Shown here: positions 1 through 64,000 of the stretch, in pieces
Position numbering within the stretch: position 1 is the stretch's first letter
Layout of the letters: each line of letters opens with the position of its first letter
Assembly (NCBI RefSeq): GCF_030818015.1
Contig: NZ_JAUSZX010000001.1
Coordinates: 4,402,001-4,466,000, forward strand
Source of the DNA: Arthrobacter globiformis
GTDB lineage: Bacteria > Actinomycetota > Actinomycetes > Actinomycetales > Micrococcaceae
Length of the DNA stretch: 64,000 nucleotides
Direction of reading: 5' to 3'
Made by a program: the position numbers and the translations under genes
Notes under the pieces: model-generated
What the model was told of the DNA's origin: nothing
Seen by the model: the letters and a program-made list of their open reading frames with translations, nothing else
Databases searched by the model: none

Positions 1-783
1 GATGATGCCCTGCACCGCGGCGTCCACCATGGCGCTGGCGGGGCTGCCGAGGCTCAGGTTGGCCACGGCCGGGGTTCCGGCCTGGTGGTTGGAAGCGATC
101 CACTCCAGGCCCGCGATGACGTCCGAGTTGAACCCCGAACCGCTGCAGTCCAGCACGCGGACGGGGACCACGGTGGCCGCCTTGGCCACGCCGTAGGTCT
201 TCCCCGCGATGGTGCCTGCAACGTGCGTGCCGTGGCCGTTGCAGTCCCCGGTGCCCAACCCGTCGGAAATCGCGGTCCACCCCTGGGTGACGCGGCCGCC
301 AAACTCCGCGTGCGCAGACAGCACGCCGGAGTCAATGACGTAGGCGCTCACGCCGGCGCCGGAGGACGCCGAGGTGTAGGTCCCGGACAGCGGCAGGGCG
401 CGCTGGTCAATGCGGTCCAGCCCCCACGTTGCGGACTGCTGGGTATCGGCTGCCGTCACCGGGGCGTCGGGTTCGACGGCGGCCACGCCCGCCGAGCGCT
501 TCAGTTCCGCGGCCTGCCCAGGCGTTGCCGTCACCACGGCGCCCCGAATGGCTTTGGCGAAGGTGCGTCCGACGGCGATGTTCCGCGAGCGCAGGTTCCG
601 CACGGCCGAGGAAACATCGGTCCCGGCGGAGTAGCGCACAATGTAGCGGGCAGGAGCTGCGGCAGTGCTCGTGGCGGCAGCGCCGGCGTCGGCGGTGCCC
701 GGCGAGACTCCGGCGAAGGCTGCGGCAAAGCCCGTCAGCAGCAGCGAGGCCAGGGCAGGACGGAGAACAGACGAAGCGCGAAT
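1..783 (-). CDS. secreted subtilisin-like S8 serine protease, N-terminal part (runs off left edge)
   Basis: Extracellular endopeptidase of the subtilisin/proteinase K type; only the first 261 codons lie in the window. A hydrophobic signal segment (about residues 6-26) is followed by an inhibitor I9-type propeptide that begins near YIVRYSAG (residue 47). The catalytic Asp (D151 in YVIDSG) and His (H184 in GHGTHVAG) are present; the catalytic Ser must lie beyond position 1. No ATG, GTG or TTG occurs in this frame for more than 20 codons upstream of the signal peptide. The only codon correctly spaced from a Shine-Dalgarno (AAGGA, complement of 792-796, 8 bases away) is ATT at 781-783, so an ATT start is proposed. 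A strand-wide open frame on the plus strand here is a shadow. Family assignment is firm; the start is inferred. Confidence 0.85.
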
Positions 784-883
784 TTTGGGGTTCCTTCGAA
801 AGCTGAGGGCCGGCGGGGAGAGCCAGTGGAGGGGCTGTATCCAGTGTATTTTCCGCGGCCCGGCAGGGTGCCGCAGCTGCACG

Positions 884-902
884 GAAGCTTTGATGAAGCT
901 TC
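884..902. promoter_or_regulatory. small inverted repeat between protease start and corA end
   Basis: GAAGCTT and AAGCTTC are separated by five bases. It lies in the 197-base gap upstream of the protease and downstream of corA. It could be an operator of the protease or part of a weak terminator of corA; there is no T-run. Nothing else is recognisable in the gap. Confidence 0.25.
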
Positions 903-980
903 GGCTCCTGTGGAAAAACCGGCTTAATCCTGAGCTTTCCCCGCTTAGGCGCCGGCTGGGGGTCCGGGGCGAAGGGAAGG

Positions 981-1997
981 CTAGATCCAGTTGTTGTGCT
1001 TGAAGGTGGCGTACAGGATTAGCCCCATGCCGATCATCAGCCCCAGTGCCATGGGATAGCCGAAGATCCAGTCGAGCTCAGGCATCGTATGAAAGTTCAT
1101 CCCGTAGATGGTGCCGATGAGCGTGGGCGCGAAGAGAATGGCCGCCCAGGAGGAAATTCTCTTGACCTGCTCGCTCTGCGCGAAGCTGGACTCGGTGAGG
1201 CGCCGCATCTCGTCGTTCTGGCGCTGGGCTACAAGGGCTGCGTTGACCGCTAGCGCGTTCTGCAGCAGCGCCCGGAAGGATGCGATCCTGTCGTTGAGGC
1301 GAAGGACGTGGTCCAGCACATCGCGGAGGTGGTCCTGGAGTTCCGGGCCTGGCTTATGCTCGTGCGTTCCGCTGATCAGGGCCTGCAGGATTCCGGCCAG
1401 TGGCCCGGTGGCGCGCTGGACGGTGATGACCTGGCGGGACAGCTCATAGATGCGGCGGGAAACCTCCGGGTCCGCACCGAACAGTTCGTCCTCGATCTCG
1501 TCGATGTCGTTTTCCAGGCCGGCCGCAACAGGCTCGTATTCGTCAACCACCTGGTCCAGGATGGCGTACAGCACGGCGTCGGGACCCAGGGCCAGGAACT
1601 CCGGCTGCGATTCCATACGGCGGCGCACCCGCGCCAGGTCCGGTGATTCCGCGCGGCGCACGGTGACCACGAAATCCGGCCCGGCGAAGACGTGGATCTC
1701 GCCGAACTCCACCTTTTCAACGTCGTCAAGATACCGTGCCGGGCGCAGGACCAGGAAGAGCGTTTCACCGTAATGCTCCAGCTTGGCGCGCTGGTGCCCG
1801 GTAAGCGCGTCCTCGACCGCGAGGGCACTAAGGTCGAACTCGTCAGCCACCGACCGCAGCTCGTGGGGGTCGGGCCGGTAGAGCCCGATCCAAGCCATAC
1901 CCTCGCGCTGCCGCAGCAGGAAGTAAGTCTCCTCCAGCCCTTCCGGATCAGCCGTCCGGCGTCCGGCCACGTACACCGCGTTATCGATAATGGCCAT
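981..1997 (-). CDS. corA: CorA-type magnesium/cobalt transporter
   Basis: Inner-membrane Mg2+/Co2+ channel of the CorA family (338 residues, normal length). The long N-terminal part is the cytoplasmic alpha/beta and coiled-coil funnel. Two C-terminal membrane helices follow, the first ending in the signature YGMNFH (GMN at about 299-301) and the second in the MALGLMIGMGLILYATF segment. The end KHNNWI is basic, as usual for CorA. The gene stands alone: 197 bases separate it from the protease downstream and about 150 from the cupin gene upstream. The start ATG follows a GGAG-type site. No riboswitch was seen in the short leader. Confidence 0.93.
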   Translation of the reverse strand: MAIIDNAVYVAGRRTADPEGLEETYFLLRQREGMAWIGLYRPDPHELRSVADEFDLSALAVEDALTGHQRAKLEHYGETLFLVLRPARYLDDVEKVEFGEIHVFAGPDFVVTVRRAESPDLARVRRRMESQPEFLALGPDAVLYAILDQVVDEYEPVAAGLENDIDEIEDELFGADPEVSRRIYELSRQVITVQRATGPLAGILQALISGTHEHKPGPELQDHLRDVLDHVLRLNDRIASFRALLQNALAVNAALVAQRQNDEMRRLTESSFAQSEQVKRISSWAAILFAPTLIGTIYGMNFHTMPELDWIFGYPMALGLMIGMGLILYATFKHNNWI

Positions 1998-2147
1998 GGC
2001 GGCGACTCCTCAGCTGGACCGGCATCCCATGGCAGTGACGTTAGCCGTTCCGGGACGCCGTGCCAATACACCGGAGTGCGCACGCCAAAGGCAGCTCAGG
2101 GGGACGGCCCTGGCTGCCTGGACTCGGCCGGCTCAGATTCGAGCCAG

Positions 2148-2546
2148 TTAGATTCTGGCGTGGAGGCCGCGGCTGACCGGCCGTCCGAACGACGCTGCGC
2201 CAAGGAATTCGACGGCCACGAACGGCTCGGAACCCACCACCCACTCATCGTGCCCCGGAGGAATCGCATAGGTGTCGTTGGCGCGGATGAAGGAGCGGGC
2301 GCCCTCGGGCGCCTGCACCTCCATGACACCGGACAGGCAGAACCCGAGGTGGTTGTGCTGGCAGAAGGGTGTCTGCTCGGTGGGCTTGGTGCATTCGGAC
2401 CAGCGCCAGCCGGGGGCGAGGATCAGCCGGGCAACGGAGAAATCGTTGACGCTGACCAGGTCCACCTCGGCCTTGTCCGGGCACCTCTTCTTATCGGGTT
2501 CATCGAAGGACTTGACGGCAAGGGCGGTAATGAAATTAGCGGTCAT
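2148..2546 (-). CDS. cupin-domain protein
   Basis: Small single-domain cupin (132 residues). The metal-site motif QHNHLGFCLSG (two His spaced by one Asn) sits near residues 63-73 and the second cupin motif near the PPGHDEW segment. Such proteins are isomerases, dioxygenases or ligand sensors; nothing here selects one, so the substrate is unknown. The start ATG is at 2546. It lies after a 239-base leader region that contains a perfect 9-bp palindrome (2667-2688) and a small open frame with the DLLRACVA motif, so its expression may be leader-controlled (inference). Confidence 0.8.
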   Translation of the reverse strand: MTANFITALAVKSFDEPDKKRCPDKAEVDLVSVNDFSVARLILAPGWRWSECTKPTEQTPFCQHNHLGFCLSGVMEVQAPEGARSFIRANDTYAIPPGHDEWVVGSEPFVAVEFLGAASFGRPVSRGLHARI

Positions 2547-2666
2547 GGGACGCTACCTGCGGATTCGGTTGAGACCTGAAAAATGAAGGCGGCTTCGGGA
2601 GAAGCGCCACGCTGGCAAGGTGCAGCTGCCGCCGAGGCGTGTCCGTGCAACAGCCGCATATTGTTG

Positions 2667-2688
2667 GTGTGGCGACCCCTCGCCACAC
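2667..2688. promoter_or_regulatory. perfect palindrome in the leader of the cupin gene
   Basis: GTGTGGCGA and TCGCCACAC flank a four-base loop: a perfect 9-bp stem. It lies about 120-140 bases upstream of the cupin start on the minus strand and overlaps a small minus-strand frame (TTG at 2722) encoding ...YVNIDLLRACVARG.... There is no T-run, so it is more likely an operator or attenuator hairpin than a simple terminator. The rest of 2547-2785 shows no other gene. Confidence 0.4.
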
Positions 2689-2785
2689 ACGCACGCAACA
2701 GATCAATGTTGACGTAGTCCAACCGTAGACCTCCGCAGATCGAAGTCAATGGGCAGAGTTGCCCGCCCACCACAGTCAGCTGCGG

Positions 2786-3517
2786 TTACCTGCCGTAGAG
2801 CTTCACGAAGTTCCGCAGGATCTTCATGGGTTCGGTGGCGGTGAAGGTCCGGGCTGCCGCCATCAGCTCCTCGGCGGATTCGGGCGGGAAGTACCCGGCG
2901 TTGCGGTAGATGTCGATCCTGGTCACCAGCCCTTCGGCGTCCAGTTCGGGGTGGAACTGGGTGGCGTACAGGTTCTGTTTGATCCGGAACATATGCACCG
3001 GGCAGGCGGCGGAGCTCGCCAGCAGTACCGCGTGCGGGGGCAGCACCGTGCACCCTTCCTTGTGGCCGGTGAAGGCGGTGAACTGCGCCGGAAGGCCTGC
3101 CAGCAGCGGATCCTGCAGGCCTTCCGGGCTCAGGCTGATGGTCACGCCGCCCAGCTGCTCGCCGTAGGTCCGGTCGATCACTGCGCCCTGGTGCAGGCCG
3201 AGGGTGCCGACTCCGTAGCAGGCGCCCAGGAACGGGAAATCCTCTGCCACGATCCGGTCCAGCAGCCCCGACAATTCGCGCTCGACGCGGTGCTGGGCTG
3301 CACTCTTCTTGTCGGGAGGGTCACTCGAGGTGAACGGGCTGCCGCCCACGATGAGGCCGGAATAGTCGTCCAGGTCCAGCTCCGGCAGCGGCGCGCGCTC
3401 CATCCGGATCCGCTTCAGCTGGTCCGGCTCCAGCCCGCCAAAGCGCAGGTATGCCTCGTATTCGTCCTCCGCGGCGACGTCCTCGGCCCGCGAGGCGAGC
3501 AGCAGAAACGGCTTCAC
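2786..3517 (-). CDS. class I glutamine amidotransferase
   Basis: GMP-synthase-like stand-alone glutamine amidotransferase (243 residues), predicted to release ammonia from glutamine and pass it to an unidentified acceptor. The triad is visible: nucleophile C100 in FLGACYGVG, then H189 and E191 in TQFHPEL. The neighbour upstream on the same strand, a FadR-type regulator, ends only 4 bases before this start, so the two are very probably one transcript and the regulator may be physically coupled to this enzyme. Acceptor and pathway cannot be read from the sequence. Confidence 0.85.
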   Translation of the reverse strand: MKPFLLLASRAEDVAAEDEYEAYLRFGGLEPDQLKRIRMERAPLPELDLDDYSGLIVGGSPFTSSDPPDKKSAAQHRVERELSGLLDRIVAEDFPFLGACYGVGTLGLHQGAVIDRTYGEQLGGVTISLSPEGLQDPLLAGLPAQFTAFTGHKEGCTVLPPHAVLLASSAACPVHMFRIKQNLYATQFHPELDAEGLVTRIDIYRNAGYFPPESAEELMAAARTFTATEPMKILRNFVKLYGR

Positions 3518-3521
3518 GTGC

Positions 3522-4229
3522 TTACTTCAGCAGGGCGACGTCGGACACGAGGGTGATGTGGTCCAGCATCGCCGCCGCGGCGGCCTCCGAATCCTGGACC
3601 CGGATGGCGTCCGCGATCTTGCGGTGGGATGCCAGTGACTGCTCCGGCCGGCCGGGCTGCCCCAGCGACTCGAGCCGCGTTTCGAGGATCATCCCGGCAA
3701 TGAAGGTCATCAGCTGAGCCAGCACGCCGGAGTGCGCCGCGGCGGTGATGGCCTGGTGGAACAGCTCGTCGCCGTGGGCCCCCTTCGCGCCCGAAGCCAC
3801 CTCTTCCGCCATGACGTCAAGCGCCTTGTCGATCGCCTGCATGTCCTCGTCCGTGCGCCGCGCGGCAGCAAGCTCGGCCAGCTTGACCTCGAGCGTGCTG
3901 CGGGCTTCGACAATCTCGGGAAGACGGCTCCGGTGCTCACGCAGTCCCTTGAGCACCGAGGGAACGTTGGGCCGGTAGACAAGAACCGCTCCGGTGCCGT
4001 GTTGGACGTCGATGACGCCGAGGACCTCCAGGGCCACCAGCGCCTGGGCAAGCGTCGCCCGCGAGACGCCCAGCCGTTCGGCCAGGTCCCGCTCCGCGGG
4101 AAGGGTGTCGCCGGGCCCCAGCTGCGCGGACTCGATGAAGTCCATCAACTGCTCTACGAGCTGCTCGTAGAGGCGCGGGCGCGCGACGCGGGAAATCTGT
4201 TGCGTTGCGGTCTTCCTGGGCATGCGCAT
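3522..4229 (-). CDS. GntR/FadR-family transcriptional regulator
   Basis: DNA-binding repressor of the GntR family, FadR subgroup (235 residues). The N-terminal winged helix contains PAERDLAERLGVSRATLAQAL (about 43-63), the classical GntR recognition segment. The C-terminal two thirds is an all-helical FCD effector domain with a Asp/His-rich metal site region (ELFHQAITAAAHSG). It is divergent from the MatC-like operon starting at 4353; a perfect CCTAG-TGT-CTAGG palindrome lies in the shared control region. By analogy with MatR of malonate operons it probably represses that operon in the absence of a dicarboxylate or acyl-CoA (inference). Confidence 0.88.
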   Translation of the reverse strand: MRMPRKTATQQISRVARPRLYEQLVEQLMDFIESAQLGPGDTLPAERDLAERLGVSRATLAQALVALEVLGVIDVQHGTGAVLVYRPNVPSVLKGLREHRSRLPEIVEARSTLEVKLAELAAARRTDEDMQAIDKALDVMAEEVASGAKGAHGDELFHQAITAAAHSGVLAQLMTFIAGMILETRLESLGQPGRPEQSLASHRKIADAIRVQDSEAAAAAMLDHITLVSDVALLK

Positions 4230-4266
4230 CCTTCCGGCGTTATCGCACCAGCTTAGCGGAGGAGTA

Positions 4267-4291
4267 TTGACAAAGTCACCTAGTGTCTAGG
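4267..4291 (+). promoter_or_regulatory. promoter/operator of the MatC operon
   Basis: TTGACA at 4267-4272 is a perfect -35 hexamer, though no good -10 follows at 17 bases. Immediately downstream, CCTAG-TGT-CTAGG (4279-4291) is a perfect inverted repeat of the size GntR/FadR dimers bind. It lies between the divergent regulator (start 4229) and the transporter gene (start 4353), where repressor binding would block transcription. Confidence 0.5.
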
Positions 4292-4352
4292 AGGCTAGGC
4301 CAGTGGGCTTGTAAGCCACATCACATCAATCTCTCATCCCGGAGGAACAACG

Positions 4353-5753
4353 ATGTCCGCTCCCGTCCTGTCCATCATCATCCTGGCGGTGATGTTCCTG
4401 CTGGCCACGGTGCTGCCTCTCAACATGGGCGCCTTGGCTTTCGTAGGCGCCTTCCTGCTCGGCTCTGTGGTCCTGGGAATGTCCACCAGCGATATTCTCG
4501 CCAACTTTCCCGGCGGCCTGTTCCTGACGATCGTCGGTGTCACGTACCTCTTCGCGATCGCCCAAAACAACGGAACCATCGACCTGCTGGTCCGTGGCGC
4601 GGTCAGGATGGTGGGCAGCAAGGTGGCCCTCATCCCCTGGGTCATGTTCGCCATCACGGCGGTCATTACTGCCGTCGGCGCCCTGTCCCCCGCCGCCGTC
4701 GCGATCATCGCCCCCATCGCCCTGAGCTTCGCCGCGAAGCACAGGATCAACCCCCTCATGATGGGCATGATGGTGATCCACGGGGCGCAGGCCGGCGGCT
4801 TCTCCCCGATCGCCGTCTACGGCGTCACAGTCAACGGCATCATCGCCAAGACGGACCTCGAAGCCAGCCCCATGGCGATCTTCCTCGCCAGCTTTGTCTT
4901 CAACCTCGCCATCGCCGTAGTGCTTTTCATCGTCCTGGGCGGCAGCAAACTGCTCTCCACCAAGACCGGCCGGCTCATGGAGCAGGCCGCCGAGTCCAGG
5001 ATGGCCGTCAGCGTCGGCGCCCGCGCCGCCGGTGTCACCCTGCAGGGCTCCGGTTCCGACATCTCCCCCTCCGGCGTCGCCCGCAAGGGAACCTCCGGCT
5101 CCGCTTCAGCCTCCCGGTCAGCAGCTGGCCCGGCCGACGCCGCCGGTGCCCGCGCCACCGTTCCGCAGCTGGTCACCATTGCCGGCCTGATCGCGCTGGC
5201 CGTCATCTCGCTCGGTTTCAAGGTGGACGTCGGGTTCGTCTCCATCACCATCGCCATGGTCCTGGCCCTCGTCTCACCCGCCGCCCAGAAGGGCGCCGTC
5301 AACAAGATCAGCTGGTCCACCGTCCTGCTCATCTGCGGCATGCTCACCTTCGTGGGCGTCCTTGAGGAAGCCGGCACCATCAAGTTCGTGTCCGACGGCG
5401 TCGCCCACCTCGGGATGCCGCTGCTGGCGGCCCTGCTGATCTGCTACATCGGTGCCGTGGTCTCGGCCTTCGCCTCCTCCACCGCCATCCTGGCCGCCCT
5501 CATCCCGTTGGCCGTCCCGTTCCTGTCCACCGGCGAAATCGGTGCCGTCGGCGTGATCGCCGCCCTGGCCGTCGCCGCCACGATCGTTGACGTCTCGCCG
5601 TTCTCCACCAACGGTGCGCTGGTTCTGGCCAACGCCCCGGAGGACGTGGACAAGGACAAGTTCTACAAGCAGATCCTGGCCTACAGCGGCATCGTCGTCA
5701 TCGCCGGCCCGGCCATCGCCTGGCTGGTCATGGTGCTCCCCGGCTGGATGTAG
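4353..5753 (+). CDS. MatC-like dicarboxylate carrier (SLC13-type permease)
   Basis: Polytopic membrane transporter of the MatC/SLC13 type (466 residues). About a dozen hydrophobic segments are visible, split by a hydrophilic loop of roughly 60 residues (about 220-270, Ser/Gly/Ala-rich with SGSDISPSG). Two internal GxxSPxAV-type segments (ALSPAAVAI near 113 and GGFSPIAV near 150) resemble the substrate/Na+ loops of this family. MatC proteins import malonate or related dicarboxylates. It is the first gene of an operon with a CoA-transferase and a carboxyltransferase, which suits import of a dicarboxylate followed by CoA activation. The start ATG has a GGAGG site 8 bases upstream. Confidence 0.82.
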   Translation: MSAPVLSIIILAVMFLLATVLPLNMGALAFVGAFLLGSVVLGMSTSDILANFPGGLFLTIVGVTYLFAIAQNNGTIDLLVRGAVRMVGSKVALIPWVMFAITAVITAVGALSPAAVAIIAPIALSFAAKHRINPLMMGMMVIHGAQAGGFSPIAVYGVTVNGIIAKTDLEASPMAIFLASFVFNLAIAVVLFIVLGGSKLLSTKTGRLMEQAAESRMAVSVGARAAGVTLQGSGSDISPSGVARKGTSGSASASRSAAGPADAAGARATVPQLVTIAGLIALAVISLGFKVDVGFVSITIAMVLALVSPAAQKGAVNKISWSTVLLICGMLTFVGVLEEAGTIKFVSDGVAHLGMPLLAALLICYIGAVVSAFASSTAILAALIPLAVPFLSTGEIGAVGVIAALAVAATIVDVSPFSTNGALVLANAPEDVDKDKFYKQILAYSGIVVIAGPAIAWLVMVLPGWM

Positions 5754-5805
5754 CCGGCCGGAACAGCACCAACAGCCCCTCCAAGCAAGAGAAGGAACAC
5801 CCAGC

Positions 5806-7059
5806 ATGAGCCATGAATCCACGCCCCAGCCCGAAGGCCCCCTCGCCGGTTACCTTGTGGTGGACCTGAGCCGGGCCCTGGCCGGACCGCATGCCGGCAT
5901 GATGCTCGCGGATCTGGGCGCCCGGGTCATCAAGGTTGAGAATCCCGGCACCGGAGACGATACGCGCGGCTGGGGGCCACCGTTCGTCGGCCCCGAGGAC
6001 GATCCCCAGGCCACGTACTTCCTCTCCTGCAACCGCAACAAGGAATCCATCGCCCTGGACCTGAAGAGCGACGACGGGCGGACGGTTCTGCGCGAACTGC
6101 TGGAACGCGCCGACGTCGTCATTGAAAACTTCCGCCCCGGCGTGCTGGACCGGCTCGGGTTCTCCGCAGCGGAGATGCACGCGCTGAACCCTTCGCTGGT
6201 GGTCCTGTCCATCACCGGTTTCGGGCATGACGGCCCGGAGTCGCGCCGCAGCGGCTACGACCAGATCCTGCAGGGTGAGGCCGGGCTGATGTCCCTGACC
6301 GGCTCCGGCCCGGACGACCCCCAGCGGGTGGGTGTGCCGATCGCAGACCTCCTCTCCGGCATGTACGGGGCGTTCGGCACGCTCGCGGCACTGCTGCAGC
6401 GCGAACGGACGGGCCAGGGGCAGATCGTGCGGACCTCGCTGCTTGCCGCCTTGATCGGTGTGCACGCGTTCCAAGGCACGCGCGCCACCGTTGCCGGCGA
6501 GGTGCCCAAGGCCCAAGGCAACCACCACCCGTCCATCGCGCCCTACGGCCTGTTCCACTGCCGGCAGGGCCGCGTGCAGATCAGCGTGGGCAGCGAGAAG
6601 CTGTGGCGCACGTTTGCCTCGACGTTCGGCATTGACGCGGACCGCCCGGAGTTCGCATCCAACGCCGAGCGCGTCCGGAACCGGGAAAAGGTCATCGAGG
6701 AGGTGGAACGCGCGTTCGCCGAGTACGAGGCGGAGCCGCTGCTCGCCATGCTGAACGAGGCCGGGATCCCGGCGGGCAAGGTCCGCACCCTGGACGAGGT
6801 GTACAAATGGGAACAGGTCCATTCGCAAGGCCTGGTGATCGACGTCGACCACAAGATTCTCGGTAACGTCACCCTGCCGGGGCCGCCACTGCGCTTCTTC
6901 AGTGCCGCGGACACCGCGGAAACCACGCTCAAGGCCCACACGGCTCCGCCGCTGCTGGACCAGGACGGCAAGCAGATCAGGCAATGGCTCGGACTTGTTC
7001 CGGCCGATGCCGCCGCTGCCGGGGTCGGCGCCGCCGGCTCCGCCGGGGAGGGCCGCTGA
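5806..7059 (+). CDS. CaiB/BaiF-family (class III) CoA-transferase
   Basis: Transfers CoA between an acyl-CoA donor and a carboxylate. Class III features are visible: LSRALAGPHAGMMLADLGARVIKVE at the N-terminus, NRNKESIALDLK, the VIENFRPGVLDRLG segment and the GFGHDGP motif. The catalytic Asp is expected in the loop near VGVPIADLLSG. The length (417 residues) is normal. The start ATG at 5806 has GAAGGAAC 10 bases upstream; the open frame extends further upstream inside the transporter gene, but without a ribosome site. The gene sits 52 bases after the MatC-like carrier and two bases before the carboxyltransferase gene, so it probably loads the imported acid onto CoA. Confidence 0.88.
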   Translation: MSHESTPQPEGPLAGYLVVDLSRALAGPHAGMMLADLGARVIKVENPGTGDDTRGWGPPFVGPEDDPQATYFLSCNRNKESIALDLKSDDGRTVLRELLERADVVIENFRPGVLDRLGFSAAEMHALNPSLVVLSITGFGHDGPESRRSGYDQILQGEAGLMSLTGSGPDDPQRVGVPIADLLSGMYGAFGTLAALLQRERTGQGQIVRTSLLAALIGVHAFQGTRATVAGEVPKAQGNHHPSIAPYGLFHCRQGRVQISVGSEKLWRTFASTFGIDADRPEFASNAERVRNREKVIEEVERAFAEYEAEPLLAMLNEAGIPAGKVRTLDEVYKWEQVHSQGLVIDVDHKILGNVTLPGPPLRFFSAADTAETTLKAHTAPPLLDQDGKQIRQWLGLVPADAAAAGVGAAGSAGEGR

Positions 7060-7061
7060 GC

Positions 7062-8603
7062 ATGGGCACAGACAATGACCAGCCGGAAGGCCAGAAGGTC
7101 CGGCACCTGGACGCCACCGAACTCATCACTGCCGTCCTCGACCCCGGCTCGTACCGCTCCTGGGACTCCCCTGTGGTGGACCCCGACCCCGGCCCCGGGT
7201 ACAGGCAGGAACTGGCTGCGGCCCGGGAGAAGTCCGGCGTGGACGAGTCCGTCCTCACGGGTGAAGGCCTCATCCGCGGCCGGCGGGTGGCCGTCATTGT
7301 CAGCGAGTTCCGCTTCCTGGCCGGCTCCATCGGCCTCGCCGCAGCGGAACGGATCGTGAACGCCGTCGAGCGCGCCACCCGGGAGGGGCTGCCGCTCCTG
7401 GCCGGACCGGCGTCGGGCGGCACCCGCATGCAGGAGGGCACCATAGCGTTCCTCTCCATGGTGAAGATCAGCGCGGCCGTCCGGGCGCACCGGCAGGCCG
7501 GCCTGCCTTACCTCGTCTACCTCCGGCATCCCACCACCGGCGGTGTCATGGCCTCCTGGGGCTCCCTCGGGCACATCACCGTGGCCGAGCCGGGCGCCCT
7601 CCTCGGATTCCTGGGGCCGCGCGTCTACGAGGCGCTGTACGGTTCCCCTTTTCCGGAGAACGTCCAGGTGGCAGAGAACCTCTTCGACAAGGGGCTCGTG
7701 GACGCGGTGGTCCCGCCGTGGCAGCTGTCCGACGTCGTAGACCGTGCCCTGAGCATCTTGGTCGCCGGCCCGCATGCGCGGGTACGCCCGCCGCGGACGC
7801 TGTCCGTGAAACCGTCCGACGCCGGAGCCTGGGAATCGATCGAAATCTCCCGGAACCCGCGGCGCCCGGACCTGCGGCAGCTGCTGGCCTACGGGGCCCG
7901 TGATGTGCTTCCGCTCAACGGCACCGGCCAGGGCGAAAAAGACCCGGGGCTGCTGCTGGCACTGGCCCGCTTCGGGCAGAAGTCCTGCGTGGTGATCGGG
8001 CACACCCGGCCCCGGCCCTCCCAGCAGACCGCTATGGGACCCGCGTCCCTGCGTGAAGCCCGGCGGGGCATGCGGCTGGCCGAGGAGCTCGGACTTCCCC
8101 TGGTGACGGTGATCGACACCGGCGGCGCGGCGCTGTCCAAGGAAGCGGAAGAGGGCGGACTGGCCGGCGAAATCGCACGGTCGCTCCATGACCTCATCGG
8201 ACTCAACTCCCCCACGGTTTCCGTGCTGATGGGCCAAGGCACCGGCGGCGGCGCCTTGGCACTGTTTCCGGCCGACCGCACCATCGCTGCCCAGCACGCC
8301 TGGCTGTCCCCGCTGCCGCCCGAAGGGGCAAGCGCCATCGTTCACCGCAGCACCGAATTCGCCCCGGCCATGTCCGAGGCGCAGGGCGTCAACGTCGCCG
8401 CACTCTACGCCCACGGCATGGTGGAGCACATCGTGGACGAACGAGGCGACGCGGCCCTCGAGGGCAGAGCGTTCTGCCAGCGCCTGGGCCAGGCGATCGA
8501 GTACGAGCTGGCGGCGCTCTCGGCCGCCGGGGTGGCGGACCTCCTCCCGCAGCGGCTCGAAAAGTACCGCAACCTCGGCGGGCTCGTCCCCCTCCCCCTC
8601 TAG
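7062..8603 (+). CDS. AccD-AccA-like carboxyltransferase, both halves in one chain
   Basis: Biotin-dependent carboxyltransferase (513 residues) in which a beta-like (AccD) half is followed by an alpha-like (AccA) half. The first half has the crotonase-fold segment GTRMQEGTIAFLSM and TTGGVMASWGSLG; the second has IDTGGAALSKEAEEGG and GQGTGGGALALFPAD, the oxyanion-hole glycines of AccA. The CxxC zinc finger of housekeeping AccD is absent (only two Cys in the chain). Biotin carboxylase and BCCP are not in this operon. Context (MatC carrier, CoA-transferase) suggests it moves a carboxyl group from malonyl-CoA or a similar acyl-CoA rather than serving fatty-acid synthesis (inference). Confidence 0.82.
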   Translation: MGTDNDQPEGQKVRHLDATELITAVLDPGSYRSWDSPVVDPDPGPGYRQELAAAREKSGVDESVLTGEGLIRGRRVAVIVSEFRFLAGSIGLAAAERIVNAVERATREGLPLLAGPASGGTRMQEGTIAFLSMVKISAAVRAHRQAGLPYLVYLRHPTTGGVMASWGSLGHITVAEPGALLGFLGPRVYEALYGSPFPENVQVAENLFDKGLVDAVVPPWQLSDVVDRALSILVAGPHARVRPPRTLSVKPSDAGAWESIEISRNPRRPDLRQLLAYGARDVLPLNGTGQGEKDPGLLLALARFGQKSCVVIGHTRPRPSQQTAMGPASLREARRGMRLAEELGLPLVTVIDTGGAALSKEAEEGGLAGEIARSLHDLIGLNSPTVSVLMGQGTGGGALALFPADRTIAAQHAWLSPLPPEGASAIVHRSTEFAPAMSEAQGVNVAALYAHGMVEHIVDERGDAALEGRAFCQRLGQAIEYELAALSAAGVADLLPQRLEKYRNLGGLVPLPL

Positions 8604-8616
8604 GGGAAGGCGACGG

Positions 8617-9228
8617 CTAGCGGGAGAGCTTCTGGGTGTCGGGTTCCGGGTCGCCGATGTGGCCCGGCGCGTTGGCCGCCAGGACCCGCTGGACGAAAGC
8701 GCAGTACTCCTCCATGTAGTGGCGCAGGAAGGCCTCAGTGGATTCGTCCTTGACCTCGCCGTCGCTGCCGAAGACGTCCGGGTTGAACTTGACGTAGGCC
8801 TCGGGGGCGTTCAGCTGCGGGGCATCGAGGAAGCTCAGAACGGCGCGCATGGAGGACTGCATCACCGCAGTGCCGATGCTCCCGGGCGAGGCGCCGATGA
8901 TGCCGGTGGGCTTGCGGGCGAACGAGTTGGTGCCCCAGGGCCGGGAGCCCCAGTCGATGGCGTTCTTCAGCGCACCGGGGATGGACCGGTTGTATTCCGG
9001 CGAGACAAAGAGGATGCCGTCGGAGCCTTCGATGGCCTCCTTGAGCGCCCGGCCTTCGGGCGGGAAGTCGGTGTCGTAGTCGTAGCTGTACAGGGGCAGG
9101 TCCTTGATGGGGATCTCGGTGAATTCGAGGTCCCCGGGGGCGAGCCTGATGAGGGCCTTGGAGAGGGTCCGGTTGATAGAGCCGCTGGCCAGGCTCCCTA
9201 CGAAATAGCCGATCTTGTGCGTTGCCAT
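8617..9228 (-). CDS. NADPH-dependent FMN reductase
   Basis: Flavodoxin-fold flavin or azo/quinone reductase (203 residues). The phosphate-binding loop GSLASGSINRTLSKAL lies at the N-terminus, followed by SPEYNRSIPGALKNAIDW, the signature of the NADPH-dependent FMN reductase family. The start at 9228 has AGGAA 8 bases upstream; the longer open frame to 9342 lacks a site. The gene converges on the carboxyltransferase gene with only 13 bases between the stops, and is transcribed alone. Confidence 0.88.
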   Translation of the reverse strand: MATHKIGYFVGSLASGSINRTLSKALIRLAPGDLEFTEIPIKDLPLYSYDYDTDFPPEGRALKEAIEGSDGILFVSPEYNRSIPGALKNAIDWGSRPWGTNSFARKPTGIIGASPGSIGTAVMQSSMRAVLSFLDAPQLNAPEAYVKFNPDVFGSDGEVKDESTEAFLRHYMEEYCAFVQRVLAANAPGHIGDPEPDTQKLSR

Positions 9229-9461
9229 AGTGTTGTTCCTTCCCAACAGCCGGCGCGGACCGGCCGGGTAGACGGTGCTAAGGGCGGTGCTGCGGCTGGC
9301 AGCCGCGGGGGCATTTCGGGTGCAACCCCAATAGTTCAACACAGAACAGCACCCCCGGCCAGCGCACAGGCGCCGGTCCTTGACAGTCTGAGTGGTGCGG
9401 TAGCTAGATGAACGTTAAGCGATGGCCCACAGCACACAACCGCAACAGAGGAGCGGCAGTC

Positions 9462-9623
9462 ATGAGCGAGAACCCGGAGTCGCTGCAGCGCATCCACAGC
9501 GAGGCCCCCGCCGAAGGGGATGAAACGGCAGACCCTACCGACATCCGCATGCATTCGCAGGATCCGGCCGAAGGTGCTGACGACGTCGTCGAACCCGCGC
9601 CCAAGCGTGCGGAGACACCCTGA
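9462..9623 (+). CDS. small acidic hypothetical protein
   Basis: A 53-residue, highly acidic, Pro/Ala-rich protein (begins MSENPESLQRIHSEAP). The start is chosen at the ATG preceded by GAGGAG; an upstream in-frame ATG at 9408 lacks a site. No domain or membrane segment is visible and it is probably disordered. It precedes the Na+/H+ antiporter gene by 56 bases in the same direction and might be cotranscribed with it. Function unknown. Confidence 0.5.
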   Translation: MSENPESLQRIHSEAPAEGDETADPTDIRMHSQDPAEGADDVVEPAPKRAETP

Positions 9624-9679
9624 GGGAAGTCCCCGTCCCCGCCCGCCGTCGGCCAGTCCGCGGCTGAGAGAATAGCCGC

Positions 9680-11545
9680 ATGGACGTCGCCCTGGGATTG
9701 CTGGCGCTCGCCGCCGTGGTGTGCGCAGTCAGCGCGCTGGGCCGCAAGCTCGATGTGTCGGTCCCGCTGCTCCTGGTGCTCGCCGGGGTGGCCGGCTCCT
9801 TCCTCCCGTTCGTGCCCCGCGTCGACCTCAACCCTGAACTGGTCCTGGTGGGGTTGTTGCCGCCGCTGCTGTACGCCGCCGCCCTGCAGACATCGCTGTA
9901 CGATTTCCGCTCCAACCGACGGGCCATCGGGCTGCTCTCGGTGGGCTACGTCATCTTCGGCACCATCGGGGTGGGCCTGGTGGTCTGGTGGCTGTTCCCG
10001 GAGATACCGCTCGCGGCGGCCATCGCGCTCGCTGCCGTGGTGGCTCCGCCGGATGCGGTGGCCGCCACGGCCATTGCCCGCAAGGTGGGGATGCCGCGCA
10101 GGATCGTCAGCATCCTGGAGGGCGAATCGCTGGTCAACGACGCGACCGCCCTGGTGTGCCTTCGCGCAGCCGTCGCCGCCCTCGCAGGAGCCGTTTCCGT
10201 GCTGGAGATCGGCGCCGACTTCATGCTGGCCGCCGGCGGCGGGCTGGTGGCGGGCCTCGCCGCCGCCTACGTCCTCACCCAGTTGCGCCTGCGGATCCGC
10301 AACGTTGCCATCAATACCACGACGTCGCTGATGGCACCCTTCGTGGCGTACCTGCCGGCGGAGGCAATCCATGCGTCCGGCGTCCTGGCCGTGGTGGTGA
10401 CCGGCCTGATCATGGGCACCAAGGCACCCTCCATGCCCAACGGGGCCGCCCGGCAGAGCCAGCGGAGCAACTGGGAGACGGTGCAGTTCCTGCTGGAAAA
10501 TTCAGTGTTCCTCCTCATCGGCCTGCAGGTGCGGACCGTCATAGAGGGCGTCCAGGACGATTCCCTCGGCGCTGCCAGAATCTGGGCGGGCTGCGCGGTG
10601 ATCCTGCTGGCCGTGCTGCTGCTACGGCCGGTCTGGGTCTTTCCGGCGACCTACCTGCCCAGGCTTATCCCGGCCGTCTCCCGGAAGGACCCAGCACCGC
10701 CCTGGCAGTACCCAGCCATCATCTCGTGGGCCGGCATGCGCGGCGTGGTGACGCTCGCCGCAGCCCTCACACTGCCCGAGGACCTGGAGCACCGCACCGT
10801 CCTGATCCTGGCGGCGATGGTGGTGGTGGCCGGCACGCTGGCGCTGCAAGGGTTCACGCTGCCCGCCCTGGTGCGGCTGCTGCGCGTGGAGGGCCCCGAT
10901 CCGGGCGAGGACGCACTCTCCCAGGCGTCCCTGACGCAGCAGGCCACGGCAGCAGGAGTGGAGCGGCTGCACGAACTGCGGACTGACGATGATCCGCCAG
11001 AGGTGGTGGCCATGCTCAAGCGAAGGACGCTGGAGCGGGGGCTGGCAGCGTGGGAACGCCTGGGCAGGCCGACGGCGGAGGCGGCCACTCCCAGCCAGCG
11101 TTATGCCCAGCTGCGGCTGGCCATGCTCGAGGCGGAACGGGCGAAGGTCCTCGAACTTAGGAACGGCGGGAACTACGCCCACGAGGTCCTGAGCAGCGTC
11201 CTGGAGCGGCTCGACGTCGAGGAGTCGATGCTGGACGCCGTCATCGAGGAGGCTGACGTTTCCGGCTCCCGCGCCGTCGCCAGGCCGGGAGGCGACTGCG
11301 CACATCTGGAGTCGGCACGCGATCCCGAGGTTCCCCGCGACGCACGCTGTGACGCCTGCGCCCGCGAAGGGACCGTCACGGTGCACCTGCGGATGTGCCT
11401 GGAGTGCGGGAACGTGGCCTGCTGTGATTCCTCGCCCGCCACCCACGCGTCCCGGCATTTCAAGGCCACCGGGCACCCGGTCATGCGCAGCATCGAACCG
11501 GGTGAGGACTGGCGGTGGTGCTACGTGGACGATCTCCTCGGATGA
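9680..11545 (+). CDS. CPA1-type Na+/H+ antiporter with C-terminal UBP zinc finger
   Basis: Monovalent cation/proton antiporter (621 residues). Residues about 1-400 form some twelve membrane helices with the NhaP-type motifs PPLLYAAALQ, PPDAVAATAIARK and EGESLVNDATALV (the paired acidic site). A hydrophilic tail contains a helical segment and then a Cys/His cluster (about 540-621: CAHL, CDAC, CLECGNVACCD, THASRHFKATGHPV) typical of the UBP (ubiquitin-hydrolase-type) zinc finger. The fusion recurs in actinobacteria; the role of the finger in bacteria is unclear and may be binding of a free C-terminus (inference from eukaryotic UBP fingers). Confidence 0.88.
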   Translation: MDVALGLLALAAVVCAVSALGRKLDVSVPLLLVLAGVAGSFLPFVPRVDLNPELVLVGLLPPLLYAAALQTSLYDFRSNRRAIGLLSVGYVIFGTIGVGLVVWWLFPEIPLAAAIALAAVVAPPDAVAATAIARKVGMPRRIVSILEGESLVNDATALVCLRAAVAALAGAVSVLEIGADFMLAAGGGLVAGLAAAYVLTQLRLRIRNVAINTTTSLMAPFVAYLPAEAIHASGVLAVVVTGLIMGTKAPSMPNGAARQSQRSNWETVQFLLENSVFLLIGLQVRTVIEGVQDDSLGAARIWAGCAVILLAVLLLRPVWVFPATYLPRLIPAVSRKDPAPPWQYPAIISWAGMRGVVTLAAALTLPEDLEHRTVLILAAMVVVAGTLALQGFTLPALVRLLRVEGPDPGEDALSQASLTQQATAAGVERLHELRTDDDPPEVVAMLKRRTLERGLAAWERLGRPTAEAATPSQRYAQLRLAMLEAERAKVLELRNGGNYAHEVLSSVLERLDVEESMLDAVIEEADVSGSRAVARPGGDCAHLESARDPEVPRDARCDACAREGTVTVHLRMCLECGNVACCDSSPATHASRHFKATGHPVMRSIEPGEDWRWCYVDDLLG

Positions 11546-11697
11546 CGGGGCCGGATAGCCCGGGGCGGGGACAATTTAGCCCAACCGATCTAACAGCCCC
11601 CTAACCTGCCGTTAATCCGGCGGCGGGAGACTGGAGACCTTGGGCTCCTGCGACTTCGTGGGCCCGAAGAATGGCAGCGACGTGGCACGCTAGGCGT

Positions 11698-12057
11698 TCA
11701 TGTGCTTTCCACTCCGGGTGCAGCCGGCACAGTTACGCCGGCAATGTCCGACGCCGGGGTCAGGATCCACCGCTCCCCGTCCTGTTCGTAGCTGATCACC
11801 ATGGACGCGGCGGCAGTGCTTGCTGCGTCCATCGCGAGCAGCAGTGCCGCCTGCATGCGCCGGGCATGCCCGAACCTGGCGTTCGCCGTGCCCTCGAGGT
11901 CGCTGTTGTCAATGAGAATATAGGCCCTGCCCTCAGCCACCGCCCGGATCGAATACCCGCGCTCCTCGTGAACCGATCCGCGGGACGAGGCAATCTCCGT
12001 GACCCTGTCGGCCCGCACCAGGCTATGGCTGATCGTGCGGATCCACACGTCACCCAT
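11698..12057 (-). CDS. hypothetical protein, 119 residues
   Basis: Begins MGDVWIRTISHSLVRAD after AAAGGAG, which fixes the start at 12057. The N-terminal 50 residues look like a short beta-rich module (WIRTISHSLVRADRVTEI, YSIRAVAEGRAYILID), followed by an Ala-rich helix (HARRMQAALLLAMDAAS) and a beta segment (SMVISYEQDGERWILTP). It has no Cys and no membrane segment. I do not recognise the family. It is a monocistronic gene, with the ABC exporter gene divergent from it. Confidence 0.65.
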   Translation of the reverse strand: MGDVWIRTISHSLVRADRVTEIASSRGSVHEERGYSIRAVAEGRAYILIDNSDLEGTANARFGHARRMQAALLLAMDAASTAAASMVISYEQDGERWILTPASDIAGVTVPAAPGVEST

Positions 12058-12178
12058 GGGGTCTCCTTTGCTGCCGTGCGGGCTGGAATTGCCTCTACTT
12101 GCAAACGGTAGTCCGTGACAGCCCGGATGTAAGCCCCCCAAAACGGTCCGGCCGCCGTCGTGCTCCAAACCGCCAGCA

Positions 12179-12222
12179 AGTTTTCCCCAAGCTCCGGGAG
12201 AGTTTTCCCAAAGCTCCGTAAG
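12179..12222. repeat. two tandem 22-base direct repeats upstream of the ABC exporter
   Basis: Two adjacent 22-base units (12179-12200 and 12201-12222) share AGTTTTCCC, then AAGCTCCG, with about four mismatches. They lie between divergent genes (starts 12057 and 12274), 52 bases ahead of the exporter start, the position expected for an activator or response-regulator site that uses direct repeats. Confidence 0.45.
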
Positions 12223-12273
12223 AAATAGTGAGCCGGACCAGGGATTATCCCTGGACGGTTCTTAGGGGCAGAG

Positions 12274-14115
12274 ATGTTTCAAACCTTTTGGCGGTTCCGC
12301 GGGGCGATAGCCCCGCATATCTGGGCACTGGGGGGCGGCGCGCTGCTGGTGGTCTTCGTCGCCGCCATGGAGGTGGCCCTGCCGTGGCCCATGAAAGTCA
12401 TCGTCGACGACGTGCTGCAGCCGACGGGCAGCTCCCAGGCCCACGAGATGCCGGCCTTCCTTGGCCTGGCTGGCCTGAGCCGGCTCCAGTTGCTCCTGCT
12501 CGCCGCCTCGGCGCTTCTGGCAATGACAGTGCTCAATGCGGGGGCGGACTACCTCGGCACCCGACTGCTTAATGGGGTGGGTGAGAGGGCGATGGCCACG
12601 ATCCGGGCCGAGGTCTTCACCCATCTGCAACGACTGTCACTGGCCTTCCACGATAAACAGCGACTGGGCGACCTCGTTACCCGCACCACCACGGACGTCG
12701 ACTACGTGCGCGCCCTCATGGTGTCGATCCTGTCCGTGCTGCTGCCCAATATCTTCATCCTGGGGTTCGTCATCACGATTTGTGTGCTGATCGACCCAAC
12801 CTTTGCGCTGATCGGCCTGGCGGTGTCGCCGTTGCTGTTCATTACGGTGCTGTTCTACCGGCGCCGCATCAAGCGTGCGTCGAAGGAGGCCCGGAGCAGG
12901 GACAGCGACATCGCGGCGGCGATGTCGGAGACGTTCGCCTCGGTCCGGGTGATGCAGACCTATACGAGCGAAGCGCGCCACGAGGAGGACTTCCGCACCC
13001 GCAATGACGGACGGCGTGACGCCGGCCTGAGGGTCATCCGTCTGCAGTCCATGTTCTCGCCGTTGGTGGACATCATCGCAACCCTGGGGACAGTGCTGGT
13101 CCTCTGGATCGGCGCCCAGCGGGTGTTGGACGGGACCCTGACGCTGGGCCTGCTGCTCGTGTTCCTCGCCTATCTCAAGGCCATGTACTCCCCCATGAAG
13201 TCGCTGGCCAAGCTCACCACCGTCATCAGCCGCGGCCAGGCCAGCGCAGAGCGCATCCAGGAAATTCTGGACACCGCGCCGGCCATCTCGGATCGGCCCG
13301 GCGCACGGCCGGCCCCGCGGCTGGCCGGTGCGGTGGAACTGCGCTCGGTGAGCTTCGGCTACCAGGGGGACCGGCATGTGCTGCACGGGATCGACTTCAA
13401 GGCGGAGCCTGGCAGCGTCGTGGCGATCACGGGCCCGACGGGCGCCGGCAAGTCGTCCATCGTCAGCCTTATACCGCGGCTCTACGACGCCGCCGAGGGG
13501 GAAGTCCTCCTTGACGGCATCGATGTGCGGGACCTGCAGGTGGCCACGGTGCGCCGGCAGATATCCATGGTGCTGCAGGAATCGATTCTGTTCCGCGGGA
13601 CCATCTACGAGAACATCGCCTACGGCTCGGAGGGCGTCAGCAGGGAGCAGGTCCTGGCCGCGGCCGAGGCCGCCCACGTGGACGAGTTCGTCCGCAACCT
13701 GCCCCTGGGATACGACACCCCGGTGGCCGAGCGGGGTGTCACGCTCTCCGGCGGGCAGCGCCAGCGCATCGCCATCGCCCGGGCGCTGGTCCGCGACACC
13801 CCCGTCGTTATCCTCGATGAACCGACGTCCGGCCTGGACTCGATCTCGGAGCAATACGTCATGCGCGGCCTGGAGCGGCTCATGGCGGGGCGCACGGTGA
13901 TCGTCATCGCGCACCGGCTGTCGACGCTAAAACGCGCCGACCGGATCTACGTGCTGGACAAGGGGCGGATCGTCGAAAGCGGCAGGCACGGCGAACTCGC
14001 CGCGGCGGGCGGGCTCTACAGCCGGCTGGACAGCCTGCAGCATGCCAACGACGCCCAGGCTCTCACCCTGGTTCCTGCCGAAAACGGCAGCCTTCAGGCG
14101 GAGACGAGCGCATGA
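12274..14115 (+). CDS. ABC exporter, fused permease and ATPase (MsbA/LmrA type)
   Basis: Half-transporter (613 residues) acting as a dimer in the cytoplasmic membrane. Six helices occupy about residues 15-300 and include the first-loop LQRLSLAFHDKQRLGDLVTR region typical of lipid/multidrug exporters. The ATPase has Walker A GPTGAGKSS (about 387-395), Q-loop, signature LSGGQRQRIAIARAL (about 491) and Walker B VVILDEPTSG. The substrate cannot be told. The NUDIX gene starts inside the last codons (ATGA overlap), so both are translationally coupled. Confidence 0.92.
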   Translation: MFQTFWRFRGAIAPHIWALGGGALLVVFVAAMEVALPWPMKVIVDDVLQPTGSSQAHEMPAFLGLAGLSRLQLLLLAASALLAMTVLNAGADYLGTRLLNGVGERAMATIRAEVFTHLQRLSLAFHDKQRLGDLVTRTTTDVDYVRALMVSILSVLLPNIFILGFVITICVLIDPTFALIGLAVSPLLFITVLFYRRRIKRASKEARSRDSDIAAAMSETFASVRVMQTYTSEARHEEDFRTRNDGRRDAGLRVIRLQSMFSPLVDIIATLGTVLVLWIGAQRVLDGTLTLGLLLVFLAYLKAMYSPMKSLAKLTTVISRGQASAERIQEILDTAPAISDRPGARPAPRLAGAVELRSVSFGYQGDRHVLHGIDFKAEPGSVVAITGPTGAGKSSIVSLIPRLYDAAEGEVLLDGIDVRDLQVATVRRQISMVLQESILFRGTIYENIAYGSEGVSREQVLAAAEAAHVDEFVRNLPLGYDTPVAERGVTLSGGQRQRIAIARALVRDTPVVILDEPTSGLDSISEQYVMRGLERLMAGRTVIVIAHRLSTLKRADRIYVLDKGRIVESGRHGELAAAGGLYSRLDSLQHANDAQALTLVPAENGSLQAETSA

Positions 14116-15053
14116 GCAGGACGAAGCCCCCGACGTATGGTGCGCTGCCTTGGCGGATCGGAAAGAAGGGGGCTCTTGAAGTGCTCCTGATCCACCGTCC
14201 GGCCCACGGCGACTGGTCCATTCCCAAGGGCAAGGCGGACCCGGGGGAAACGGGCCGGGAATGCGCAGAACGCGAGGTGCGGGAGGAAACAGGTCTGCAG
14301 TGCCGCCTGGGCGCGGAACTGCCCAGCATCCGCTATGAGGACAGCAAGCGCAGAATCAAAAGCATCCGTTACTGGGCTGCCGCGGCGGGGCCGGGCCGCT
14401 TCACTCCCAATGAAGAGGTCGACGCCGTTAGGTGGCTTTCACTGCCGGCGGCCTTGCGCACCGTCACCGAGCCGCGGGACAGGCCCGCCATCATCGCCCT
14501 GGGCACCCTACTCCAGATGGAGCTGGGCATCCGTCCGGCGCCGAAACGGGAGAAAATGCTGCTGCTGGTGCGCGGGGCCGAAATGACGAAACGGGACGAG
14601 TGGGACCCGGCAGCCGGCAGCCGGCCGCTGGCACGGATCGGCGAGCAGGCCGCCAACTCGCTCGCCTCACTCGGAGCGATGTTTGACATCGAACGCATCG
14701 TATCCGCACCCTCGATCCGCTGCGTCGAAACGGTCGCCGAACTCGCACGCCGGGAATCCCTCGTGGTGGAGCATTCAGAGCACCTGACCGGCGGCAGCCT
14801 GGCGGCCACATTGGACCTCATTGCCATGGCCCGCGGGACGGGAACGGTCCTGTGCACGCACGAGGATGTCATGGCGGATATCCTCGCCCACCTGATCCAC
14901 CACGACCGGACGGTCCTGACCAAACGCTTTCGCGTCAGGAAGGGGTCAGCCTGGGTGCTGATCGGCGACCGCACGCGCTACCACTCCGCCTACTATCTGC
15001 CGCTTTCCCCGGCGGACCTCAGCACCCCAGTGGACCTCCGCGCCGCCGTGTAG
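14112..15053 (+). CDS. NUDIX hydrolase fused to a degenerate histidine-phosphatase domain (MutT1-like)
   Basis: Two-domain protein of the mycobacterial MutT1 layout (313 residues): NUDIX hydrolase (residues about 5-140), then a histidine phosphatase-like domain (about 145-300). The NUDIX box is complete (starts G40, GKADPGETGRE then REVREETGL). In MutT1 the second domain opens with an R-H-A/G motif whose His is phosphorylated; here it reads LLVRGAEMTKR (R154-G155-A156), so the nucleophilic His is missing, although the later His in CTHEDV remains. The first step on 8-oxo-dGTP-type nucleotides or diadenosine polyphosphates may be intact while the phosphatase step is probably lost (inference). 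Confidence 0.88.
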   Translation: MSRTKPPTYGALPWRIGKKGALEVLLIHRPAHGDWSIPKGKADPGETGRECAEREVREETGLQCRLGAELPSIRYEDSKRRIKSIRYWAAAAGPGRFTPNEEVDAVRWLSLPAALRTVTEPRDRPAIIALGTLLQMELGIRPAPKREKMLLLVRGAEMTKRDEWDPAAGSRPLARIGEQAANSLASLGAMFDIERIVSAPSIRCVETVAELARRESLVVEHSEHLTGGSLAATLDLIAMARGTGTVLCTHEDVMADILAHLIHHDRTVLTKRFRVRKGSAWVLIGDRTRYHSAYYLPLSPADLSTPVDLRAAV

Positions 15054-15092
15054 CACCGTGTGCCCGAGTTGCGGCGGGCGTACGCTCAGACA

Positions 15093-15416
15093 GTGGACAT
15101 TGTGGAGTTCCTGTCCGCGCGCATCGCCGAAGACGAGGCCGTGGCCCGCAAGCTGCTCGACGACCGCACGACGTCGGAATCGGGCAAGTGGTACGAACGC
15201 CGCCTGCTGCTGGAGTGCGAAGCCAAGCGGCGCCTGATCGGCATCGTCGAGGCGGCCAGGCAGACGGCGCTGGCCACGCTCGTCAGCGATCCCTTCGGCG
15301 ACGAGACCGAGTGGATTCCGCAGGCGCTGGAATGGACCACCCTGTCACTCAATGCGCTGGCGGTCCCCTACAGTGACCATCCTGACTTCAACCGGGACTG
15401 GCTCTGGTCCCCGTAG
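15093..15416 (+). CDS. DUF6221-family protein
   Basis: Small soluble alpha-helical protein of about 107 residues, matching the actinobacterial DUF6221 pattern: VEFLSARIAEDEAVARKLL, then LLECEAKRRLIGIVE and a C-terminal WxPxxLxWTxLSLNALAxPYSDHPDF-like end. The function is unknown; members are common in actinobacteria and their phages. The start is placed at GTG 15093, where the family usually begins (DIVEFL); GTG 15060 is possible and neither has a good ribosome site. It follows the NUDIX gene by 39 bases. Confidence 0.7.
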   Translation: MDIVEFLSARIAEDEAVARKLLDDRTTSESGKWYERRLLLECEAKRRLIGIVEAARQTALATLVSDPFGDETEWIPQALEWTTLSLNALAVPYSDHPDFNRDWLWSP

Positions 15417-15436
15417 TCCCCTAGCCGGGGAACGGT

Positions 15437-16303
15437 TCACGTGTTGCCCAGGATGCGGCGAGCGTCGGCCTGGGCGTCCACCTCCTGCTGTGACACTACG
15501 GATCCGCTGATGTACCCCGCGCGGGACATCATGGCCCGCAGTTCGGCCACTGTGTAGGGGATCCGGCGCCGGTGTGCCATGGCGTGGCAGTTGGGGCACA
15601 GCGGAACAAGATCCCCCAAAGGATCCAGCTCGTAGCCGGGTCCCAGCTGGGCTGCCGGCACCAGGTGATGGACATGAATGAAGCCCTCGCCTTCCGGGCC
15701 GTAGGCGGCCTCAAAGGAAAACCCGCAGGCGGCGCACGACGTGCCGTGGTGCGCAAGGCAGACCCGCCGGGCATGGGGGTTGCGCTCGTACCGGTTCACG
15801 CCCACCCGGATCAGGGCGTCCTGCGGCAGGGTGCCGGGCACGGGAAGAACCGGATCGTACTCGTCGGCAGGCAGCCACTCGGCCCAGAGCTCCCGGATGG
15901 CTCGCGCCTGTTCCTCCGGGACCGGCTGGAACGTGCCTGCGGCCGCGGCAGCAGCCCAGTCCGTCAGCGGCGCGCGGGCTGCGAGAATGTCCACCGGGAC
16001 CTGGTCTCCCAGCGGCAGCAGCACGTCAAAGTCCACGTCAATACAGGTCCGGGTCCCGTGTTCCAGCTCCGGCCCGGTAACCAGATATGGCACGGAGGCG
16101 ACCACTCCGTGGCCGATCAGCCCGCTTCCCGTCTTTCCGTGCAGCAAGAGCCAGGCATCCGCTCCCGGCGCTGGCTGGGTGCCGGTTCCGGTGGGCCACG
16201 CGCGCCGGTGCACGCCGGCAGCGCCCAGCTCATCAACGACCCGCGAATAGGCCGGCCAGGTATCGCCTACGCCCGGGTTCCAGCCCAGCAGAACAGCCAT
16301 CAT
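15437..16303 (-). CDS. HNH endonuclease with a PUA/EVE-like N-terminal domain
   Basis: Two-part protein (288 residues). The C-terminal HNH nuclease carries a zinc site C190-x2-C193 and C236-x2-C239, the HVHH metal site (210-213) and the CPNCHAMAHRR helix. The N-terminal part opens with LLGWNPGVGDTWPAY and has HGKTGSGLIGHGVVASVPY, which resembles the small PUA/EVE-like folds that read modified bases in McrA/restriction-type enzymes. A role in cleaving modified or foreign DNA is therefore likely, but no methylase or partner gene is adjacent. It converges on the DUF6221 gene. Confidence 0.8.
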   Translation of the reverse strand: MMAVLLGWNPGVGDTWPAYSRVVDELGAAGVHRRAWPTGTGTQPAPGADAWLLLHGKTGSGLIGHGVVASVPYLVTGPELEHGTRTCIDVDFDVLLPLGDQVPVDILAARAPLTDWAAAAAAGTFQPVPEEQARAIRELWAEWLPADEYDPVLPVPGTLPQDALIRVGVNRYERNPHARRVCLAHHGTSCAACGFSFEAAYGPEGEGFIHVHHLVPAAQLGPGYELDPLGDLVPLCPNCHAMAHRRRIPYTVAELRAMMSRAGYISGSVVSQQEVDAQADARRILGNT

Positions 16304-16330
16304 TCCTTTATCGTGCCACCTGCGAGCGCT

Positions 16331-16930
16331 TCAGGAGGAGCGGTTGCGCAGACGCCGCCACCAGGGCCTTTTGGCTTCCGGGGCAGGTTCCGGCGCAACC
16401 GCGGCCGCCGCAGCACGCCGTTCGCGCCACCGCTGCACCTCGGCGTTTGCGTCACGGGTTTTCGTGACTACCGGCGGCCCGCCCTGCAGCTGGCGGCGGG
16501 CGTCGATGACGCTGGCATTGAAATCCTCGACGATGTCGCGCACCTGCTTTTCCGTGTACTGGGCGTCCAGTTTGGCGTCCAGCTCCGCGTCCTCGGTGCG
16601 CAGCAGGATCGCTTTTGGTCCCAGGCCGCTCAGGTGCTCGCGCTGGATGAGGCCCTTGACCCACCAGTCGGGGTCATATCCATCCCCGAGTCCGGGAATA
16701 GGTTTGCCGGAGTATTTCAGGTTGTCGAACTTCCCCTGCGCCATCGCGTCCCGGATCAGGTACTCGGCCCGCGCTGCGTCGCCGACCTTCCGGCGCTTTT
16801 CCCGCAGTTCGGACTCCGCGGCGGACAGCTCCGCGTCGTCCTCCGCTGTCCCGCCGGAGGACCGGAGGGCACGGAGTTCAGCCGCACGCTCCATCTTCCG
16901 CCTGAAGTAGCCGCCTGCTGCACCCGTCAC
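16331..16930 (-). CDS. DUF1992 (DnaJ homologue C28-like) protein
   Basis: Soluble protein of 199 residues with the conserved DUF1992 core: IRDAMAQGKFDNLKYSGKPIPG (about 60-80) followed by DPDWWVKGLIQRE. Despite the DnaJ C28 name the J domain is absent. The N-terminus is charged and helical (ERAAELRALRSSGG); the C-terminus is basic (KRPWWRRLRNRSS), suggesting contact with nucleic acid or membrane. The function is unknown. GTG start at 16930. Confidence 0.85.
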   Translation of the reverse strand: MTGAAGGYFRRKMERAAELRALRSSGGTAEDDAELSAAESELREKRRKVGDAARAEYLIRDAMAQGKFDNLKYSGKPIPGLGDGYDPDWWVKGLIQREHLSGLGPKAILLRTEDAELDAKLDAQYTEKQVRDIVEDFNASVIDARRQLQGGPPVVTKTRDANAEVQRWRERRAAAAAVAPEPAPEAKRPWWRRLRNRSS

Positions 16931-17053
16931 CTTGTCACCGCCCCTGCCGCCGGACCTTGTCCCGTCTCCAGTATTCCGGCGCGTGCCGGACTCTTCAACG
17001 GAGCGTTGCGTCAGGGAGCGGGTTTCTGGGCAGACAGTTGCAGGGCAAGAACG

Positions 17054-17079
17054 ACGACGGCGGGACCTCCCGCCGTCGT
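17054..17079. repeat. GACGACGGCGGG palindrome, copy 1
   Basis: Inverted repeat: ACGACGGCGGGA and its complement with two bases between. Member of a family found at least seven times here (17054, 18524, 21111, 22494, 23591, 37074, 61573). It sits just after the stop of the small minus-strand gene ending at 17095 and probably terminates it. Confidence 0.85.
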
Positions 17080-17094
17080 ACGGGGGGATTGGGC

Positions 17095-17358
17095 TTACAT
17101 GGGGTCGGGCCAGTTGCCGATACCCGCGCGGGCGGGAACGGCTGCGATCTCGTCGCCTTGCGGACGAATGCCAGCGCCGCCCGGGGCGGCTGCGGCCGGC
17201 CCAGGAACTGGGACCTGTATTGGCCCGGCGGGAACCGTCGCGGTGGAGCGGGGACCGGCTGCTGCGGTCGGACCGGCAGGTTGGTCGGGGACCACCCTCA
17301 CAGGTGCAGTGTTCACAGCCGCCGTTATGACGGGAAGTTCAGACCTCGGAATCTTCAT
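17095..17358 (-). CDS. possible small Pro/Ala-rich protein
   Basis: Open frame of 87 residues starting MKIPRSELPVITAAVN, rich in Pro, Ala and Gly (RVVPDQPAGP, IQVPVPGPAAAAPGG) and ending in GIGNWPDPM. Support is indirect: the stop lies 16 bases before a terminator-like palindrome, as for other genes here, and GAGGG precedes the ATG. There is no recognisable domain and it is probably disordered. It could still be a chance frame in GC-rich DNA. Confidence 0.35.
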   Translation of the reverse strand: MKIPRSELPVITAAVNTAPVRVVPDQPAGPTAAAGPRSTATVPAGPIQVPVPGPAAAAPGGAGIRPQGDEIAAVPARAGIGNWPDPM

Positions 17359-17742
17359 GGGGCCCTCGCAGGTGGGGCGGCAACTTAAGGCCGTGACCGG
17401 GTACGCAACCATGATTGCCGGCCGTCAGACGAGGCTTTCCGAGCCCTGAGGCTGACTGATCCAGCAATCACCGACGTGCCGAGTCAGCCGAGGAGGACCC
17501 GGCCGGTTCGGCAACAACCGTGGCGGCCGTCCCAGCCCAGTGCATGCCAGCAATTGGTGCTGCCGGCACACTTTCCACCACCCAATACCTCAACCCTATG
17601 TGCCACAGCGGGCAGCGGCACCCGTAGCAGGTACTCGAATTTTCGCAGCGGCCGCTACTTGGGCACTCGCTGGCCCCGGCAGTCCGCCGACGTCTGGCGT
17701 AATGTGCGAAATACCTGCAGGCTGCCCGCTGTTGCGCCGGAC
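17359..17742. other. 384-base gap without a supported gene
   Basis: No coding frame with a ribosome site, no tRNA-like fold and no clear inverted repeat was seen here. The sequence just before 17743 contains the promoter of the oxidoreductase gene, but I see no convincing -35/-10 pair. Confidence 0.5.
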
Positions 17743-18384
17743 ATGACAACAATCGGAATCATCGGTGCAGGACACATTGGAAGCCAGGTCGCACGGAAGG
17801 CTGTGGAGCTCGGCTATGACGTGGTCATCAGCAATTCGCGGGGGCCGGAAACGCTGGCCGCTCTTGTTGCGGAGCTGGGACCGCGGGCGAAGGCGGCCAC
17901 GGCTGCGGAGGCTGCAGCGGCGGCCGATTTCGCCGTCGTCACCGTTCCGCTCAAGAGCTACCAGGACATCCCCGTGGAGCCGCTGGCCGGCAAGATCGTG
18001 ATCGATACCAACAACTACTACTGGGAGCGGGACGGCCGCTTCCCGGCGCTGGACAACGGGGAAGCCACCACGTCCGGCCTGCTGCAGGAACACCTTCCGG
18101 AGTCCAAGGTGGCCAAGGGATTCAACCACATCATGGCCAAGCAGATCGCTTCGGACGGCACCCCGCCGGGCACGGAGAACCGCCGAGCCCTGGCCACCGC
18201 CAGCGACTACCCGGAGGCAAGTGAGCTGGTGACGAAGCTCTACGACGAATTCGGCTTCGACACCGTCAACATCGGGCCTCTGTCCGACAGCTGGCGCGTC
18301 GAGCGCGACCGTCCGGCCTATGTCATCCGGCAGAACACGGCAGAGCTCGTCGGGAACCTGGCGAAGGCTCCGCGGACCATCTGA
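17743..18384 (+). CDS. NADPH-dependent F420 reductase-like / NADP oxidoreductase
   Basis: Rossmann-fold oxidoreductase (213 residues) of the F420-dependent NADP reductase/ProC-like family. The dinucleotide loop GIIGAGHIGSQVARKAVELGYDV is at the very N-terminus, with SNSRGPE just after, the usual NADP-phosphate loop of this family. VVTVPLKSYQDIP and IDTNNYY complete the fold, and the HIMAKQIASDG segment is conserved in the family. The start is ATG 17743; upstream extension of the frame lacks the fold. Monocistronic, closed by a palindromic repeat at 18524. Confidence 0.88.
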   Translation: MTTIGIIGAGHIGSQVARKAVELGYDVVISNSRGPETLAALVAELGPRAKAATAAEAAAAADFAVVTVPLKSYQDIPVEPLAGKIVIDTNNYYWERDGRFPALDNGEATTSGLLQEHLPESKVAKGFNHIMAKQIASDGTPPGTENRRALATASDYPEASELVTKLYDEFGFDTVNIGPLSDSWRVERDRPAYVIRQNTAELVGNLAKAPRTI

Positions 18385-18523
18385 AACCGACCATCTGAGA
18401 CCGGGCCCCAACGGCCGGAGCTGGCGGACCCTAGGCCGGGTCCGCCAGCTCCGGCGGCCAGACTACCCGGGACCGCTCGACTGTGTAGTCCGAACAAAGC
18501 CGGACCGCTTCGGGGCAGCACGA

Positions 18524-18554
18524 GGACGACGGCGGGTGCATCCCGCCGTCGTCC
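18524..18554. repeat. GACGACGGCGGG palindrome, copy 2
   Basis: GGACGACGGCGGG (18524-18536), five-base loop, perfect complement (18542-18554). Lies between the convergent genes ending at 18384 and 18574, so it can serve both as terminator. Confidence 0.88.
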
Positions 18555-18573
18555 CTTACGTTTTCCGATCCGG

Positions 18574-19554
18574 TCAAAATGGCCGGATCGGGTCCGCTTG
18601 GCCGGGTGGCCGGAGATCGATGATGGGAAGGTGCCCGTCCGTACGGATACTGTCTCCGCCGCCGTTGCGGTGGTGGTATCCGGAGGAGAAGTGCCGGATG
18701 ACGTGCACGGATTCCACGGCATTGGCAGTTTGCAGCGTGCCGATAATGAAGTCGCGCTCCTCGTCGGTCCCGTCGGCGATCTTGTGTGTGATCTGGAACG
18801 TGAAGAGCGAGAGTCCCACGCTTTTGTCGTATGTTCCGGCACCCACCCAGTCGACGGCGAACCCGCCGGGAAGCATCCAGCCGTCAGGGCATTTCCAGAA
18901 CCGCACATGGTGCCGCTTGCGCGGATTGCCGTCGATTTCCCGCTGGAACGCCATGTCCTGCTTGTTGCCGAAAACGTACAGGGCACTGACCGGCGACTGC
19001 GGATAGCTCCGGCCCAGAAGCGTCGCGGTGAGGGCACGCCAGGCGGTGGACGGGGTGACGGGGTCGGCCTCAATCCACCCGGCAGTGAGCATCGCGGTGC
19101 GCAGTTCGTCCGCCGGGCCGATGACGGCGAGATTGACCGGATCGCCCAGCACGCCGTCGCCGGTACGGGCGCGCCCGATGAAGTAATTCGGCAGGTACAG
19201 GCTGCTGAGGATCTTGTGGAGGCGGGGCAGGAAGGCGTACGCAGCAATGAGCCAGACGGGGAGGAACACCCACACCTGCTCCGGTCCCCTGGCCAACCGG
19301 GCGAGCAGGAAGAAATAGACGGCCCAGCCCACGGCGGCGGTGATGGCCACGTACAGCAGGCGCTGGAGGACGGCGACGACGGTGGCCCAGCGGGTGCCCC
19401 AGCGCGCCTTCCGGCTGTCCTGCCGGGAATGCTCGGGCTCCTGCGGCGTCTGGCCTCCGGCACGCCGCGGGACCGCGGGTTCCGCGCGCCCGTGCTTCTG
19501 CGAGCCGTCCGGGTCGGTCACTGCATCCCTTTCGGTGTCGTTGGAAACAGCCAC
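18574..19554 (-). CDS. LssY C-terminal-domain membrane protein
   Basis: Protein of 326 residues: a charged, disordered N-terminus (about 1-55), two membrane helices (VLQRLLYVAITAAVGWAVYF and VWVFLPVWLIAAYAFL), then a soluble LssY_C-type domain with NLAVIGPADEL, AMLTAGWIEADPVTPSTAW and GYHHRNGGGDSIRTDG. In LssY-like proteins this domain follows PAP2 phosphatases; here it is alone, although a PAP2 gene lies 3 kb away. GTG start at 19554 abuts the stop of the preceding gene, so the two are coupled. The function is unknown. Confidence 0.75.
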   Translation of the reverse strand: MAVSNDTERDAVTDPDGSQKHGRAEPAVPRRAGGQTPQEPEHSRQDSRKARWGTRWATVVAVLQRLLYVAITAAVGWAVYFFLLARLARGPEQVWVFLPVWLIAAYAFLPRLHKILSSLYLPNYFIGRARTGDGVLGDPVNLAVIGPADELRTAMLTAGWIEADPVTPSTAWRALTATLLGRSYPQSPVSALYVFGNKQDMAFQREIDGNPRKRHHVRFWKCPDGWMLPGGFAVDWVGAGTYDKSVGLSLFTFQITHKIADGTDEERDFIIGTLQTANAVESVHVIRHFSSGYHHRNGGGDSIRTDGHLPIIDLRPPGQADPIRPF

Positions 19555-20022
19555 CTACTTGGGCAGGTGCTCCAGCAGGTGCCCGGTGACTGCGCCGTAC
19601 GCGACGTGCGGCACGATGTCGCTGACCCAGTCTGCGGCACTCCAGGTCCGCGGATCAGTCACGCCCAGGGCGGTCATGGGAACGTTGGAGACGAGCAGGG
19701 CAGCCAGCGAGGCCACCGCCACTGACCGGACGGGCCCGGTGCGAACCCCCAGTGACCCGGCCGCCCCCAACACAGCGCCGAGGCCCGCGCCGGTGGCGAT
19801 CCCGAGCAGCGGTCCAAGGGCCTCGATCCGGTTCCCGCGCTGGGCTTCGGTTCCCGGGATCGTCACGCCTGCCCGTTCCGCCAGCCGCTCCACTGAGTCG
19901 GTGGGCGTGGTGCTCGCCGCCCGGCCCCGCAACACCATGTCCAGGTAACTGACGGCATTCAGCGCCGTGGTTCCCGCGGCGCCGGCGAGCGCTCCGTTCA
20001 CAAGTCCTTTAAGCAGGGACAT
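19555..20022 (-). CDS. small membrane protein of unknown function
   Basis: A 155-residue protein with glycine/alanine-rich hydrophobic stretches (LVNGALAGAAGTTALNAVSYLDM; LGPLLGIATGAGLGAVLGAAG; SVAVASLAALLVSNVP; HVAYGAVTGHLLEHLP). It looks like a small polytopic inner-membrane protein. The start at 20022 follows AGAAGGAGAG; the longer frame has no site. The LssY_C gene starts at the base following its stop, so both form an operon. No family recognised. Confidence 0.65.
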   Translation of the reverse strand: MSLLKGLVNGALAGAAGTTALNAVSYLDMVLRGRAASTTPTDSVERLAERAGVTIPGTEAQRGNRIEALGPLLGIATGAGLGAVLGAAGSLGVRTGPVRSVAVASLAALLVSNVPMTALGVTDPRTWSAADWVSDIVPHVAYGAVTGHLLEHLPK

Positions 20023-20207
20023 CCTCAACTCTCCTTCTGGCCGTCTGCCAAGCATGCTCTTCCCCGAAGCTACGTCAGGTCCCCTTTCCGCGGCAACGGC
20101 AGCGGCCGCCGTCGGAGAATGCGGGCCGCTATTGCTGCCCTGCGCCTTTATGCTTTGGGTGATCCATTTTCTCGTGATGGCGACATGCAACAACCAGGGG
20201 GACACTG

Positions 20208-21092
20208 TTGCGTCCGGATTCCAACTGGCGGGAGAGCCCGCCACCACCAGGTTTTGGCGTGCCCAACGAGGCGTTTCCGCCCGGCGTCCGAAGGTCCGCG
20301 AGCGGACGAATTCCGCAGTGGGCCATCGGCGCAGGCATCGCCCTGCTCGTGGGCCTTTCCTCCGTGCCGATGGTGTTCGAGCGCTTTGTGTTGCCCGCAG
20401 TCCTGCCATACCTCCCCGGAGCGCCGGTGCCGCCGCCCGGATTCGAGGCTGCGGCATCCCCGCTCGGACAGCCGCCTGCCAGCACGGGGTCAAAGGCGTA
20501 CATGCTGCAGGAATCCCCCGATCCCGGCCAGCCCTTCGCCGCCTACGATCCCTGCCGGCCCGTGCATTACGTGGTCCGTCCCGACAACGCCCCGCCCGGT
20601 GCTGACCAAATGATCCAGGAGGCGGTCGCTAAAGTTTCGGCGGCCACCGGCCTGCGGTTTGTCTATGACGGCCCCACGTCTGAGGCGCCCAGCGAGGACC
20701 GCGAGATGTTCCAGCCGGACCTTTACGGCAAGAGGTGGGCTCCCGTGCTCATTGCATGGTCCAGCCCCGCAGAGAGTCCTGACCTGGCAGGGGACGTCGA
20801 CGGCCTGGGCGGCAGCGGGTACGCGTACATGGACGGCCAGCCGTATGTCCTGGTGGCGGGCCAGGTAGCACTCGACGCCCCCGATTTCGCCGACATTCTG
20901 CAGTGGCCGGACGGACGCCGGTACGCCCGTGCCGTCATCATGCACGAGCTCGCCCATGTCGTGGGGCTGGACCACGTGAACGACCCCACTCAGCTGATGA
21001 ACCCGGAAGGCGCCGACGTCACGGAGTTCGCCGCAGGCGACCTCGCCGGACTGGCCATTCTGGGCGGCGGGGAATGCGTTCCGGAACTCTGA
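20208..21092 (+). CDS. matrixin-like zinc metallopeptidase, membrane anchored
   Basis: Predicted extracytoplasmic protease (294 residues). A single N-terminal membrane segment (about 37-65, WAIGAGIALLVGLSSVPMVF) follows a short cytoplasmic tail. The catalytic zinc site is HELAHVVGLDH (H246, E247, H250, H256) with a Met-turn LMNPEG behind it, diagnostic of metzincins of the matrixin type. The conserved YDPCRPVHYVVRPDNAP region marks the start of the catalytic domain. TTG start at 20208, five bases after AGGGGG. Substrate unknown. Followed by a palindromic terminator-like repeat at 21111. Confidence 0.85.
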   Translation: MRPDSNWRESPPPPGFGVPNEAFPPGVRRSASGRIPQWAIGAGIALLVGLSSVPMVFERFVLPAVLPYLPGAPVPPPGFEAAASPLGQPPASTGSKAYMLQESPDPGQPFAAYDPCRPVHYVVRPDNAPPGADQMIQEAVAKVSAATGLRFVYDGPTSEAPSEDREMFQPDLYGKRWAPVLIAWSSPAESPDLAGDVDGLGGSGYAYMDGQPYVLVAGQVALDAPDFADILQWPDGRRYARAVIMHELAHVVGLDHVNDPTQLMNPEGADVTEFAAGDLAGLAILGGGECVPEL

Positions 21093-21110
21093 CACTGCCG
21101 GCCGCTAGCC

Positions 21111-21138
21111 GACGACGGCGCGACGTCCCGCCGTCGTC
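21111..21138. repeat. GACGACGGCG palindrome, copy 3
   Basis: GACGACGGCG and CGCCGTCGTC flank an eight-base loop; 19 bases after the metallopeptidase stop. Same core as the other copies with a degenerate loop-proximal part. Confidence 0.8.
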
Positions 21139-21179
21139 CGACCGGGCCGGTTCTTCACATTGTCCGGAGCGGCGCAGCT

Positions 21180-22472
21180 GTGAAAGCATGCCTCATGCGC
21201 GCCATGCAGAATTCCAGCCGATTGCAAGATGTCCGGTACGACCTCAGGGGTCCGGTGCAGCATGCGGCGAAGAAAATGGAGTCGGAAGGCCACAGCATTC
21301 TGCGCATGAACCTGGGGGATCCGGCGCCGTTCGGCCTGCATGCACCGGAGTCCATCGTGGTGGACATGATCCATCACCTGCGCGAGGCGCAGGGCTACAG
21401 CGACTCGAAGGGCATCTTTTCCGCCCGGACCGCCATCTCGCAGTACTACGAGACCAAGGGCCTGATGGAGATCGGCGTCGAGGACATCTTCATCGGCAAC
21501 GGGGTCAGCGAGCTCATTTCCATGACACTGCAGGCCTTTCTGGAAGTCGGCGACGAGGTTCTCATTCCTTCACCGGACTATCCGCTGTGGACGGCGGCCA
21601 CCGTTCTCTGCGGTGGCAACGCCGTGCACTACATGTGCGATGAGGAGAACAACTGGTGGCCGGACATGGCCGACGTCGAGGCGAAGATCACGGACCGCAC
21701 GCGGGCCATCGTGCTCATCAACCCCAACAACCCAACCGGGGCCGTCTACCCCCGGCACACCCTGGAGCAGTTCGCCGAACTGGCCCGGCGCCATGACCTG
21801 GTGCTGTTCTCCGACGAAATCTACGAGAAGATCACATTCGAGGATAACGTGCACATCCACACGGCCTCCGTGGCCCGGGACATTCCGGTGCTGACCTTCT
21901 CCGGCCTGTCCAAGGCGTACCGGATGCCCGGCTACCGTGCCGGCTGGGTGGCCGTTTCCGGTCCGCGCTGGGCCACCGCCGCGTACCGGGAGTCACTGGA
22001 GCTGCTGGCCTCGCTCCGGCTCTGCCCCAATGTTCCCGCGCAGCACGCGATCCAGACGTCGCTTGGCGGCTACCAGAGCATCACGGACCTGATCCGGCCC
22101 GGCGGCCGGCTGCGGGAGCAGCGCGACCTTGCCTGCCGGCTGCTCAACGAGATTCCCGGCGTGAGCTGCGTGCCGGCGGCCGGCGCGATGTATCTGTTCC
22201 CGAAGCTGGATCCGGAGATGTACCCGTTCGTGGACGATGAGCAGTTTGTCCTTGATCTGCTGCAGGACCAGAAAATCCTGGTCTCGCACGGGACGGCGTT
22301 TCACTGGCACGCCACGGACCACTTCAGGTTCGTCATCCTGCCCGCCGTGGACGACATCCGTGAAGCCGTGCGCCGCATCGCCACCTTCCTGGCCTCGTAC
22401 CGGGCCAAGGCCGGCCGTGCCCGCGCCATGTCCGGCAACGCCCACCACGGCCCGGACGAACTGAGCGCCTGA
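21180..22472 (+). CDS. class I/II aminotransferase (alanine aminotransferase type)
   Basis: PLP-dependent aminotransferase (430 residues) resembling AlaT: RGPVQHAAKKMESEGHSILRMNLGDPAPFG near the start, SPDYPLWTA, NPNNPTGAVY, SDEIYEKI and the PLP Lys segment SGLSKAYRMPGYRAGW. Predicted to interconvert alanine/pyruvate with glutamate/2-oxoglutarate in the cytoplasm. GTG 21180 has GGAG 10 bases upstream; ATG 21195 and 21204 are alternative starts. Single gene, closed by a perfect 20-bp hairpin at 22494. Confidence 0.9.
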   Translation: MKACLMRAMQNSSRLQDVRYDLRGPVQHAAKKMESEGHSILRMNLGDPAPFGLHAPESIVVDMIHHLREAQGYSDSKGIFSARTAISQYYETKGLMEIGVEDIFIGNGVSELISMTLQAFLEVGDEVLIPSPDYPLWTAATVLCGGNAVHYMCDEENNWWPDMADVEAKITDRTRAIVLINPNNPTGAVYPRHTLEQFAELARRHDLVLFSDEIYEKITFEDNVHIHTASVARDIPVLTFSGLSKAYRMPGYRAGWVAVSGPRWATAAYRESLELLASLRLCPNVPAQHAIQTSLGGYQSITDLIRPGGRLREQRDLACRLLNEIPGVSCVPAAGAMYLFPKLDPEMYPFVDDEQFVLDLLQDQKILVSHGTAFHWHATDHFRFVILPAVDDIREAVRRIATFLASYRAKAGRARAMSGNAHHGPDELSA

Positions 22473-22493
22473 GCACTGCCCCTGCAGCGGCTA

Positions 22494-22540
22494 AGGAAAG
22501 CGGACGACGGCGGGAGGTAACCGCCGTCGTCCGCTTTCCT
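22494..22540. repeat. GACGACGGCGG palindrome, copy 4 (20-bp perfect stem)
   Basis: The longest copy: a perfect 20-bp inverted repeat (22494-22513 with 22521-22540) around a seven-base loop, with AGGAAAGC extending the family core. Located 22 bases after the aminotransferase stop; strong terminator candidate. Confidence 0.9.
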
Positions 22541-22584
22541 GTTCTCGTGAACACCCGTTCCCGTGGACGGCCTGGCAGCTAACA

Positions 22585-22600
22585 AGTAAGGTTGCTTACT
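22585..22600. promoter_or_regulatory. AGTAAG-GTTG-CTTACT operator-like palindrome
   Basis: Perfect inverted repeat AGTAAG / CTTACT with a four-base centre, extended by flanking A/T-rich bases. This kind of 16-base palindrome is typical of TetR- or MarR-type operators. It lies 52 bases ahead of the proposed TTG start of the PAP2 gene, in otherwise GC-rich DNA. Confidence 0.45.
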
Positions 22601-22651
22601 AAATGCCTTGCTGCCGAGTTCGCTGCGACCGACGAGAGACAGGACCCCGAA

Positions 22652-23557
22652 TTGCCTGACGAACCGTTGACCGACAAACCGTTGCCCTACGGGCCGCTGA
22701 CCGACAAACAGGGAACACCGCAAACCGGCGTGCGCGGCGAACTCCGCCAGGACACGTCCGTCGGAGGCAAGGACCTCACCCGCTGGCAGAGCCGGTTCGG
22801 CCGCCTTCTGGTCGGAGCCGTCCAGCGGATCAGCCAGGTCCTGGGTCCGCACGGCGCCCTGATCCTGACCCTGATGCTGGGGGCGGTCATCGCCGCCGTC
22901 TTGACCGCCGCCTTTGCTGAAGTGTACGAGTCGGTGGTCCGCGCCGACGGGGTGGCCGGCCTGGACCATCCGGTACTCGCGGCCGGCAAGAGCCTGCGCT
23001 CCCCCGCCCTTGATATGGCCATTACGGCCTTCACCGACGTGGGCGGCACCATCGGCGTGCCAATCCTGGCCCTGACCGTCATGGGCGCCTTGGCCTACCG
23101 GCGGCGGTCGTGGACGCCCGTCATTTTGATTGTCACGGCAGGCCTGGGCTCCCTGCTGATGACCATCGCGGGGAAGCGGCTGATCGGCCGTACCCGCCCC
23201 GACCTGAGCGACGCCGTTCCGCCCTACGAACACTCGGCCTCATTTCCCAGCGGCCATTCCCTGAATGCGGTGGTGATCGCGGGAATCATTGCCTACCTGG
23301 TCATCCTGCGGCTGAAGACGGCCCGGAGCCGCGTCCTCACCGGCGCGGCCGCCGCGGTTTTCGCCGCGGCCATGGGCCTGAGCAGGGTATACCTGGGCCA
23401 CCACTGGCTCACCGACGTTCTCGCCGCGTGGGCGCTGGGCGCGGCCTGGCTGGCACTCGTGATCACCGCCCACCGGCTTTACCTGACAACAGTGCGGAAG
23501 CGGCACGCCCGCGGGGAGGTCCCGGCGGGAACGGCACCCGGGGCGGGACGCGCCTAA
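22652..23557 (+). CDS. PAP2-family phosphatase
   Basis: Integral-membrane acid phosphatase (about 301 residues) acting on phosphatidate, undecaprenyl-diphosphate or similar lipids. The three PAP2 motifs are present: KRLIGRTRPD, FPSGHSLNAV and RVYLGHHWLTDVLAAW. Six hydrophobic helices are seen and an N-terminal hydrophilic tail with a tandem PLTDKPL/PLTDKQ repeat. TTG 22652 is preferred because AGGA lies 7 bases upstream; an in-frame TTG at 22592 falls within the operator-like palindrome. Confidence 0.85.
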   Translation: MPDEPLTDKPLPYGPLTDKQGTPQTGVRGELRQDTSVGGKDLTRWQSRFGRLLVGAVQRISQVLGPHGALILTLMLGAVIAAVLTAAFAEVYESVVRADGVAGLDHPVLAAGKSLRSPALDMAITAFTDVGGTIGVPILALTVMGALAYRRRSWTPVILIVTAGLGSLLMTIAGKRLIGRTRPDLSDAVPPYEHSASFPSGHSLNAVVIAGIIAYLVILRLKTARSRVLTGAAAAVFAAAMGLSRVYLGHHWLTDVLAAWALGAAWLALVITAHRLYLTTVRKRHARGEVPAGTAPGAGRA

Positions 23558-23590
23558 GGCGGGTGCACTGAAGACGGGAAGCGCCTCAGG

Positions 23591-23627
23591 GGCGGACGAC
23601 GGCGGGAGGCTCCCGTCGTCGTCCGCC
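23591..23627. repeat. GACGACGGCGGG palindrome, copy 5
   Basis: Seventeen-base arms (23591-23607 and 23611-23627) with one mismatch and a three-base loop, between convergent genes ending at 23557 and 23648. Confidence 0.88.
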
Positions 23628-23647
23628 GGTCTTTGCGGCAGGAAACG

Positions 23648-24334
23648 TCAGCCGATCGGCTCGGCCATCTGTTCCACGACGTACTGGACGTCCACGGAGT
23701 TTCCGGTCACCGGATCGGCCATCTCCACCTTCCAGCTCCGGGCGAACTGGTTCACGCCGCCGGTCATGGCCACCGTGCCGGAGATGAGCACCGTTCCGGG
23801 GGCGTTGAGGCCGCGCTCGGTGAGGACGTCCAGCCAGTAGTCCGGCGTCAGCAGGGCTGCCAGTGAGCTCTCCTGGATGAGGGTATCGGGGGTGTCGCCC
23901 TCCCCCACCCAGGCCCTGAGAGTGATCTGGTCCAGGTGGTCCCTGACGTCATCGAGCCGCCAGGCCTTGCGGCCCAGCACGTCCGGGCTCGCGTTCTTGC
24001 TCCAGGCCACACCGTGCACCTCCAGCGCGCGGTCCGTATGGTCGCAGGCGACGGTGAGCAGCACCCCTTCCTCAGTGATGACAAGAGCCCACTCCGCCTC
24101 CCCGGAGGTGCGCTCATGCTGCACCTGCACCTCCGTTACCTGCTGGGCCAGATAGGGGGACACTGGATACAGGGCGGGAGTGGTAGCCGGGCCCGGGACG
24201 CCAAGTTCAGCGAGCTCAGCGATATGGGCCTGGACTTCATCCTGCTCACGCCCTGCGTAGCCGGCGTTCAGGAGGTGCCTGACCTCCACATCCTGCGTGC
24301 GGCCGTCCGGTAGTTCAAAGCTCAGAGTCGTCAT
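23648..24334 (-). CDS. DUF2848-family protein
   Basis: Soluble protein of 228 residues with the DUF2848 features LLNAGYAGREQDEVQAHIAELAELGVP near residue 20-45, then YPVSPYLAQ and WVGEGDTPDTLIQESSLAALLTP. The family has no established reaction; some regions are reminiscent of fumarylacetoacetate-hydrolase-like folds (weak). The start ATG 24334 is chosen because conserved sequence begins there. It is divergent from the MHS transporter and shares a 150-base control region with it that contains a perfect AATGTATACATT palindrome, so it probably belongs to the same catabolic unit as the transporter and nitrilase. Confidence 0.78.
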   Translation of the reverse strand: MTTLSFELPDGRTQDVEVRHLLNAGYAGREQDEVQAHIAELAELGVPGPATTPALYPVSPYLAQQVTEVQVQHERTSGEAEWALVITEEGVLLTVACDHTDRALEVHGVAWSKNASPDVLGRKAWRLDDVRDHLDQITLRAWVGEGDTPDTLIQESSLAALLTPDYWLDVLTERGLNAPGTVLISGTVAMTGGVNQFARSWKVEMADPVTGNSVDVQYVVEQMAEPIG

Positions 24335-24421
24335 CGTGGATCCATCCTTTGCATTTGCTGCTGCAGAAATTTTTACAAACCGGAAACCGGAAACGGTCGC
24401 CAATGTACATCCAGTATGCGT

Positions 24422-24433
24422 AATGTATACATT
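24422..24433. promoter_or_regulatory. perfect palindrome AATGTATACATT, predicted FCD-regulator operator
   Basis: Twelve-base perfect palindrome in the DUF2848/transporter divergent region. A closely related site (GTATAC core) lies at 26547-26558 between the GntR regulator and the nitrilase. GntR/FCD (VanR-like) repressors typically recognise ATGTATACAT-like sequences, so both sites are assigned to the regulator at 25887-26543 (inference). Confidence 0.65.
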
Positions 24434-24484
24434 TAGCGCCAGCGTGACAGGCGTCACTAGAAAAATCTCGTGGAGGACAACACC

Positions 24485-25876
24485 ATGGCCAACGCTCCAG
24501 TTCCGGGTCCCGGCTCAGCGCCGCATCCGCACAAGACGATTCACCCCAAGGGCCTGTACAAGGCCTTTGCCGCCAGCCTCACCGGCACTGCCCTCGAGTG
24601 GTACGACTTTGCCGTCTACTCGGCGGCGGCCGCTGTCGTATTTCCCGTCGTGTTCTTCCCCGCGACCGATCCGCTGACCGGGACGATCCTCGCCTTCTCC
24701 ACCTACGCCGTTGGCTACGTTTCCCGCCCGGTAGGCGGCATCATCTTCGGCCGGCTCGGGGACCGCATTGGCCGCAAGAAGGTCCTTGTGACCACGCTGA
24801 TGATCATCGGCGTGGCCACGGTGCTCATCGGCGTGCTGCCCGGCTACGCAAACATCGGCGCCACGGCAGGAATCCTGCTGGTCGCGCTGCGGTTCGCCCA
24901 GGGCGTGGGTGTTGGCGGCGAATGGGGCGGCGCCGTCCTGCTCTCCAGCGAATACGGCGACCCGCACCGCCGCGGCTTCTGGGCTTCCGCCGCCCAGGTG
25001 GGACCGCCCGCGGGCAACCTTCTGGCCAACGGCGCCCTTGCCGTCCTGACCGTCACGCTCACCGAGGAGCAGTTCCTGAGCTTCGGCTGGCGCATCGCCT
25101 TCCTGGTCTCGGCCGTGCTGGTTGGTTTCGGCCTCTGGATCCGGCTGAAGCTGGAGGACACTCCGATCTTCAAGGCCATCGAAGCCCACGGCGAACAGCC
25201 CCACGCGCCCGTCCGCGAGGTCTTCAGCAAGGAACTCCGTCCACTGATCGCCGCCATTCTGTGCCGCGTGGGACCGGACGTGCTGTACGCCCTGTTCACC
25301 GTCTTTACGCTCACCTACGGCATCCAGGTCCTCGGCTACGAACGCAACCAGGTGCTCACCGCCGTCCTGATCGGCTCCGCCTTCCAGCTGTTCATGATCC
25401 CGCTGGCCGGGGCCGTCTCCGACCGCTTCAACCGCCGCCTGGTCTACGGCGTCGGCGCTGCGGCGGGCGCAGTGTGGACGTTCGTCTTCTTCGGCGTCCT
25501 GGGCGGCAACAACCAGCCGATGCTCATCGTGGGCATCGTGCTGGGCCTGATGGCGCACTCCTTCATGTACGGTCCGCAGGCGGCCTTCATCGTGGAGCAG
25601 TTCTCTCCGCGGCTCCGGTCCACCGGAAGTTCGCTGGCGTACACGTTTGCCGGCGTCATCGGCGGCGCCATCGCACCGCTGCTGTTCACGGTGCTTCTGG
25701 CCGAGTTCGGAACCTGGATTCCGGTGGCGGTCTACGTGGCCGTGGCCGCAGCGGTGACGTTGGTGGGGCTGGCGCTCGGCCGGGACAACGACACCGTGGA
25801 GGACCTGGACTACCGGCTGCTCCTGGAAGGTTCCGCCTCGGGCCGCCAGCAGTACGGCGTCGGCGAATCCCTCTAG
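24485..25876 (+). CDS. MHS-family MFS transporter
   Basis: Twelve-helix proton symporter of the metabolite:H+ symporter family (463 residues). The family marks are visible: LTGTALEWYDFAVY in helix 1, GRLGDRIGRKKVL between helices 2 and 3 and [18 protein letters not shown] in helix 5. The start follows GTGGAGGACAACACC, giving ATG 24485. It is a close paralogue of the transporter at 28218 on the other strand. Substrate unknown; with DUF2848 and a nitrilase nearby, an amide, nitrile or hydroxy acid is plausible. Confidence 0.88.
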   Translation: MANAPVPGPGSAPHPHKTIHPKGLYKAFAASLTGTALEWYDFAVYSAAAAVVFPVVFFPATDPLTGTILAFSTYAVGYVSRPVGGIIFGRLGDRIGRKKVLVTTLMIIGVATVLIGVLPGYANIGATAGILLVALRFAQGVGVGGEWGGAVLLSSEYGDPHRRGFWASAAQVGPPAGNLLANGALAVLTVTLTEEQFLSFGWRIAFLVSAVLVGFGLWIRLKLEDTPIFKAIEAHGEQPHAPVREVFSKELRPLIAAILCRVGPDVLYALFTVFTLTYGIQVLGYERNQVLTAVLIGSAFQLFMIPLAGAVSDRFNRRLVYGVGAAAGAVWTFVFFGVLGGNNQPMLIVGIVLGLMAHSFMYGPQAAFIVEQFSPRLRSTGSSLAYTFAGVIGGAIAPLLFTVLLAEFGTWIPVAVYVAVAAAVTLVGLALGRDNDTVEDLDYRLLLEGSASGRQQYGVGESL

Positions 25877-25886
25877 CGGTTCCGGT

Positions 25887-26543
25887 TCAGGTGCGGAGCA
25901 GGATGTCGCGCGTGACCGCCAGGTGGTGGTCGATGGCCTTCTGCGCCTTCGCCGCGTCCCCGGACACCAGGGCATCGAGGATGTCCTGGTGTTCGGAGCA
26001 CACCTGCTCGCGCCTGCCTCCCGTCCGGAACAGGGCGGAAACCCCGACGACAATCTGCCGGACATGCAGCTTGCTGTAGGTGCGGGAGATGAGCTCGTTG
26101 CCGGCAGCGTCGATGAGCTGCTGGTGGAAGAGGGTGTCCAACCGGATAAACTCCTGGGCGGCATCCGCACCTTCGTTTTCGGGCAGCTTGGACTGCTGGT
26201 CGAGGGTGTCCTGCATCTTGTCCGCCGGGACGCTCCGGTGCTCGATGACAAGGCGGGCGGCATGGCTTTCCAGCACGCCGCGCAGCTCCATCAGTTCCGA
26301 GATTTCGCGGCCGGTCACCGGGGGAACGTAGGCCCCTCGCTGCGGGATCAGTTCCACCAGCCCGTCGGAGACCAGCAGCAGCAGGGCCTCGCGGACAGGG
26401 GTGCGGGAGACCCCGATTTCGGCGGCCAGCTCCTGCTCGTTAAGGAAGCGCCCCTGCATTTCCGGGTCGGTCAGGATGTTTTCACGCAGGTAGGCGTACG
26501 CCTTCTCCCGGCCGGAGGCCGCTGTCCCCGAACTTTTTCGCAT
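25887..26543 (-). CDS. GntR/FCD-family regulator
   Basis: Repressor of the FCD subgroup (218 residues from ATG 26543). The winged helix contains NEQELAAEIGVSRTPVREALLLLVSDGLVELIPQRGAYV (about 35-75), followed by the FCD effector domain with the metal-site His in LDTLFHQQLIDAAGN and HQDILDAL...HHL. TTG 26558 is a possible longer start but would overlap the operator. It lies 10 bases from the end of the transporter gene and is divergent from the nitrilase, with only 32 bases between the two starts; control of all genes of this unit is likely. Confidence 0.88.
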   Translation of the reverse strand: MRKSSGTAASGREKAYAYLRENILTDPEMQGRFLNEQELAAEIGVSRTPVREALLLLVSDGLVELIPQRGAYVPPVTGREISELMELRGVLESHAARLVIEHRSVPADKMQDTLDQQSKLPENEGADAAQEFIRLDTLFHQQLIDAAGNELISRTYSKLHVRQIVVGVSALFRTGGRREQVCSEHQDILDALVSGDAAKAQKAIDHHLAVTRDILLRT

Positions 26544-26546
26544 ACA

Positions 26547-26558
26547 TAAGGTATACAA
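26547..26558. promoter_or_regulatory. second GTATAC operator-like site
   Basis: Read on the minus strand as TTGTATACCTTA, it matches the palindrome at 24422-24433 in 9 of 11 aligned bases. It lies in the 32-base gap between the divergent regulator and nitrilase genes, so binding would control both. Confidence 0.55.
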
Positions 26559-26575
26559 CAGAGAAGAGCAGATCC

Positions 26576-27370
26576 ATGCGTTTAGCCATTGCCCAAATCG
26601 TCACGGGCGCCGACCTGGCGGCCAATCTCGAGCTGATCCGAGAATACGCCACCCGGGCAAAGGCGGCCGGCGCGGAGCTGGTGGTGTTCCCCGAGGCGGC
26701 CATGCGCGCCTTCGGCAATTCGCTGACGGACATCGCCGAACCGCTGGACGGGCCGTGGGCCACCGCTGTTCGGGCCATCGCCCGGGACCTGGACATCGCC
26801 GTCGTGGCCGGCATGTTCACGCCCGGGGAGGGTGGGCGGGTGCGGAACACGCTCCTGGTGACCGGCCCGGGGCTCGACACGTCCTATGACAAGATCCACC
26901 TTTTTGACGCCTTCGGCTTCACCGAGTCCGATTCGGTGGATGCGGGAACAGCCCCAGTGACGTTCGAGCTCAACGGCACCACCGTCGGCCTTGCCACCTG
27001 CTACGACGTGCGGTTCCCTGCACTGTTCACGGCCAACGCCAGGGCCGGTGCCGCCATCAACATCGTCTGCGCATCCTGGGGTGCGGGCGAAGGCAAGGCG
27101 GAGCAGTGGGACCTGCTGGTCCGTGCCCGGGCGGTGGACAGCACCACCTTTGTGGTGGCCTGCGGCCAGGGCGATCCGGCAACCCTCGGGCTGCCGTCCG
27201 CCAGCGCGGCGCCCACGGGGATCGGCCACAGCGCGGTGGTGTCGCCGCTGGGCTCCCCGCTGGTGGCGCTCGGCGGAGAACCCGAACTGGCGGTGGTCGA
27301 CGTCGACCCCTCCATCATCCCGAACGTCCGTGGAAAGCTGCCGGTGCTGGCGAACGCCAGGAGCTTCTAG
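26576..27370 (+). CDS. carbon-nitrogen hydrolase (nitrilase superfamily)
   Basis: Amidase/nitrilase-fold hydrolase of 264 residues. The Glu-Lys-Cys triad is complete: E40 in VVFPEAA, K106 in YDKIHLFD and C142 in ATCYDVRFP. The family hydrolyses linear amides, omega-amides or carbamoyl compounds (this length and ‘TCYDVRFP’ fit the omega-amidase/aliphatic-amidase branch). Start ATG 26576. It is separated from the convergent DUF1445 gene by a strong bidirectional terminator at 27383. Probably performs the hydrolysis step for the compound imported by the transporter at 24485. Confidence 0.88.
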   Translation: MRLAIAQIVTGADLAANLELIREYATRAKAAGAELVVFPEAAMRAFGNSLTDIAEPLDGPWATAVRAIARDLDIAVVAGMFTPGEGGRVRNTLLVTGPGLDTSYDKIHLFDAFGFTESDSVDAGTAPVTFELNGTTVGLATCYDVRFPALFTANARAGAAINIVCASWGAGEGKAEQWDLLVRARAVDSTTFVVACGQGDPATLGLPSASAAPTGIGHSAVVSPLGSPLVALGGEPELAVVDVDPSIIPNVRGKLPVLANARSF

Positions 27371-27382
27371 GCTGGCTTTGAC

Positions 27383-27425
27383 AAAGGCGTGGCAGGGCCA
27401 CAGTCAGTGGCCCTGCCCCGCCTTT
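27383..27425. terminator. bidirectional terminator
   Basis: Nineteen-base arms (27383-27401 and 27407-27425, AAAGGCG...GGCCAC) with one mismatch and a five-base loop, flanked by A and T tracts on the two sides. It lies between the convergent nitrilase and DUF1445 genes and overlaps the DUF1445 stop codon. Unrelated in sequence to the GACGACGGCGGG family. Confidence 0.85.
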
Positions 27426-28221
27426 ACTGCCCTGCCGGCACCCGGTACGCGCTCTCCGGGACATCAGTAATGAACATGTACCCGGGAGCGTGGCTGATGG
27501 CGAAGGCCGGCCGGGATGCCATCACGGCGCTCTGCGGCGTTACCCCGCAGGCCCAGAACACCGGGACCTCGCCGGGCCGGATGTCCACGGCGTCACCGAA
27601 GTCGGGGCGCGCAAGGTCGGCGATGCCGAGCTCCTGGGGTGATCCGACGTGGACCGGCGCGCCGTGCACCTTCGGCACCTCCGCTGTCACCCTGACAGCC
27701 GTGTCCACCAGGTCGGCCGGCATGGGCCGCATCGAGACGACCATCGGGCCGTGGATCCGCCCTGCCGGTATGCACTCGACATTCGTGCGGTACATGGGGA
27801 CGTTGCGCCCCGTCTCGGTGTGGCGGAGCGGGATGCCCTCGGCGGCAAGTGCGGCTTCAAACGTGAAGCTGCAGCCGATGAGCACCCCCACCATGTCATC
27901 GCGCCAGAGCGAGCGGATATCCGGGACCTCGGCGGCCAGGACGCCGTCCTTCCACACCCGGTAGGCGGGGATGTCGGTGCGGATGTCAGAGCCCGCGGCG
28001 AGGGAACTTTCGTATCGCCCCGCGGGAATGACGTCGATGACCGGGCAGGGCTTGGGATTCAGCCCGCAGAATTCGAGGAACTCGTCTGCGTAGTCCGCCG
28101 TCACCGCGATCAGGTTGGCCTGGGTGTATCCGTCGCTCCAGCCGGAGGTGGGTGTGACCAGGCCGTCGCGGAACTGCCGGCGGGCCTCAGCCGGCGCCAG
28201 GAGGGCGTTCGCCTGCGTCAT
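27424..28221 (-). CDS. DUF1445 putative hydro-lyase (YcsI-like)
   Basis: YcsI/DUF1445 family protein (265 residues, usual length), classed as putative hydro-lyase. Conserved segments: [26 protein letters not shown] at the start, [23 protein letters not shown] and [14 protein letters not shown]. In Bacillus subtilis ycsI lies with ycsF, ycsG and kipIAR; here it overlaps an MHS transporter (ATGA) and faces PxpA and a PxpB-PxpC fusion, so the association is preserved although the reaction is not established. Confidence 0.85.
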
Positions 28222-29579
28222 CGGGCTGCGCTTTCGGCGACTTCGGCCGATGCCCTCAGGTATTCCTCGTCCTCGGCCACATTCGAGTCGCGGCCGAGGG
28301 CAAGGCCCACCACCGTCAGCAGGCAGGCAACGCTGAGGTAGATGGCCACCGGGACCCAGCTGTGGAAGGTGCTCTGCAGCAGCGTGAACATGAACGGTGC
28401 GATGGCACCGCCGATGATGCCGGCAAAGGTGTAGGCCAGGGAACTGCCCGTGGAGCGGAGCCGCGGGGAGAACTGCTCGACGACGAATGCGGCCTGCGGG
28501 CCGTACATAAAGGAGTGGCAGAGCAGGCCCAGCACGGTGCCCACCACGAGCATCACCGGGGAGCGGCCTTCCAGCACGATGAAGAACAGGTAGGCCCAGA
28601 CGGCCGCAGCCACTGCCGCGATGCCGTAGACGAGGCGGCGGTTGATCCGGTCGGAGATGGCGCCCGCGAGCGGCATCGTGAAGAGCTGCAGGCCCGAGCC
28701 GATGAGCACAGCGAGGAGGACCTGCCCCCGGTCGAAGCCAAGTTCCTGGATGCCATAGGTCAGGGTAAAGACGGTGCAGAGCGCGTAGGTGACGTCCGGG
28801 CCGATGCGGCTGAGCATTGCGGCCAGGAGGGGGCGCCGCTGGGTGGCGAGGAGTTCGCGGATGGGGGCCTTGGGCTGCTCGCCACGGGCTTCCATTGCCT
28901 TGAAGACGGGGGTGTCTTCGAGTTTCAGGCGGATCCACAGCCCGAATGCAACCAGCAGCGCCGAGATCAGGAAGGCGATCCGCCAGCCGTAGTCCAGGAA
29001 TGCCTGCTCGGACAGGCTCAGGGTGAGGACGGCAAGCGCGCCATTGGCCAGGAGGTTGCCCGCGGGCGGGCCGATCTGCGCCGCCGACGCCCAGAAGCCG
29101 CGCCGGCTGGGTTCCCCGAATTCGCTGGACAGCAGGACGGCGCCGCCCCATTCGCCGCCGACACCCACGCCCTGCGCGAAACGCAGGAAGACGAGGATGG
29201 CCGGGGCGATGATCCCGATGTTGCCGTAGGTGGGCAGCAGGCCGATGAGGAAGGTGGCCACGCCGATCAGCATCAGGGTGAAGACCAGGATCTTCTTGCG
29301 GCCGATCTCATCGCCCAGCCGGCCGAAGATGATGCCGCCGACCGGACGGGAAATGTAGCCCACCGCGTATGTGGAGAACGCCAGCAGGGTGCCCGTTACC
29401 GGGTCCGACGCCGGGAAGAAGATCAGCGGGAAAACGATGGCGGCCGCTGCCGAGTAGACCGCGAAGTCGTAGAACTCAAGCGCGGTCCCCGTGAGGCTGG
29501 CCGCGAATGCTTTGTACATGTCCTTGCGCCCGACAGCGGGCTTGGGGGCTGCGGAGGCCATTGCGGATTGATTGGCCAT
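28218..29579 (-). CDS. MHS-family MFS transporter
   Basis: Twelve-helix MHS symporter of 453 residues. Marks: [28 protein letters not shown] and [18 protein letters not shown]. The start ATG 29579 has GGAGGAACAA directly upstream. It overlaps DUF1445 by four bases (coupled translation). In the Bacillus ycs/kip region the corresponding permease is the NRAMP-type YcsG; here an MHS carrier takes its place, presumably importing the lactam or carboxylate that the divergent PxpA/PxpBC/biotin carboxylase genes process. Two operator-like sites lie upstream (29760). Confidence 0.88.
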
Positions 29580-29759
29580 TTGTTCCTCCATGAGAAGTGT
29601 GGATGCCATCCGTCTTGCTGCGGATGGGCTGGTGCGCCAGCCTGTCCGGCCTGCGACATCGACAGGGCGCGGGCACTGAGGCTGGGTGGCGGCTTCCCCC
29701 GGACAGCCACCGAAAGCGGAGCATTCTGTTGGATTGTGGAAATGTAGAACAATCCGAAC

Positions 29760-29770
29760 TTGTTGAACAA
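29760..29770. promoter_or_regulatory. TTGTTGAACAA operator-like site, transporter side
   Basis: Near-palindromic TTGTTGAACAA upstream of the MHS transporter (start 29579); a second related sequence GAACAATCCGAA lies 10 bases before it. The same motif occurs at 30656-30666 ahead of pxpA. Probably the binding site of the FCD regulator at 29919-30614. Confidence 0.55.
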
Positions 29771-29838
29771 TGTACGCGACGTGGATCACAGCGTCAAGGG
29801 CTCACACCGCCAAAGGGCAGGAAGGGCTGTCCTGCTTA

Positions 29839-29895
29839 AGCGCGAACGGACACTTGTGGCCCTCGGAAGTGGGGCCTCAAGTGTCCGTTCGCGCT
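29839..29895. repeat. long hairpin repeat (intact copy of the IS110 target)
   Basis: Two arms of about 24 bases (AGCGCGAACGGACACTTG... and its complement) with one mismatch and a loop of about eight bases. It follows the stop of the GntR gene on the minus strand by 24 bases and may terminate it. The 3' arm contains AAGTGTCCGTTCG (29879-29891), exactly the sequence split by the IS110 element at 35206/36591. The 339-base gap 29580-29918 contains only this repeat and the operator sites. Confidence 0.88.
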
Positions 29896-29918
29896 GTTCA
29901 GGTGGCGAGAAGCGTCAG

Positions 29919-30614
29919 CTACGACGAGTGGACAGCAGTCTGGTGCGCTTCAGACCTGTCGAGGTAGGCCAGGAGGCGTTCGGCGGCGCGCTCGTACTCC
30001 CCAGCTTCGAGCGCCTTGCAGATCTGCTCGTTATCCGGCAGGTAGTCCTGGTAGAAGCCTCCGTCGATGGAGGCCTTGTGGAAGAACAGCCTCATCTCAG
30101 CCAGCACCTGCGACATGATGATGTTGAGCCGTTCACTGCCAGCCATGGCCACGAGGGCACCGTGAAAGTGCTGGTTGGCGCTGCCCAGTCCTTCGCTGTC
30201 GCCGGCTTCGGCAGCGCGCTTCCCCTCTTCTACGGCGGCGCGCACGGCCGCGATGCTCTCAGCGCTGCCGCCACCCCGGACGGCACTGACTTCGATGGCC
30301 CGCCGGACGGCGTAGACGTCATGGATATCGCTGGCCTCGAGGCTGGCAACAAAGACGCCGCGGTTGGGCTGACGCACAACCAAGCGCTCGCTGGCGAGCT
30401 CGGCGAAGGCCTCGCGCACGGTATTGCGTGAGACCCCGAGCTCCTCAGAGAGTGCTTCTTCCTTCAGCTTCGTCCCGGGCGGAAGGGCACCTTCGGCAAT
30501 CTGGAGCCGGAGCTCACTCGCGACTCGGGTGGCCACCGAGGGCACGGCCACGCGCAGCCGCGCGGCGCCGGATGCTGCTCGCACCGTTGATTCCTGCGGA
30601 TTCACTGTGGCCAT
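29919..30614 (-). CDS. GntR/FCD-family regulator of the pxp-like cluster
   Basis: Repressor of 231 residues. Winged helix with GTKLKEEALSEELGVSRNTVREAFAELASERLVVRQPNRGVFV (about 45-90) and an FCD domain (ANQHFHGALVAMAGS, DNEQICKALEAG). It is the only regulator inside the cluster and lies between the transporter/DUF1445 operon and the pxpA operon. Both flanking control regions carry TTGTTGAACA(A/T), which makes autoregulation and control of both operons likely. Confidence 0.88.
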   Translation of the reverse strand: MATVNPQESTVRAASGAARLRVAVPSVATRVASELRLQIAEGALPPGTKLKEEALSEELGVSRNTVREAFAELASERLVVRQPNRGVFVASLEASDIHDVYAVRRAIEVSAVRGGGSAESIAAVRAAVEEGKRAAEAGDSEGLGSANQHFHGALVAMAGSERLNIIMSQVLAEMRLFFHKASIDGGFYQDYLPDNEQICKALEAGEYERAAERLLAYLDRSEAHQTAVHSS

Positions 30615-30645
30615 ACACCGAATTTACACGAACCAACCACAATCG

Positions 30646-30666
30646 GATTGTTGAATTGTTGAACAT
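30646..30666. promoter_or_regulatory. TTGTTGAACAT operator-like site, pxpA side
   Basis: ATTGTTGAATTG and TTGTTGAACAT occur in tandem (30646-30666) in the divergent region between the GntR gene and pxpA. They match the site at 29760-29770. Confidence 0.55.
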
Positions 30667-30718
30667 TTCTGCTGAAGGGTGCATCCTTGTGTAAGGACGA
30701 GTTGAGATGAGGGTCACA

Positions 30719-31477
30719 ATGCACGCAATAGATTTGAACAGCGACGTCGGTGAATCCTTCGGGCGATGGAGCCTGGGAGACGACGCAGCCATGATGGCGT
30801 CCGTGTCGAGCGCCAACGTCGCCTGCGGATTTCACGCCGGCGATCCCAGCGTCATCCGGTCCACCTGCGAGGCGGCCGCCAGGGCCGGCGTGGTGGTCGG
30901 GGCCCACGTGGGCTATCGCGACCTGGCCGGATTCGGCCGCCGGTATATGGACGTCGACCCGCGGGAGCTGGCCGACGACGTCGTTTACCAGATCGGAGCG
31001 CTGCAGGCGCTGGCCGCGACGGCCGGCACCCGGGTCCGCTACGTGAAGCCGCATGGCGGCCTCTACAACGCCATCGTCCACAACACCGCCCAGGCACGCG
31101 CCGTCGTGGACGCGGTGAAGTCGGTGGATCCTGGCCTGCCCATCCTCGGCCTGCCCGGGTCCGAAGTGCTGCGTCTCGCGGAGGCGGCCGGGCTCCGTGC
31201 CGTCTCCGAGGCGTTCGCGGACCGGGCCTACAACCCGGACGGCACGCTGACGTCCCGCTCCCAGCCCGGATCCGTACTGGAGGACCCGGAGGCGGTTGCC
31301 GCCCGCGTCCTGCAGATGACCACCGGTGAGGCCATCAGCGCGATCGACGGTTCGGACCTGCTGATCAGCGCGGAATCGGTGTGCGTCCACGGGGATTCCC
31401 CGGGTGCGGTGGCCATGGCTGTGGCCGTGAAGGGCGCGCTCGACGCCGCCGGCATCAACATCAAAGCCTTCGTCTAG
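30719..31477 (+). CDS. pxpA: LamB/YcsF family protein (5-oxoprolinase subunit A-like)
   Basis: TIM-barrel-like hydrolase subunit of the ATP-dependent 5-oxoprolinase family. Hallmarks: [12 protein letters not shown] at the N-terminus, [28 protein letters not shown] and [12 protein letters not shown], with the metal/catalytic Asp and His residues of the family. The start ATG 30719 matches the usual MxxIDLNSD beginning; ATG 30707 (AAGGA upstream) would add four residues. Followed two bases later by the PxpB-PxpC fusion. In PxpABC the product is glutamate from 5-oxoproline; with a biotin carboxylase here, the substrate may differ. Confidence 0.9.
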
Positions 31478-31478
31478 C

Positions 31479-33326
31479 ATGAAGCGACGGATTCAGGACC
31501 CGATGGCAAACGTGGACATGCCCGCCGGATCAACCGGCCAGCCCGCGCCGGACGCGAGCCCAAACACCGCGCGTGCAAACACTGCGCGCCCAAACACGGC
31601 GCCCCCAAGCACCGCCCGCCCCGGCAGGGTGCGCGCGGTGCGGCCGGTGGGAACGCGCACGGTCCTCGCCGAAGTTTCCGGAACGCAGGACGTGCTCGCC
31701 CTGCAGGCCGCGCTCCTGGACGCTCCGCTGCCGGGCCAGCAAGACGTCCTGGCCGCCGCCGAGACCGTCATGGTCAGGGCCGAATCCCCCGCCGCTGCCC
31801 GGCGGATCGGGCAGGCCCTCCTGGAGCTGGACCTCACGGCACCGGCGGAGCAGGCCGGCGGCCTGGTGGTCATTGACACCGTGTACGACGGCGAGGATCT
31901 CGCCGAGGTGGGGCAGCTGACCGGCCTCGGTGCCGACGGAGTGATCGCAGCCCACACCGGCCAGGTCTGGACCATTGCCTTCGCGGGCTTCGCGCCCGGC
32001 TTCGGGTACATGGTGGGCGAGAACCAGGCGCTGGAGGTCCCGCGCCGGAGTTCCCCGCGCACCGCCGTCCCGGCAGGCTCGGTGGCGCTGGCCGGGAACT
32101 ACTCGGCCGTCTACCCGCGACAGTCTCCGGGAGGCTGGCAGCTGATCGGCCGCACCGGAGCGAAGATGTGGGACCTCGACCGCCCCGAACCCGCACTTGC
32201 CAGCCCGGGGCACCGGGTCCAGTTCCGCGCCGTCCGCGACGTGGTCCAGATGGTCACTGAACCCTCCGACGAAGCAACCAAGGACAGCCAGCAAACCGAC
32301 AGCCAGCAGGCACTCCCGGCAACTACCTCAGGCCTCCGTGTCCTGTCACCCGGGATCCACAGCCTCATCCAGGACCTTGGCCGGCAGGGGCATTCGGCCC
32401 TTGGCGTCTCCGCCGCCGGCGCGCTGGACCGGGCCTCGCTCCGCAGGGCAAACCGCCTGGTCGGGAACGCGCCGTCGGCCGCCGCCATCGAGACCGTCTC
32501 CGGCGGGCTCAGGGTCCAGGCTGTCGGCGATCAGGTCCTGGCCGTTGCGGGGGCGCCGTCGGCACTGACCGTTTCAACGCCGTCGGCCTCCCCCGACGCG
32601 CCGGAAACCGGCGAGACACAGAACGGCGAGACACAGAACCGGCAGCGTACCGTTCCCGTGGCAGCGCCGTTCGCCCTCCTCGACGGCGAAATCCTGACGA
32701 TCGGGGTTCCCGACGCCGGCTTCCGCAGCTACGTGGCTGTCCGCGGCGGCGTCGACGCGCCGCCGGTGCTGGGCAGCCGGTCCACGGACACGATGTCCGG
32801 CATCGGGCCCAAGCCACTGGCAGCCGGCCAACTGCTGCCGACCGGCGACGCGGCCGAGTCCGGCGTCGTGGGCAGCCCCGAAATCCAGCCTGACTATCCC
32901 AGCGGCGGGGTCACCGTGCTGGACATCGTCCCGGGCCCGCGCGCGGACTGGTTCGACCAGGCCGCCCTTGACTCCCTGTGCTCCCAGGACTGGACGGTCA
33001 AGCCGGAGTCCAACCGCGTGGGAATGAGGCTGCAGGGAACGCCGCTGCAGCGCAGCCGCACCGGCGAGCTGCCCAGCGAAGGAACGGTGGCGGGTGCCAT
33101 CCAGATGCCGCCGGAGGGCCTGCCCGTGCTCTTCCTCGCCGACCATCCCATCACGGGCGGCTACCCCGTGATCGGGGTGGTGGTTGACCACCAGCTCGAC
33201 CTGGCCGCCCAGGTCCCGATCGGCGGGAGCATCCGCTTCCGCATCGCCCCCGAATCTGCTGCCCCCGCCAGTTCCCCCGAACAGACTTCCCCCGAACAGA
33301 CTCCAGAAAGAAAAGCGAGTAACTGA
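31479..33326 (+). CDS. fused PxpB-PxpC (KipI-KipA) 5-oxoprolinase / allophanate-hydrolase-type subunits
   Basis: Single chain of 615 residues joining a KipI/PxpB-like domain (about 45-250, with [32 protein letters not shown] and [13 protein letters not shown]) to a KipA/PxpC-like domain (about 290-600, [55 protein letters not shown]). The same two domains form the carboxyltransferase of urea carboxylase. The N-terminus has four 5-residue repeats ([20 protein letters not shown]) encoded by 15-base tandem repeats, and a low-complexity segment (about 385-400, [11 protein letters not shown]) interrupts the second domain. ATG 31503 preceded by AGGA is an alternative start. Overlaps the next gene by one base. 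Confidence 0.88.
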
Positions 33327-35095
33327 TGCACAAGGTCCTCATTGCCAACCGCGGCGAAATCGCCGTCCGCATCGCCCGGGCCTGCGACGACGCCCAACTG
33401 GCATCCGTGGCTGTGTATGCCGAAATCGACGCGGACGCCATGCACGTCTCCGCCGCGGACGAAGCCTTCAGCCTGGACGGGAACTCCCCAACGGACACCT
33501 ATCTGAACATCCACAAGCTGCTCGACGTGGCTGCCAGGGCCGGAGCGGACGCCGTCCACCCCGGGTACGGCTTCCTGTCCGAGAACGCGGATTTTGCGCA
33601 GGCGGTGCTGGATGCCGGACTCGCGTGGATCGGACCGTCGCCGGAGGCCATCCGCCAGCTCGGCAACAAGATCACGGCCCGCGACATTGCCGTCAGCGCC
33701 GGCGCCCCGCTCGTGGCAGGCAGCGACGGGCCGGTGGAATCCGCTGCCGAGGCCCGCGCCTTCGCTGAGGAGCACGGCCTCCCGATTGCCATCAAGGCAG
33801 CCTTCGGCGGCGGCGGGCGCGGCCTAAAGGTGGTCCGGAACATGGAGGAGGTCGAGGAGGCCTTCGACTCCGCGGTGCGCGAGGCGGTGGCGGCGTTCGG
33901 CCGGGGCGAGTGCTTCGTGGAGCGCTACCTGGACCGGCCGAGGCATGTCGAAGCCCAGGTCCTGGCCGACACGCACGGCAACGTCATTGTCGTCGGAACC
34001 CGCGACTGCTCCCTCCAGCGCCGGCACCAGAAGCTGGTGGAGGAGGCGCCCGCGCCGTTCCTCAGCGACGGGCAGCGGGCCCAGATCTACGACGCCGCCA
34101 AGGCAGTCTGCCGGGAAGCCGGCTACTCGGGTGCCGGGACAGTGGAGTTTTTGGTCGCCGCCGACGGCACCGTCGCCTTCCTCGAGGTGAACACGCGGCT
34201 GCAGGTGGAACACCCCATCACCGAGGAAACCACGGGGATCGACCTGGTCCAGGAGCAGTTCCGGATCGCCGCGGGGGAACGGCTCCGCTTCACCGAGGAT
34301 CCAGCCCCGCGCGGCCATGCCTTCGAATTCAGGATCAACGCCGAGGACGTGGGTCGCGGCTTCCTGCCCTCCCCCGGCACCATCGGCGAATTCACCGCGC
34401 CCACCGGCCCCGGCATCCGGCTGGACACCGGAGTCCGGTCCGGCTCCGTCGTGGCGCCGCAGTTCGACTCGCTCCTGGCGAAGCTGATCGTCACCGGCGC
34501 CGACCGCCAGCAGGCGCTGCGCCGGGCCCGCCGCGCCCTCGCCGAGATCAGCATCACCGGTGTGGCCACCGTCCTGCCGTTCCACCGCGCGGTGGTGGAA
34601 GCTGCTGACTTCATTTCGGAGACCGGCATGGACGTCCACACCCGCTGGATCGAGACGGACTTCGCGGACAGCATCCCGGCGGATCCAGACTTCTCCCCCA
34701 CCGGCCCCGACGGCCGCCGGCGCACCATCACCGTGGACCTGGACGGCCGCCGGCTCGCGGTCGGGCTTCCGGCTGACCTGCTGGACGGCTGGGCCCGCTC
34801 AGGCCAGGCACTTCCCGGCGGCCTGGGGGCCGCAGCGGCCGGAGACGGCGGCTCAACCGACGGCGGAACCGGCGGCTCCGATCCTGCGCAGCTCCGCGCC
34901 GCCATGAGCGGCACAGTGGTGAAGTGGCTCGTGGAGCCGGGTGCCGACGTGACCGCCGGCGATCCCGTGGTGGTCCTGGAGGCGATGAAGATGGAGACCA
35001 GCGTCCCCGCCCACCGGGCCGGCGTCCTCTCCGGCGTCGCCGCCGCCCCCGGCGACGTGATCACCGCGGGCTCAGTCCTGGCGCTTATCGGCTAG
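33326..35095 (+). CDS. biotin carboxylase fused to biotin carboxyl carrier protein
   Basis: ATP-dependent biotin carboxylase (residues about 1-450: [62 protein letters not shown], the ATP-grasp and catalytic segments) linked by a Gly-rich region to a BCCP domain whose biotin Lys is K555 in LEAMKMETS. Length 589 is that of actinobacterial AccA-type alpha subunits. No carboxyltransferase of the AccD type is nearby; the adjoining PxpB-PxpC fusion is homologous to the carboxyltransferase of urea carboxylase, so these three genes may make a biotin-dependent carboxylase for an amide or lactam (inference). Confidence 0.9.
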
Positions 35096-35152
35096 GCGAG
35101 AAGGACGACGTAGCAGGTGACGCCGTCAGGGCCCGTGACATCGGCACCCCCC

Positions 35153-35207
35153 GCGCGAACGGACACTCGAGGCCCCTGGGAAGCGCTTCCTGAGGGCCTC
35201 AAGTGTC
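35153..35207. repeat. left part of hairpin repeat, interrupted by IS110
   Basis: 5' arm GCGCGAACGGACACT... (35153-35177), loop, and the first part of the 3' arm ending GGGCCTCAAGTGTC at 35207. The remaining CGTTCGCGC resumes at 36592 beyond the mobile element. Reassembled, it has the same sequence and fold as the intact repeat at 29839-29895. Confidence 0.88.
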
Positions 35208-35511
35208 TGTGAGGATTGTGGCGGCTGGTCTGGGACTGGCTGGCAGAGTGGTGTTGGCCGTTCAGCCCCCGTGGATGTGACTCATTAAGTGACTGGCCCT
35301 GCCAATGGTGTCTTTGAATGGATCTGTCCATTGGCGGGGGTGGCGGCCGGTACCACCCGGCCCACCTCGGTAACTTGATCAGAAGGTTGCCCGCCCCTTT
35401 TGGGGCGTGGCTCGTCACAGTGTTGTTCCGAAGTGACCTCTACCCGGACTGGTACCGGCCGTGTACGGCCCCTGACCACATCCGCGAATAGAGGAAGGTG
35501 CCAGAACCGCC
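35208..35511 (+). ncRNA. predicted IS110 bridge RNA in the left end
   Basis: The 304-base leader of the recombinase folds into two guide-bearing loops. Target loop: stem GCCAATGG/CCATTGGC (35301-35308, 35328-35335) holds GGTGTC (35307-35312), which pairs with the left target half AGTGTC, and TGAATGGA (35315-35322), which pairs with TCCGTTCG of the right half with two G-U wobbles. Donor loop: stem GGTAACTT/AAGTGACC (35369-35376, 35431-35438, one mismatch) encloses AGAAGG (35381-35386, identical to the right end at 36584-36588 region), an apical CGCCCC-TTTT-GGGGCG hairpin (35392-35407) and TCACAG (35415-35420), complementary to CTGTGA at the left end. Exact RNA ends unknown. Confidence 0.72.
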
Positions 35512-36584
35512 ATGACTATCGTTGCGCATTCCCGCCCGTTTGTCGTCGGCGTCGACACTCACGCCAAGAACCATGTCTACGCCGTCATCACCGGCATCAC
35601 TGGTGAGCTGATCGCCACCCGGGACTTCCCCACCACCGGGGCCGGCATCAACCGCGCAGTCGCCTGGGTCGCCCGCCACACCGGCGCTGACCTGGCGACC
35701 TTGTGGGTGATCGAGGGCGCTGCTTCCTACGGCGCACTGCTGGCCGGTGCCGTCGGCGCCGTCGGCTACCCGGTCGCCGAAGCCGCTCACATGGATGCCC
35801 GTCACCGTGCGGGCAAATCCGACCCGCTCGACGCGCACCGGATCGCCGCAGCCGTCCTGCCCCTGGAAGAGCAGCAGCTCCGCCAGCCACGGCTGGACGA
35901 AGGAGTCCGAGCGGCCCCTGCGGATTCTGGTCACCGCACGGGAATCCATGACCACCGAGCGTACCCGGGGCGTGAACGCGTTGACCGCCCTGCTCCGGGT
36001 CAACGACCTTGGCCTGGATGCGCGTAAACCCTTGACCGGAACCCAGATCGCCGAAGCCTCCCGCTGGCGGGCCCGGGAAGAACCGCTGGCCAAGTCCGTT
36101 GCCCGCTCCGAAGCAGTCCGGCTCGCCAAACACATCACCGAACTCGACGCGGACATCAAAACCAACAACGACCAAATCACCGGACTCGTCGAAATCAGCG
36201 AAGCCGCGCCCCTACTAAAGGAAACCGGGATCGGTCCCATCACGGCCGCCATCTGCCTGACCGTCTGGTCTCATCGGGGACGCGTCCATTCCGAGGCCGC
36301 CTTCGCGTCCCTGGCCGGAGCCAGCCCTATCCAGGCCTCGTCAGGGAACACCGTCCCACAGACTCAACCGCGGCGGTGACAGAACCTTGAACAAAGCCCT
36401 GCACCTGATCGCCCTAAGCCGGATGACCTTCGACCCCACCACCATCGACTACGTCCAGAAACGTCAAGCCGAAGGACGAACAAAAAAGGAGATCCGCCGG
36501 TGCGTGAAACGCTATCTCGCCCGACGGATCTACCGAATACTCAACGCCGCAGACCCAAGCCCCTCCCACGCTGGACAACCATAG
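35512..36584 (+). pseudogene. IS110-family recombinase (DEDD/Tnp_20), two frameshifts
   Basis: The N-terminal RuvC-like DEDD domain begins MTIVAHSRPFVVGVDTHAKN and includes GKSDPLDAHRIAAAVLPLEEQQL. The frame changes at a run of four C (35914-35917), continuing as LRILVTARESMTTERTRGVNALTALLRV and LKETGIGPITAAICLTVWSH, ASLAGASPIQASSGNTV, then changes again near 36352-36358 (GTCCCACAG), after which RLNRGGDRTLNKALHLIALSRM and KEIRRCVKRYLARRIYR complete the Tnp_20 domain. Each shift is one extra base, so the protein is not made as a whole unless these are assembly errors in C runs. Confidence 0.88.
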
Positions 36585-36589
36585 AAGGA

Positions 36590-36600
36590 TCCGTTCGCGC
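36590..36600. repeat. right part of hairpin repeat interrupted by IS110
   Basis: TCCGTTCGCGC completes the 3' arm of the hairpin that begins at 35153. TC is the presumed core shared with 35206-35207. Confidence 0.85.
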
Positions 36601-36681
36601 TGGAGGGTGTGTGTCAAACCTCACCCGCCATTTGGGCCAAATCGGTTGAAAAGCCTTCCCGCGCCTGTGCATCATAGAGTG

Positions 36682-36717
36682 AAGCCCGGTGGGAATACGC
36701 TTTCCAAGCACGGGCTT
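36682..36717. other. structured intergenic element
   Basis: AAGCCCG (36682-36688) pairs with CGGGCTT (36711-36717), and an inner TGGGAA/TTTCCA pair closes a five-base loop. It is the only structure seen in the 276-base gap between the IS and the small gene at 36868. It may be an attenuator or small RNA part; no T-run. Confidence 0.25.
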
Positions 36718-36867
36718 AGAAGTTCAAACACAACAAAATCCTGGTGGACGCAATGAGGCCAAACCGGTGAGCTCGTCGAGCTGCCTTAGGCCTCCGAGCG
36801 TTTTCTGGGGCGACCTGTTCCGCGGCATCGCATTGGCGCTATGCCCAGACACGAAAGCACTGAGAAA

Positions 36868-37056
36868 ATGACCTTTGAAACCGCCGAATCAATGACGATC
36901 AAGATCTGGGACCGTTCTGCGGTGAACCACACACTGGAGACGCTGGTGCACGATTTTTCCCGCCGGGCCAACGCACAGAAGAGCGACGTCGCCGTCACCC
37001 TCAGCGGCCCGAACACCTTCACGCTCAGCCTGAACACCGCGGGCGCAGCACTGTAG
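36868..37056 (+). CDS. small hypothetical protein
   Basis: A 62-residue protein beginning MTFETAESMTIKIWDRSAVNHTLE and ending VTLSGPNTFTLSLNTAGAAL: a helix-rich N-terminal half with a beta-like C-terminus, no Cys, no membrane segment. ATG 36841 would extend it by nine residues. Support: codon bias typical of the region and a family palindrome 18 bases after the stop. Function unknown. Confidence 0.5.
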   Translation: MTFETAESMTIKIWDRSAVNHTLETLVHDFSRRANAQKSDVAVTLSGPNTFTLSLNTAGAAL

Positions 37057-37073
37057 TCAGCACAAGCGTAAGA

Positions 37074-37104
37074 GGACGACGGCGGGACATTCCCGCCGTC
37101 GTCC
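37074..37104. repeat. GACGACGGCGGG palindrome, copy 6
   Basis: GGACGACGGCGGGA (37074-37087), three-base loop, perfect complement (37091-37104). Between convergent genes ending at 37056 and 37140; the flanks extend the pairing with G-U pairs. Confidence 0.9.
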
Positions 37105-37139
37105 CCTTGCGTTTCTAATCTGAATAGCAGGGCAGCGCG

Positions 37140-37637
37140 CTAGGCGCGGGAGTGCTCGGCCAGGAGGGCGTCGATCTGTCCGGCGGCCTCCTTCATGCCG
37201 TCCTCCATGCCCATCTCAATCATCTTGTTCATCTGCTCCTCGGACTCGAAAACGGACTGGACCGTCATCCGGGTGCGCCCGCCGATGTCCTCAAGCGTGA
37301 CGGTGGCGTGCGTGGTGCCCATGGCCTCCACGGGTGCGCCGTCGTCGTCCGCGAACCCGTCGTCAAACTCAAGGCGGTTGGGCGCCTGGATGTCGGTGAT
37401 GCGCCACCAGCCGCCGGCCTTCTCACCCTCCGGGCCGGTCATGTAATAGGAGGCCTCTCCGCCGGGGGTGAATTCGTACTGGCTGAACGTTGCCGGCCAG
37501 GTGGGCGGCCCCCACCAGCGCTCGAGCTGCCGCGGATCTTCCCAGATCTGCCAGACGCGCTTCACGTCGGCGTCGAACTCTGCCACGAGGATGAAGCTGA
37601 GCGCCTCGGGATTCTTGGTGGAACTGATAACCGTCAT
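37140..37637 (-). CDS. SRPBCC / AHSA1-like protein
   Basis: START-like lipid/ligand-binding fold of the activator-of-Hsp90-ATPase-1 (AHSA1) family, 165 residues. Conserved segments: EFDADVKRVWQIWEDPRQLERWWGP, GGWWRITDIQAPNRLEFDDGF and MTVQSVFESEEQMNKMIEMGMEDGMKE. ATG 37637 has AAGGG upstream. Located 13 bases after the ArsR gene; the pairing of AHSA1-like genes with an ArsR regulator is common in bacteria, though the ligand is generally unknown. Confidence 0.9.
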   Translation of the reverse strand: MTVISSTKNPEALSFILVAEFDADVKRVWQIWEDPRQLERWWGPPTWPATFSQYEFTPGGEASYYMTGPEGEKAGGWWRITDIQAPNRLEFDDGFADDDGAPVEAMGTTHATVTLEDIGGRTRMTVQSVFESEEQMNKMIEMGMEDGMKEAAGQIDALLAEHSRA

Positions 37638-37650
37638 TGCCGGACCCTTC

Positions 37651-37983
37651 CTATTCTTCAGCGAGGATGTCTGCCATCCGGGCGACGCGTTGCCGCCAGA
37701 TCGCCTCGTACTCGTCAAGCAGCCGGCGGGCTTTCTCCAGGCCATCATGGTTGCCCCGCACGATCTGCTCCCTTCCGCGCTTCTCCTTGGTGACCAGGGA
37801 GGCACGCTCCAACACCGCCACATGCTTTTGAACGGCGGCGAAACTCATGGCGTAGAGGGCAGCCAGGCCGGTCACCGAGTACTCGCCCACCGTCACCCGG
37901 CGCATAATGTCCCGCCGGGTGGTGTCCGCGAACGCCTGGAAGAGGCGGTCAAGTTCGGCATCGCTAAGCTGATCTACAACCAT
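37651..37983 (-). CDS. ArsR-family transcriptional regulator
   Basis: Winged-helix repressor of 110 residues: LFQAFADTTRRDIMRRVTVGEYSVTGLAALYAMSFAAVQKHVAVLERASLVTKEKRGREQIV covers the helix-turn-helix and wing. No metal-binding Cys are present, so it is of the non-metal ArsR type associated with SRPBCC partners. First gene of a two-gene operon with the AHSA1-like gene. Confidence 0.9.
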   Translation of the reverse strand: MVVDQLSDAELDRLFQAFADTTRRDIMRRVTVGEYSVTGLAALYAMSFAAVQKHVAVLERASLVTKEKRGREQIVRGNHDGLEKARRLLDEYEAIWRQRVARMADILAEE

Positions 37984-38062
37984 TTGGTTGTAGGATATGA
38001 CCGCAGGGGAAGGGTGTCAATGGCCAGAATTGGGCCAGCCCAGGCTTGCGAGCGCAGCAGGG

Positions 38063-38959
38063 TCAGTCAGCCGCGAGCGCCTCGGACAGTGCCGTTATGA
38101 ACGCGCTGACGAGTGCGGATTTTCTGCGACCCGGCATGGTCTGGATCTGGCCTTCCCTCTGGTCGAAGACAGCATGGTCAACCGGGATGAAAACCAGGCC
38201 CGAACGGGCGTCGGCGGGAACGGCGAACCGGCTGGCGAGTGTGACGCCGGCACCGATTCGGGCGAACTCCAAGACGGACGCCAACGGGTCCGCTTCGAGG
38301 ACTATTTCCGCCGTCAGCCCTTCACGCTGCAAAGCAATGTCGAACAGTTCCCGCTGGGTAATCCCCCGCCCCGCCAGCGCCAGCTTGTGCTGGCAGAGCT
38401 CTTCCAGCGAAATGCTGCTGCGTCCGGCCAGCGGGTGGCTTTCCGTCACGGCGGCGTGGGGCGGGGCCGGAACTGAGAATTCAACGGTGACGTCCCTCTC
38501 GGGCCCCAGGCTGAAGACTGCGCCAACATCAGCCCGCCCGTCGATGACCTGGCGGGTTGCCTCGGCAGATGGGACAACAGCCAGCTTGATGACAACGTCG
38601 CGGTAGTTGGTACTAATATGCGCCATGGCCCCTGCGACCCTGCCGCTCGCCAACCCCTCGGCACTTGCAATCTTTATAACCCTTTTTCTACCCGTCGCCG
38701 AATCCCGCAGTTCCTCCAGCAGGGCATCGCCTTCAACTTCGCTCCGGCGGGCATGGGCGAGAAGCAGCCGACCGGCCTCGGTCAGGACCATGCCACGGGG
38801 ATGACGGGCAAACAGCGGCACACTCACGGACGATTCGAGCTTGCTGATCTGACGGCTGATGGCGGACGCCGAGACGTGCAAGTTGCTGGCCGCTTCGGTA
38901 ATCGATCCAGTCCCCGCCACTTCCTTGAAATAGATCAAAGACGTCGGCAGCAAACGCAT
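38063..38959 (-). CDS. LysR-family regulator of the ACC-deaminase operon
   Basis: LysR-type regulator of 298 residues. Helix-turn-helix: FKEVAGTGSITEAASNLHVSASAISRQISKLESSVSVPLFARHPRGMVLTEAG (about 10-62); the rest is the periplasmic-binding-like inducer domain. It is divergent from the M20 hydrolase gene with 115 bases between, which hold a CGGTTT-N12-AAACCG inverted repeat. ACC deaminase operons elsewhere are often controlled by an Lrp-type regulator (AcdR); a LysR here is unusual. Inducer probably ACC or a conjugate (inference). Confidence 0.88.
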   Translation of the reverse strand: MRLLPTSLIYFKEVAGTGSITEAASNLHVSASAISRQISKLESSVSVPLFARHPRGMVLTEAGRLLLAHARRSEVEGDALLEELRDSATGRKRVIKIASAEGLASGRVAGAMAHISTNYRDVVIKLAVVPSAEATRQVIDGRADVGAVFSLGPERDVTVEFSVPAPPHAAVTESHPLAGRSSISLEELCQHKLALAGRGITQRELFDIALQREGLTAEIVLEADPLASVLEFARIGAGVTLASRFAVPADARSGLVFIPVDHAVFDQREGQIQTMPGRRKSALVSAFITALSEALAAD

Positions 38960-38971
38960 CGCGCCTCCTAT

Positions 38972-38995
38972 CGGTTTGCATTTAACTCAAAACCG
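38972..38995. promoter_or_regulatory. LysR-type operator in the ACC-operon control region
   Basis: CGGTTT and AAACCG separated by 12 bases, 13 bases before the LysR start and about 80 before the M20 gene. LysR regulators bind such interrupted palindromes in divergent promoters. A possible -10 (GATACT) lies downstream near 39007. Confidence 0.5.
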
Positions 38996-39074
38996 GTTGC
39001 TCAAACGATACTAGCCTGTGAATCAGGACACACCTAGGCTCGTCTCAAGCAATCATGAACAGAGGAGATGCCGC

Positions 39075-40490
39075 ATGAGTTCACGGTCCGGAATCCTTCG
39101 CAAGGCTGAGCGATACATCACCTCGGGGAGCTTCCCCCGCGACTTGGAGAAGGCGGTGTCCTACCGAACTGTAAGCGGAACCTCCGCGGGCCGGATTTCT
39201 TTGGATGCATACCTCACTCAGGTTCTGACACCCTCGCTGGAGGATCTCGGCTGCGACGTGCAGCGGTTCGATTGCTGGAACGGCAGCGACAATTCGTTCC
39301 TCATCGGGACCAGAACGGAAAATCCGGAGCTGCCGACTGTCCTCTGCTACGGGCACGCGGACGTCGTGGCGGGACAGGACGGCGACTGGGCTGCGGGCCG
39401 GAGCCCCTGGAAGCTGACCCTGGAAGGCGGCCGCTGGTACGGGCGCGGAACTGCGGACAACAAGGGCCAGCATCTGGTCAATCTCACCGCGCTTCACCTC
39501 GTCCTGGCCGAACAGGAAAGTCTTGGCTTCAATCTGAAGTTTCTTTTCGAATGCGGTGAGGAAATCGGGTCCCCTGCGCTGGCGGAGTTTGCCTCCGCCC
39601 ACCGGGACGAGCTGTCCGCCGACGTCTTCATTGCCTCTGACGGGCCCCGGCTGGACGCAGAGACGCCGACAATTTTCCTGGGCTCCCGCGGCAGCGCAGG
39701 CTTCGACCTGGTTGCCGACCTCAGGCCGGATTCATACCACTCGGGGAATTGGGGCGGGCTGCTGCGCAATCCTGCGACTACGCTGGCAGCAGCCATCGGC
39801 ACGCTCGTTGACGGTCACGGCCGGATTCAGATCGACGGATTGCTGCCCCCGGAGTTCCCCGCATCCGTTCGTGGTCGCCTTGCGGACATCGCCGTCGTTC
39901 CAGGCGCGGGCGACCCGAAGCCGGACGACGGGTGGGGTGAACCGAACCTGAGCCCCGCGGAGCGACTCTACGGATGGAACACCCTGGAGGTTCTCGCGAT
40001 AGCCGCCGCGGATGTGGACAATCCGATCAACGCCATACCGGGTTCGGCGCGCGCGGTACTGCAGCTGCGATTCGTCGCAGGGACGGATATCTCCAACTAT
40101 GAAGGTAGAATCCAGCGGCACTTGGAGGCCCGGGGACTGGGCATGGTTCGGGCGCGCGCCACAACCGTATTCCCTGCCAGCAGGCTGGACCCTGACAACC
40201 CCTGGGTGGAATGGGCCAGCAGCTCCATCCGGGAGACCACAGGGCAGGTGGCCGCCGTTCTACCGAATTTTGGCGGGTCCCTGCCCAACCACGTTTTCGA
40301 GGACATCCTTGGTCTACCCACGCTGTGGATCCCGCACTCATATCCGGGCTGCCTTCAGCACGCCCCCAATGAACACATGATCGAATCCATTGCCCACCAG
40401 GGGCTGCAGATCGCGTGCGGCCTGTTTTACGATCTCGGCCGGAGCCACGGCGGAACCACGCCCAGCCAAGCCGCCGCTGCCACTGCCTGA
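39075..40490 (+). CDS. M20-family metallohydrolase (N-acyl amino acid amidohydrolase / dipeptidase type)
   Basis: Dizinc peptidase/amidohydrolase of 471 residues. Metal ligands are recognisable: H in CYGHADVV, D in YGRGTADNKGQH, the catalytic EE pair in FECGEEIGSP, D in IASDGP and the late His in LQHAPNEH. An insertion lid domain lies about residues 200-330. The start ATG 39075 follows GAGGAG; ATG at 39018 lacks a site. Members cleave N-acyl, dipeptide or gamma-glutamyl-type amides. As first gene of an operon with an ACC deaminase it is proposed to release ACC from an amide conjugate such as malonyl- or gamma-glutamyl-ACC (inference, not proven). Confidence 0.85.
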   Translation: MSSRSGILRKAERYITSGSFPRDLEKAVSYRTVSGTSAGRISLDAYLTQVLTPSLEDLGCDVQRFDCWNGSDNSFLIGTRTENPELPTVLCYGHADVVAGQDGDWAAGRSPWKLTLEGGRWYGRGTADNKGQHLVNLTALHLVLAEQESLGFNLKFLFECGEEIGSPALAEFASAHRDELSADVFIASDGPRLDAETPTIFLGSRGSAGFDLVADLRPDSYHSGNWGGLLRNPATTLAAAIGTLVDGHGRIQIDGLLPPEFPASVRGRLADIAVVPGAGDPKPDDGWGEPNLSPAERLYGWNTLEVLAIAAADVDNPINAIPGSARAVLQLRFVAGTDISNYEGRIQRHLEARGLGMVRARATTVFPASRLDPDNPWVEWASSSIRETTGQVAAVLPNFGGSLPNHVFEDILGLPTLWIPHSYPGCLQHAPNEHMIESIAHQGLQIACGLFYDLGRSHGGTTPSQAAAATA

Positions 40491-40518
40491 GCCCATCCAT
40501 TCTCTTCGAGGAAGCCCC

Positions 40519-41847
40519 ATGAACAGCACATCCCTGACCGGGTCAGCTTCTCAGCCGCCCACGGCCGGCAGCGCCGGCACCAGCCCCGCAACCTCCCAAT
40601 CAAAGAAGGCCGCCATCCGCGGCATTGTGGCAGCAACGGTCGGCAACGCCCTCGAGTGGTTCGACATGGGCATTTACGCTCTGTTGGCCATCTATATCGG
40701 GAAGAACTTCTTCCCGGCTGCAAACCCTGCCGTGGAACTCATCCAAGCCTTCGCGGTTTTCGGAGTCTCGTATTTGATCCGTCCCATCGGCGGGCTGATC
40801 CTCGGATCCTACGCGGACCGGAAAGGACTGAAGAAAAGCCTGATGCTGACCATCCGTTTGATGGTCCTGGGCACTGCGCTGATCGCGTTCATGCCCGGAT
40901 ATGACCAGATCGGTTTGCTGGCGCCTCTCGGCATCATCCTGGCTCGTCTGATCCAGGGCTTCTCGGCCGGCGGGGAATTCGGTGCCGCCACATCCTTCCT
41001 GATCGCGCAGGACTCCAAGCGCAAAAGCTTTCTGGGGAGCTTCCAGTTCGCCAGCCAGGGCCTGGGGGCGCTCATGGCGGCAGTCTTCGTCGCTATACTG
41101 ACGGCCTTGCTGTCTGATGCCGACATGACTGCCTGGGGCTGGCGGATTCCCTTCGTCTTCGGTCTGCTCGTGGGCCCCGCGGGATACCTCATCCGCAAGC
41201 AGGTCGATGAAGCCCCCATCGTCCGCACTGCCGAAACGGTCAAGGATTCTCCGATCGTTGACGTCTTCAAGACGCAGAAGCTCGGCATGCTGATTGCCGC
41301 GGGTGCGCTGGCTATCTCCACAGCAATCAACTTCATCCTGCAGTACATGCCGACCTACGGCATCAAGCAACTTGGCCTGCACCCCTCTGCGTCCTTCAGC
41401 TGTCTGGTGATCACCGGTGTGATCCTGACCTTCGGCACTCCCTTGGTGGGCCACCTCGCGGACAAGTATGGGCGCCTGAAGATCATGGTGCCCTCCGTCA
41501 TCATCACGGGGCTTATGGTGATCCCGCTTTTCCTGTGGCTCATCGCCGGCAAGTCGTTGCTGGTTCTGGCAGCTACGATGACCATCCTCGGATGCTTAAA
41601 GGCCGCCTACTTCGGGGCCCTGCCGTCGCTCATGTCCGATGCCTTTGACGCGCGCTCCCGGACTACCGGCCTGTCCTTCAGCTACAACGCCTCGGTGGCG
41701 GCTTTCGGCGGCTTCACTCCCATGGTCGCCACCTACCTCATCGAAACCACTGGGCAAGCCATCGCACCCGGCTACTATCTGGCCGTGTTGGCCTGCCTAA
41801 GTCTGGCTGCCCTTGGGGCCGGGCTTAAGTGGCAGGGTATCCGATAA
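40519..41847 (+). CDS. MHS-family MFS transporter of the ACC operon
   Basis: Twelve-helix MHS symporter (442 residues): VGNALEWFDMGIYALLA in helix 1, GSYADRKGLKKSLML between helices 2 and 3, RLIQGFSAGGEFGAATSFL in helix 5 and GHLADKYGRLKIM further on. Related to ProP/KgtP-like carriers of zwitterions and dicarboxylates, both chemically fitting for ACC or malonyl-ACC. ATG 40519 has GAGGAAG upstream, and it follows the M20 gene by 28 bases. Probably the importer of the operon's substrate. Confidence 0.88.
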   Translation: MNSTSLTGSASQPPTAGSAGTSPATSQSKKAAIRGIVAATVGNALEWFDMGIYALLAIYIGKNFFPAANPAVELIQAFAVFGVSYLIRPIGGLILGSYADRKGLKKSLMLTIRLMVLGTALIAFMPGYDQIGLLAPLGIILARLIQGFSAGGEFGAATSFLIAQDSKRKSFLGSFQFASQGLGALMAAVFVAILTALLSDADMTAWGWRIPFVFGLLVGPAGYLIRKQVDEAPIVRTAETVKDSPIVDVFKTQKLGMLIAAGALAISTAINFILQYMPTYGIKQLGLHPSASFSCLVITGVILTFGTPLVGHLADKYGRLKIMVPSVIITGLMVIPLFLWLIAGKSLLVLAATMTILGCLKAAYFGALPSLMSDAFDARSRTTGLSFSYNASVAAFGGFTPMVATYLIETTGQAIAPGYYLAVLACLSLAALGAGLKWQGIR

Positions 41848-41958
41848 CCATTCCCGTCCGCGACCGGCCTCCCTCTACCTCCGGCCGTGACGCCAGGCGC
41901 TGTGTCCCCAACGGCCTGACGCCTGTCATCCACTACCAACTGCTACTGAAGGATTCCA

Positions 41959-42969
41959 ATGGCCATCACTGATTTTGAGCGTTACCCCCTCATGTTCGGA
42001 CCGAGCCCCGTCCATCCGCTGCCCCGCCTCACCGCCCACCTCGGTGGCGCCAAGATCTGGGCAAAGCGTGAAGACGTCAACAGCGGCCTCGCCTTCGGCG
42101 GCAACAAGACGCGCAAGCTGGAGTACATCGTGCCAGACGCCATCGCCCAGGGAGCGGACACGCTTGTATCGATCGGCGGCTACCAGTCAAACCACACAAG
42201 ACAAGTGGCGGCAGTGGCGGCAAAGCTGGGTTTGAAAGCACGACTGGTGCAGGAAAACTGGGTGGAGTGGCCGGACCCGCTTAGCGACCGGGTTGGAAAC
42301 ATCCTGCTTTCACGGCTGATGGGCGCGGACGTGCGGCTCGACGCAGCCGGTTTCGATATCGGCATCCGCAGCAGCTGGGAAAACGCCATAGAAGAAGTCA
42401 AAGCTGCCGGCGGAAAACCCTATGCCATTCCGGCAGGTGGCTCCGACCACCGCCTTGGTGGTCTGGGCTTCGCGAACTGGGCCGATGAGGTCCAGCAACA
42501 AGAACGCGAGCTCGGCGTCTTCTTTGACACCATCGTCGTCTGCACGGTCACTGGATCCACGCACGCAGGCATGATTGCCGGATTCGCCGGCCAGGACAAG
42601 CCCCGCCGCGTCATCGGCATCGATGCCTCGGCAACCTTGCAGAAGACTCGTGACCAGGTTGAACGCATTGCCCGGAGTACCGCCGAGCTTATTGGGCTGG
42701 AGCGCGACCTCCGCGACGACGAAATCAACGTCATGGAAGGCTGGGCCGGTGACCTGTACGGCATTCCCGTCGACTCGACCCTGGAAGCTATACGACTGGG
42801 CGCCTCGCTTGAAGCCATGATCACCGACCCCGTTTACGAGGGAAAATCCCTTGCCGGGCTCATTGATCTGGTGACGAACCGGGACATTCCTGCCAGCAGC
42901 AATGTCCTCTACGCCCACCTCGGCGGCCAGCTCGCCCTCAACGCCTACAGCGGGCTCTTCCGCTCTTAG
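41959..42969 (+). CDS. acdS: 1-aminocyclopropane-1-carboxylate (ACC) deaminase
   Basis: PLP enzyme cleaving ACC to 2-oxobutyrate and ammonia (336 residues, family length 338). The N-terminus [19 protein letters not shown] and the whole chain follow known AcdS proteins. Diagnostic residues are all present: PLP Lys K50 in [11 protein letters not shown]77, Y267 (DLYG), Y293-E294 in DPVYEGKS and L321 in YAHLGG. The last two separate true ACC deaminases from D-cysteine desulfhydrases (Ser/Thr there). One local deviation is H79 in YQSNHTRQ where AcdS usually has Gln. Start ATG 41959 with AAGGA. Third gene of the operon, followed 48 bases later by an E1-like enzyme. Confidence 0.88.
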
Positions 42970-43017
42970 CCCCGCGATAACAGGGCCTGCTTTGGAGAAG
43001 TTGGGAAAGGAACCCAC

Positions 43018-45399
43018 ATGACCATCTCGGACAGAACAGTGTCACCCGTTGCCAGCGAGCCGTCCGTCAACGACAGGCCGCTCTCTGCCGGCGCCACCCT
43101 TGACGAGGACGTGCTTGACTCGATTGCCCAGCGCGTTCTTTGGACGGCAACCGCAATTATCGACGCAGCCAACCGGGGGCGGGCGAACACGTCCGGTGTG
43201 AAGGTCGGCGGACATCAGGCTTCCAGCGCATCCATGGTGGGCATCATGACCTCCCTGTGGTTCGCGGAACTGACTGCCGAGGACAGAGTGTCAGTCAAAC
43301 CGCACGCGTCCCCGGTGCTTCACGCCATCAACTATCTGCTCGGAGATCTGGATGAACGCTACCTGCCGGCGCTCAGGGCCAAGGGCGGGCTGCAAAGCTA
43401 TCCCAGCCGGCTCAAGGACCCGGACACCGTGGACTTCTCCACGGGAAGCGTCGGGATCGGGGCCACTGCGCCGTTGTGGGCGGCCATGTCCCACCGCTAT
43501 CTTCGCGATCAGTTTCCCGACACACCCAGGGCCGGGCGTTTCATAAGCCTGCTTGGGGACGCGGAACTCGACGAAGGCGCCGTATGGGAGGCCATAACAG
43601 ACACCGGCGCCCGGCAGCTCGGTGAACTGCTGTGGATTGTTGACCTCAACCGCCAGTCCCTGGACCGAGTGATTCCGGACGTGCAGATCAAAAGGCTGCA
43701 GGGAATGTTCGCCGCGGCAGGCTGGCAGGTCCTGACCTGCAAATGGGGACGCCGGATCCAGAAACTGTTCCTCCAGCCGGGCGGCCGGGAATTGCGGGAA
43801 CGGCTGGAGGCCATGCCCAACGAGGAGTATCAGCGGATGCTGCGCAGCCACCCTGGCGAGCTGCACGACCGGATGCTCGGCCCGGATCCGAAACCCGCCC
43901 TCCGGGATCTCGTGGCGGGCCTCAGCGGGCTGGAGTTGTCCGCCGCGGTCCGTGACCTGGGAGGGCATGACATTCGGCTTCTCTTGGATACGTACCGCGA
44001 GATCGATGCCTCCCGGCCCACGGTGATATTCGCCTACACGGTCAAGGGCCGCGGGCTGGCAACTGAAGGGCATCCCAACAACCATGCAGCACAACTGAAT
44101 GAATCGCAGATGGAGGAATTGGCGGCCCTGTCCGGGATGACTTTAGCGTCTCCGTGGCGCAAATTCAGGCAAGGGACCGAAGAACACAAGGCCTGCAACG
44201 AGGCAAGCCAACGTCTCCGCCGCCCGGAAATCCAGGTCCGCGAGATTGCAGCGCTCCCGGCCTCGCTGCCCTGGAGCTATAAGGCTGTCGTGTCCACCCA
44301 GGCGACCCTGGGACGGTTCCTGTCGGACCTGAAACGGTGCGCACCCGAAGCGGCCGCCCGCGTCGTCACACTGAGCCCCGACGTCGCGTCCTCCACGAAC
44401 CTTGGCGGCTGGATCAACAAGACGGGCATATGGTCCGTGGGTGAACGGCACGATTGGTTCTCGGACGATTCCGAGCGGCTCCTCAAGTGGTCCGAAGGCG
44501 CCCAGGGACAGCATATCGAACTGGGCATCGCGGAGGTCAACCTCGTATGCCTCGCCGGCGAACTCGGTGCAACATGGAGCCGGTGGGGCCAGCCACTGAT
44601 CCCGATCGCCACCGTCTATGATCCGTTCGTCTCACGGGCCCTTGAACCGTGGTCCTACGGGATTTACGCCGGTGGGCAATCAATCCTGGTCGGCACACCA
44701 TCCGGGGTGACCCTGGCGCCCGAGGGCGGAGCGCATCAGTCAATCACCACGCCCTCCATCGGCCTGGAACAGCCCGGATGCACGGCTTGGGAGCCTGCCT
44801 TCGCGCAGGACCTCGAATGGTGCATCCTACAGGCGATGAATCAGATCGGCCGGCCCGATGGTCGCTCCGCATACTTCCGGCTGTCGACCCGGCCTGTCGA
44901 CCAGACACTTGCCCGCATCCCTACAGATGTGGCCCTGCTGGAGCGCCGCCGGCAGCACGCAGTCGCCGGCGGTTACCGCATCACCGATCATGCTCCGACA
45001 CGCGAGAATGTGACACTGGTCGGCGTGGGCGCCATCATGCCCGAAGTACTTGCCGCAGCGGCGCGGCTGAATGCTCTGGGAGTGACCGCCGGCGTCGTCT
45101 GCCTGACCAGCCCGGACCTGGTGTTCCGGTCGCTGCAGGACCGGCACAAGGTGGCCGGTTCACCCCGCAGCGCCATCGTGGACGAACTGTTCCCCGCTGA
45201 CCATGCCACACCATTGGTCACCGTCCTGGACGGACATCCGCATACGCTTGCCTTTTTGGCGGGCGTACGGGGTGACCGCACCCGGAACCTTGGCGTGACT
45301 GAATTCGGCCAATCCTCAGATCTCGAGGACGCCTACAAACTACACGGGATCGACGTCGACTCCATCGTGAGGGCGGCTGTCGATATCGCCAACCACTAA
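43018..45399 (+). CDS. AceE-type pyruvate/2-oxobutyrate dehydrogenase E1 component
   Basis: Homodimeric thiamine-diphosphate 2-oxoacid dehydrogenase E1 (793 residues), about 90 shorter than typical AceE. ThDP-binding loop: ISLLGDAELDEGAVWEA ... ELLWIVDLNRQSLD; further conserved GHQASSASMVGIMTSLWFAEL, FAYTVKGRGLATEGHPNNHA and LAPEGGAHQSI. No E2/E3 genes are adjacent, so it must use a housekeeping E2/E3. In Pseudomonas putida MdeB, an AceE relative encoded beside methionine gamma-lyase, prefers 2-oxobutyrate; its position next to acdS suggests the same substrate here (inference). Start ATG with AAAGGAAC 6 bases upstream. Confidence 0.88.
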   Translation: MTISDRTVSPVASEPSVNDRPLSAGATLDEDVLDSIAQRVLWTATAIIDAANRGRANTSGVKVGGHQASSASMVGIMTSLWFAELTAEDRVSVKPHASPVLHAINYLLGDLDERYLPALRAKGGLQSYPSRLKDPDTVDFSTGSVGIGATAPLWAAMSHRYLRDQFPDTPRAGRFISLLGDAELDEGAVWEAITDTGARQLGELLWIVDLNRQSLDRVIPDVQIKRLQGMFAAAGWQVLTCKWGRRIQKLFLQPGGRELRERLEAMPNEEYQRMLRSHPGELHDRMLGPDPKPALRDLVAGLSGLELSAAVRDLGGHDIRLLLDTYREIDASRPTVIFAYTVKGRGLATEGHPNNHAAQLNESQMEELAALSGMTLASPWRKFRQGTEEHKACNEASQRLRRPEIQVREIAALPASLPWSYKAVVSTQATLGRFLSDLKRCAPEAAARVVTLSPDVASSTNLGGWINKTGIWSVGERHDWFSDDSERLLKWSEGAQGQHIELGIAEVNLVCLAGELGATWSRWGQPLIPIATVYDPFVSRALEPWSYGIYAGGQSILVGTPSGVTLAPEGGAHQSITTPSIGLEQPGCTAWEPAFAQDLEWCILQAMNQIGRPDGRSAYFRLSTRPVDQTLARIPTDVALLERRRQHAVAGGYRITDHAPTRENVTLVGVGAIMPEVLAAAARLNALGVTAGVVCLTSPDLVFRSLQDRHKVAGSPRSAIVDELFPADHATPLVTVLDGHPHTLAFLAGVRGDRTRNLGVTEFGQSSDLEDAYKLHGIDVDSIVRAAVDIANH

Positions 45400-45522
45400 G
45401 AAGCAGTGACTTGGTCAGGGCACCGAAGGTTCCGTACTGAAAGGGCCTGGGGACACAGTCCATGCCCCCCGCGCCCGTCCCTTGTCCGGCTGTTTGCGCG
45501 GCAATAATGGTCTACACGCTCC

Positions 45523-45648
45523 GCGTGACGGATCCCGCAGGTCCGCGTCCAGCAGCGCGTCGAGCAGCGGCCGCCCGTACGGCTTCCGCTCGCCCAGCCG
45601 GTTCAGGTTCGGCCCGTTCAGGACGCCGATGTGCAGGCTGCCGCTCAC
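45523..45648 (-). pseudogene. fragment of type II 3-dehydroquinate dehydratase (aroQ)
   Basis: MSGSLHIGVLNGPNLNRLGERKP matches the N-terminal signature of AroQ-type dehydroquinases (IxVLNGPNLNxLGxRxP), with a YGR close by. After about 40 residues the match stops and the frame continues into unrelated sequence to 45415; the rest of the roughly 145-residue enzyme is missing. The start codon overlaps the end of the KstD-like gene, so it was the last gene of that operon. Breakage probably coincides with insertion of the ACC operon on the other side. Confidence 0.7.
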
Positions 45649-47465
45649 AGCGCCCCCACCCCGGAGTCCGCGGGCACAGTCCCGTCATCCTCGTACTCCA
45701 CGGCGCCGGCCAGGTCCCGGCCGGCAACGTATCCGAACGCCAGCGCCGGGCCGAGGTTGATGCCGCCGGCGGGATAGTGCCCGCCCATCACGCTGGCCTG
45801 GTCATTGCCGGCGACGTAGAGACCCGGGATGGGCCGGCCTCCGTCGTCCAGGGCCCGGGAGCGGCCGTCCACATTCAGTCCCGCGAACGTGCCAAAGCTG
45901 CCCGGCACCACGCGCACGGCGTAGAACGGGCCCTTCTCGATGGGGCCCAGCGACGGATTCGGCTTTACAGACGGGTCTCCGCCATACCGGTTGAAGGGCG
46001 TGGAGCCGCGGCCGAAGTCCGGGTCCGCGCCGGCGGCCGCATGGCGGTTGAAGCGCTCCACGGTCTCTTTCAGCCCGGCAGGGTCGATGCCGCACCGCTC
46101 CGCGAGTTCCTCGAGGGTGCGGCCTTTCTTCAGATAGCCGGAGCGCAGGTACGGGAAGAGCGGCACGGGCAGCGGTTTGGCCATGCCCAGCGGAAAGCGG
46201 CGCACAAAGCGGGAGTCGGCGATCTGCCAGGCCTCCACCGGCTCCCCCGCCGGCGTAGCCTCCAGCATGGCGGCCACGTAATCGTAGTACCCGTTGGCCT
46301 CGTTGACGAACCGCTTCCCGCTGCGCAGGACGCCGATGCTGCCGGGCTTGGCGCGGTCCATGATGTGCGGGAACGTGCCGGTCCGGCCGCTGCGGTACGG
46401 CACCAACGACACCGGGCACCATGCGGCCGCTGATTTCACGTCGGTCCGGAAGCGGGCACCGACCGACTGGCCCAGGCTGATGCCGTCGCCGCTGGCCTCG
46501 CCGGGCGCCAGCGTCCAGTGTTCCCGCCCGGTGGGTGTGTTCGGGAACAGCACTTTCCGGCGCTGCACATCGTGCGGGAAGCCTCCGGCGGCCAGGACCA
46601 CCCCGCGTGAAGCGTTGATCCGCAGCTCCCCTTCCGGGGTTCCGACGACGGCGCCCGTCACCTTGCCTGCCCCGTCGGTCAGCAGGCGCCGGGCCGGCGT
46701 GGAGACGCGGACGTCCACGCCGAAGCGGTCTGCGGACTGCAGCAGCCGGCCGGTCAGGGCCGTGCCGTTGACCAGCTGCATGTTGCGCCGGTGCGTCAGC
46801 AGGTCCAGGATGTGCAGGCCGAAGCGCCAGCCTGCATGGAAGAGCCCGCGCGGATTGCCCCGGGACGCGGACAGGAATTTGGCCAGGTCCGGTCCGGCCA
46901 TGATGCCCATTCCCAGGAATGAGGTTTCATACAGCTGGTGCCGGAGCCTGGCGCGCACCTCAGGACGGATCCGCCGGGCGTTCAGGGGCTTGGGCCCCAC
47001 GGAGCGCTGCCCGGTCCCGGCCCCGGGAAGGCCGCCGTAGATGTCGTTGATCCTGGCGCCCGGGACGAACTGCAGCGACGTCTTCTCGTGAAAGAAGCCC
47101 ACCATGTGCGGGACCGCCTCCAGGAACGCGTCCACCCTGTCGGCCTGGTAGTCGGTCCCCAGGACACCGCGCAGGTAGGTACGGAAGGTCTCCTTGTCCT
47201 CGCTGACGCCGGCGGCCCTGGCCAGCGGATTGCCCGGCGCCCAGGCCCAGCCGCCCGACCACGCCGTGGCACCGCCGCACACGTCCGCCTTTTCCACCAC
47301 CACAACCTTCAGCCCGTGGTAGGCGGCCGTCACGGCGGCGGCCAGGCCGCCCGCGCCGGAGCCCACCACCAGGACGTCGCAGTTCAGGGTGCAAAGCACA
47401 TCTTCGGCAGCCGGCGCATTGGCTACGGCCACGGAAGGCGCTGTTCCATCAGTCGGGAAAGTCAT
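45645..47465 (-). CDS. FAD-dependent oxidoreductase (fumarate reductase/KstD-like)
   Basis: Flavoprotein of 606 residues. FAD-binding loop: CDVLVVGSGAGGLAAAVTAAYHGLKVVVVEK (about 30-60), followed by GGATAWSGGWAWAPGNPLA; C-terminal FAD segment GLYVAGNDQASVMGGHYPAGGINLGPALAFGYVAGR. This is the architecture of 3-ketosteroid delta1-dehydrogenase and flavocytochrome fumarate reductase. With aroQ, an OYE-type reductase and a shikimate-like transporter nearby, a desaturase role on a cyclohexane/cyclohexenone carboxylate is likely. Paralogous to the protein at 59792. First gene after the aldo-keto reductase, 20-base gap. Confidence 0.86.
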   Translation of the reverse strand: MTFPTDGTAPSVAVANAPAAEDVLCTLNCDVLVVGSGAGGLAAAVTAAYHGLKVVVVEKADVCGGATAWSGGWAWAPGNPLARAAGVSEDKETFRTYLRGVLGTDYQADRVDAFLEAVPHMVGFFHEKTSLQFVPGARINDIYGGLPGAGTGQRSVGPKPLNARRIRPEVRARLRHQLYETSFLGMGIMAGPDLAKFLSASRGNPRGLFHAGWRFGLHILDLLTHRRNMQLVNGTALTGRLLQSADRFGVDVRVSTPARRLLTDGAGKVTGAVVGTPEGELRINASRGVVLAAGGFPHDVQRRKVLFPNTPTGREHWTLAPGEASGDGISLGQSVGARFRTDVKSAAAWCPVSLVPYRSGRTGTFPHIMDRAKPGSIGVLRSGKRFVNEANGYYDYVAAMLEATPAGEPVEAWQIADSRFVRRFPLGMAKPLPVPLFPYLRSGYLKKGRTLEELAERCGIDPAGLKETVERFNRHAAAGADPDFGRGSTPFNRYGGDPSVKPNPSLGPIEKGPFYAVRVVPGSFGTFAGLNVDGRSRALDDGGRPIPGLYVAGNDQASVMGGHYPAGGINLGPALAFGYVAGRDLAGAVEYEDDGTVPADSGVGAL

Positions 47466-47485
47466 TTTTTGCTCCTGTGGTTCTG

Positions 47486-48361
47486 TCAGTGTCCGAATTC
47501 GTCCGAGTCGAGCCGCGGCGGCGCGCCCGTGTCCAAGGCATCGATGCCGGCCATTTCCGCCTCCGTGAGGGCAAAGCCGAAGACGTCGAGGTTTTCGCGC
47601 TGCCGCCGGTCGTCGGCGGACTTGGGGATGGCCACGCGGCCGGACTGGACCTGCCAGCGGAGTACCACTTGCGCCGGTGTCTTGCCGTATTCCTCGGCCG
47701 GACCGGTGACGGCAGGGGCCGAGAGGAAGCCGCCGTTACGGCCCAGGGGGCTGTACGCGGCGGTGACGATGCCGTGCTCGCGATGGAAGGCCAGCTGGTC
47801 CGACTGCTGGTGTTCGGGGTCGATCTGCACCTGGTTGACCGGTATTTCCAGGCCTGCTGCCTGCAGATCCCGCAGGTGTGCCGGCTTGAAATTGGAAACG
47901 CCCCAGCACCTGATCAGCCCCTCCTCCGCCAACCTGGTGAGCCCCTCCGCTGCCTCGACAAACCGGCCATGGGCAGGATTCGGCCAGTGGATCAGGAAGA
48001 GGTCCAGGTACTCGGTGCCAAGCCGCCGGGTTGCCGCACCGAAGGCCTCGCGCACGCCGGCTCTGCCGTGCCACTGCCTGTTGAATTTCGTGGTGACGAA
48101 CAGGTCCGCGCGGGCGATGCCGCTGCGGCGGATCCCCTCGCCCACGGCCTCCTCGTTGCCGTAGTTTTCGGCCGTATCGATGTGCCGGTACCCGTGGGCG
48201 ATGGCGCGGGCCACGGCGTCGGCGGCCTCCCCGCCGGTCATCGGCCAGGTGCCCAGGCCGATCAGGGGAATTACGACGCCGGGTGACAGTTCCGCCGTCG
48301 TGCGTTCCCGTACTACCTGGCTTTCCTGTACTGCCTGGCTTTCCTGAACGTCCCGGCTCAT
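47486..48361 (-). CDS. aldo-keto reductase
   Basis: NADPH-dependent AKR of 291 residues with the tetrad D62, Y67 (HIDTAENYGNE), K92 (TTKFN) and H125 (IHWPNPA). The GLGTWPM and IPKSADDRRQREN cofactor segments are present. Typical activities are reduction of small aldehydes and ketones (2,5-diketogluconate-reductase group). The N-terminus has a tandem 6-residue repeat (VQESQA VQESQV). Overlaps the TIM-barrel gene (ATGA). Substrate unknown, presumably an intermediate of the cluster. Confidence 0.88.
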   Translation of the reverse strand: MSRDVQESQAVQESQVVRERTTAELSPGVVIPLIGLGTWPMTGGEAADAVARAIAHGYRHIDTAENYGNEEAVGEGIRRSGIARADLFVTTKFNRQWHGRAGVREAFGAATRRLGTEYLDLFLIHWPNPAHGRFVEAAEGLTRLAEEGLIRCWGVSNFKPAHLRDLQAAGLEIPVNQVQIDPEHQQSDQLAFHREHGIVTAAYSPLGRNGGFLSAPAVTGPAEEYGKTPAQVVLRWQVQSGRVAIPKSADDRRQRENLDVFGFALTEAEMAGIDALDTGAPPRLDSDEFGH

Positions 48362-49206
48362 TTGCTTCCTGCTTTCTGGAGGTTGCCTGCCGCCTGCAGC
48401 ACGGCGCCGGATGCGGCCTTGAGTTTCCGCGCCCAGCCCAGTTCGCCCAGCCGGGCGACCGTGCTGTCCGACGGCACCTCGACGCTTACCGGAGCATCGG
48501 CGGGGAAAGCGCTGACCAGGGCGACCAGGTCAAAGTCTCCTTCGCCCGGAACACCGCGTTCCGAGCGGGACTCCGTCACCAGCGCCGCGCGGTCGGCCGG
48601 ACGCGCGGCCGGGCCGTCGCAGAGCTGCAGCAGCGGCACCAGGCCGAGGTTCGCCTCGAGGTCCCGCCACTGCGCGGACCCCGGGACCGCCCCGAAGCGG
48701 TTCAGGTGGAGCGCGTCCACCACGATGCTGCAGCCCGAGGCGCGGGCCAGGGCCACCGCGGCAGGGATGGAGTTCACCGCCTGGTAGGAGATGGGCTCGA
48801 GGGTGGGGACGATGCCGTAGCTGCGGCCGTCCTCGGCCATGCGCGCCAGGGTGTCGGCAAGGCGTGCGGTGTCGGGGTCGGACGCGGCCACCGTCAGGGA
48901 TGCCGCGCCGAGGGCCTGTCCCGCCTCCATCATGGCAAGCCACGCATCGCGCTGGTCGGTGCCGTCCAGCAGAAGGAACTCGATGTCGCGGACCGTGACC
49001 CCGGTGTCGGCCATCCGGGCCAGGGTCTCCTTCAACATCGGCGACCCGGGCTGCAGGTCGTACGGGCGCTCGGTGGGAGTGACGGCGCGGACACGGGCGC
49101 CGATGAAGTCGAAGCCGGCTTCCGCGGCGACGGCCACCAACTGGGGCGGGGCGGTGTTGAGGAGGGACAGCTGGGCCAGGCCCAGCGGGCGGCGCGGTGC
49201 GCTCAT
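48358..49206 (-). CDS. AP-endonuclease-2-fold (sugar phosphate isomerase/epimerase-like) TIM-barrel protein
   Basis: Xylose-isomerase-like barrel of 282 residues. Metal-site residues of the superfamily are suggested by Glu in VPTLEPISY, Asp and His in VVDALHLNRFG, Asp in LLQLCDGP and Glu in VSVEVPSDS. This fold includes 3-dehydroshikimate dehydratases (QuiC/AsbF type) as well as isomerases and inosose-type enzymes. Because the cluster also has an AroQ fragment and a shikimate-type transporter, dehydroshikimate dehydratase is one candidate; the alternative is a cyclitol isomerase (Gfo/Idh neighbour). Coupled by overlaps at both ends. Confidence 0.78.
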   Translation of the reverse strand: MSAPRRPLGLAQLSLLNTAPPQLVAVAAEAGFDFIGARVRAVTPTERPYDLQPGSPMLKETLARMADTGVTVRDIEFLLLDGTDQRDAWLAMMEAGQALGAASLTVAASDPDTARLADTLARMAEDGRSYGIVPTLEPISYQAVNSIPAAVALARASGCSIVVDALHLNRFGAVPGSAQWRDLEANLGLVPLLQLCDGPAARPADRAALVTESRSERGVPGEGDFDLVALVSAFPADAPVSVEVPSDSTVARLGELGWARKLKAASGAVLQAAGNLQKAGSK

Positions 49207-51302
49207 GATGCTGCTCCGTTCATGCTGAGTTCGTAGGGGCGTCCTGCGGTTTCGGCCTCAGGCGTTGCGGGCTCGGCGGCAAGCGCCGCGGCAATGCGCT
49301 GCGCGGCGTCGTACCCGCTCTTCACCGCGTTGGAGGCGATGGCGGGGGTCCGCTCCACCATGGTCCCGGCGAACGTCACCGGCACACCGGCCTCGCCGGA
49401 TAGTCCCGCCTCGCGGTCCTCCGCCGGGACGGAACCGTCCAGCGGCAGCACCGAACGGGACACCAGCAGGCTCCCCGGCGCGTCCAGCCACTCCGAGTCG
49501 GACCCGTCCCGGAACGTGCCGGCGATCCGGATCCGGCCGCCGTCGTATTCCTCGATGGTGGCACCCAGCCTGATCCGGACCCGCGGATTCTGTTCGAGCC
49601 GCGGTACGGCAAGGATCTTTGCCCGCCGCCCGGATTCCGGCGCCAGGACGTCCTGCGGCCCCACCAGCAGCACGGCGGTGCCGCGGTCCGCGAGGGTGTC
49701 GGCGACGCTCATGGCCACGGAGTCGGCGCCCCAGATGGTCACGGCTTCGGGAACGGCGCCGCCGGCTGGCCCGTCGCCGTGCAGCATCTCCGGATGGGCG
49801 GCGAGCCAGTCCCGCACGTCCGTCACACCGGGCAGGTCGGAGCCCGGGAAACCTGCCGGCGGGCGTGTCCCGCCGGTGGCCAGCACGACGGCGTCGGCCC
49901 CGGTTTCCCGGACCAGCGCCCCCACGTCGCGGGGATCCACCTGGTTGCCCAACCGGATGTCAACACCCAACCGTTCGTTCTCGGCGGCGGACCAGTCGGT
50001 GAACCGATGGAAGTCCGGGGTGGACTTCATCTGTTCCGCAAGGGCGAACTGCCCGCCAAGCCGGGCTCCGTCGTCGAGCACGGTGACCTGCGCACCTGCC
50101 AGGGCAAGTTCCCGGGCTGCCGTGAGGCCCGCGGGGCCGGCGCCCACCACGGCCACCCGGGCACCTGGGCGCACGGCCGGCGTCGGCACGGGAACCCGCG
50201 AGCGCCCGACGGCGGGGTTGACGGTGCATGTGACCTGCCCCTGGCCGAGCGTATCGATGCAGACGTTGCAGGCGATGCAGGGCCGGTACGGCTCGCCCCG
50301 CAGCACACCGCCCACAAAGGCCGGGTCTGCGTGGATGGCCCGTGCCAGGCTGACGAAATCGCAGACGCCGGCGCCGAGGACCTCCTCGATGACGGCCGGC
50401 GAGTTCAGCCTGCCGGCCATGCCTAAGGGGAGCCCGAACCGGCGGTACGCCGCGGCATAATCGCGGAGCAGGCCCGGCTTCCACTCGCCGGGCTGCACGA
50501 TCCATTCGCCGGCGTCATAGCTGCCGGCGGACAGGTCGAGGAAGTCCAGCTGGTCCAGGTGCGCCTTGGCCATGATCGCCACCTGGTCTGCGGCGCTGAT
50601 GCCCTCCGCCGGGCCCTCGACGACGGACACCCGGACCCCGACAATGGCGTCCGGCGCAGCCTCGCGGACGGCGTCGATGACCAGGTTCAGGAAGTGCTCC
50701 GGCGCGGCGAACTCGTCGGTGCGGTGGTTGGAGACGGGGGACATGAACTGGTGAATCAGGTAGCCGTGGGCGCCGTGGATGTTGATCACGTCAAAGCCCG
50801 CTGCCACTGCCCGCCGGGCCGCCGCGGCGTACGACGCCACCAGGTCATGGCATTCCGCGGCGGTCAGTTCCCGCGGAACCTCCCCGCCGGCCACGGCACA
50901 GGGCACCGGCGAGGGCGCCACGTTCTTATGCCCGGACACCGCCGTCTGGGCGGTCCGGCCGCCGTGGTTAAGTTCGACGGCGGCCAGGGCACCTTCCGCG
51001 TGCAGCGCGTCGGTGAGCCTGCGCAGCCCGGGAACCATCGCGTCGGTGTGCAGGCCCAGCTGGTGCGTGCGGCCCTTGCCGTCGGCCCGCACATACGTGG
51101 CTTCGGTGGTGACCAGTCCGAGCCCGGCCTTGGCCCGGGTGACCAGGTAGTCGATGTACTGCTCTGTAATGTGGCCGTCCACGGTGCCGTAGTTGCGTTC
51201 CATCGGGGCAGAGGCGAGGCGGTTGCGGAGGGTCCGCGGGGTGCGGCCGTTACGGCCCAGGGTGAGCGGGCGGGGAGCGTGGTGGGTGTTGTGCTCGGTC
51301 AT
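49203..51302 (-). CDS. OYE/2,4-dienoyl-CoA-reductase-type enoate reductase
   Basis: Large flavoprotein of 699 residues. An N-terminal old-yellow-enzyme TIM barrel (ELNHGGRTAQ, GAHGYLIHQFMSP) is followed by a 4Fe-4S cluster site (PCIACNVCIDTLGQGQVTC) and a C-terminal FAD/NAD(P)H module (VAVVGAGPAGLTAARELALAGAQVTVLD). This is the architecture of 2-enoate reductase and trimethylamine dehydrogenase. The start ATG 51302 is separated from the Gfo/Idh stop by three bases. Predicted to reduce or dehydrogenate an activated C=C bond in the cluster's ring intermediate. Confidence 0.88.
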   Translation of the reverse strand: MTEHNTHHAPRPLTLGRNGRTPRTLRNRLASAPMERNYGTVDGHITEQYIDYLVTRAKAGLGLVTTEATYVRADGKGRTHQLGLHTDAMVPGLRRLTDALHAEGALAAVELNHGGRTAQTAVSGHKNVAPSPVPCAVAGGEVPRELTAAECHDLVASYAAAARRAVAAGFDVINIHGAHGYLIHQFMSPVSNHRTDEFAAPEHFLNLVIDAVREAAPDAIVGVRVSVVEGPAEGISAADQVAIMAKAHLDQLDFLDLSAGSYDAGEWIVQPGEWKPGLLRDYAAAYRRFGLPLGMAGRLNSPAVIEEVLGAGVCDFVSLARAIHADPAFVGGVLRGEPYRPCIACNVCIDTLGQGQVTCTVNPAVGRSRVPVPTPAVRPGARVAVVGAGPAGLTAARELALAGAQVTVLDDGARLGGQFALAEQMKSTPDFHRFTDWSAAENERLGVDIRLGNQVDPRDVGALVRETGADAVVLATGGTRPPAGFPGSDLPGVTDVRDWLAAHPEMLHGDGPAGGAVPEAVTIWGADSVAMSVADTLADRGTAVLLVGPQDVLAPESGRRAKILAVPRLEQNPRVRIRLGATIEEYDGGRIRIAGTFRDGSDSEWLDAPGSLLVSRSVLPLDGSVPAEDREAGLSGEAGVPVTFAGTMVERTPAIASNAVKSGYDAAQRIAAALAAEPATPEAETAGRPYELSMNGAAS

Positions 51303-51305
51303 GGC

Positions 51306-52457
51306 TCAGCCTGCCGCTTCCGCCGGAACGCGGGCTACGACGTCGGCCGGAACTTCGACGCCAGCGGGAACCTCGGCGTCAGCGAAGCGGACGGGGCGGC
51401 CGGTGCGTGCGGATTCGTAGACCCCCAGCAGGATCCGCAGCGATTTGAGGGCGTCCTTGCCGGTGATGGCGGGCTCGGCGCCGGCGTCCAGGGCCTGCAC
51501 GAAGTCGCGGACCTGGCTGGTGTGGTGCGGAATCAGCTGGCCGTTGATAGTGGACAGGTCAGTGTTGGGCTCCACGCCCTCGGGGTGGACGGGCTCCACG
51601 GTGATCTTCTCCCCCACGGCCCAGAGGTCCAGCCGGCCGTCGCTGCCTTCGGGGAACTCGGTCAGTGAAGCTGAAGCACCCGTTTCGCCGGTGATCCGGA
51701 GCTGGATGCCCAGGTTGGGGGAGACCGCCGTCGAAGCTTCGAGCGTTGCCATGGCGCCGGAGGTGAAGGTGATGACGGCGGTGGCGGAGTCCTCCACGTC
51801 GATGTAGTCGCCGTGGCGGTAGGTGTTGACCTTGCCGTAAACCTCTGCCACGTCGCCGAGGTACCACTGCAGCAGGTCGATCTGGTGGATGGCCTGCGTC
51901 ATGAGCACGCCGCCGCCGTCGCTCTGCCAGGTGCCGCGCCACGCGTCCCGGTTGTAGTATTCCGGCGCGCGGTGCAGCATCACCGAACACTGGGCCATGA
52001 CGGGGCGGCCCAGCGTTCCGTCGTCGATGGCGGAGCGGATCCGCTGCGCGGCCGGCCAGAAGCGGCGCTGAAACAGTGCTCCGAACTGAACGCCGGCCTC
52101 CTCGCATGCCGCCACCATCCGCTCGGCCGAGTCGATCCGGGTGGCGATCGGCTTTTCGCAGAGCACGTGCACCCCGGCTGCCGCGGCCTTGAGCACCACC
52201 TCTTCATGGGTGGGGTGGGGCGTGCAGACCGACACGATGTCTACGCCCAGCGCCAGGATCTCGTCCACGGTGTCCACCGCGTTCGGTACATCCCAGGCCC
52301 GGGCGGTGGCGCGTGCCCGGGACAGGTCGATATCGCATACCCCCACCACCTGGACGTTGTCCAGGGCGGCGAAGGCCTCAAGGTGGTTGCGGGAGATGGC
52401 GCCGCAGCCCACGATTCCGGCTCGGTAGGTTCGGGGGGCGGTTGCTGACGGGGTCAT
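51306..52457 (-). CDS. Gfo/Idh/MocA-family oxidoreductase
   Basis: NAD(P)-dependent dehydrogenase of about 383 residues. Rossmann motif: AGIVGCGAISRNHLEAF; conserved CTPHPTHEEVVLKAAAAGVHVLCEKPIATR with the CEKP lysine, and the second-domain IHQIDLLQWYLGD motif. Typical substrates are inositols, sugars and cyclic polyols; the nearby transporters and barrel enzyme suggest a polyhydroxylated ring acid or cyclitol. ATG 52472 is an alternative start. Confidence 0.88.
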   Translation of the reverse strand: MTPSATAPRTYRAGIVGCGAISRNHLEAFAALDNVQVVGVCDIDLSRARATARAWDVPNAVDTVDEILALGVDIVSVCTPHPTHEEVVLKAAAAGVHVLCEKPIATRIDSAERMVAACEEAGVQFGALFQRRFWPAAQRIRSAIDDGTLGRPVMAQCSVMLHRAPEYYNRDAWRGTWQSDGGGVLMTQAIHQIDLLQWYLGDVAEVYGKVNTYRHGDYIDVEDSATAVITFTSGAMATLEASTAVSPNLGIQLRITGETGASASLTEFPEGSDGRLDLWAVGEKITVEPVHPEGVEPNTDLSTINGQLIPHHTSQVRDFVQALDAGAEPAITGKDALKSLRILLGVYESARTGRPVRFADAEVPAGVEVPADVVARVPAEAAG

Positions 52458-52497
52458 GGTTCCAACTTTCATTCTGAGGGCGTAGGCCCCGGGGATA

Positions 52498-53868
52498 TCA
52501 GGCGGAAATCCGGCGCTGGCGCGGCAGGCCAAGTTCCTCGAGGGGAGTCTTGTGCGTTTCGCGGGCCGTGGCGATGGCGATCGCGGAGACTGCCAGGCAG
52601 GCCACGGTGAAGACCGCCACCGGGATCCAGCCGCCGGGGCCCGGCTGGGCCAGGACGGTGGCGATGGCAGGGGCGAAGCCGGTGAGGATAAGGCCCACCT
52701 GGCTGCCGATGGCCATCCCGGAGTATCGGACCGGCGCCGGGAACATCTCAGGGAAGAAGACCGTCCAGACGCCGTTCCAGCAGGAGTAGAAGACGGACAT
52801 GTTCAGGAACCCGAAGACGAAGATCAGGGCGATGTTGTGCTCGCTGATGGCCCAGAAGTAGCCGAACGAGGTGACGGCGCAGCCGAGGGAGCCCACCAGG
52901 AGCACCTTCTTGCGGCCGATCCGGTCCGAGATGATGCCGGCCAGCGGGATGGTGAACATGGACAGGCCGATGGTGAGTGCATTGACGGTGAGCATGAGGG
53001 TCCGGTCCAGGCCGATGCCCTTGCCGGTGGCGTAGGCCAGCGCGTACACGGTGAAGGTGGTCTGCATGACGGAGAACAGCATCACCAGGCCCACGCGCAG
53101 GACGTCGCGCCACTGGGTTTTCAGCACCTCGGCCGCCGGCATGCCCTTGGGCTTCTTCGCTTCCACGGTCTCTTCGAACACGGGCGGCTCCTCGAGCCGG
53201 GTGCGGATCCAGTAGGCGACCAGGAGCACCACGGCGGACAGCCAGAACGGGACGCGCCAGCCCCAGCCCAGCAGCTGCTCCTCCGGGAGGGCTGCGAGCG
53301 GGATGAACACCACCGTGGAGAGCACCATGCCGGACGCGTAGCCGGTCATCACGAAGCTGGTGAAGAAGCCGCGGCGTCCTTCCGGGGAGTGTTCCATGGT
53401 CAGGGTTGAGGCGCCGGCGGCCTCGGCACCGGCGGAGAATCCCTGTGCCAGCCGGCCCGCCAGCAGGAGTGCCGTGGCCCAGTAGCCCATCTGGTCATAG
53501 GTAGGCAGGAACCCGATGCCGATGGAGGCTACGCCCATGATCACCAGCGTGATCATCAACGCCTGCTTGCGGCCGATCTTGTCGCCGAAGTGGCTCATGA
53601 TGAGGCCGCCCAGCGGCCGTGCCAGGTAGCCGACGCCGAACGTGGCCATCGCCCCGAGCAGGGCAACCACCGGATCTCCGCCGGGGAAGAAGATCTTCGG
53701 AAACACGAGCGCTGCTGCCGTGCCGTAGATGAAGAAGTCGTAGTACTCCAGCGTGGATCCAAGGAAGGAAGCCAGCGCGGCCTTCCGCGGGGTCTTCGCC
53801 GGGAGGCTGTCCGCGCGTTCCAGGACGACGGTCTCCGCGGCGGGGGTTGGGGGCTGGACGTGTCCCAT
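52498..53868 (-). CDS. ShiA-like MHS transporter
   Basis: Twelve-helix MHS symporter (456 residues): LGSTLEYYDFFIYGTAAAL, SHFGDKIGRKQALM and GRLAQGFSAGAEAAGASTLTME. The LEYYDF and ETHKTPLEEL C-terminus are typical of the shikimate/aromatic-acid branch of MHS carriers. It is the most promoter-proximal gene of the minus-strand catabolic operon (52498 down to 45415). The 195-base leader 53869-54063 shows no gene. Likely importer of the cluster substrate. Confidence 0.86.
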   Translation of the reverse strand: MGHVQPPTPAAETVVLERADSLPAKTPRKAALASFLGSTLEYYDFFIYGTAAALVFPKIFFPGGDPVVALLGAMATFGVGYLARPLGGLIMSHFGDKIGRKQALMITLVIMGVASIGIGFLPTYDQMGYWATALLLAGRLAQGFSAGAEAAGASTLTMEHSPEGRRGFFTSFVMTGYASGMVLSTVVFIPLAALPEEQLLGWGWRVPFWLSAVVLLVAYWIRTRLEEPPVFEETVEAKKPKGMPAAEVLKTQWRDVLRVGLVMLFSVMQTTFTVYALAYATGKGIGLDRTLMLTVNALTIGLSMFTIPLAGIISDRIGRKKVLLVGSLGCAVTSFGYFWAISEHNIALIFVFGFLNMSVFYSCWNGVWTVFFPEMFPAPVRYSGMAIGSQVGLILTGFAPAIATVLAQPGPGGWIPVAVFTVACLAVSAIAIATARETHKTPLEELGLPRQRRISA

Positions 53869-54063
53869 AGGTTCTCCTCATTGAGTTTCCAGGGCGGCCG
53901 CCACCGAAGTTGGTGGGGCCAGAGTGGTGAGCATGCACCGTGTCCGGTGGCTGTCGCTCTGGAGGAAAACACTAGGAGCAGGGATAAGCCCCGCGGCGAA
54001 ACTTCCCATTCAACGGGACGATGGCCGCGGAAACTGTGAGCAGCGGAGGGATAGAGCCCGAGG

Positions 54064-54861
54064 TCAGGTTCCCTGGAGCCAGGGCCGCCTGCCGTACGGA
54101 CGGCGCTCTGCGCCCATGGTCCGGGACAGGCCGCGCCCCGCGGCCACCAGGACGGGAAGAACCACCTTGGGGTCCTCGTCCGCCGTCGGAATTACGACGG
54201 CGATCGCTCCGATCACACTGTTGCCCTCACCAAAGACGGGGACGGCATAGGCGGTGTTTTCTTCCACCAGGACGCCCGCCATGCGGACGTAGCCGCGTTC
54301 CCGGATCAGGGCGAGTTGGGCGCGCAGGCGCGCCGGGTCGGTCTCCGTGGCCGCCGTGGTTTTCTCCAGCGGCCCGGCCAGGAACCGTTCCTGCACGTCG
54401 CGCGGCATGTGCGCCATCATGGCCATGCCGGACGAAGTGTTGTGGATCAGGAGCCGGCCGGCCACCGCGGCAAGATTGGTGGCAGTGCCGTGCCGGTCCA
54501 GCTGCTCCAGGTACAGCACGGTGCCGGAACCGACGTCGGGAATGGAGAGCGAAACCTGTTCCCGGACGGCGGCGTGGACGCCCTCGAGGAACGGAAGGCC
54601 CCGGCGTCGGAAATCCTCAAGCGGATTGCTGCGGGATGCCAGTTCCCACATCTTCATGCCGACGCCGTAGTCGCCTGCCTCACTGCGGTTCAACAGCCCG
54701 CTGTCCACCAGGTCGTTGGCCAGCCGGTGGGCGGTGCTGCTGGACATGCCCGTGGCGCGGACCAGTTCGCTCAGCGACATCCGCGGCCGGCCCTTCGAAA
54801 AGGCATCCAGGATCTTCACCACGCGCTGGATGACGGATTCGCCTGAGGGCGAGTTAGCCAT
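54064..54861 (-). CDS. IclR-family regulator
   Basis: IclR-type regulator of 265 residues: winged helix (VIQRVVKILDAFSKGRPRMSLSELVRATGMSSSTAHRLANDLVDSGLLNR) and C-terminal GAF-like effector domain (GSGTVLYLEQLDRHG, TSSGMAMMAHMPRD, YAVPVFGEGNSVIGAIAVV). Its start ATG shares a base with the stop of the next IclR gene, so the two paralogues are cotranscribed. Candidate regulator of the minus-strand cluster. Confidence 0.9.
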   Translation of the reverse strand: MANSPSGESVIQRVVKILDAFSKGRPRMSLSELVRATGMSSSTAHRLANDLVDSGLLNRSEAGDYGVGMKMWELASRSNPLEDFRRRGLPFLEGVHAAVREQVSLSIPDVGSGTVLYLEQLDRHGTATNLAAVAGRLLIHNTSSGMAMMAHMPRDVQERFLAGPLEKTTAATETDPARLRAQLALIRERGYVRMAGVLVEENTAYAVPVFGEGNSVIGAIAVVIPTADEDPKVVLPVLVAAGRGLSRTMGAERRPYGRRPWLQGT

Positions 54862-55646
54862 CAGGCCCGCCGCAGCCCGGACGCATCCCCGCCGTAGTCC
54901 AGGCCGATCTGCCGGGCAGCCTCCTGCAGGCGCGGCACCACGGACTTTTCAATGTCCTCGGCAGCCGACCGGTGGGTCTGCAGGGAGACATTGACAGCCG
55001 CCACCACATCATCGCCGCGGCACACCGGTACAGCCACACCCCGCAGCCCTTCTTCCAGTTCCTGCGACACCATGGCCCACCCCCTGGACCTGGCCCGGTC
55101 AATTTCCGTCCGCAGCTGGTCCAGGCTTGCGATCGAGTGCTCTGTCAGCTTCTGCAGCCGGACGGTTTCGAAGTAGGCCTGCAGATCCGTCTCGGTCAGG
55201 GCCCCCAGCAGCACGCGCCCCATGGAAGTGGCCCATGCCGGGAACCTGGTGCCCACAGTGATCGTCACGCTGAGCAACCGGGGCGAGGGCACACAGGCGA
55301 CATACACGACGTCGGCGCCGTCAAGAATACAGAGGGAGGTGGTTTCGTTCAGCTCCGCAGCGAGGGTCTTCAGGTGCCGGTCCGCGATAGCCGGAAGCTC
55401 GAGGTTGGCCAGGAAGGACCGCCCGATGTTCAGCGAGCGGGCGGTCAGCTCGAAGTGCGCCCCGTCCGCCCGCAGGTAGCCGAGGTCGGCCAGGGTGAGC
55501 AGGAAGCGCCGGGCGGAAGCCCGGGTCGTGTCCGCAGCCGCAGCCACCTGGGACACTGTCAGCCGGGGAGCGCTCGGCGTGAAGGCCCGGAGCACGTCGA
55601 ACGCCTTCTCGACCGATTTCACAAAGTAGGCCGGCTGTTCGTCCAT
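54861..55646 (-). CDS. IclR-family regulator (PcaR/PobR subgroup)
   Basis: IclR-type regulator of 261 residues: SVEKAFDVLRAFTPSAPRLTVSQVAAAADTTRASARRFLLTLADLGYL, then the effector domain with GRVLLGALTETDLQAYF and VSQELEEGLRGVAVPV. The TRASARRFLLTL helix and QELEEGLR are typical of the PcaR/PcaU/PobR subgroup, whose members sense aromatic or hydroaromatic acids. Divergent from the MHS transporter at 55889; a GCATATCGC/GCGATACGC inverted repeat lies in between. Confidence 0.9.
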   Translation of the reverse strand: MDEQPAYFVKSVEKAFDVLRAFTPSAPRLTVSQVAAAADTTRASARRFLLTLADLGYLRADGAHFELTARSLNIGRSFLANLELPAIADRHLKTLAAELNETTSLCILDGADVVYVACVPSPRLLSVTITVGTRFPAWATSMGRVLLGALTETDLQAYFETVRLQKLTEHSIASLDQLRTEIDRARSRGWAMVSQELEEGLRGVAVPVCRGDDVVAAVNVSLQTHRSAAEDIEKSVVPRLQEAARQIGLDYGGDASGLRRA

Positions 55647-55810
55647 GGGCTCCCTGCACCTCCCGGCAACCTCCAGCGGACACCGCCAAGACGTGTGGAA
55701 GCTGCGCGCTGTTCCTGACCTATCAAGGATACGAGCCGCGGTCCGGCCGGGAGCGGGGGAAACAAATACGGATTGTGAGCCGCTTCACTGTGCGCTATCC
55801 TTTCTTAGTC

Positions 55811-55838
55811 GCATATCGCACGACTGTTCGCGATACGC
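55811..55838. promoter_or_regulatory. IclR-type operator
   Basis: GCATATCGC (55811-55819) and GCGATACGC (55830-55838) form an interrupted inverted repeat (8 of 9 matching) in the 242-base divergent region between the IclR gene and the MHS transporter. PcaU/PobR-type regulators bind palindromes of this size. Confidence 0.55.
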
Positions 55839-55888
55839 ACAAATCAAAAATTCGGACCCCGTCTTTCAGTGCGGAAGGACCCCCTGCA

Positions 55889-57217
55889 ATGACCGATCTC
55901 GCCCCTACTCAGACCGCTGAGGCGAAGCAGTACCAGCTCAAGCGCGCCAAGAAGGCCGCCCTCGCCGCCTTCCTCGGCGGCGCGCTGGAGTACTACGACT
56001 TCTTCATCTACGCCACCGCGGCGTCACTGGTCTTCTCCAAAATCTTCTTCCCGTCGGGCGATGCCACTGTCGCCCTCATCGCCTCGTTTGCCACCTTCGG
56101 CGTCGCCTACGTGGCCCGCCCCTTCGGCGCCGTCGTCTTCGGCCACCTTGGGGACAAGATCGGCCGCAAGAACACCCTCGTCCTGACCCTGGTGCTCATG
56201 GGATCGGCCACGTTCCTGATCGGCGCGCTTCCAGACTTCAACGCCGCCGGCTACTGGGCGCCCGCCCTGCTGGTGGTCCTGCGCCTCATGCAAGGTCTCT
56301 CCGCGGGCGCGGAAACCGCTGGTGCCTCCGCCCTGTCCACCGAGGAGGCTCCGGAAGGCCGCCGCGGCTTCTTCGCCAGCTTCGCCATGAGCGGCATCTC
56401 CGCCGGCATCGTCCTGGCCTCCCTGGCGTTCCTTCCCGTGGCCGCCATGAGCGAGGCGGACCGCCTCGCCTGGGGCTGGCGCATCCCGTTCTGGCTGTCC
56501 CTCGTGGTGCTGGTGGTCGCGTACCTGGTCCGGCGATCCCTCGAGGAGCCCGAGGTCTTCGAGGAAAAGCACGACCACGGCGAACTGGTGAAGCTTCCGT
56601 TCGCCAAGATGTTCAAGACGCACCCGGCGCAGTTCTTCCAGGTCGCGCTGATGTCCTTTGAAACCGTCACCAACACGTTCATGCAGTCCTTCGGCCTCGC
56701 GTATGCCGTGTCCGTCGGCGTGCCGGCGTCGACCATGCTGTGGGTGAGCATTCTGGGCAACGTCATCGCCATGTTCAGCCAGCCGCTGCTGGCCCGGCTC
56801 TCGGACAAGTTCGGCCGGCGCCCGGTGTTCATCGCCGGCGTCCTGGGGTCCGGACTGATGATCTTCGTGTACTTCTCCGTCATCTCCACGGGCAACATCC
56901 CGATGATCTTCCTCGCCAGCACCGTGATCACCGCCGGCACGTACTCGATGTCCAATGCGATTTACCCGGCCTGGTTCTCCGAGCTGTTCAACGTCAAGGT
57001 CCGCTACTCGGGCATGGCCATCGGCCTGCAGGTCGGCATCCTCTGCGCCGGCTTCACGCCGCTGCTGGGCACCGCGCTGGTCGGCGCCGACAAGACCAAC
57101 TGGGGCCCCGCCGCCTGGATCGTCGCGGCCTCGTCCCTGCTGGCCGTGGCCGGCGCATACTGGGCCCGGGAAACCCACAAGACCCCGCTGCGGCAGCTGG
57201 GCAACCCGGTCCGCTAG
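55889..57217 (+). CDS. MHS-family MFS transporter
   Basis: Twelve-helix MHS symporter (442 residues): LGGALEYYDFFIYATAASL, GHLGDKIGRKNTLV, RLMQGLSAGAETAGASALSTEE and LARLSDKFGRRPVFI. Close to the transporter at 52498 (same ETHKTPL end). ATG 55889 has GGAAGGACC upstream; the open frame reaches upstream into the operator. Probably imports a related acid under control of the divergent IclR. Confidence 0.88.
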   Translation: MTDLAPTQTAEAKQYQLKRAKKAALAAFLGGALEYYDFFIYATAASLVFSKIFFPSGDATVALIASFATFGVAYVARPFGAVVFGHLGDKIGRKNTLVLTLVLMGSATFLIGALPDFNAAGYWAPALLVVLRLMQGLSAGAETAGASALSTEEAPEGRRGFFASFAMSGISAGIVLASLAFLPVAAMSEADRLAWGWRIPFWLSLVVLVVAYLVRRSLEEPEVFEEKHDHGELVKLPFAKMFKTHPAQFFQVALMSFETVTNTFMQSFGLAYAVSVGVPASTMLWVSILGNVIAMFSQPLLARLSDKFGRRPVFIAGVLGSGLMIFVYFSVISTGNIPMIFLASTVITAGTYSMSNAIYPAWFSELFNVKVRYSGMAIGLQVGILCAGFTPLLGTALVGADKTNWGPAAWIVAASSLLAVAGAYWARETHKTPLRQLGNPVR

Positions 57218-57230
57218 CAGACGCGCGAAC

Positions 57231-57277
57231 TGGCAGATAATGCCCTCAAATTGCCGATTTGAGGGCATTTTCTGCCA
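57231..57277. terminator. 20-bp-arm inverted repeat between transporter and LysR genes
   Basis: TGGCAGATAATGCCCTCAAA (57231-57250), seven-base loop, complementary arm (57258-57277) with one mismatch. Thirteen bases after the transporter stop and 43 before the LysR start; it may be both a terminator and, being A/T-rich with the LysR T-N11-A pattern, the LysR operator. Confidence 0.7.
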
Positions 57278-57319
57278 TTCGTGGAATAGTTCTGCCGTCC
57301 GAGGGCACAGGAGGAACGC

Positions 57320-58216
57320 ATGGAGCTTCGGCAGATCGAGGCGTTCCTTGCCGTGGCCGAGGAGCTGCACTTCGGCCGGGCAGCGCACCGCCTCCGGATG
57401 GCGCAGTCGCCACTGAGCCAGACCATCAGGAAGCTCGAGAAGGAGCTCGGCTCGGATCTGTTTGAGCGCAACACCCGCTCGGTCGCCCTGACGACAGCGG
57501 GTGTCGCCTTCCTCCCCCACGCCCGCCGGATCATCGACGAACTTGATCTCGCCCGCCGTTCCGCCGTCACCGAGCCGGGCACGTTCTACGGCCGGCTCAG
57601 CATCGGCTTTTCCGGGGCGCTGAACCACCGGACCCTTCCCCCGCTGACCCGGGCGCTCCGCCACCGCTATCCGTCCCTGGACCTGACGCTCACCGGAGGC
57701 CTGCTGACCCAGGACGCCCTGCAGCAGCTCCGCAACGGTTCGCTGGACCTCGCTTTCGTGGGGCTGCCGCTCGACGCGGGCGCGCTGGCCACCCGCACCA
57801 TCGCCCTCGAACAGCTGGGCGCCACCATGCCGGTGGACCACCCCTTGGCCGACCGGCCGGCGGTCGGGCTCGCCGAACTGTCCGACGACGGTTTTGTCAC
57901 CATGCGCTCCGCGCAGGGATCCACCCTCCGCGAGGCCATCTTCTCCGCCTGCGCGGCCGCCGGGTTCCGGCCGAGGGTGGCACAGGAAGTCACGGATCCG
58001 TACACCGCGCTGTCGCTCGTTGCCGGCGGGGTCGGGGTGAGCCTGATGCCCTCCTCCGTCGCGAGCATCATGCCGGGCGGCACAGTCTTCATCCCGCTGA
58101 CCGGCACCGCGCCGCTGCTGGAATCGGGCCTCGCATGGAACCCGGCCGGCATCTCCCCCGCCTTGACACTCGCCCTGGCCGTCGCCGAGGAAGTCCTCCC
58201 GACGCCGGCCGGGTGA
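57320..58216 (+). CDS. LysR-family regulator
   Basis: LysR-type regulator of 298 residues (CatR/BenM-like subgroup): MELRQIEAFLAVAEELHFGRAAHRLRMAQSPLSQTIRKLEKELGSDLFERNTRSVALTTAG; effector domain with LSIGFSGALNHRTLP and DPYTALSLVAGGVGVSLMPSS. Start ATG follows AGGAGGAAC. It lies between the MHS transporter and a YCII/alcohol dehydrogenase/flavoprotein operon, all on the plus strand. Confidence 0.9.
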   Translation: MELRQIEAFLAVAEELHFGRAAHRLRMAQSPLSQTIRKLEKELGSDLFERNTRSVALTTAGVAFLPHARRIIDELDLARRSAVTEPGTFYGRLSIGFSGALNHRTLPPLTRALRHRYPSLDLTLTGGLLTQDALQQLRNGSLDLAFVGLPLDAGALATRTIALEQLGATMPVDHPLADRPAVGLAELSDDGFVTMRSAQGSTLREAIFSACAAAGFRPRVAQEVTDPYTALSLVAGGVGVSLMPSSVASIMPGGTVFIPLTGTAPLLESGLAWNPAGISPALTLALAVAEEVLPTPAG

Positions 58217-58266
58217 TCCGGTCTCCACTGGCTGGCACCCGGTCCGGCTGAGACACCCAACCCGGC

Positions 58267-58280
58267 CTCCCGCCGTCGTA
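58267..58280. repeat. half copy of the GACGACGGCGGG palindrome
   Basis: Only the right arm CTCCCGCCGTCGTA is present; no complementary arm precedes it. A degenerate or truncated family member 50 bases after the LysR stop. The remainder of 58217-58391 shows no gene. Confidence 0.5.
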
Positions 58281-58391
58281 CATTATGTGTTTTCTGCACA
58301 TACTCATTGACCGAATAAGTGTTGGACGCGGCACAATCCCGGTGGCCACCATGGAGGGAACAACCACCAACTCAACGATGAGGACACACCC

Positions 58392-58700
58392 ATGGGAACA
58401 TTTGCCGTCACCTACGCCTACGCCGCCAACTCGTCCGTCGGCCGGGACGAACACCGCCCCCGCCACGTGGAATTCCTGCAGGAGCAGTTCGACGACGGCA
58501 CGCTGGTGAAGAGCGGTCCGTTCGGGCCGGAGGAAGATCCGGGCGCGCTGCTGATCATCAAGGCGGACTCGAAGGCCGACGTCGAGGCACTGATGGACCA
58601 GGACCCGTTCTATCTCAACGGCCTCGTGGAGCAGCGCAGCATCCGGCAGTGGAACATCGTCTTTGGTGCCGACGCAACCGCCGACGCCACGCGGAACTAG
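58392..58700 (+). CDS. YCII-related protein
   Basis: Small ferredoxin-like-fold protein of the YciI family (102 residues). Conserved: GRDEHRPRHVEFLQEQFDDGTLVKSGPFGPEEDPGALLIIKADSKADVEALMDQDPF, with the His/Asp pair of the family active site (R...H..F and D..PF). The family includes chloromuconolactone dehalogenase-like and cyclase/decarboxylase-type enzymes; the reaction is unknown. First gene of a coupled set with the alcohol dehydrogenase. Confidence 0.85.
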   Translation: MGTFAVTYAYAANSSVGRDEHRPRHVEFLQEQFDDGTLVKSGPFGPEEDPGALLIIKADSKADVEALMDQDPFYLNGLVEQRSIRQWNIVFGADATADATRN

Positions 58701-58709
58701 GGGCACGTC

Positions 58710-59795
58710 ATGCTGATCGCACGCACTGTCGCCAAGGAGACCATCCGGTACGAGGACGTTCCGGAGCCTGCCCTCGAACCCGGCCATGCCCTGGTCCGCG
58801 TCCACAACGTCACCCTGTGCGGCACCGACCTGCACATCTGGGAGGACGACTATCCGGCTGGGCTGCCCGTCATCCAGGGCCATGAATTCGCCGGCATCGT
58901 GGAGGCCATCGGAACCAACGCCGCCGGCATCCGCGCCGGTGACCGCGTTGCCGTCAGCCCGATGATCTACTGCGGACAGTGCCGCCCGTGCCGGCTGGGC
59001 CGGTTCAACGTCTGCGAAAACATCGGCTGCATCGGCTGCTATTCGGACGGTGCACTCGTGGAACTGATCAGCATGCCGGTGGAGAAACTGTGCCCCGTGC
59101 CGGACGGCCTGGAACTGGATCTCGCAGCCATGGCCGAGCCCGCGTCCATCGCCATGCAGGCGGTGAACCGGGGGCGGCCGTCCCCGGGGGAAGCGGCCCT
59201 GGTGCTGGGCAGCGGTCCGATCGGGCTGCTCGCCACGCTGTACCTGACGGATCTGGGTGTGGGCGTCGTCTGTGCCGACACCGAGCCGGACCGGCTGGCG
59301 CTGGCTTCCAGGTTCGGGGCCGCGGACACCCTGCTGGTGCATCCCCGTTCGGACTTCCCCGGCGCTGACCAGTCCGTCCGGCTCGATGCGCTGACGGACT
59401 CGTGCGGGCCGGCGCTGGTCATTGAGGCCACGGGTGTTCCGTCCTCGCTGGAGACCGCCATCCGCCTGGTGGCGAGCGCCGGACGGATCGTCCAGGTGGG
59501 AATCTCGGCGCGGACCGCGTCCGTCCCCATGAACGCCGTCCCCTTCAAGGAGATCGACCTGCTCGGCAGCCGGAACAGCCTCAACCTCATCCCATCGGGG
59601 CTGGAACTGCTGGCCCGGCATCGGGACCAGGCCCGCGCGCTGATGACGCACCGTTTTGGCTTCGGGGACCTGCAGCAGGCCTTCGAACTGATGCGCAGCC
59701 GCACCGAACCCGTGGGCAAGATCGTGGTGGACATGCCTGCCTCGCTCGCTGCCCACGAGGCGGGAACTGACGCGCTCACGGGAGTGCGGGCGTGA
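58710..59795 (+). CDS. zinc-dependent medium-chain alcohol dehydrogenase
   Basis: MDR-family dehydrogenase (361 residues). Catalytic zinc ligands in TLCGTDLH and GHEFAGIV, structural zinc Cys cluster CGQCRPCRLGRFNVC, and NAD motif VLGSGPIGLLATLYLTDLGV. The closest in pattern are sorbitol/threonine/quinate-type dehydrogenases. Its TGA overlaps the GTG start of the flavoprotein gene. Probably oxidises a ring hydroxyl group before the flavoprotein desaturates the product (inference). Confidence 0.9.
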   Translation: MLIARTVAKETIRYEDVPEPALEPGHALVRVHNVTLCGTDLHIWEDDYPAGLPVIQGHEFAGIVEAIGTNAAGIRAGDRVAVSPMIYCGQCRPCRLGRFNVCENIGCIGCYSDGALVELISMPVEKLCPVPDGLELDLAAMAEPASIAMQAVNRGRPSPGEAALVLGSGPIGLLATLYLTDLGVGVVCADTEPDRLALASRFGAADTLLVHPRSDFPGADQSVRLDALTDSCGPALVIEATGVPSSLETAIRLVASAGRIVQVGISARTASVPMNAVPFKEIDLLGSRNSLNLIPSGLELLARHRDQARALMTHRFGFGDLQQAFELMRSRTEPVGKIVVDMPASLAAHEAGTDALTGVRA

Positions 59796-59839
59796 GCGGG
59801 GGCGACGGCGTGAGCGGGGGCGACGGCGTGAGCGGGGGC
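59792..59839 (+). repeat. tandem 18-base repeats at the flavoprotein start
   Basis: Units of 18 bases (GTGAGCGGGGGCGACGGC) at 59792 and 59810 and a partial third at 59828 encode SGGDGV, and each starts with an in-frame GTG. They let translation start at any of three sites. Confidence 0.8.
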
Positions 59840-61483
59840 CCAGGCCTGGGCGGCACGGCGGAAAGCCCGCTGCTCACGCCCGCCGGGAACATCTCGGGCA
59901 CCTACGACGTGGTGGTCGCGGGCAGCGGCGCGGCCGGCCTGGTCGCCGCGATCCGGGCGGCCGACGCCGGGCTGAGGGTGCTGGTGGCCGAGAAGGCCCC
60001 GCTGCTCGGCGGCACGACGGCCGCCGGGGGCGGCGTGATGTGGGCACCGAACAACCACCTCGCCCGGCAGGCCGGTTACCGGGACAGCCACGAGGACGGC
60101 GTCGCCTACCTCACCGAGGCCGCCGGGCACGTAGTGACCCGGGCGGAGGTGGAGTGGTACATCAGCACGGCTCCGCGGGCCGTCGCCTATCTCGACGCCG
60201 AAACCCGGCTCTCCCTGACGCCGATTGCCCGCCCGGACTACCACATGGAATGGCAGGGTGCGGCCGACGGCGGACGCGGCCTGGACAACGACGCGTTCGA
60301 CCCGTCAGGGTACCCGGGCCTCGCGGAGGCGATCCGGCCGTCGTCGTACTTTCCGCTGCTGACCATGACGGAGCGCGACCGGCTCAACGGCCGGGCGGCG
60401 GATCCGGAGCTGCTGGCGCGGCGTGCCGCCACGGGCGTGCGGACCATGGGCGGCGCCCTGGTAGGGTCGCTGCTGGCGAGCGCGCTGGACCGCGGCGTGG
60501 AGATTGCGGTCTCCGCGCCGGTCGAGGACCTGGCCCGCGATGGGGACAAGTGGACGGTGACCCTCGGCGGCGGCGCAGCCGGCAGAACCGTCTCAGCGGC
60601 CGCCGTCGTGCTCGCTTCCGGCGGTTTCGAGTGGAACCCGCGGCTCCGCCAGGCGTTTCTGCCGTTTCCGGTGACACCGATCAGCGCGCCGTCCAACGAG
60701 GGCGACGGCCTGGAGCTGGGGCTGAAGGCCGGCGCCGCAGTGGCGGACATGACCGCCATCTGGGGAGTGCCCGTGATTTCCGAGGCCACGCACGAGTACG
60801 ACGGCGTGCGGTCCGGCCGGATGGGCAACGTGGAAATGACCCTTCCCGGCTCGATCACTGTGAATGCGGCCGGGAAGCGCTTCGTGAATGAGGCGCTGAA
60901 CTACCACGATGCCTGCCGCGTCTTCGCCTCCGTTGACCCACTGACCGGCCGCCAGCAGAACAACCCGGCATGGCTCGTGTTCGATGCGGCGTACCTGTCG
61001 AAGTACCCGGTGGCCGGTTCGGCCGCGGGCGTTCCGGCTGATTGGATGAAGGCCGCGGATTCGTTGGAGGAACTGGCCGGCAAGATCGGGATCGATCCGG
61101 CCGGGCTGGCCACCACGGTGGCACGGTTCAACGACGACGCCTTAAAGGGAGTGGACACGGAGTTCCACCGCGGTGCCGCGCCCCAGGACCGCTTCCTCGG
61201 CGATGCCGCCAACACCCCCAACCCGTGCTTGGCCCCGCTCCGTTCGGCTCCGTTTTACGCCGTCCGGATTGCCGCCGGGGTGCTGGGAACGTCCGGCGGC
61301 TTGGACACCGACTTCAACGGCCGCGTCCTGGACCGGCACCGGCAGCCGATCCCCGGACTCTACGCGGCAGGAAACGTCTCCGCGGGCGTTTTCCGCAACA
61401 ACTACCCGGGCGGCGGCGCAACCCTGGGCTCGGCCATCACCCGGGCCTTCGCGGTCGGCGAGCACCTCGCCGCGACCCTCTAA
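59792..61483 (+). CDS. FAD-dependent oxidoreductase (fumarate reductase/KstD-like), paralogue of 45645
   Basis: Flavoprotein of about 563 residues. FAD loop YDVVVAGSGAAGLVAAIRAADAGLRVLVAEK (about 38-68), GGTTAAGGGVMWAPNNHLA, and C-terminal GLYAAGNVSAGVFRNNYPGGGATLGSAITRAFAVGEHLA. Same architecture as the minus-strand protein at 45645-47465. The N-terminal 30 residues are low complexity, made by the 18-base tandem repeats. The start could be GTG 59792, 59810 or 59828. Last gene of the YCII-ADH operon, closed by the family palindrome at 61573. Confidence 0.86.
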   Translation: MSGGDGVSGGDGVSGGPGLGGTAESPLLTPAGNISGTYDVVVAGSGAAGLVAAIRAADAGLRVLVAEKAPLLGGTTAAGGGVMWAPNNHLARQAGYRDSHEDGVAYLTEAAGHVVTRAEVEWYISTAPRAVAYLDAETRLSLTPIARPDYHMEWQGAADGGRGLDNDAFDPSGYPGLAEAIRPSSYFPLLTMTERDRLNGRAADPELLARRAATGVRTMGGALVGSLLASALDRGVEIAVSAPVEDLARDGDKWTVTLGGGAAGRTVSAAAVVLASGGFEWNPRLRQAFLPFPVTPISAPSNEGDGLELGLKAGAAVADMTAIWGVPVISEATHEYDGVRSGRMGNVEMTLPGSITVNAAGKRFVNEALNYHDACRVFASVDPLTGRQQNNPAWLVFDAAYLSKYPVAGSAAGVPADWMKAADSLEELAGKIGIDPAGLATTVARFNDDALKGVDTEFHRGAAPQDRFLGDAANTPNPCLAPLRSAPFYAVRIAAGVLGTSGGLDTDFNGRVLDRHRQPIPGLYAAGNVSAGVFRNNYPGGGATLGSAITRAFAVGEHLAATL

Positions 61484-61572
61484 CCGCGCCGCCAGCGACG
61501 AGTTTTGTCCATTTCTCGCGACTTCAAGCGTGTTTAGCGCCCATTATCCGTACAGGAAACTCCAAGCAAACG

Positions 61573-61606
61573 AAGGACGACGGCGGAACTTCCCGCCGTC
61601 GTCCTT
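61573..61606. repeat. GACGACGGCGG palindrome, copy 7
   Basis: AAGGACGACGGCGG (61573-61586), six-base loop, perfect complement (61593-61606), 89 bases after the flavoprotein stop. The remainder of the 261-base gap 61484-61744 contains the LacI promoter region. Confidence 0.9.
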
Positions 61607-61677
61607 CTTGGGTGGATGTCATCTCCGGCAACCCGTAGGCGCCTGCATTCAACCCGTGATGCAAATCATGAAAACCC

Positions 61678-61707
61678 TTGACAATGTTGTACAAATATTT
61701 CCATACT
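61678..61707 (+). promoter_or_regulatory. promoter and TTGTACAA site of the LacI gene
   Basis: TTGACA (61678-61683) and CATACT (61702-61707) are spaced by 18 bases. A TTGTACAA palindrome (61687-61694) lies between them, where binding of a LacI-type regulator would block the promoter; autoregulation is likely. Confidence 0.5.
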
Positions 61708-61744
61708 TGGAACGAAGGGTTTCAAGGAAGCAACTGGAGGACCG

Positions 61745-62734
61745 ATGCCGGCAAAACTCACGGACGTCGCAAAGCTCGCGGGCGTCTCGCTCGCCACCGC
61801 ATCACGGGCGTTCGGTGACCCCGGCCGGCTCGCCGCCGAAACGCGGCAGAAGGTCATGGACGCCGCCGCGCAGCTTGGCTACGACGTCCCCGGACTCACT
61901 GGCAGCCGCACGTTCGGCGTCGTGGTCCCGGACATCTCCAACGCTGTGTTCGCCGCGCTCATCAAGGCCATCCAGGACCAGGCCTGGCACGGCCGGCACC
62001 GCATGGTCCTGGCCGACACCGCCGAATCCTCCACCCGGGAGCGTGACCACCTGGCTGCCTTCGCCACCGGGGTGGACGGCATCATCCTCTGCTCCCCGCG
62101 GCTTCCGTCGGACCAGATCCACAACCTGGCCGGCAACGTGCCGCTCGTCGTGATCAACGGCGAGGCAGACCAGGCCGCCCGTGTGCTGATGGAGGCCGGC
62201 GAGGGGATCCGGCAGGCCGTCGAACACCTCCACGCCCTCGGCCACCGCAAGCTCGCCTACATTCCCGGACCGGCCTCCTCATGGGCCAACGGCCAGCGGC
62301 TCGCGGCCATCACCCGCCTCTGCGGAGAGTGGGGCATCGAGCTGGTCACCGTGGGCAACCAGAACGCCACGGTCGACGGCGGCCTGGCCGCCGCCGCTTC
62401 GGTGGTCGCCAGCGGCGCCACCGCCGTCATCGCCTACAACGACCTCGTCGCCATCGGCATGCTCGCCGGTGCGCGGACGCTCGGCTACCACTGCCCCGAA
62501 GACATCAGCGTGGTAGGCATCGACGACCTCGACATCGCCGCCGCCGCCGAACCCGGACTCACTTCCGTCCGCGTTCCCATCAGCCGCAGCGGCTCCCTCG
62601 CCCTCGAACTCCTCCTCGAACAGATCGCCGGCAAACCCACCGCCACCGAAGCCGTCCACCTCAACTCCCAGCTCATCGTGCGTGGCTCCACCTTCGCCGC
62701 CCGCACCGCCGACCAGGCCCTCCAGGGAAAGTAA
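61745..62734 (+). CDS. LacI-family regulator
   Basis: LacI-type repressor of 329 residues: LTDVAKLAGVSLATASRAFGDPGRLAAETRQKVMDAAAQLGY (HTH and hinge) and the periplasmic-binding-like domain with FGVVVPDISNAVFAALIKAIQDQA. Start ATG with GGAGG 8 bases upstream. First gene of a set with a D-2-hydroxyacid dehydrogenase and a ManD-like dehydratase, two bases from the next, so it probably regulates its own sugar-acid operon. Confidence 0.9.
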   Translation: MPAKLTDVAKLAGVSLATASRAFGDPGRLAAETRQKVMDAAAQLGYDVPGLTGSRTFGVVVPDISNAVFAALIKAIQDQAWHGRHRMVLADTAESSTRERDHLAAFATGVDGIILCSPRLPSDQIHNLAGNVPLVVINGEADQAARVLMEAGEGIRQAVEHLHALGHRKLAYIPGPASSWANGQRLAAITRLCGEWGIELVTVGNQNATVDGGLAAAASVVASGATAVIAYNDLVAIGMLAGARTLGYHCPEDISVVGIDDLDIAAAAEPGLTSVRVPISRSGSLALELLLEQIAGKPTATEAVHLNSQLIVRGSTFAARTADQALQGK

Positions 62735-62736
62735 CC

Positions 62737-63717
62737 ATGAGAATCGTCATCGCAGACTCCAACCTGATGCCCCAGCGCGCCACCTTCGAAGCGGCGCTGC
62801 CGGAAGGCACCGTCACGTCCTGGCACGACAGCTGGAACGAACACTCCGTCCTGACCGACCTCAAGGACGCCGACGTCTACGTCGGACCCAAGTTCACCGC
62901 GGCCATGGGCGCCGAGGCACGGAACCTCCGGCTGGTGCACGTTGCCGGGGCCGGCTACGACGGCATCGACGCGGACGCCCTGCCCACCGGAGCCGTCTGC
63001 GCCAACACCTTCCACCATGAAGGTTCCATCGCCGAACACATCGCCGCCGTGCTGGTGGCCCTCCGCCGCAACCTGCTGGGCCAGGACGCCGCCCTGCGCA
63101 CCGGCGTGTGGTCTTCCTCGGTCTACTCGCCCGAGATCCGCCAGCCGGAAACACTGCGCGGCGCCGTGGTGACCTTCCTCGGTTTCGGCCATATCGGCAG
63201 CGCCGCCTGGAAACTGCTGCAGGCCTTCGGCGCGGAAGGCGTTGCCATCACCCGCAGCGGATCCGTCAATGCCGAAGTTCACTCCCTGCGGTGGACCGGG
63301 ACCACGGACCGTCTGGGCGAGGCCCTCAGCGAGTCCGACGTGCTGGTGGTCAGCATCCCGCTCGACGCAGGGACCACCTCCCTGATCGGTGCAGCCGAAC
63401 TGGACAACCTCGGCCCCGACGGACAGGTCGTCAACGTTGCCCGCGGCCCGGTCGTCGACGAAACCGCACTCTACGAGGCCCTGAAGGACCGGCGAATCGC
63501 CGGCGCTGCCATCGACGTCTGGTACCAGTACCCGGGCACCGACGGCCGCGGCGAACCGTCTGCCCTGCCGTTCGGCCGGCTCGACAACGTCATCATGACC
63601 CCGCACTCCTCCGGCGTCACCGCCGAAACCTTCCGCGGCCGCGCCCGCGAGATCGCCGAAAACATCACCCGTCTGTCCGCGAACCAGCCCCTGAAGAATG
63701 TAGTGATTTCCCGATGA
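62737..63717 (+). CDS. D-isomer-specific 2-hydroxyacid dehydrogenase
   Basis: NAD-dependent dehydrogenase of 326 residues. Motifs: [13 protein letters not shown] (substrate loop), [15 protein letters not shown] (NAD loop), [17 protein letters not shown] with the catalytic Arg, and [10 protein letters not shown] with the catalytic His. Predicted to reduce a 2-keto acid. Its TGA overlaps the ATG of the ManD-like gene. In a sugar-acid operon it could reduce a product of the dehydratase or a keto-aldonate. Confidence 0.9.
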
Positions 63718-64000
63718 CCCGAAAAATCGTCGACGTCGACGTCCTGGTTACCAGCCCGAGCCGCAACTTCGTCACCCTGAAGATCACCACCGACGACGGC
63801 ATCGTCGGTTGGGGTGACGCCACCCTGAACGGACGCGAACTGTCCGTGGCCAGCTACCTCCGCGACCACCTCGCCCCTGCCCTGCTCGGCCGGGACGCGG
63901 ACCGGATCGAAGACAGCTGGCAGTACTTCTACCGTGGCGCCTACTGGCGGCGCGGGCCGGTGACCATGGCCGCCATCGGCGCCATCGACCTGGCCCTGTG
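63714..64000 (+). CDS. mannonate dehydratase/RspA-like enolase-superfamily protein, N-terminal part (runs off right edge)
   Basis: The first 95 residues ([82 protein letters not shown]) follow the ManD/RspA subgroup of the enolase superfamily closely. ManD members dehydrate D-mannonate or D-gluconate. The metal-binding residues lie beyond the window. Coupled to the preceding dehydrogenase by an ATGA overlap. Confidence 0.9.

What the first reader, a model, noticed from the sequence alone, without database searches (positions are those of the whole stretch)
38063..45399. Candidate operon for use of conjugated ACC: amidohydrolase, transporter, ACC deaminase, 2-oxobutyrate dehydrogenase
The ACC deaminase carries all diagnostic residues. 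It is cotranscribed with an M20 amidohydrolase and an MHS transporter upstream and an AceE-like E1 downstream. Plants store ACC as malonyl- and gamma-glutamyl-ACC; an M20 enzyme can cleave such amides. The genes in order would import, release, deaminate and oxidise the resulting 2-oxobutyrate. I know of no description of a conjugate-cleaving ACC operon. The conjugate and the role of the M20 enzyme are inference.
Basis: partly seen in the sequence, partly recalled or inferred. Interest (0 to 1): 0.85.

Follow-up and report, generated by a model that had tools for sequence, protein, structure and literature searches.

The report
Amide-splitting ACC breakdown operon in Arthrobacter
A soil bacterium carries, as one inserted block of genes, a complete-looking route to import and split a small amide, deaminate the likely product (the ethylene precursor ACC) and burn the rest for energy; part of this arrangement was noted in print in 2014, but what the amide is remains untested as far as was found.

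Summary
The five genes are real: LysR (−), then M20, MHS, acdS and an AceE-like E1 (+), on a 7.6-kb block missing from a relative with 88-91% identical flanks. The deaminase passes the curated ACC-deaminase cut-off and keeps the six diagnostic residues. The E1 is not AceE (215 bits, cut-off 860). Of 16 other close E1s in the family sample, acdS lies directly upstream in 8 and a methionine-gamma-lyase-like gene in 2, so 2-oxobutyrate is its likely substrate.

The order is not unique. Three of 13 M20-bearing Streptomyces have LysR|M20-MHS-acdS, and Nascimento et al. 2014 reported such operons without proposing a function. Of 25 plasmids examined with this M20, 9 carry acdS, 8 of them within 9 kb. 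Trees favour separate assembly in the window and in Streptomyces.

Against it: in the genus, M20-MHS stands without acdS in all 17 other M20-bearing genomes, none of which is among those with acdS. The M20 fold is nearest to carnosinase-type dipeptidases. A pathway from an amide through AcdS to propionyl-CoA is well supported; an ACC conjugate is plausible but unproven, and malonyl- versus gamma-glutamyl-ACC cannot be decided here. Verdict: new variant of a known arrangement, with a testable function.

The parts
38063..38959 (-). LysR-type regulator, divergent from the operon
   Evidence: PF00126 and PF03466; 70-71% identical to the LysR of standalone M20-MHS modules L130-L133
38960..39074 (.). 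divergent intergenic region, presumed LysR-controlled promoter
   Evidence: 115 bp between the two start codons; promoter function inferred
39075..40490 (+). M20 metallopeptidase/amidohydrolase (PRK07079 subfamily), 471 aa
   Evidence: NF005478 661 bits, cut-off 330; H94, D96, D128, E162, E163, D189, H222, R332, H429 conserved over 60 homologues (their roles are recalled); AlphaFold model nearest to 2pok, carnosinases and Dug1p
40519..41847 (+). MHS-type metabolite:H+ symporter of the major facilitator superfamily
   Evidence: PF07690; TIGR00883 338 bits, below its 443 cut-off; 81% identical to the MHS of L130-L133
41959..42969 (+). acdS, ACC deaminase, 336 aa
   Evidence: TIGR01274 543 bits, cut-off 392; diagnostic residues kept; best solved match 1rqx, ACC deaminase, E 6e-139
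43018..45399 (+). AceE-like thiamine-diphosphate E1, 793 aa, likely 2-oxobutyrate dehydrogenase E1
   Evidence: Best match TIGR00759 aceE but 215 bits against cut-off 860; acdS or methionine-gamma-lyase-like gene directly upstream in 10 of 16 close family homologues
38031..45665 (.). inserted block carrying these five genes
   Evidence: Relative G009 has both flanks contiguous across about 60 bp; GC3 0.73-0.78 inside, 0.84-0.89 in the genes of 30.7-35.1 kb and 45.6-52.5 kb

Best explanation
A horizontally acquired, LysR-controlled catabolic operon. The MHS symporter brings in a small carboxylated amide or dipeptide-like compound (inferred). The two-metal M20 enzyme splits it and releases an amino acid, most likely ACC from a conjugate made by plants (inferred). 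AcdS opens the ring to 2-oxobutyrate and ammonia (family function). The E1, with the cell's own lipoyl E2 and E3, oxidises 2-oxobutyrate to propionyl-CoA (inferred). The operon joins two modules that exist separately in relatives, LysR|M20-MHS and acdS-E1.
For: AcdS passes the family cut-off with all six diagnostic residues. E1 sits behind acdS in 8, and behind a Met-gamma-lyase-like gene in 2, of 16 close family homologues. LysR|M20-MHS-acdS recurs in 3 of 13 M20-bearing Streptomyces. R. pseudokoreensis plasmid: LysR|M20-MHS about 7 kb from acdS-lipA-RidA-E1-E2. M20 and acdS share 9 of 25 plasmids examined, within 9 kb in 8; for the first 8 records random placement gives combined p 5e-6. The M20 tree needs 9 changes of the acdS-linked label, at least 8 forced, so the linkage was gained or lost many times; the window's M20 and AcdS group with separate standalone Arthrobacter genes. 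Gamma-glutamyltransferase lies beside M20 in Salipiger abyssi, Salipiger CCB-MM3, Pseudosulfitobacter, Palleronia and Ruegeria; acdS is 5-6 kb away in the first and third.
Against: In the genus, none of 17 other M20-bearing genomes is among those with acdS (expected overlap by chance about 1.9 of 206), so the M20-MHS module has a use without it. In the class sample M20 and acdS share 3 of 394 genomes and are adjacent only in the window. The acdS-linked label is not clearly clustered on the M20 tree (57 of 500 shuffles as low). The M20 fold is nearest to dipeptidases, which does not favour malonyl-ACC. Of 25 plasmids with M20 examined, 16 have no acdS. No substrate, expression or activity data.
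Confidence: 0.5

Rival explanations
1. M20-MHS is a general dipeptide or N-acyl-amino-acid scavenging module that shares a promoter with acdS-E1 because both nutrients come from plant matter; M20 does not produce AcdS's substrate.
For: M20-MHS without acdS in 17 of 17 other genus genomes; no acdS near M20 in 15 of 18 loci of the class and Streptomyces samples (one cut off by a contig end; MHS follows in 7 of these 15). M20 lies beside oligopeptide ABC transporters and gamma-glutamyltransferase with no acdS in the record in Ruegeria and Salipiger CCB-MM3, and 28.7 kb from acdS in Palleronia.
Against: Repeated linkage of M20 with acdS, and the same compact order in two lineages whose genes are not each other's nearest kin.
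Confidence: 0.33
2. M20 releases, and AcdS deaminates, a different amino acid: a D-amino acid, or a substituted cyclopropane such as coronamic acid.
For: In Salipiger abyssi, Pseudosulfitobacter and Paroceanicella the M20-acdS clusters also carry D-serine ammonia-lyase and an amidase, the first two also a FAD oxidoreductase and RidA. The plant malonyltransferase is thought to take both ACC and D-amino acids (PMC6921899, passages). That coronatine is an amide of coronamic acid is recalled.
Against: The six plasmid AcdS tested, and the window's, are over the ACC-deaminase cut-off and below those of D-cysteine desulfhydrase and D-cysteate lyase; E295 and L322 kept; the E1 points to 2-oxobutyrate.
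Confidence: 0.12
3. Chance neighbours brought together by insertion, with no shared pathway.
For: The block is an insertion, and M20 next to acdS was seen only in the window among 206 genus and 394 class genomes.
Against: Same strand, short gaps, intact frames, and recurrence of M20 beside acdS in Streptomyces, Rhodococcus, Azospirillum, Pantoea and others.
Confidence: 0.05

Closest known systems
acdS-MFS-M20 operons of Saccharopolyspora erythraea and Streptomyces hygroscopicus (Nascimento et al. 2014, PMC4048297)
   Same: LysR nearby, M20 peptidase, MFS transporter and acdS; LysR|M20-MHS-acdS found here in three Streptomyces genomes
   Different: No function proposed in the section read (its figure S2 not seen); no E1 near acdS in the three Streptomyces; the window's copy looks separately assembled
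acdS with neighbouring GntR regulator (acd-AR) of Actinobacteria
   Same: Same AcdS family; the closest Arthrobacter AcdS are 92-95% identical. A GntR-family gene lies within two genes of acdS in 29 of 73 loci with a gene call (of 80)
   Different: In the window LysR, M20 and MHS stand where the regulator would be
mde operon of Pseudomonas putida (methionine gamma-lyase and MdeB, an AceE-like E1); recalled, not in a call
   Same: A PLP enzyme that makes 2-oxobutyrate followed by an AceE-like E1; window-type E1 follows a Met-gamma-lyase-like gene in two genomes
   Different: Here the PLP enzyme is ACC deaminase; no MdeB sequence was available to compare
Carnosinase/Dug1p-type M20 dipeptidases (3dlj, 2zof, 4g1p)
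   Same: Fold and metal-ligand residues
   Different: 20-23% identity; substrate unknown

Membership tests
ACC deaminase (AcdS, TIGR01274) | score over curated equivalog cut-off | tested here: met
   543 against 392 bits
ACC deaminase (AcdS, TIGR01274) | K51, S78, Y268, Y294, E295, L322 | tested here: met
   All six kept; E295 and L322 named in PMC4048297, the other four recalled
ACC deaminase (AcdS, TIGR01274) | ACC deaminase activity | not testable with these tools
   Needs enzyme assay
LysR-M20-MFS-acdS arrangement (Nascimento 2014) | M20, MFS and acdS in one operon with LysR nearby | tested here: met
   Window coordinates; same order in L202-L204
AceE, homodimeric pyruvate dehydrogenase E1 (TIGR00759) | score over curated cut-off | tested here: not met
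   215 against 859.9 bits
MdeB-type 2-oxobutyrate dehydrogenase E1 | linked to a gene that makes 2-oxobutyrate | tested here: met
   acdS upstream in 8, Met-gamma-lyase-like in 2 of 16 homologues; 2 undetermined at contig ends, 4 with other neighbours
MdeB-type 2-oxobutyrate dehydrogenase E1 | activity on 2-oxobutyrate; similarity to MdeB | not tested
   No MdeB sequence in hand; assay needed
M20 dipeptidase (carnosinase/Dug1p type) | two-metal ligands and fold | tested here: met
   Ligand residues conserved over 60 rows (assignment recalled); Foldseek E about 1e-31
M20 dipeptidase (carnosinase/Dug1p type) | dipeptidase activity | not testable with these tools
   Needs assay
ACC-conjugate hydrolase | hydrolysis of malonyl- or gamma-glutamyl-ACC | not testable with these tools
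   No sequenced reference found; a 2014 review calls the plant MACC hydrolase unknown (PMC4227472, passages)
MHS metabolite:H+ symporter (TIGR00883) | score over curated cut-off | tested here: not met
   338.5 against 443.45 bits; the broad Pfam MFS_1 and Sugar_tr gathering scores are passed

The most novel reading that the evidence does not exclude
The M20 enzyme is a bacterial ACC-conjugate hydrolase and the operon a dedicated pathway that taps the plant's stored ethylene precursor. The wider M20-acdS clusters (gamma-glutamyltransferase, D-serine ammonia-lyase, amidase; malonyl-CoA synthase and decarboxylase next door in Pseudosulfitobacter) would be a cross-phylum system for gamma-glutamyl or malonyl conjugates of ACC and D-amino acids, put together repeatedly by convergence.
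Probability: 0.33. Interest if true: 0.78.

Novelty: new variant of a known kind. Interest (0 to 1): 0.55.

Why it matters
ACC deaminase is the textbook enzyme by which bacteria lower plant ethylene, and in the papers seen here it is described as acting on free ACC. If bacteria also open stored conjugates, they can reach a pool that plants set aside, and the plant's unidentified MACC hydrolase would gain a bacterial counterpart with a gene. The operon names the gene, regulator and transporter to test, and gives a family of clusters to compare.

Tried and rejected
'Unique to this strain' was rejected for M20 beside acdS by Streptomyces and plasmid examples. 'M20-MHS always travels with acdS' was rejected too. 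Reading the E1 as ordinary AceE was rejected on score. A malonate route in the own genome (PF05292) gave no hit, but the control genomes gave none either, so nothing follows. No terminal inverted repeats or target duplication were recognised at the block's ends by eye. The metagenome contigs behind P0002 (M20, 89%) and P0122-P0124 (E1, 93-95%) could not be fetched with the tools at hand, so whether they carry the same operon is open. Paper searches for a bacterial MACC hydrolase or a function of the M20-acdS pair (one search returned nothing) listed no title on it. I opened six of the listed papers: PMC4048297 (section 13 read, else passages), and PMC4227472, PMC5827301, PMC6921899, PMC10174264 and PMC4563596 (passages or term search only). 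The last two mention LysR but not M20 or conjugates. Subscription journals are mostly not in that library.
Full report
WHAT IS THERE. The window lies in an Arthrobacter-like genome (G000, 5.09 Mb; the closest named AcdS are from Arthrobacter). LysR 38063-38959 points left; M20 39075-40490, MHS 40519-41847, acdS 41959-42969 and E1 43018-45399 point right, with gaps of 28, 111 and 48 bp. Terminator-like hits on the + strand fall outside the gaps. One transcript is inferred, not shown.

AN INSERTED BLOCK. In relative G009 the flanks (88.6% and 88.3% identical over kilobases, 91% at the edges) are contiguous across about 60 bp where the window has 7,635 bp (38031-45665) with these five genes. GC3 is 0.73-0.78 in the five genes and 0.84-0.89 in the called genes of 30.7-35.1 and 45.6-52.5 kb; three short or doubtful ORFs at 35.1-37.0 kb, where an IS110 remnant lies, are also low (0.71-0.76). 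Insertion here is likelier than loss in G009, but only one empty site was found; in a second relative (G244) only the right flank aligned.

ACC DEAMINASE. TIGR01274 543 bits, cut-off 392; D-cysteate lyase 313 (cut-off 450) and D-cysteine desulfhydrase 220 (cut-off 429) fall short. The six diagnostic residues are kept. One match is in the genome.

E1. The best family is aceE at a quarter of its cut-off. In 395 family genomes, 17 have a near full-length match of at least 58% identity, own included; four broken or partial ones (G178, G227, G122, G377) are left out. Of the 16 others, acdS is directly upstream in 8 (recounted), a Cys/Met-metabolism PLP enzyme nearest to methionine gamma-lyase in 2 (one scanned, the other in its cluster; the family cut-off is not reached), an alcohol-dehydrogenase-like gene in 2 (a small ORF between in one), a divergent Lrp/AsnC regulator in 2, and 2 lie at contig ends. 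Among the 80 acdS loci, some of them cut short by contig ends, 5 have a near full-length E1 downstream and one (L007) a remnant; L108 has another remnant. acdS-E1 thus looks like an older pair that many Arthrobacter have lost. On a Rhodococcus plasmid acdS, lipA, RidA, E1 and a lipoyl E2 lie together, which fits a 2-oxobutyrate dehydrogenase complex. The window has no E2 next to the E1, so it would use the cell's own (inferred).

M20 AND MHS. The M20 belongs to PRK07079 (661 bits, cut-off 330). Metal-ligand residues, and the His and Arg that in this fold hold the substrate's carboxylate (roles recalled), are conserved over 60 homologues with at most one deviation each. The AlphaFold model (mean pLDDT 87.8, pTM 0.86) is nearest to 2pok, carnosinases CN1 and CN2, and Dug1p, ahead of DapE and carboxypeptidase G2. 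In the genus 18 of 206 genomes have it at E up to 1e-100. In the 17 others MHS follows M20 in 17, a divergent LysR is found in 16 (a fragment in the 17th), and acdS is beside it in none. None of those 17 genomes is among the 22 of 206 with acdS at E up to 1e-110; only G000 has both, against about 1.9 expected. This is the strongest evidence against an ACC-only role.

RECURRENCE WITH acdS. Class sample: M20 in 7, acdS in 54 of 394; both in 3 (G000, G676, G757), on different contigs in the latter two. Plasmids: 122 records hold the M20 at E up to 1e-60, 60 of them listed. I examined 25: 23 lineages from the 60 listed rows (near-copies skipped; three further lineages, H34, H35 and H51, not examined) and two, Salipiger abyssi and Rhizobium etli 8C-3, picked from the acdS/E1 side. 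acdS of at least 60% identity is present in 9 (one 39% match in Rhizobium BT04 not counted) and absent in 16. Distances: Pantoea 1.0, Azospirillum 1.2, Pseudosulfitobacter 5.0, Caballeronia M1242 5.8, Salipiger abyssi 5.9, Paroceanicella 6.3, Rhodococcus 6.8, R. etli 8.6, Palleronia 28.7 kb. For the eight records before Pantoea, random placement gives a combined p of 5e-6; the test takes each record alone and conditions on both genes being present. Six plasmid AcdS tested all pass TIGR01274.

REPEATED ASSEMBLY. In the M20 tree (60 rows; Pantoea came later and is not in it) the acdS-linked label needs 9 changes, at least 8 forced by supported branches; it is not clearly clustered (57 of 500 shuffles as low). 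The window M20 groups 100/98 with standalone modules L130-L133. In the AcdS tree (88 of 106 rows after dropping near-copies; bootstrap not fully settled) the window groups 100/91 with Arthrobacter genes without M20, and the Streptomyces operonic AcdS lie elsewhere. Either the linkage formed at least twice in Actinobacteria, or it is old and mostly lost; local ancestry of both halves favours the first.

WHAT THE SUBSTRATE MIGHT BE. Plants make malonyl-, gamma-glutamyl- and jasmonyl-ACC, and a MACC hydrolase was reported twice but is unknown (PMC4227472, passages). For gamma-glutamyl or peptide-like: M20 beside gamma-glutamyltransferase and oligopeptide ABC transporters, and the dipeptidase-like fold. 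For malonyl: an MHS-type carrier (that such carriers take carboxylates is recalled), a CoA-transferase after M20-MHS in L134 and L135 (the latter scanned), and malonyl-CoA synthase and decarboxylase next to the Pseudosulfitobacter cluster. Neither is decisive.

PRIOR ART. Nascimento et al. 2014, section 13 (read in full), reports acdS with MFS and M20 in S. erythraea and S. hygroscopicus, LysR nearby, and M20 near acdS in some of a list of Proteobacteria that includes Pantoea At-9b; one search shows it there. No function is proposed in that section. A search naming 2-oxobutyrate dehydrogenase with ACC deaminase returned nothing, and the two later reviews checked by term search do not mention M20 or conjugates.

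VERDICT.

Noticed in passing
window 35440-36379: IS110-family transposase remnant in two frames, about 2 kb left of the inserted block.
   Followed up: partly
window 30707-35095: 5-oxoprolinase-type cluster (PxpA, PxpC-like, biotin carboxylase) just upstream; 5-oxoproline can arise from gamma-glutamyl compounds (recalled), but its GC3 is that of the surroundings and the link may be chance.
   Followed up: no
window 37974-37993: Perfect palindrome CTACAACCA TT TGGTTGTAG at the start of a small ArsR-like gene (37651-37983, just under Pfam's gathering score), kept in relative G009; a likely operator.
   Followed up: no
L108 1501-1779; L007 9064-9286: Remnants of the E1 gene directly behind acdS, showing decay of an older acdS-E1 pair in Arthrobacter.
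   Followed up: yes
L172 8115-14759: Rhodococcus pseudokoreensis plasmid (apple rhizosphere) has acdS, lipA, RidA, E1 and a lipoyl E2 together: most of a plasmid-borne 2-oxo acid dehydrogenase set.
   Followed up: partly
L182, L173, L192, L193: Rhodobacterales plasmid clusters: peptide ABC transporter, M20, D-serine ammonia-lyase and amidase in all four, with gamma-glutamyltransferase in three, RidA in three and acdS in three; no description was met in the papers opened.
   Followed up: partly
L007, L021, L037: Actinobacterial-type acdS contigs filed under Acidobacteria, Sporosarcina and Stenotrophomonas; contamination or transfer.
   Followed up: no
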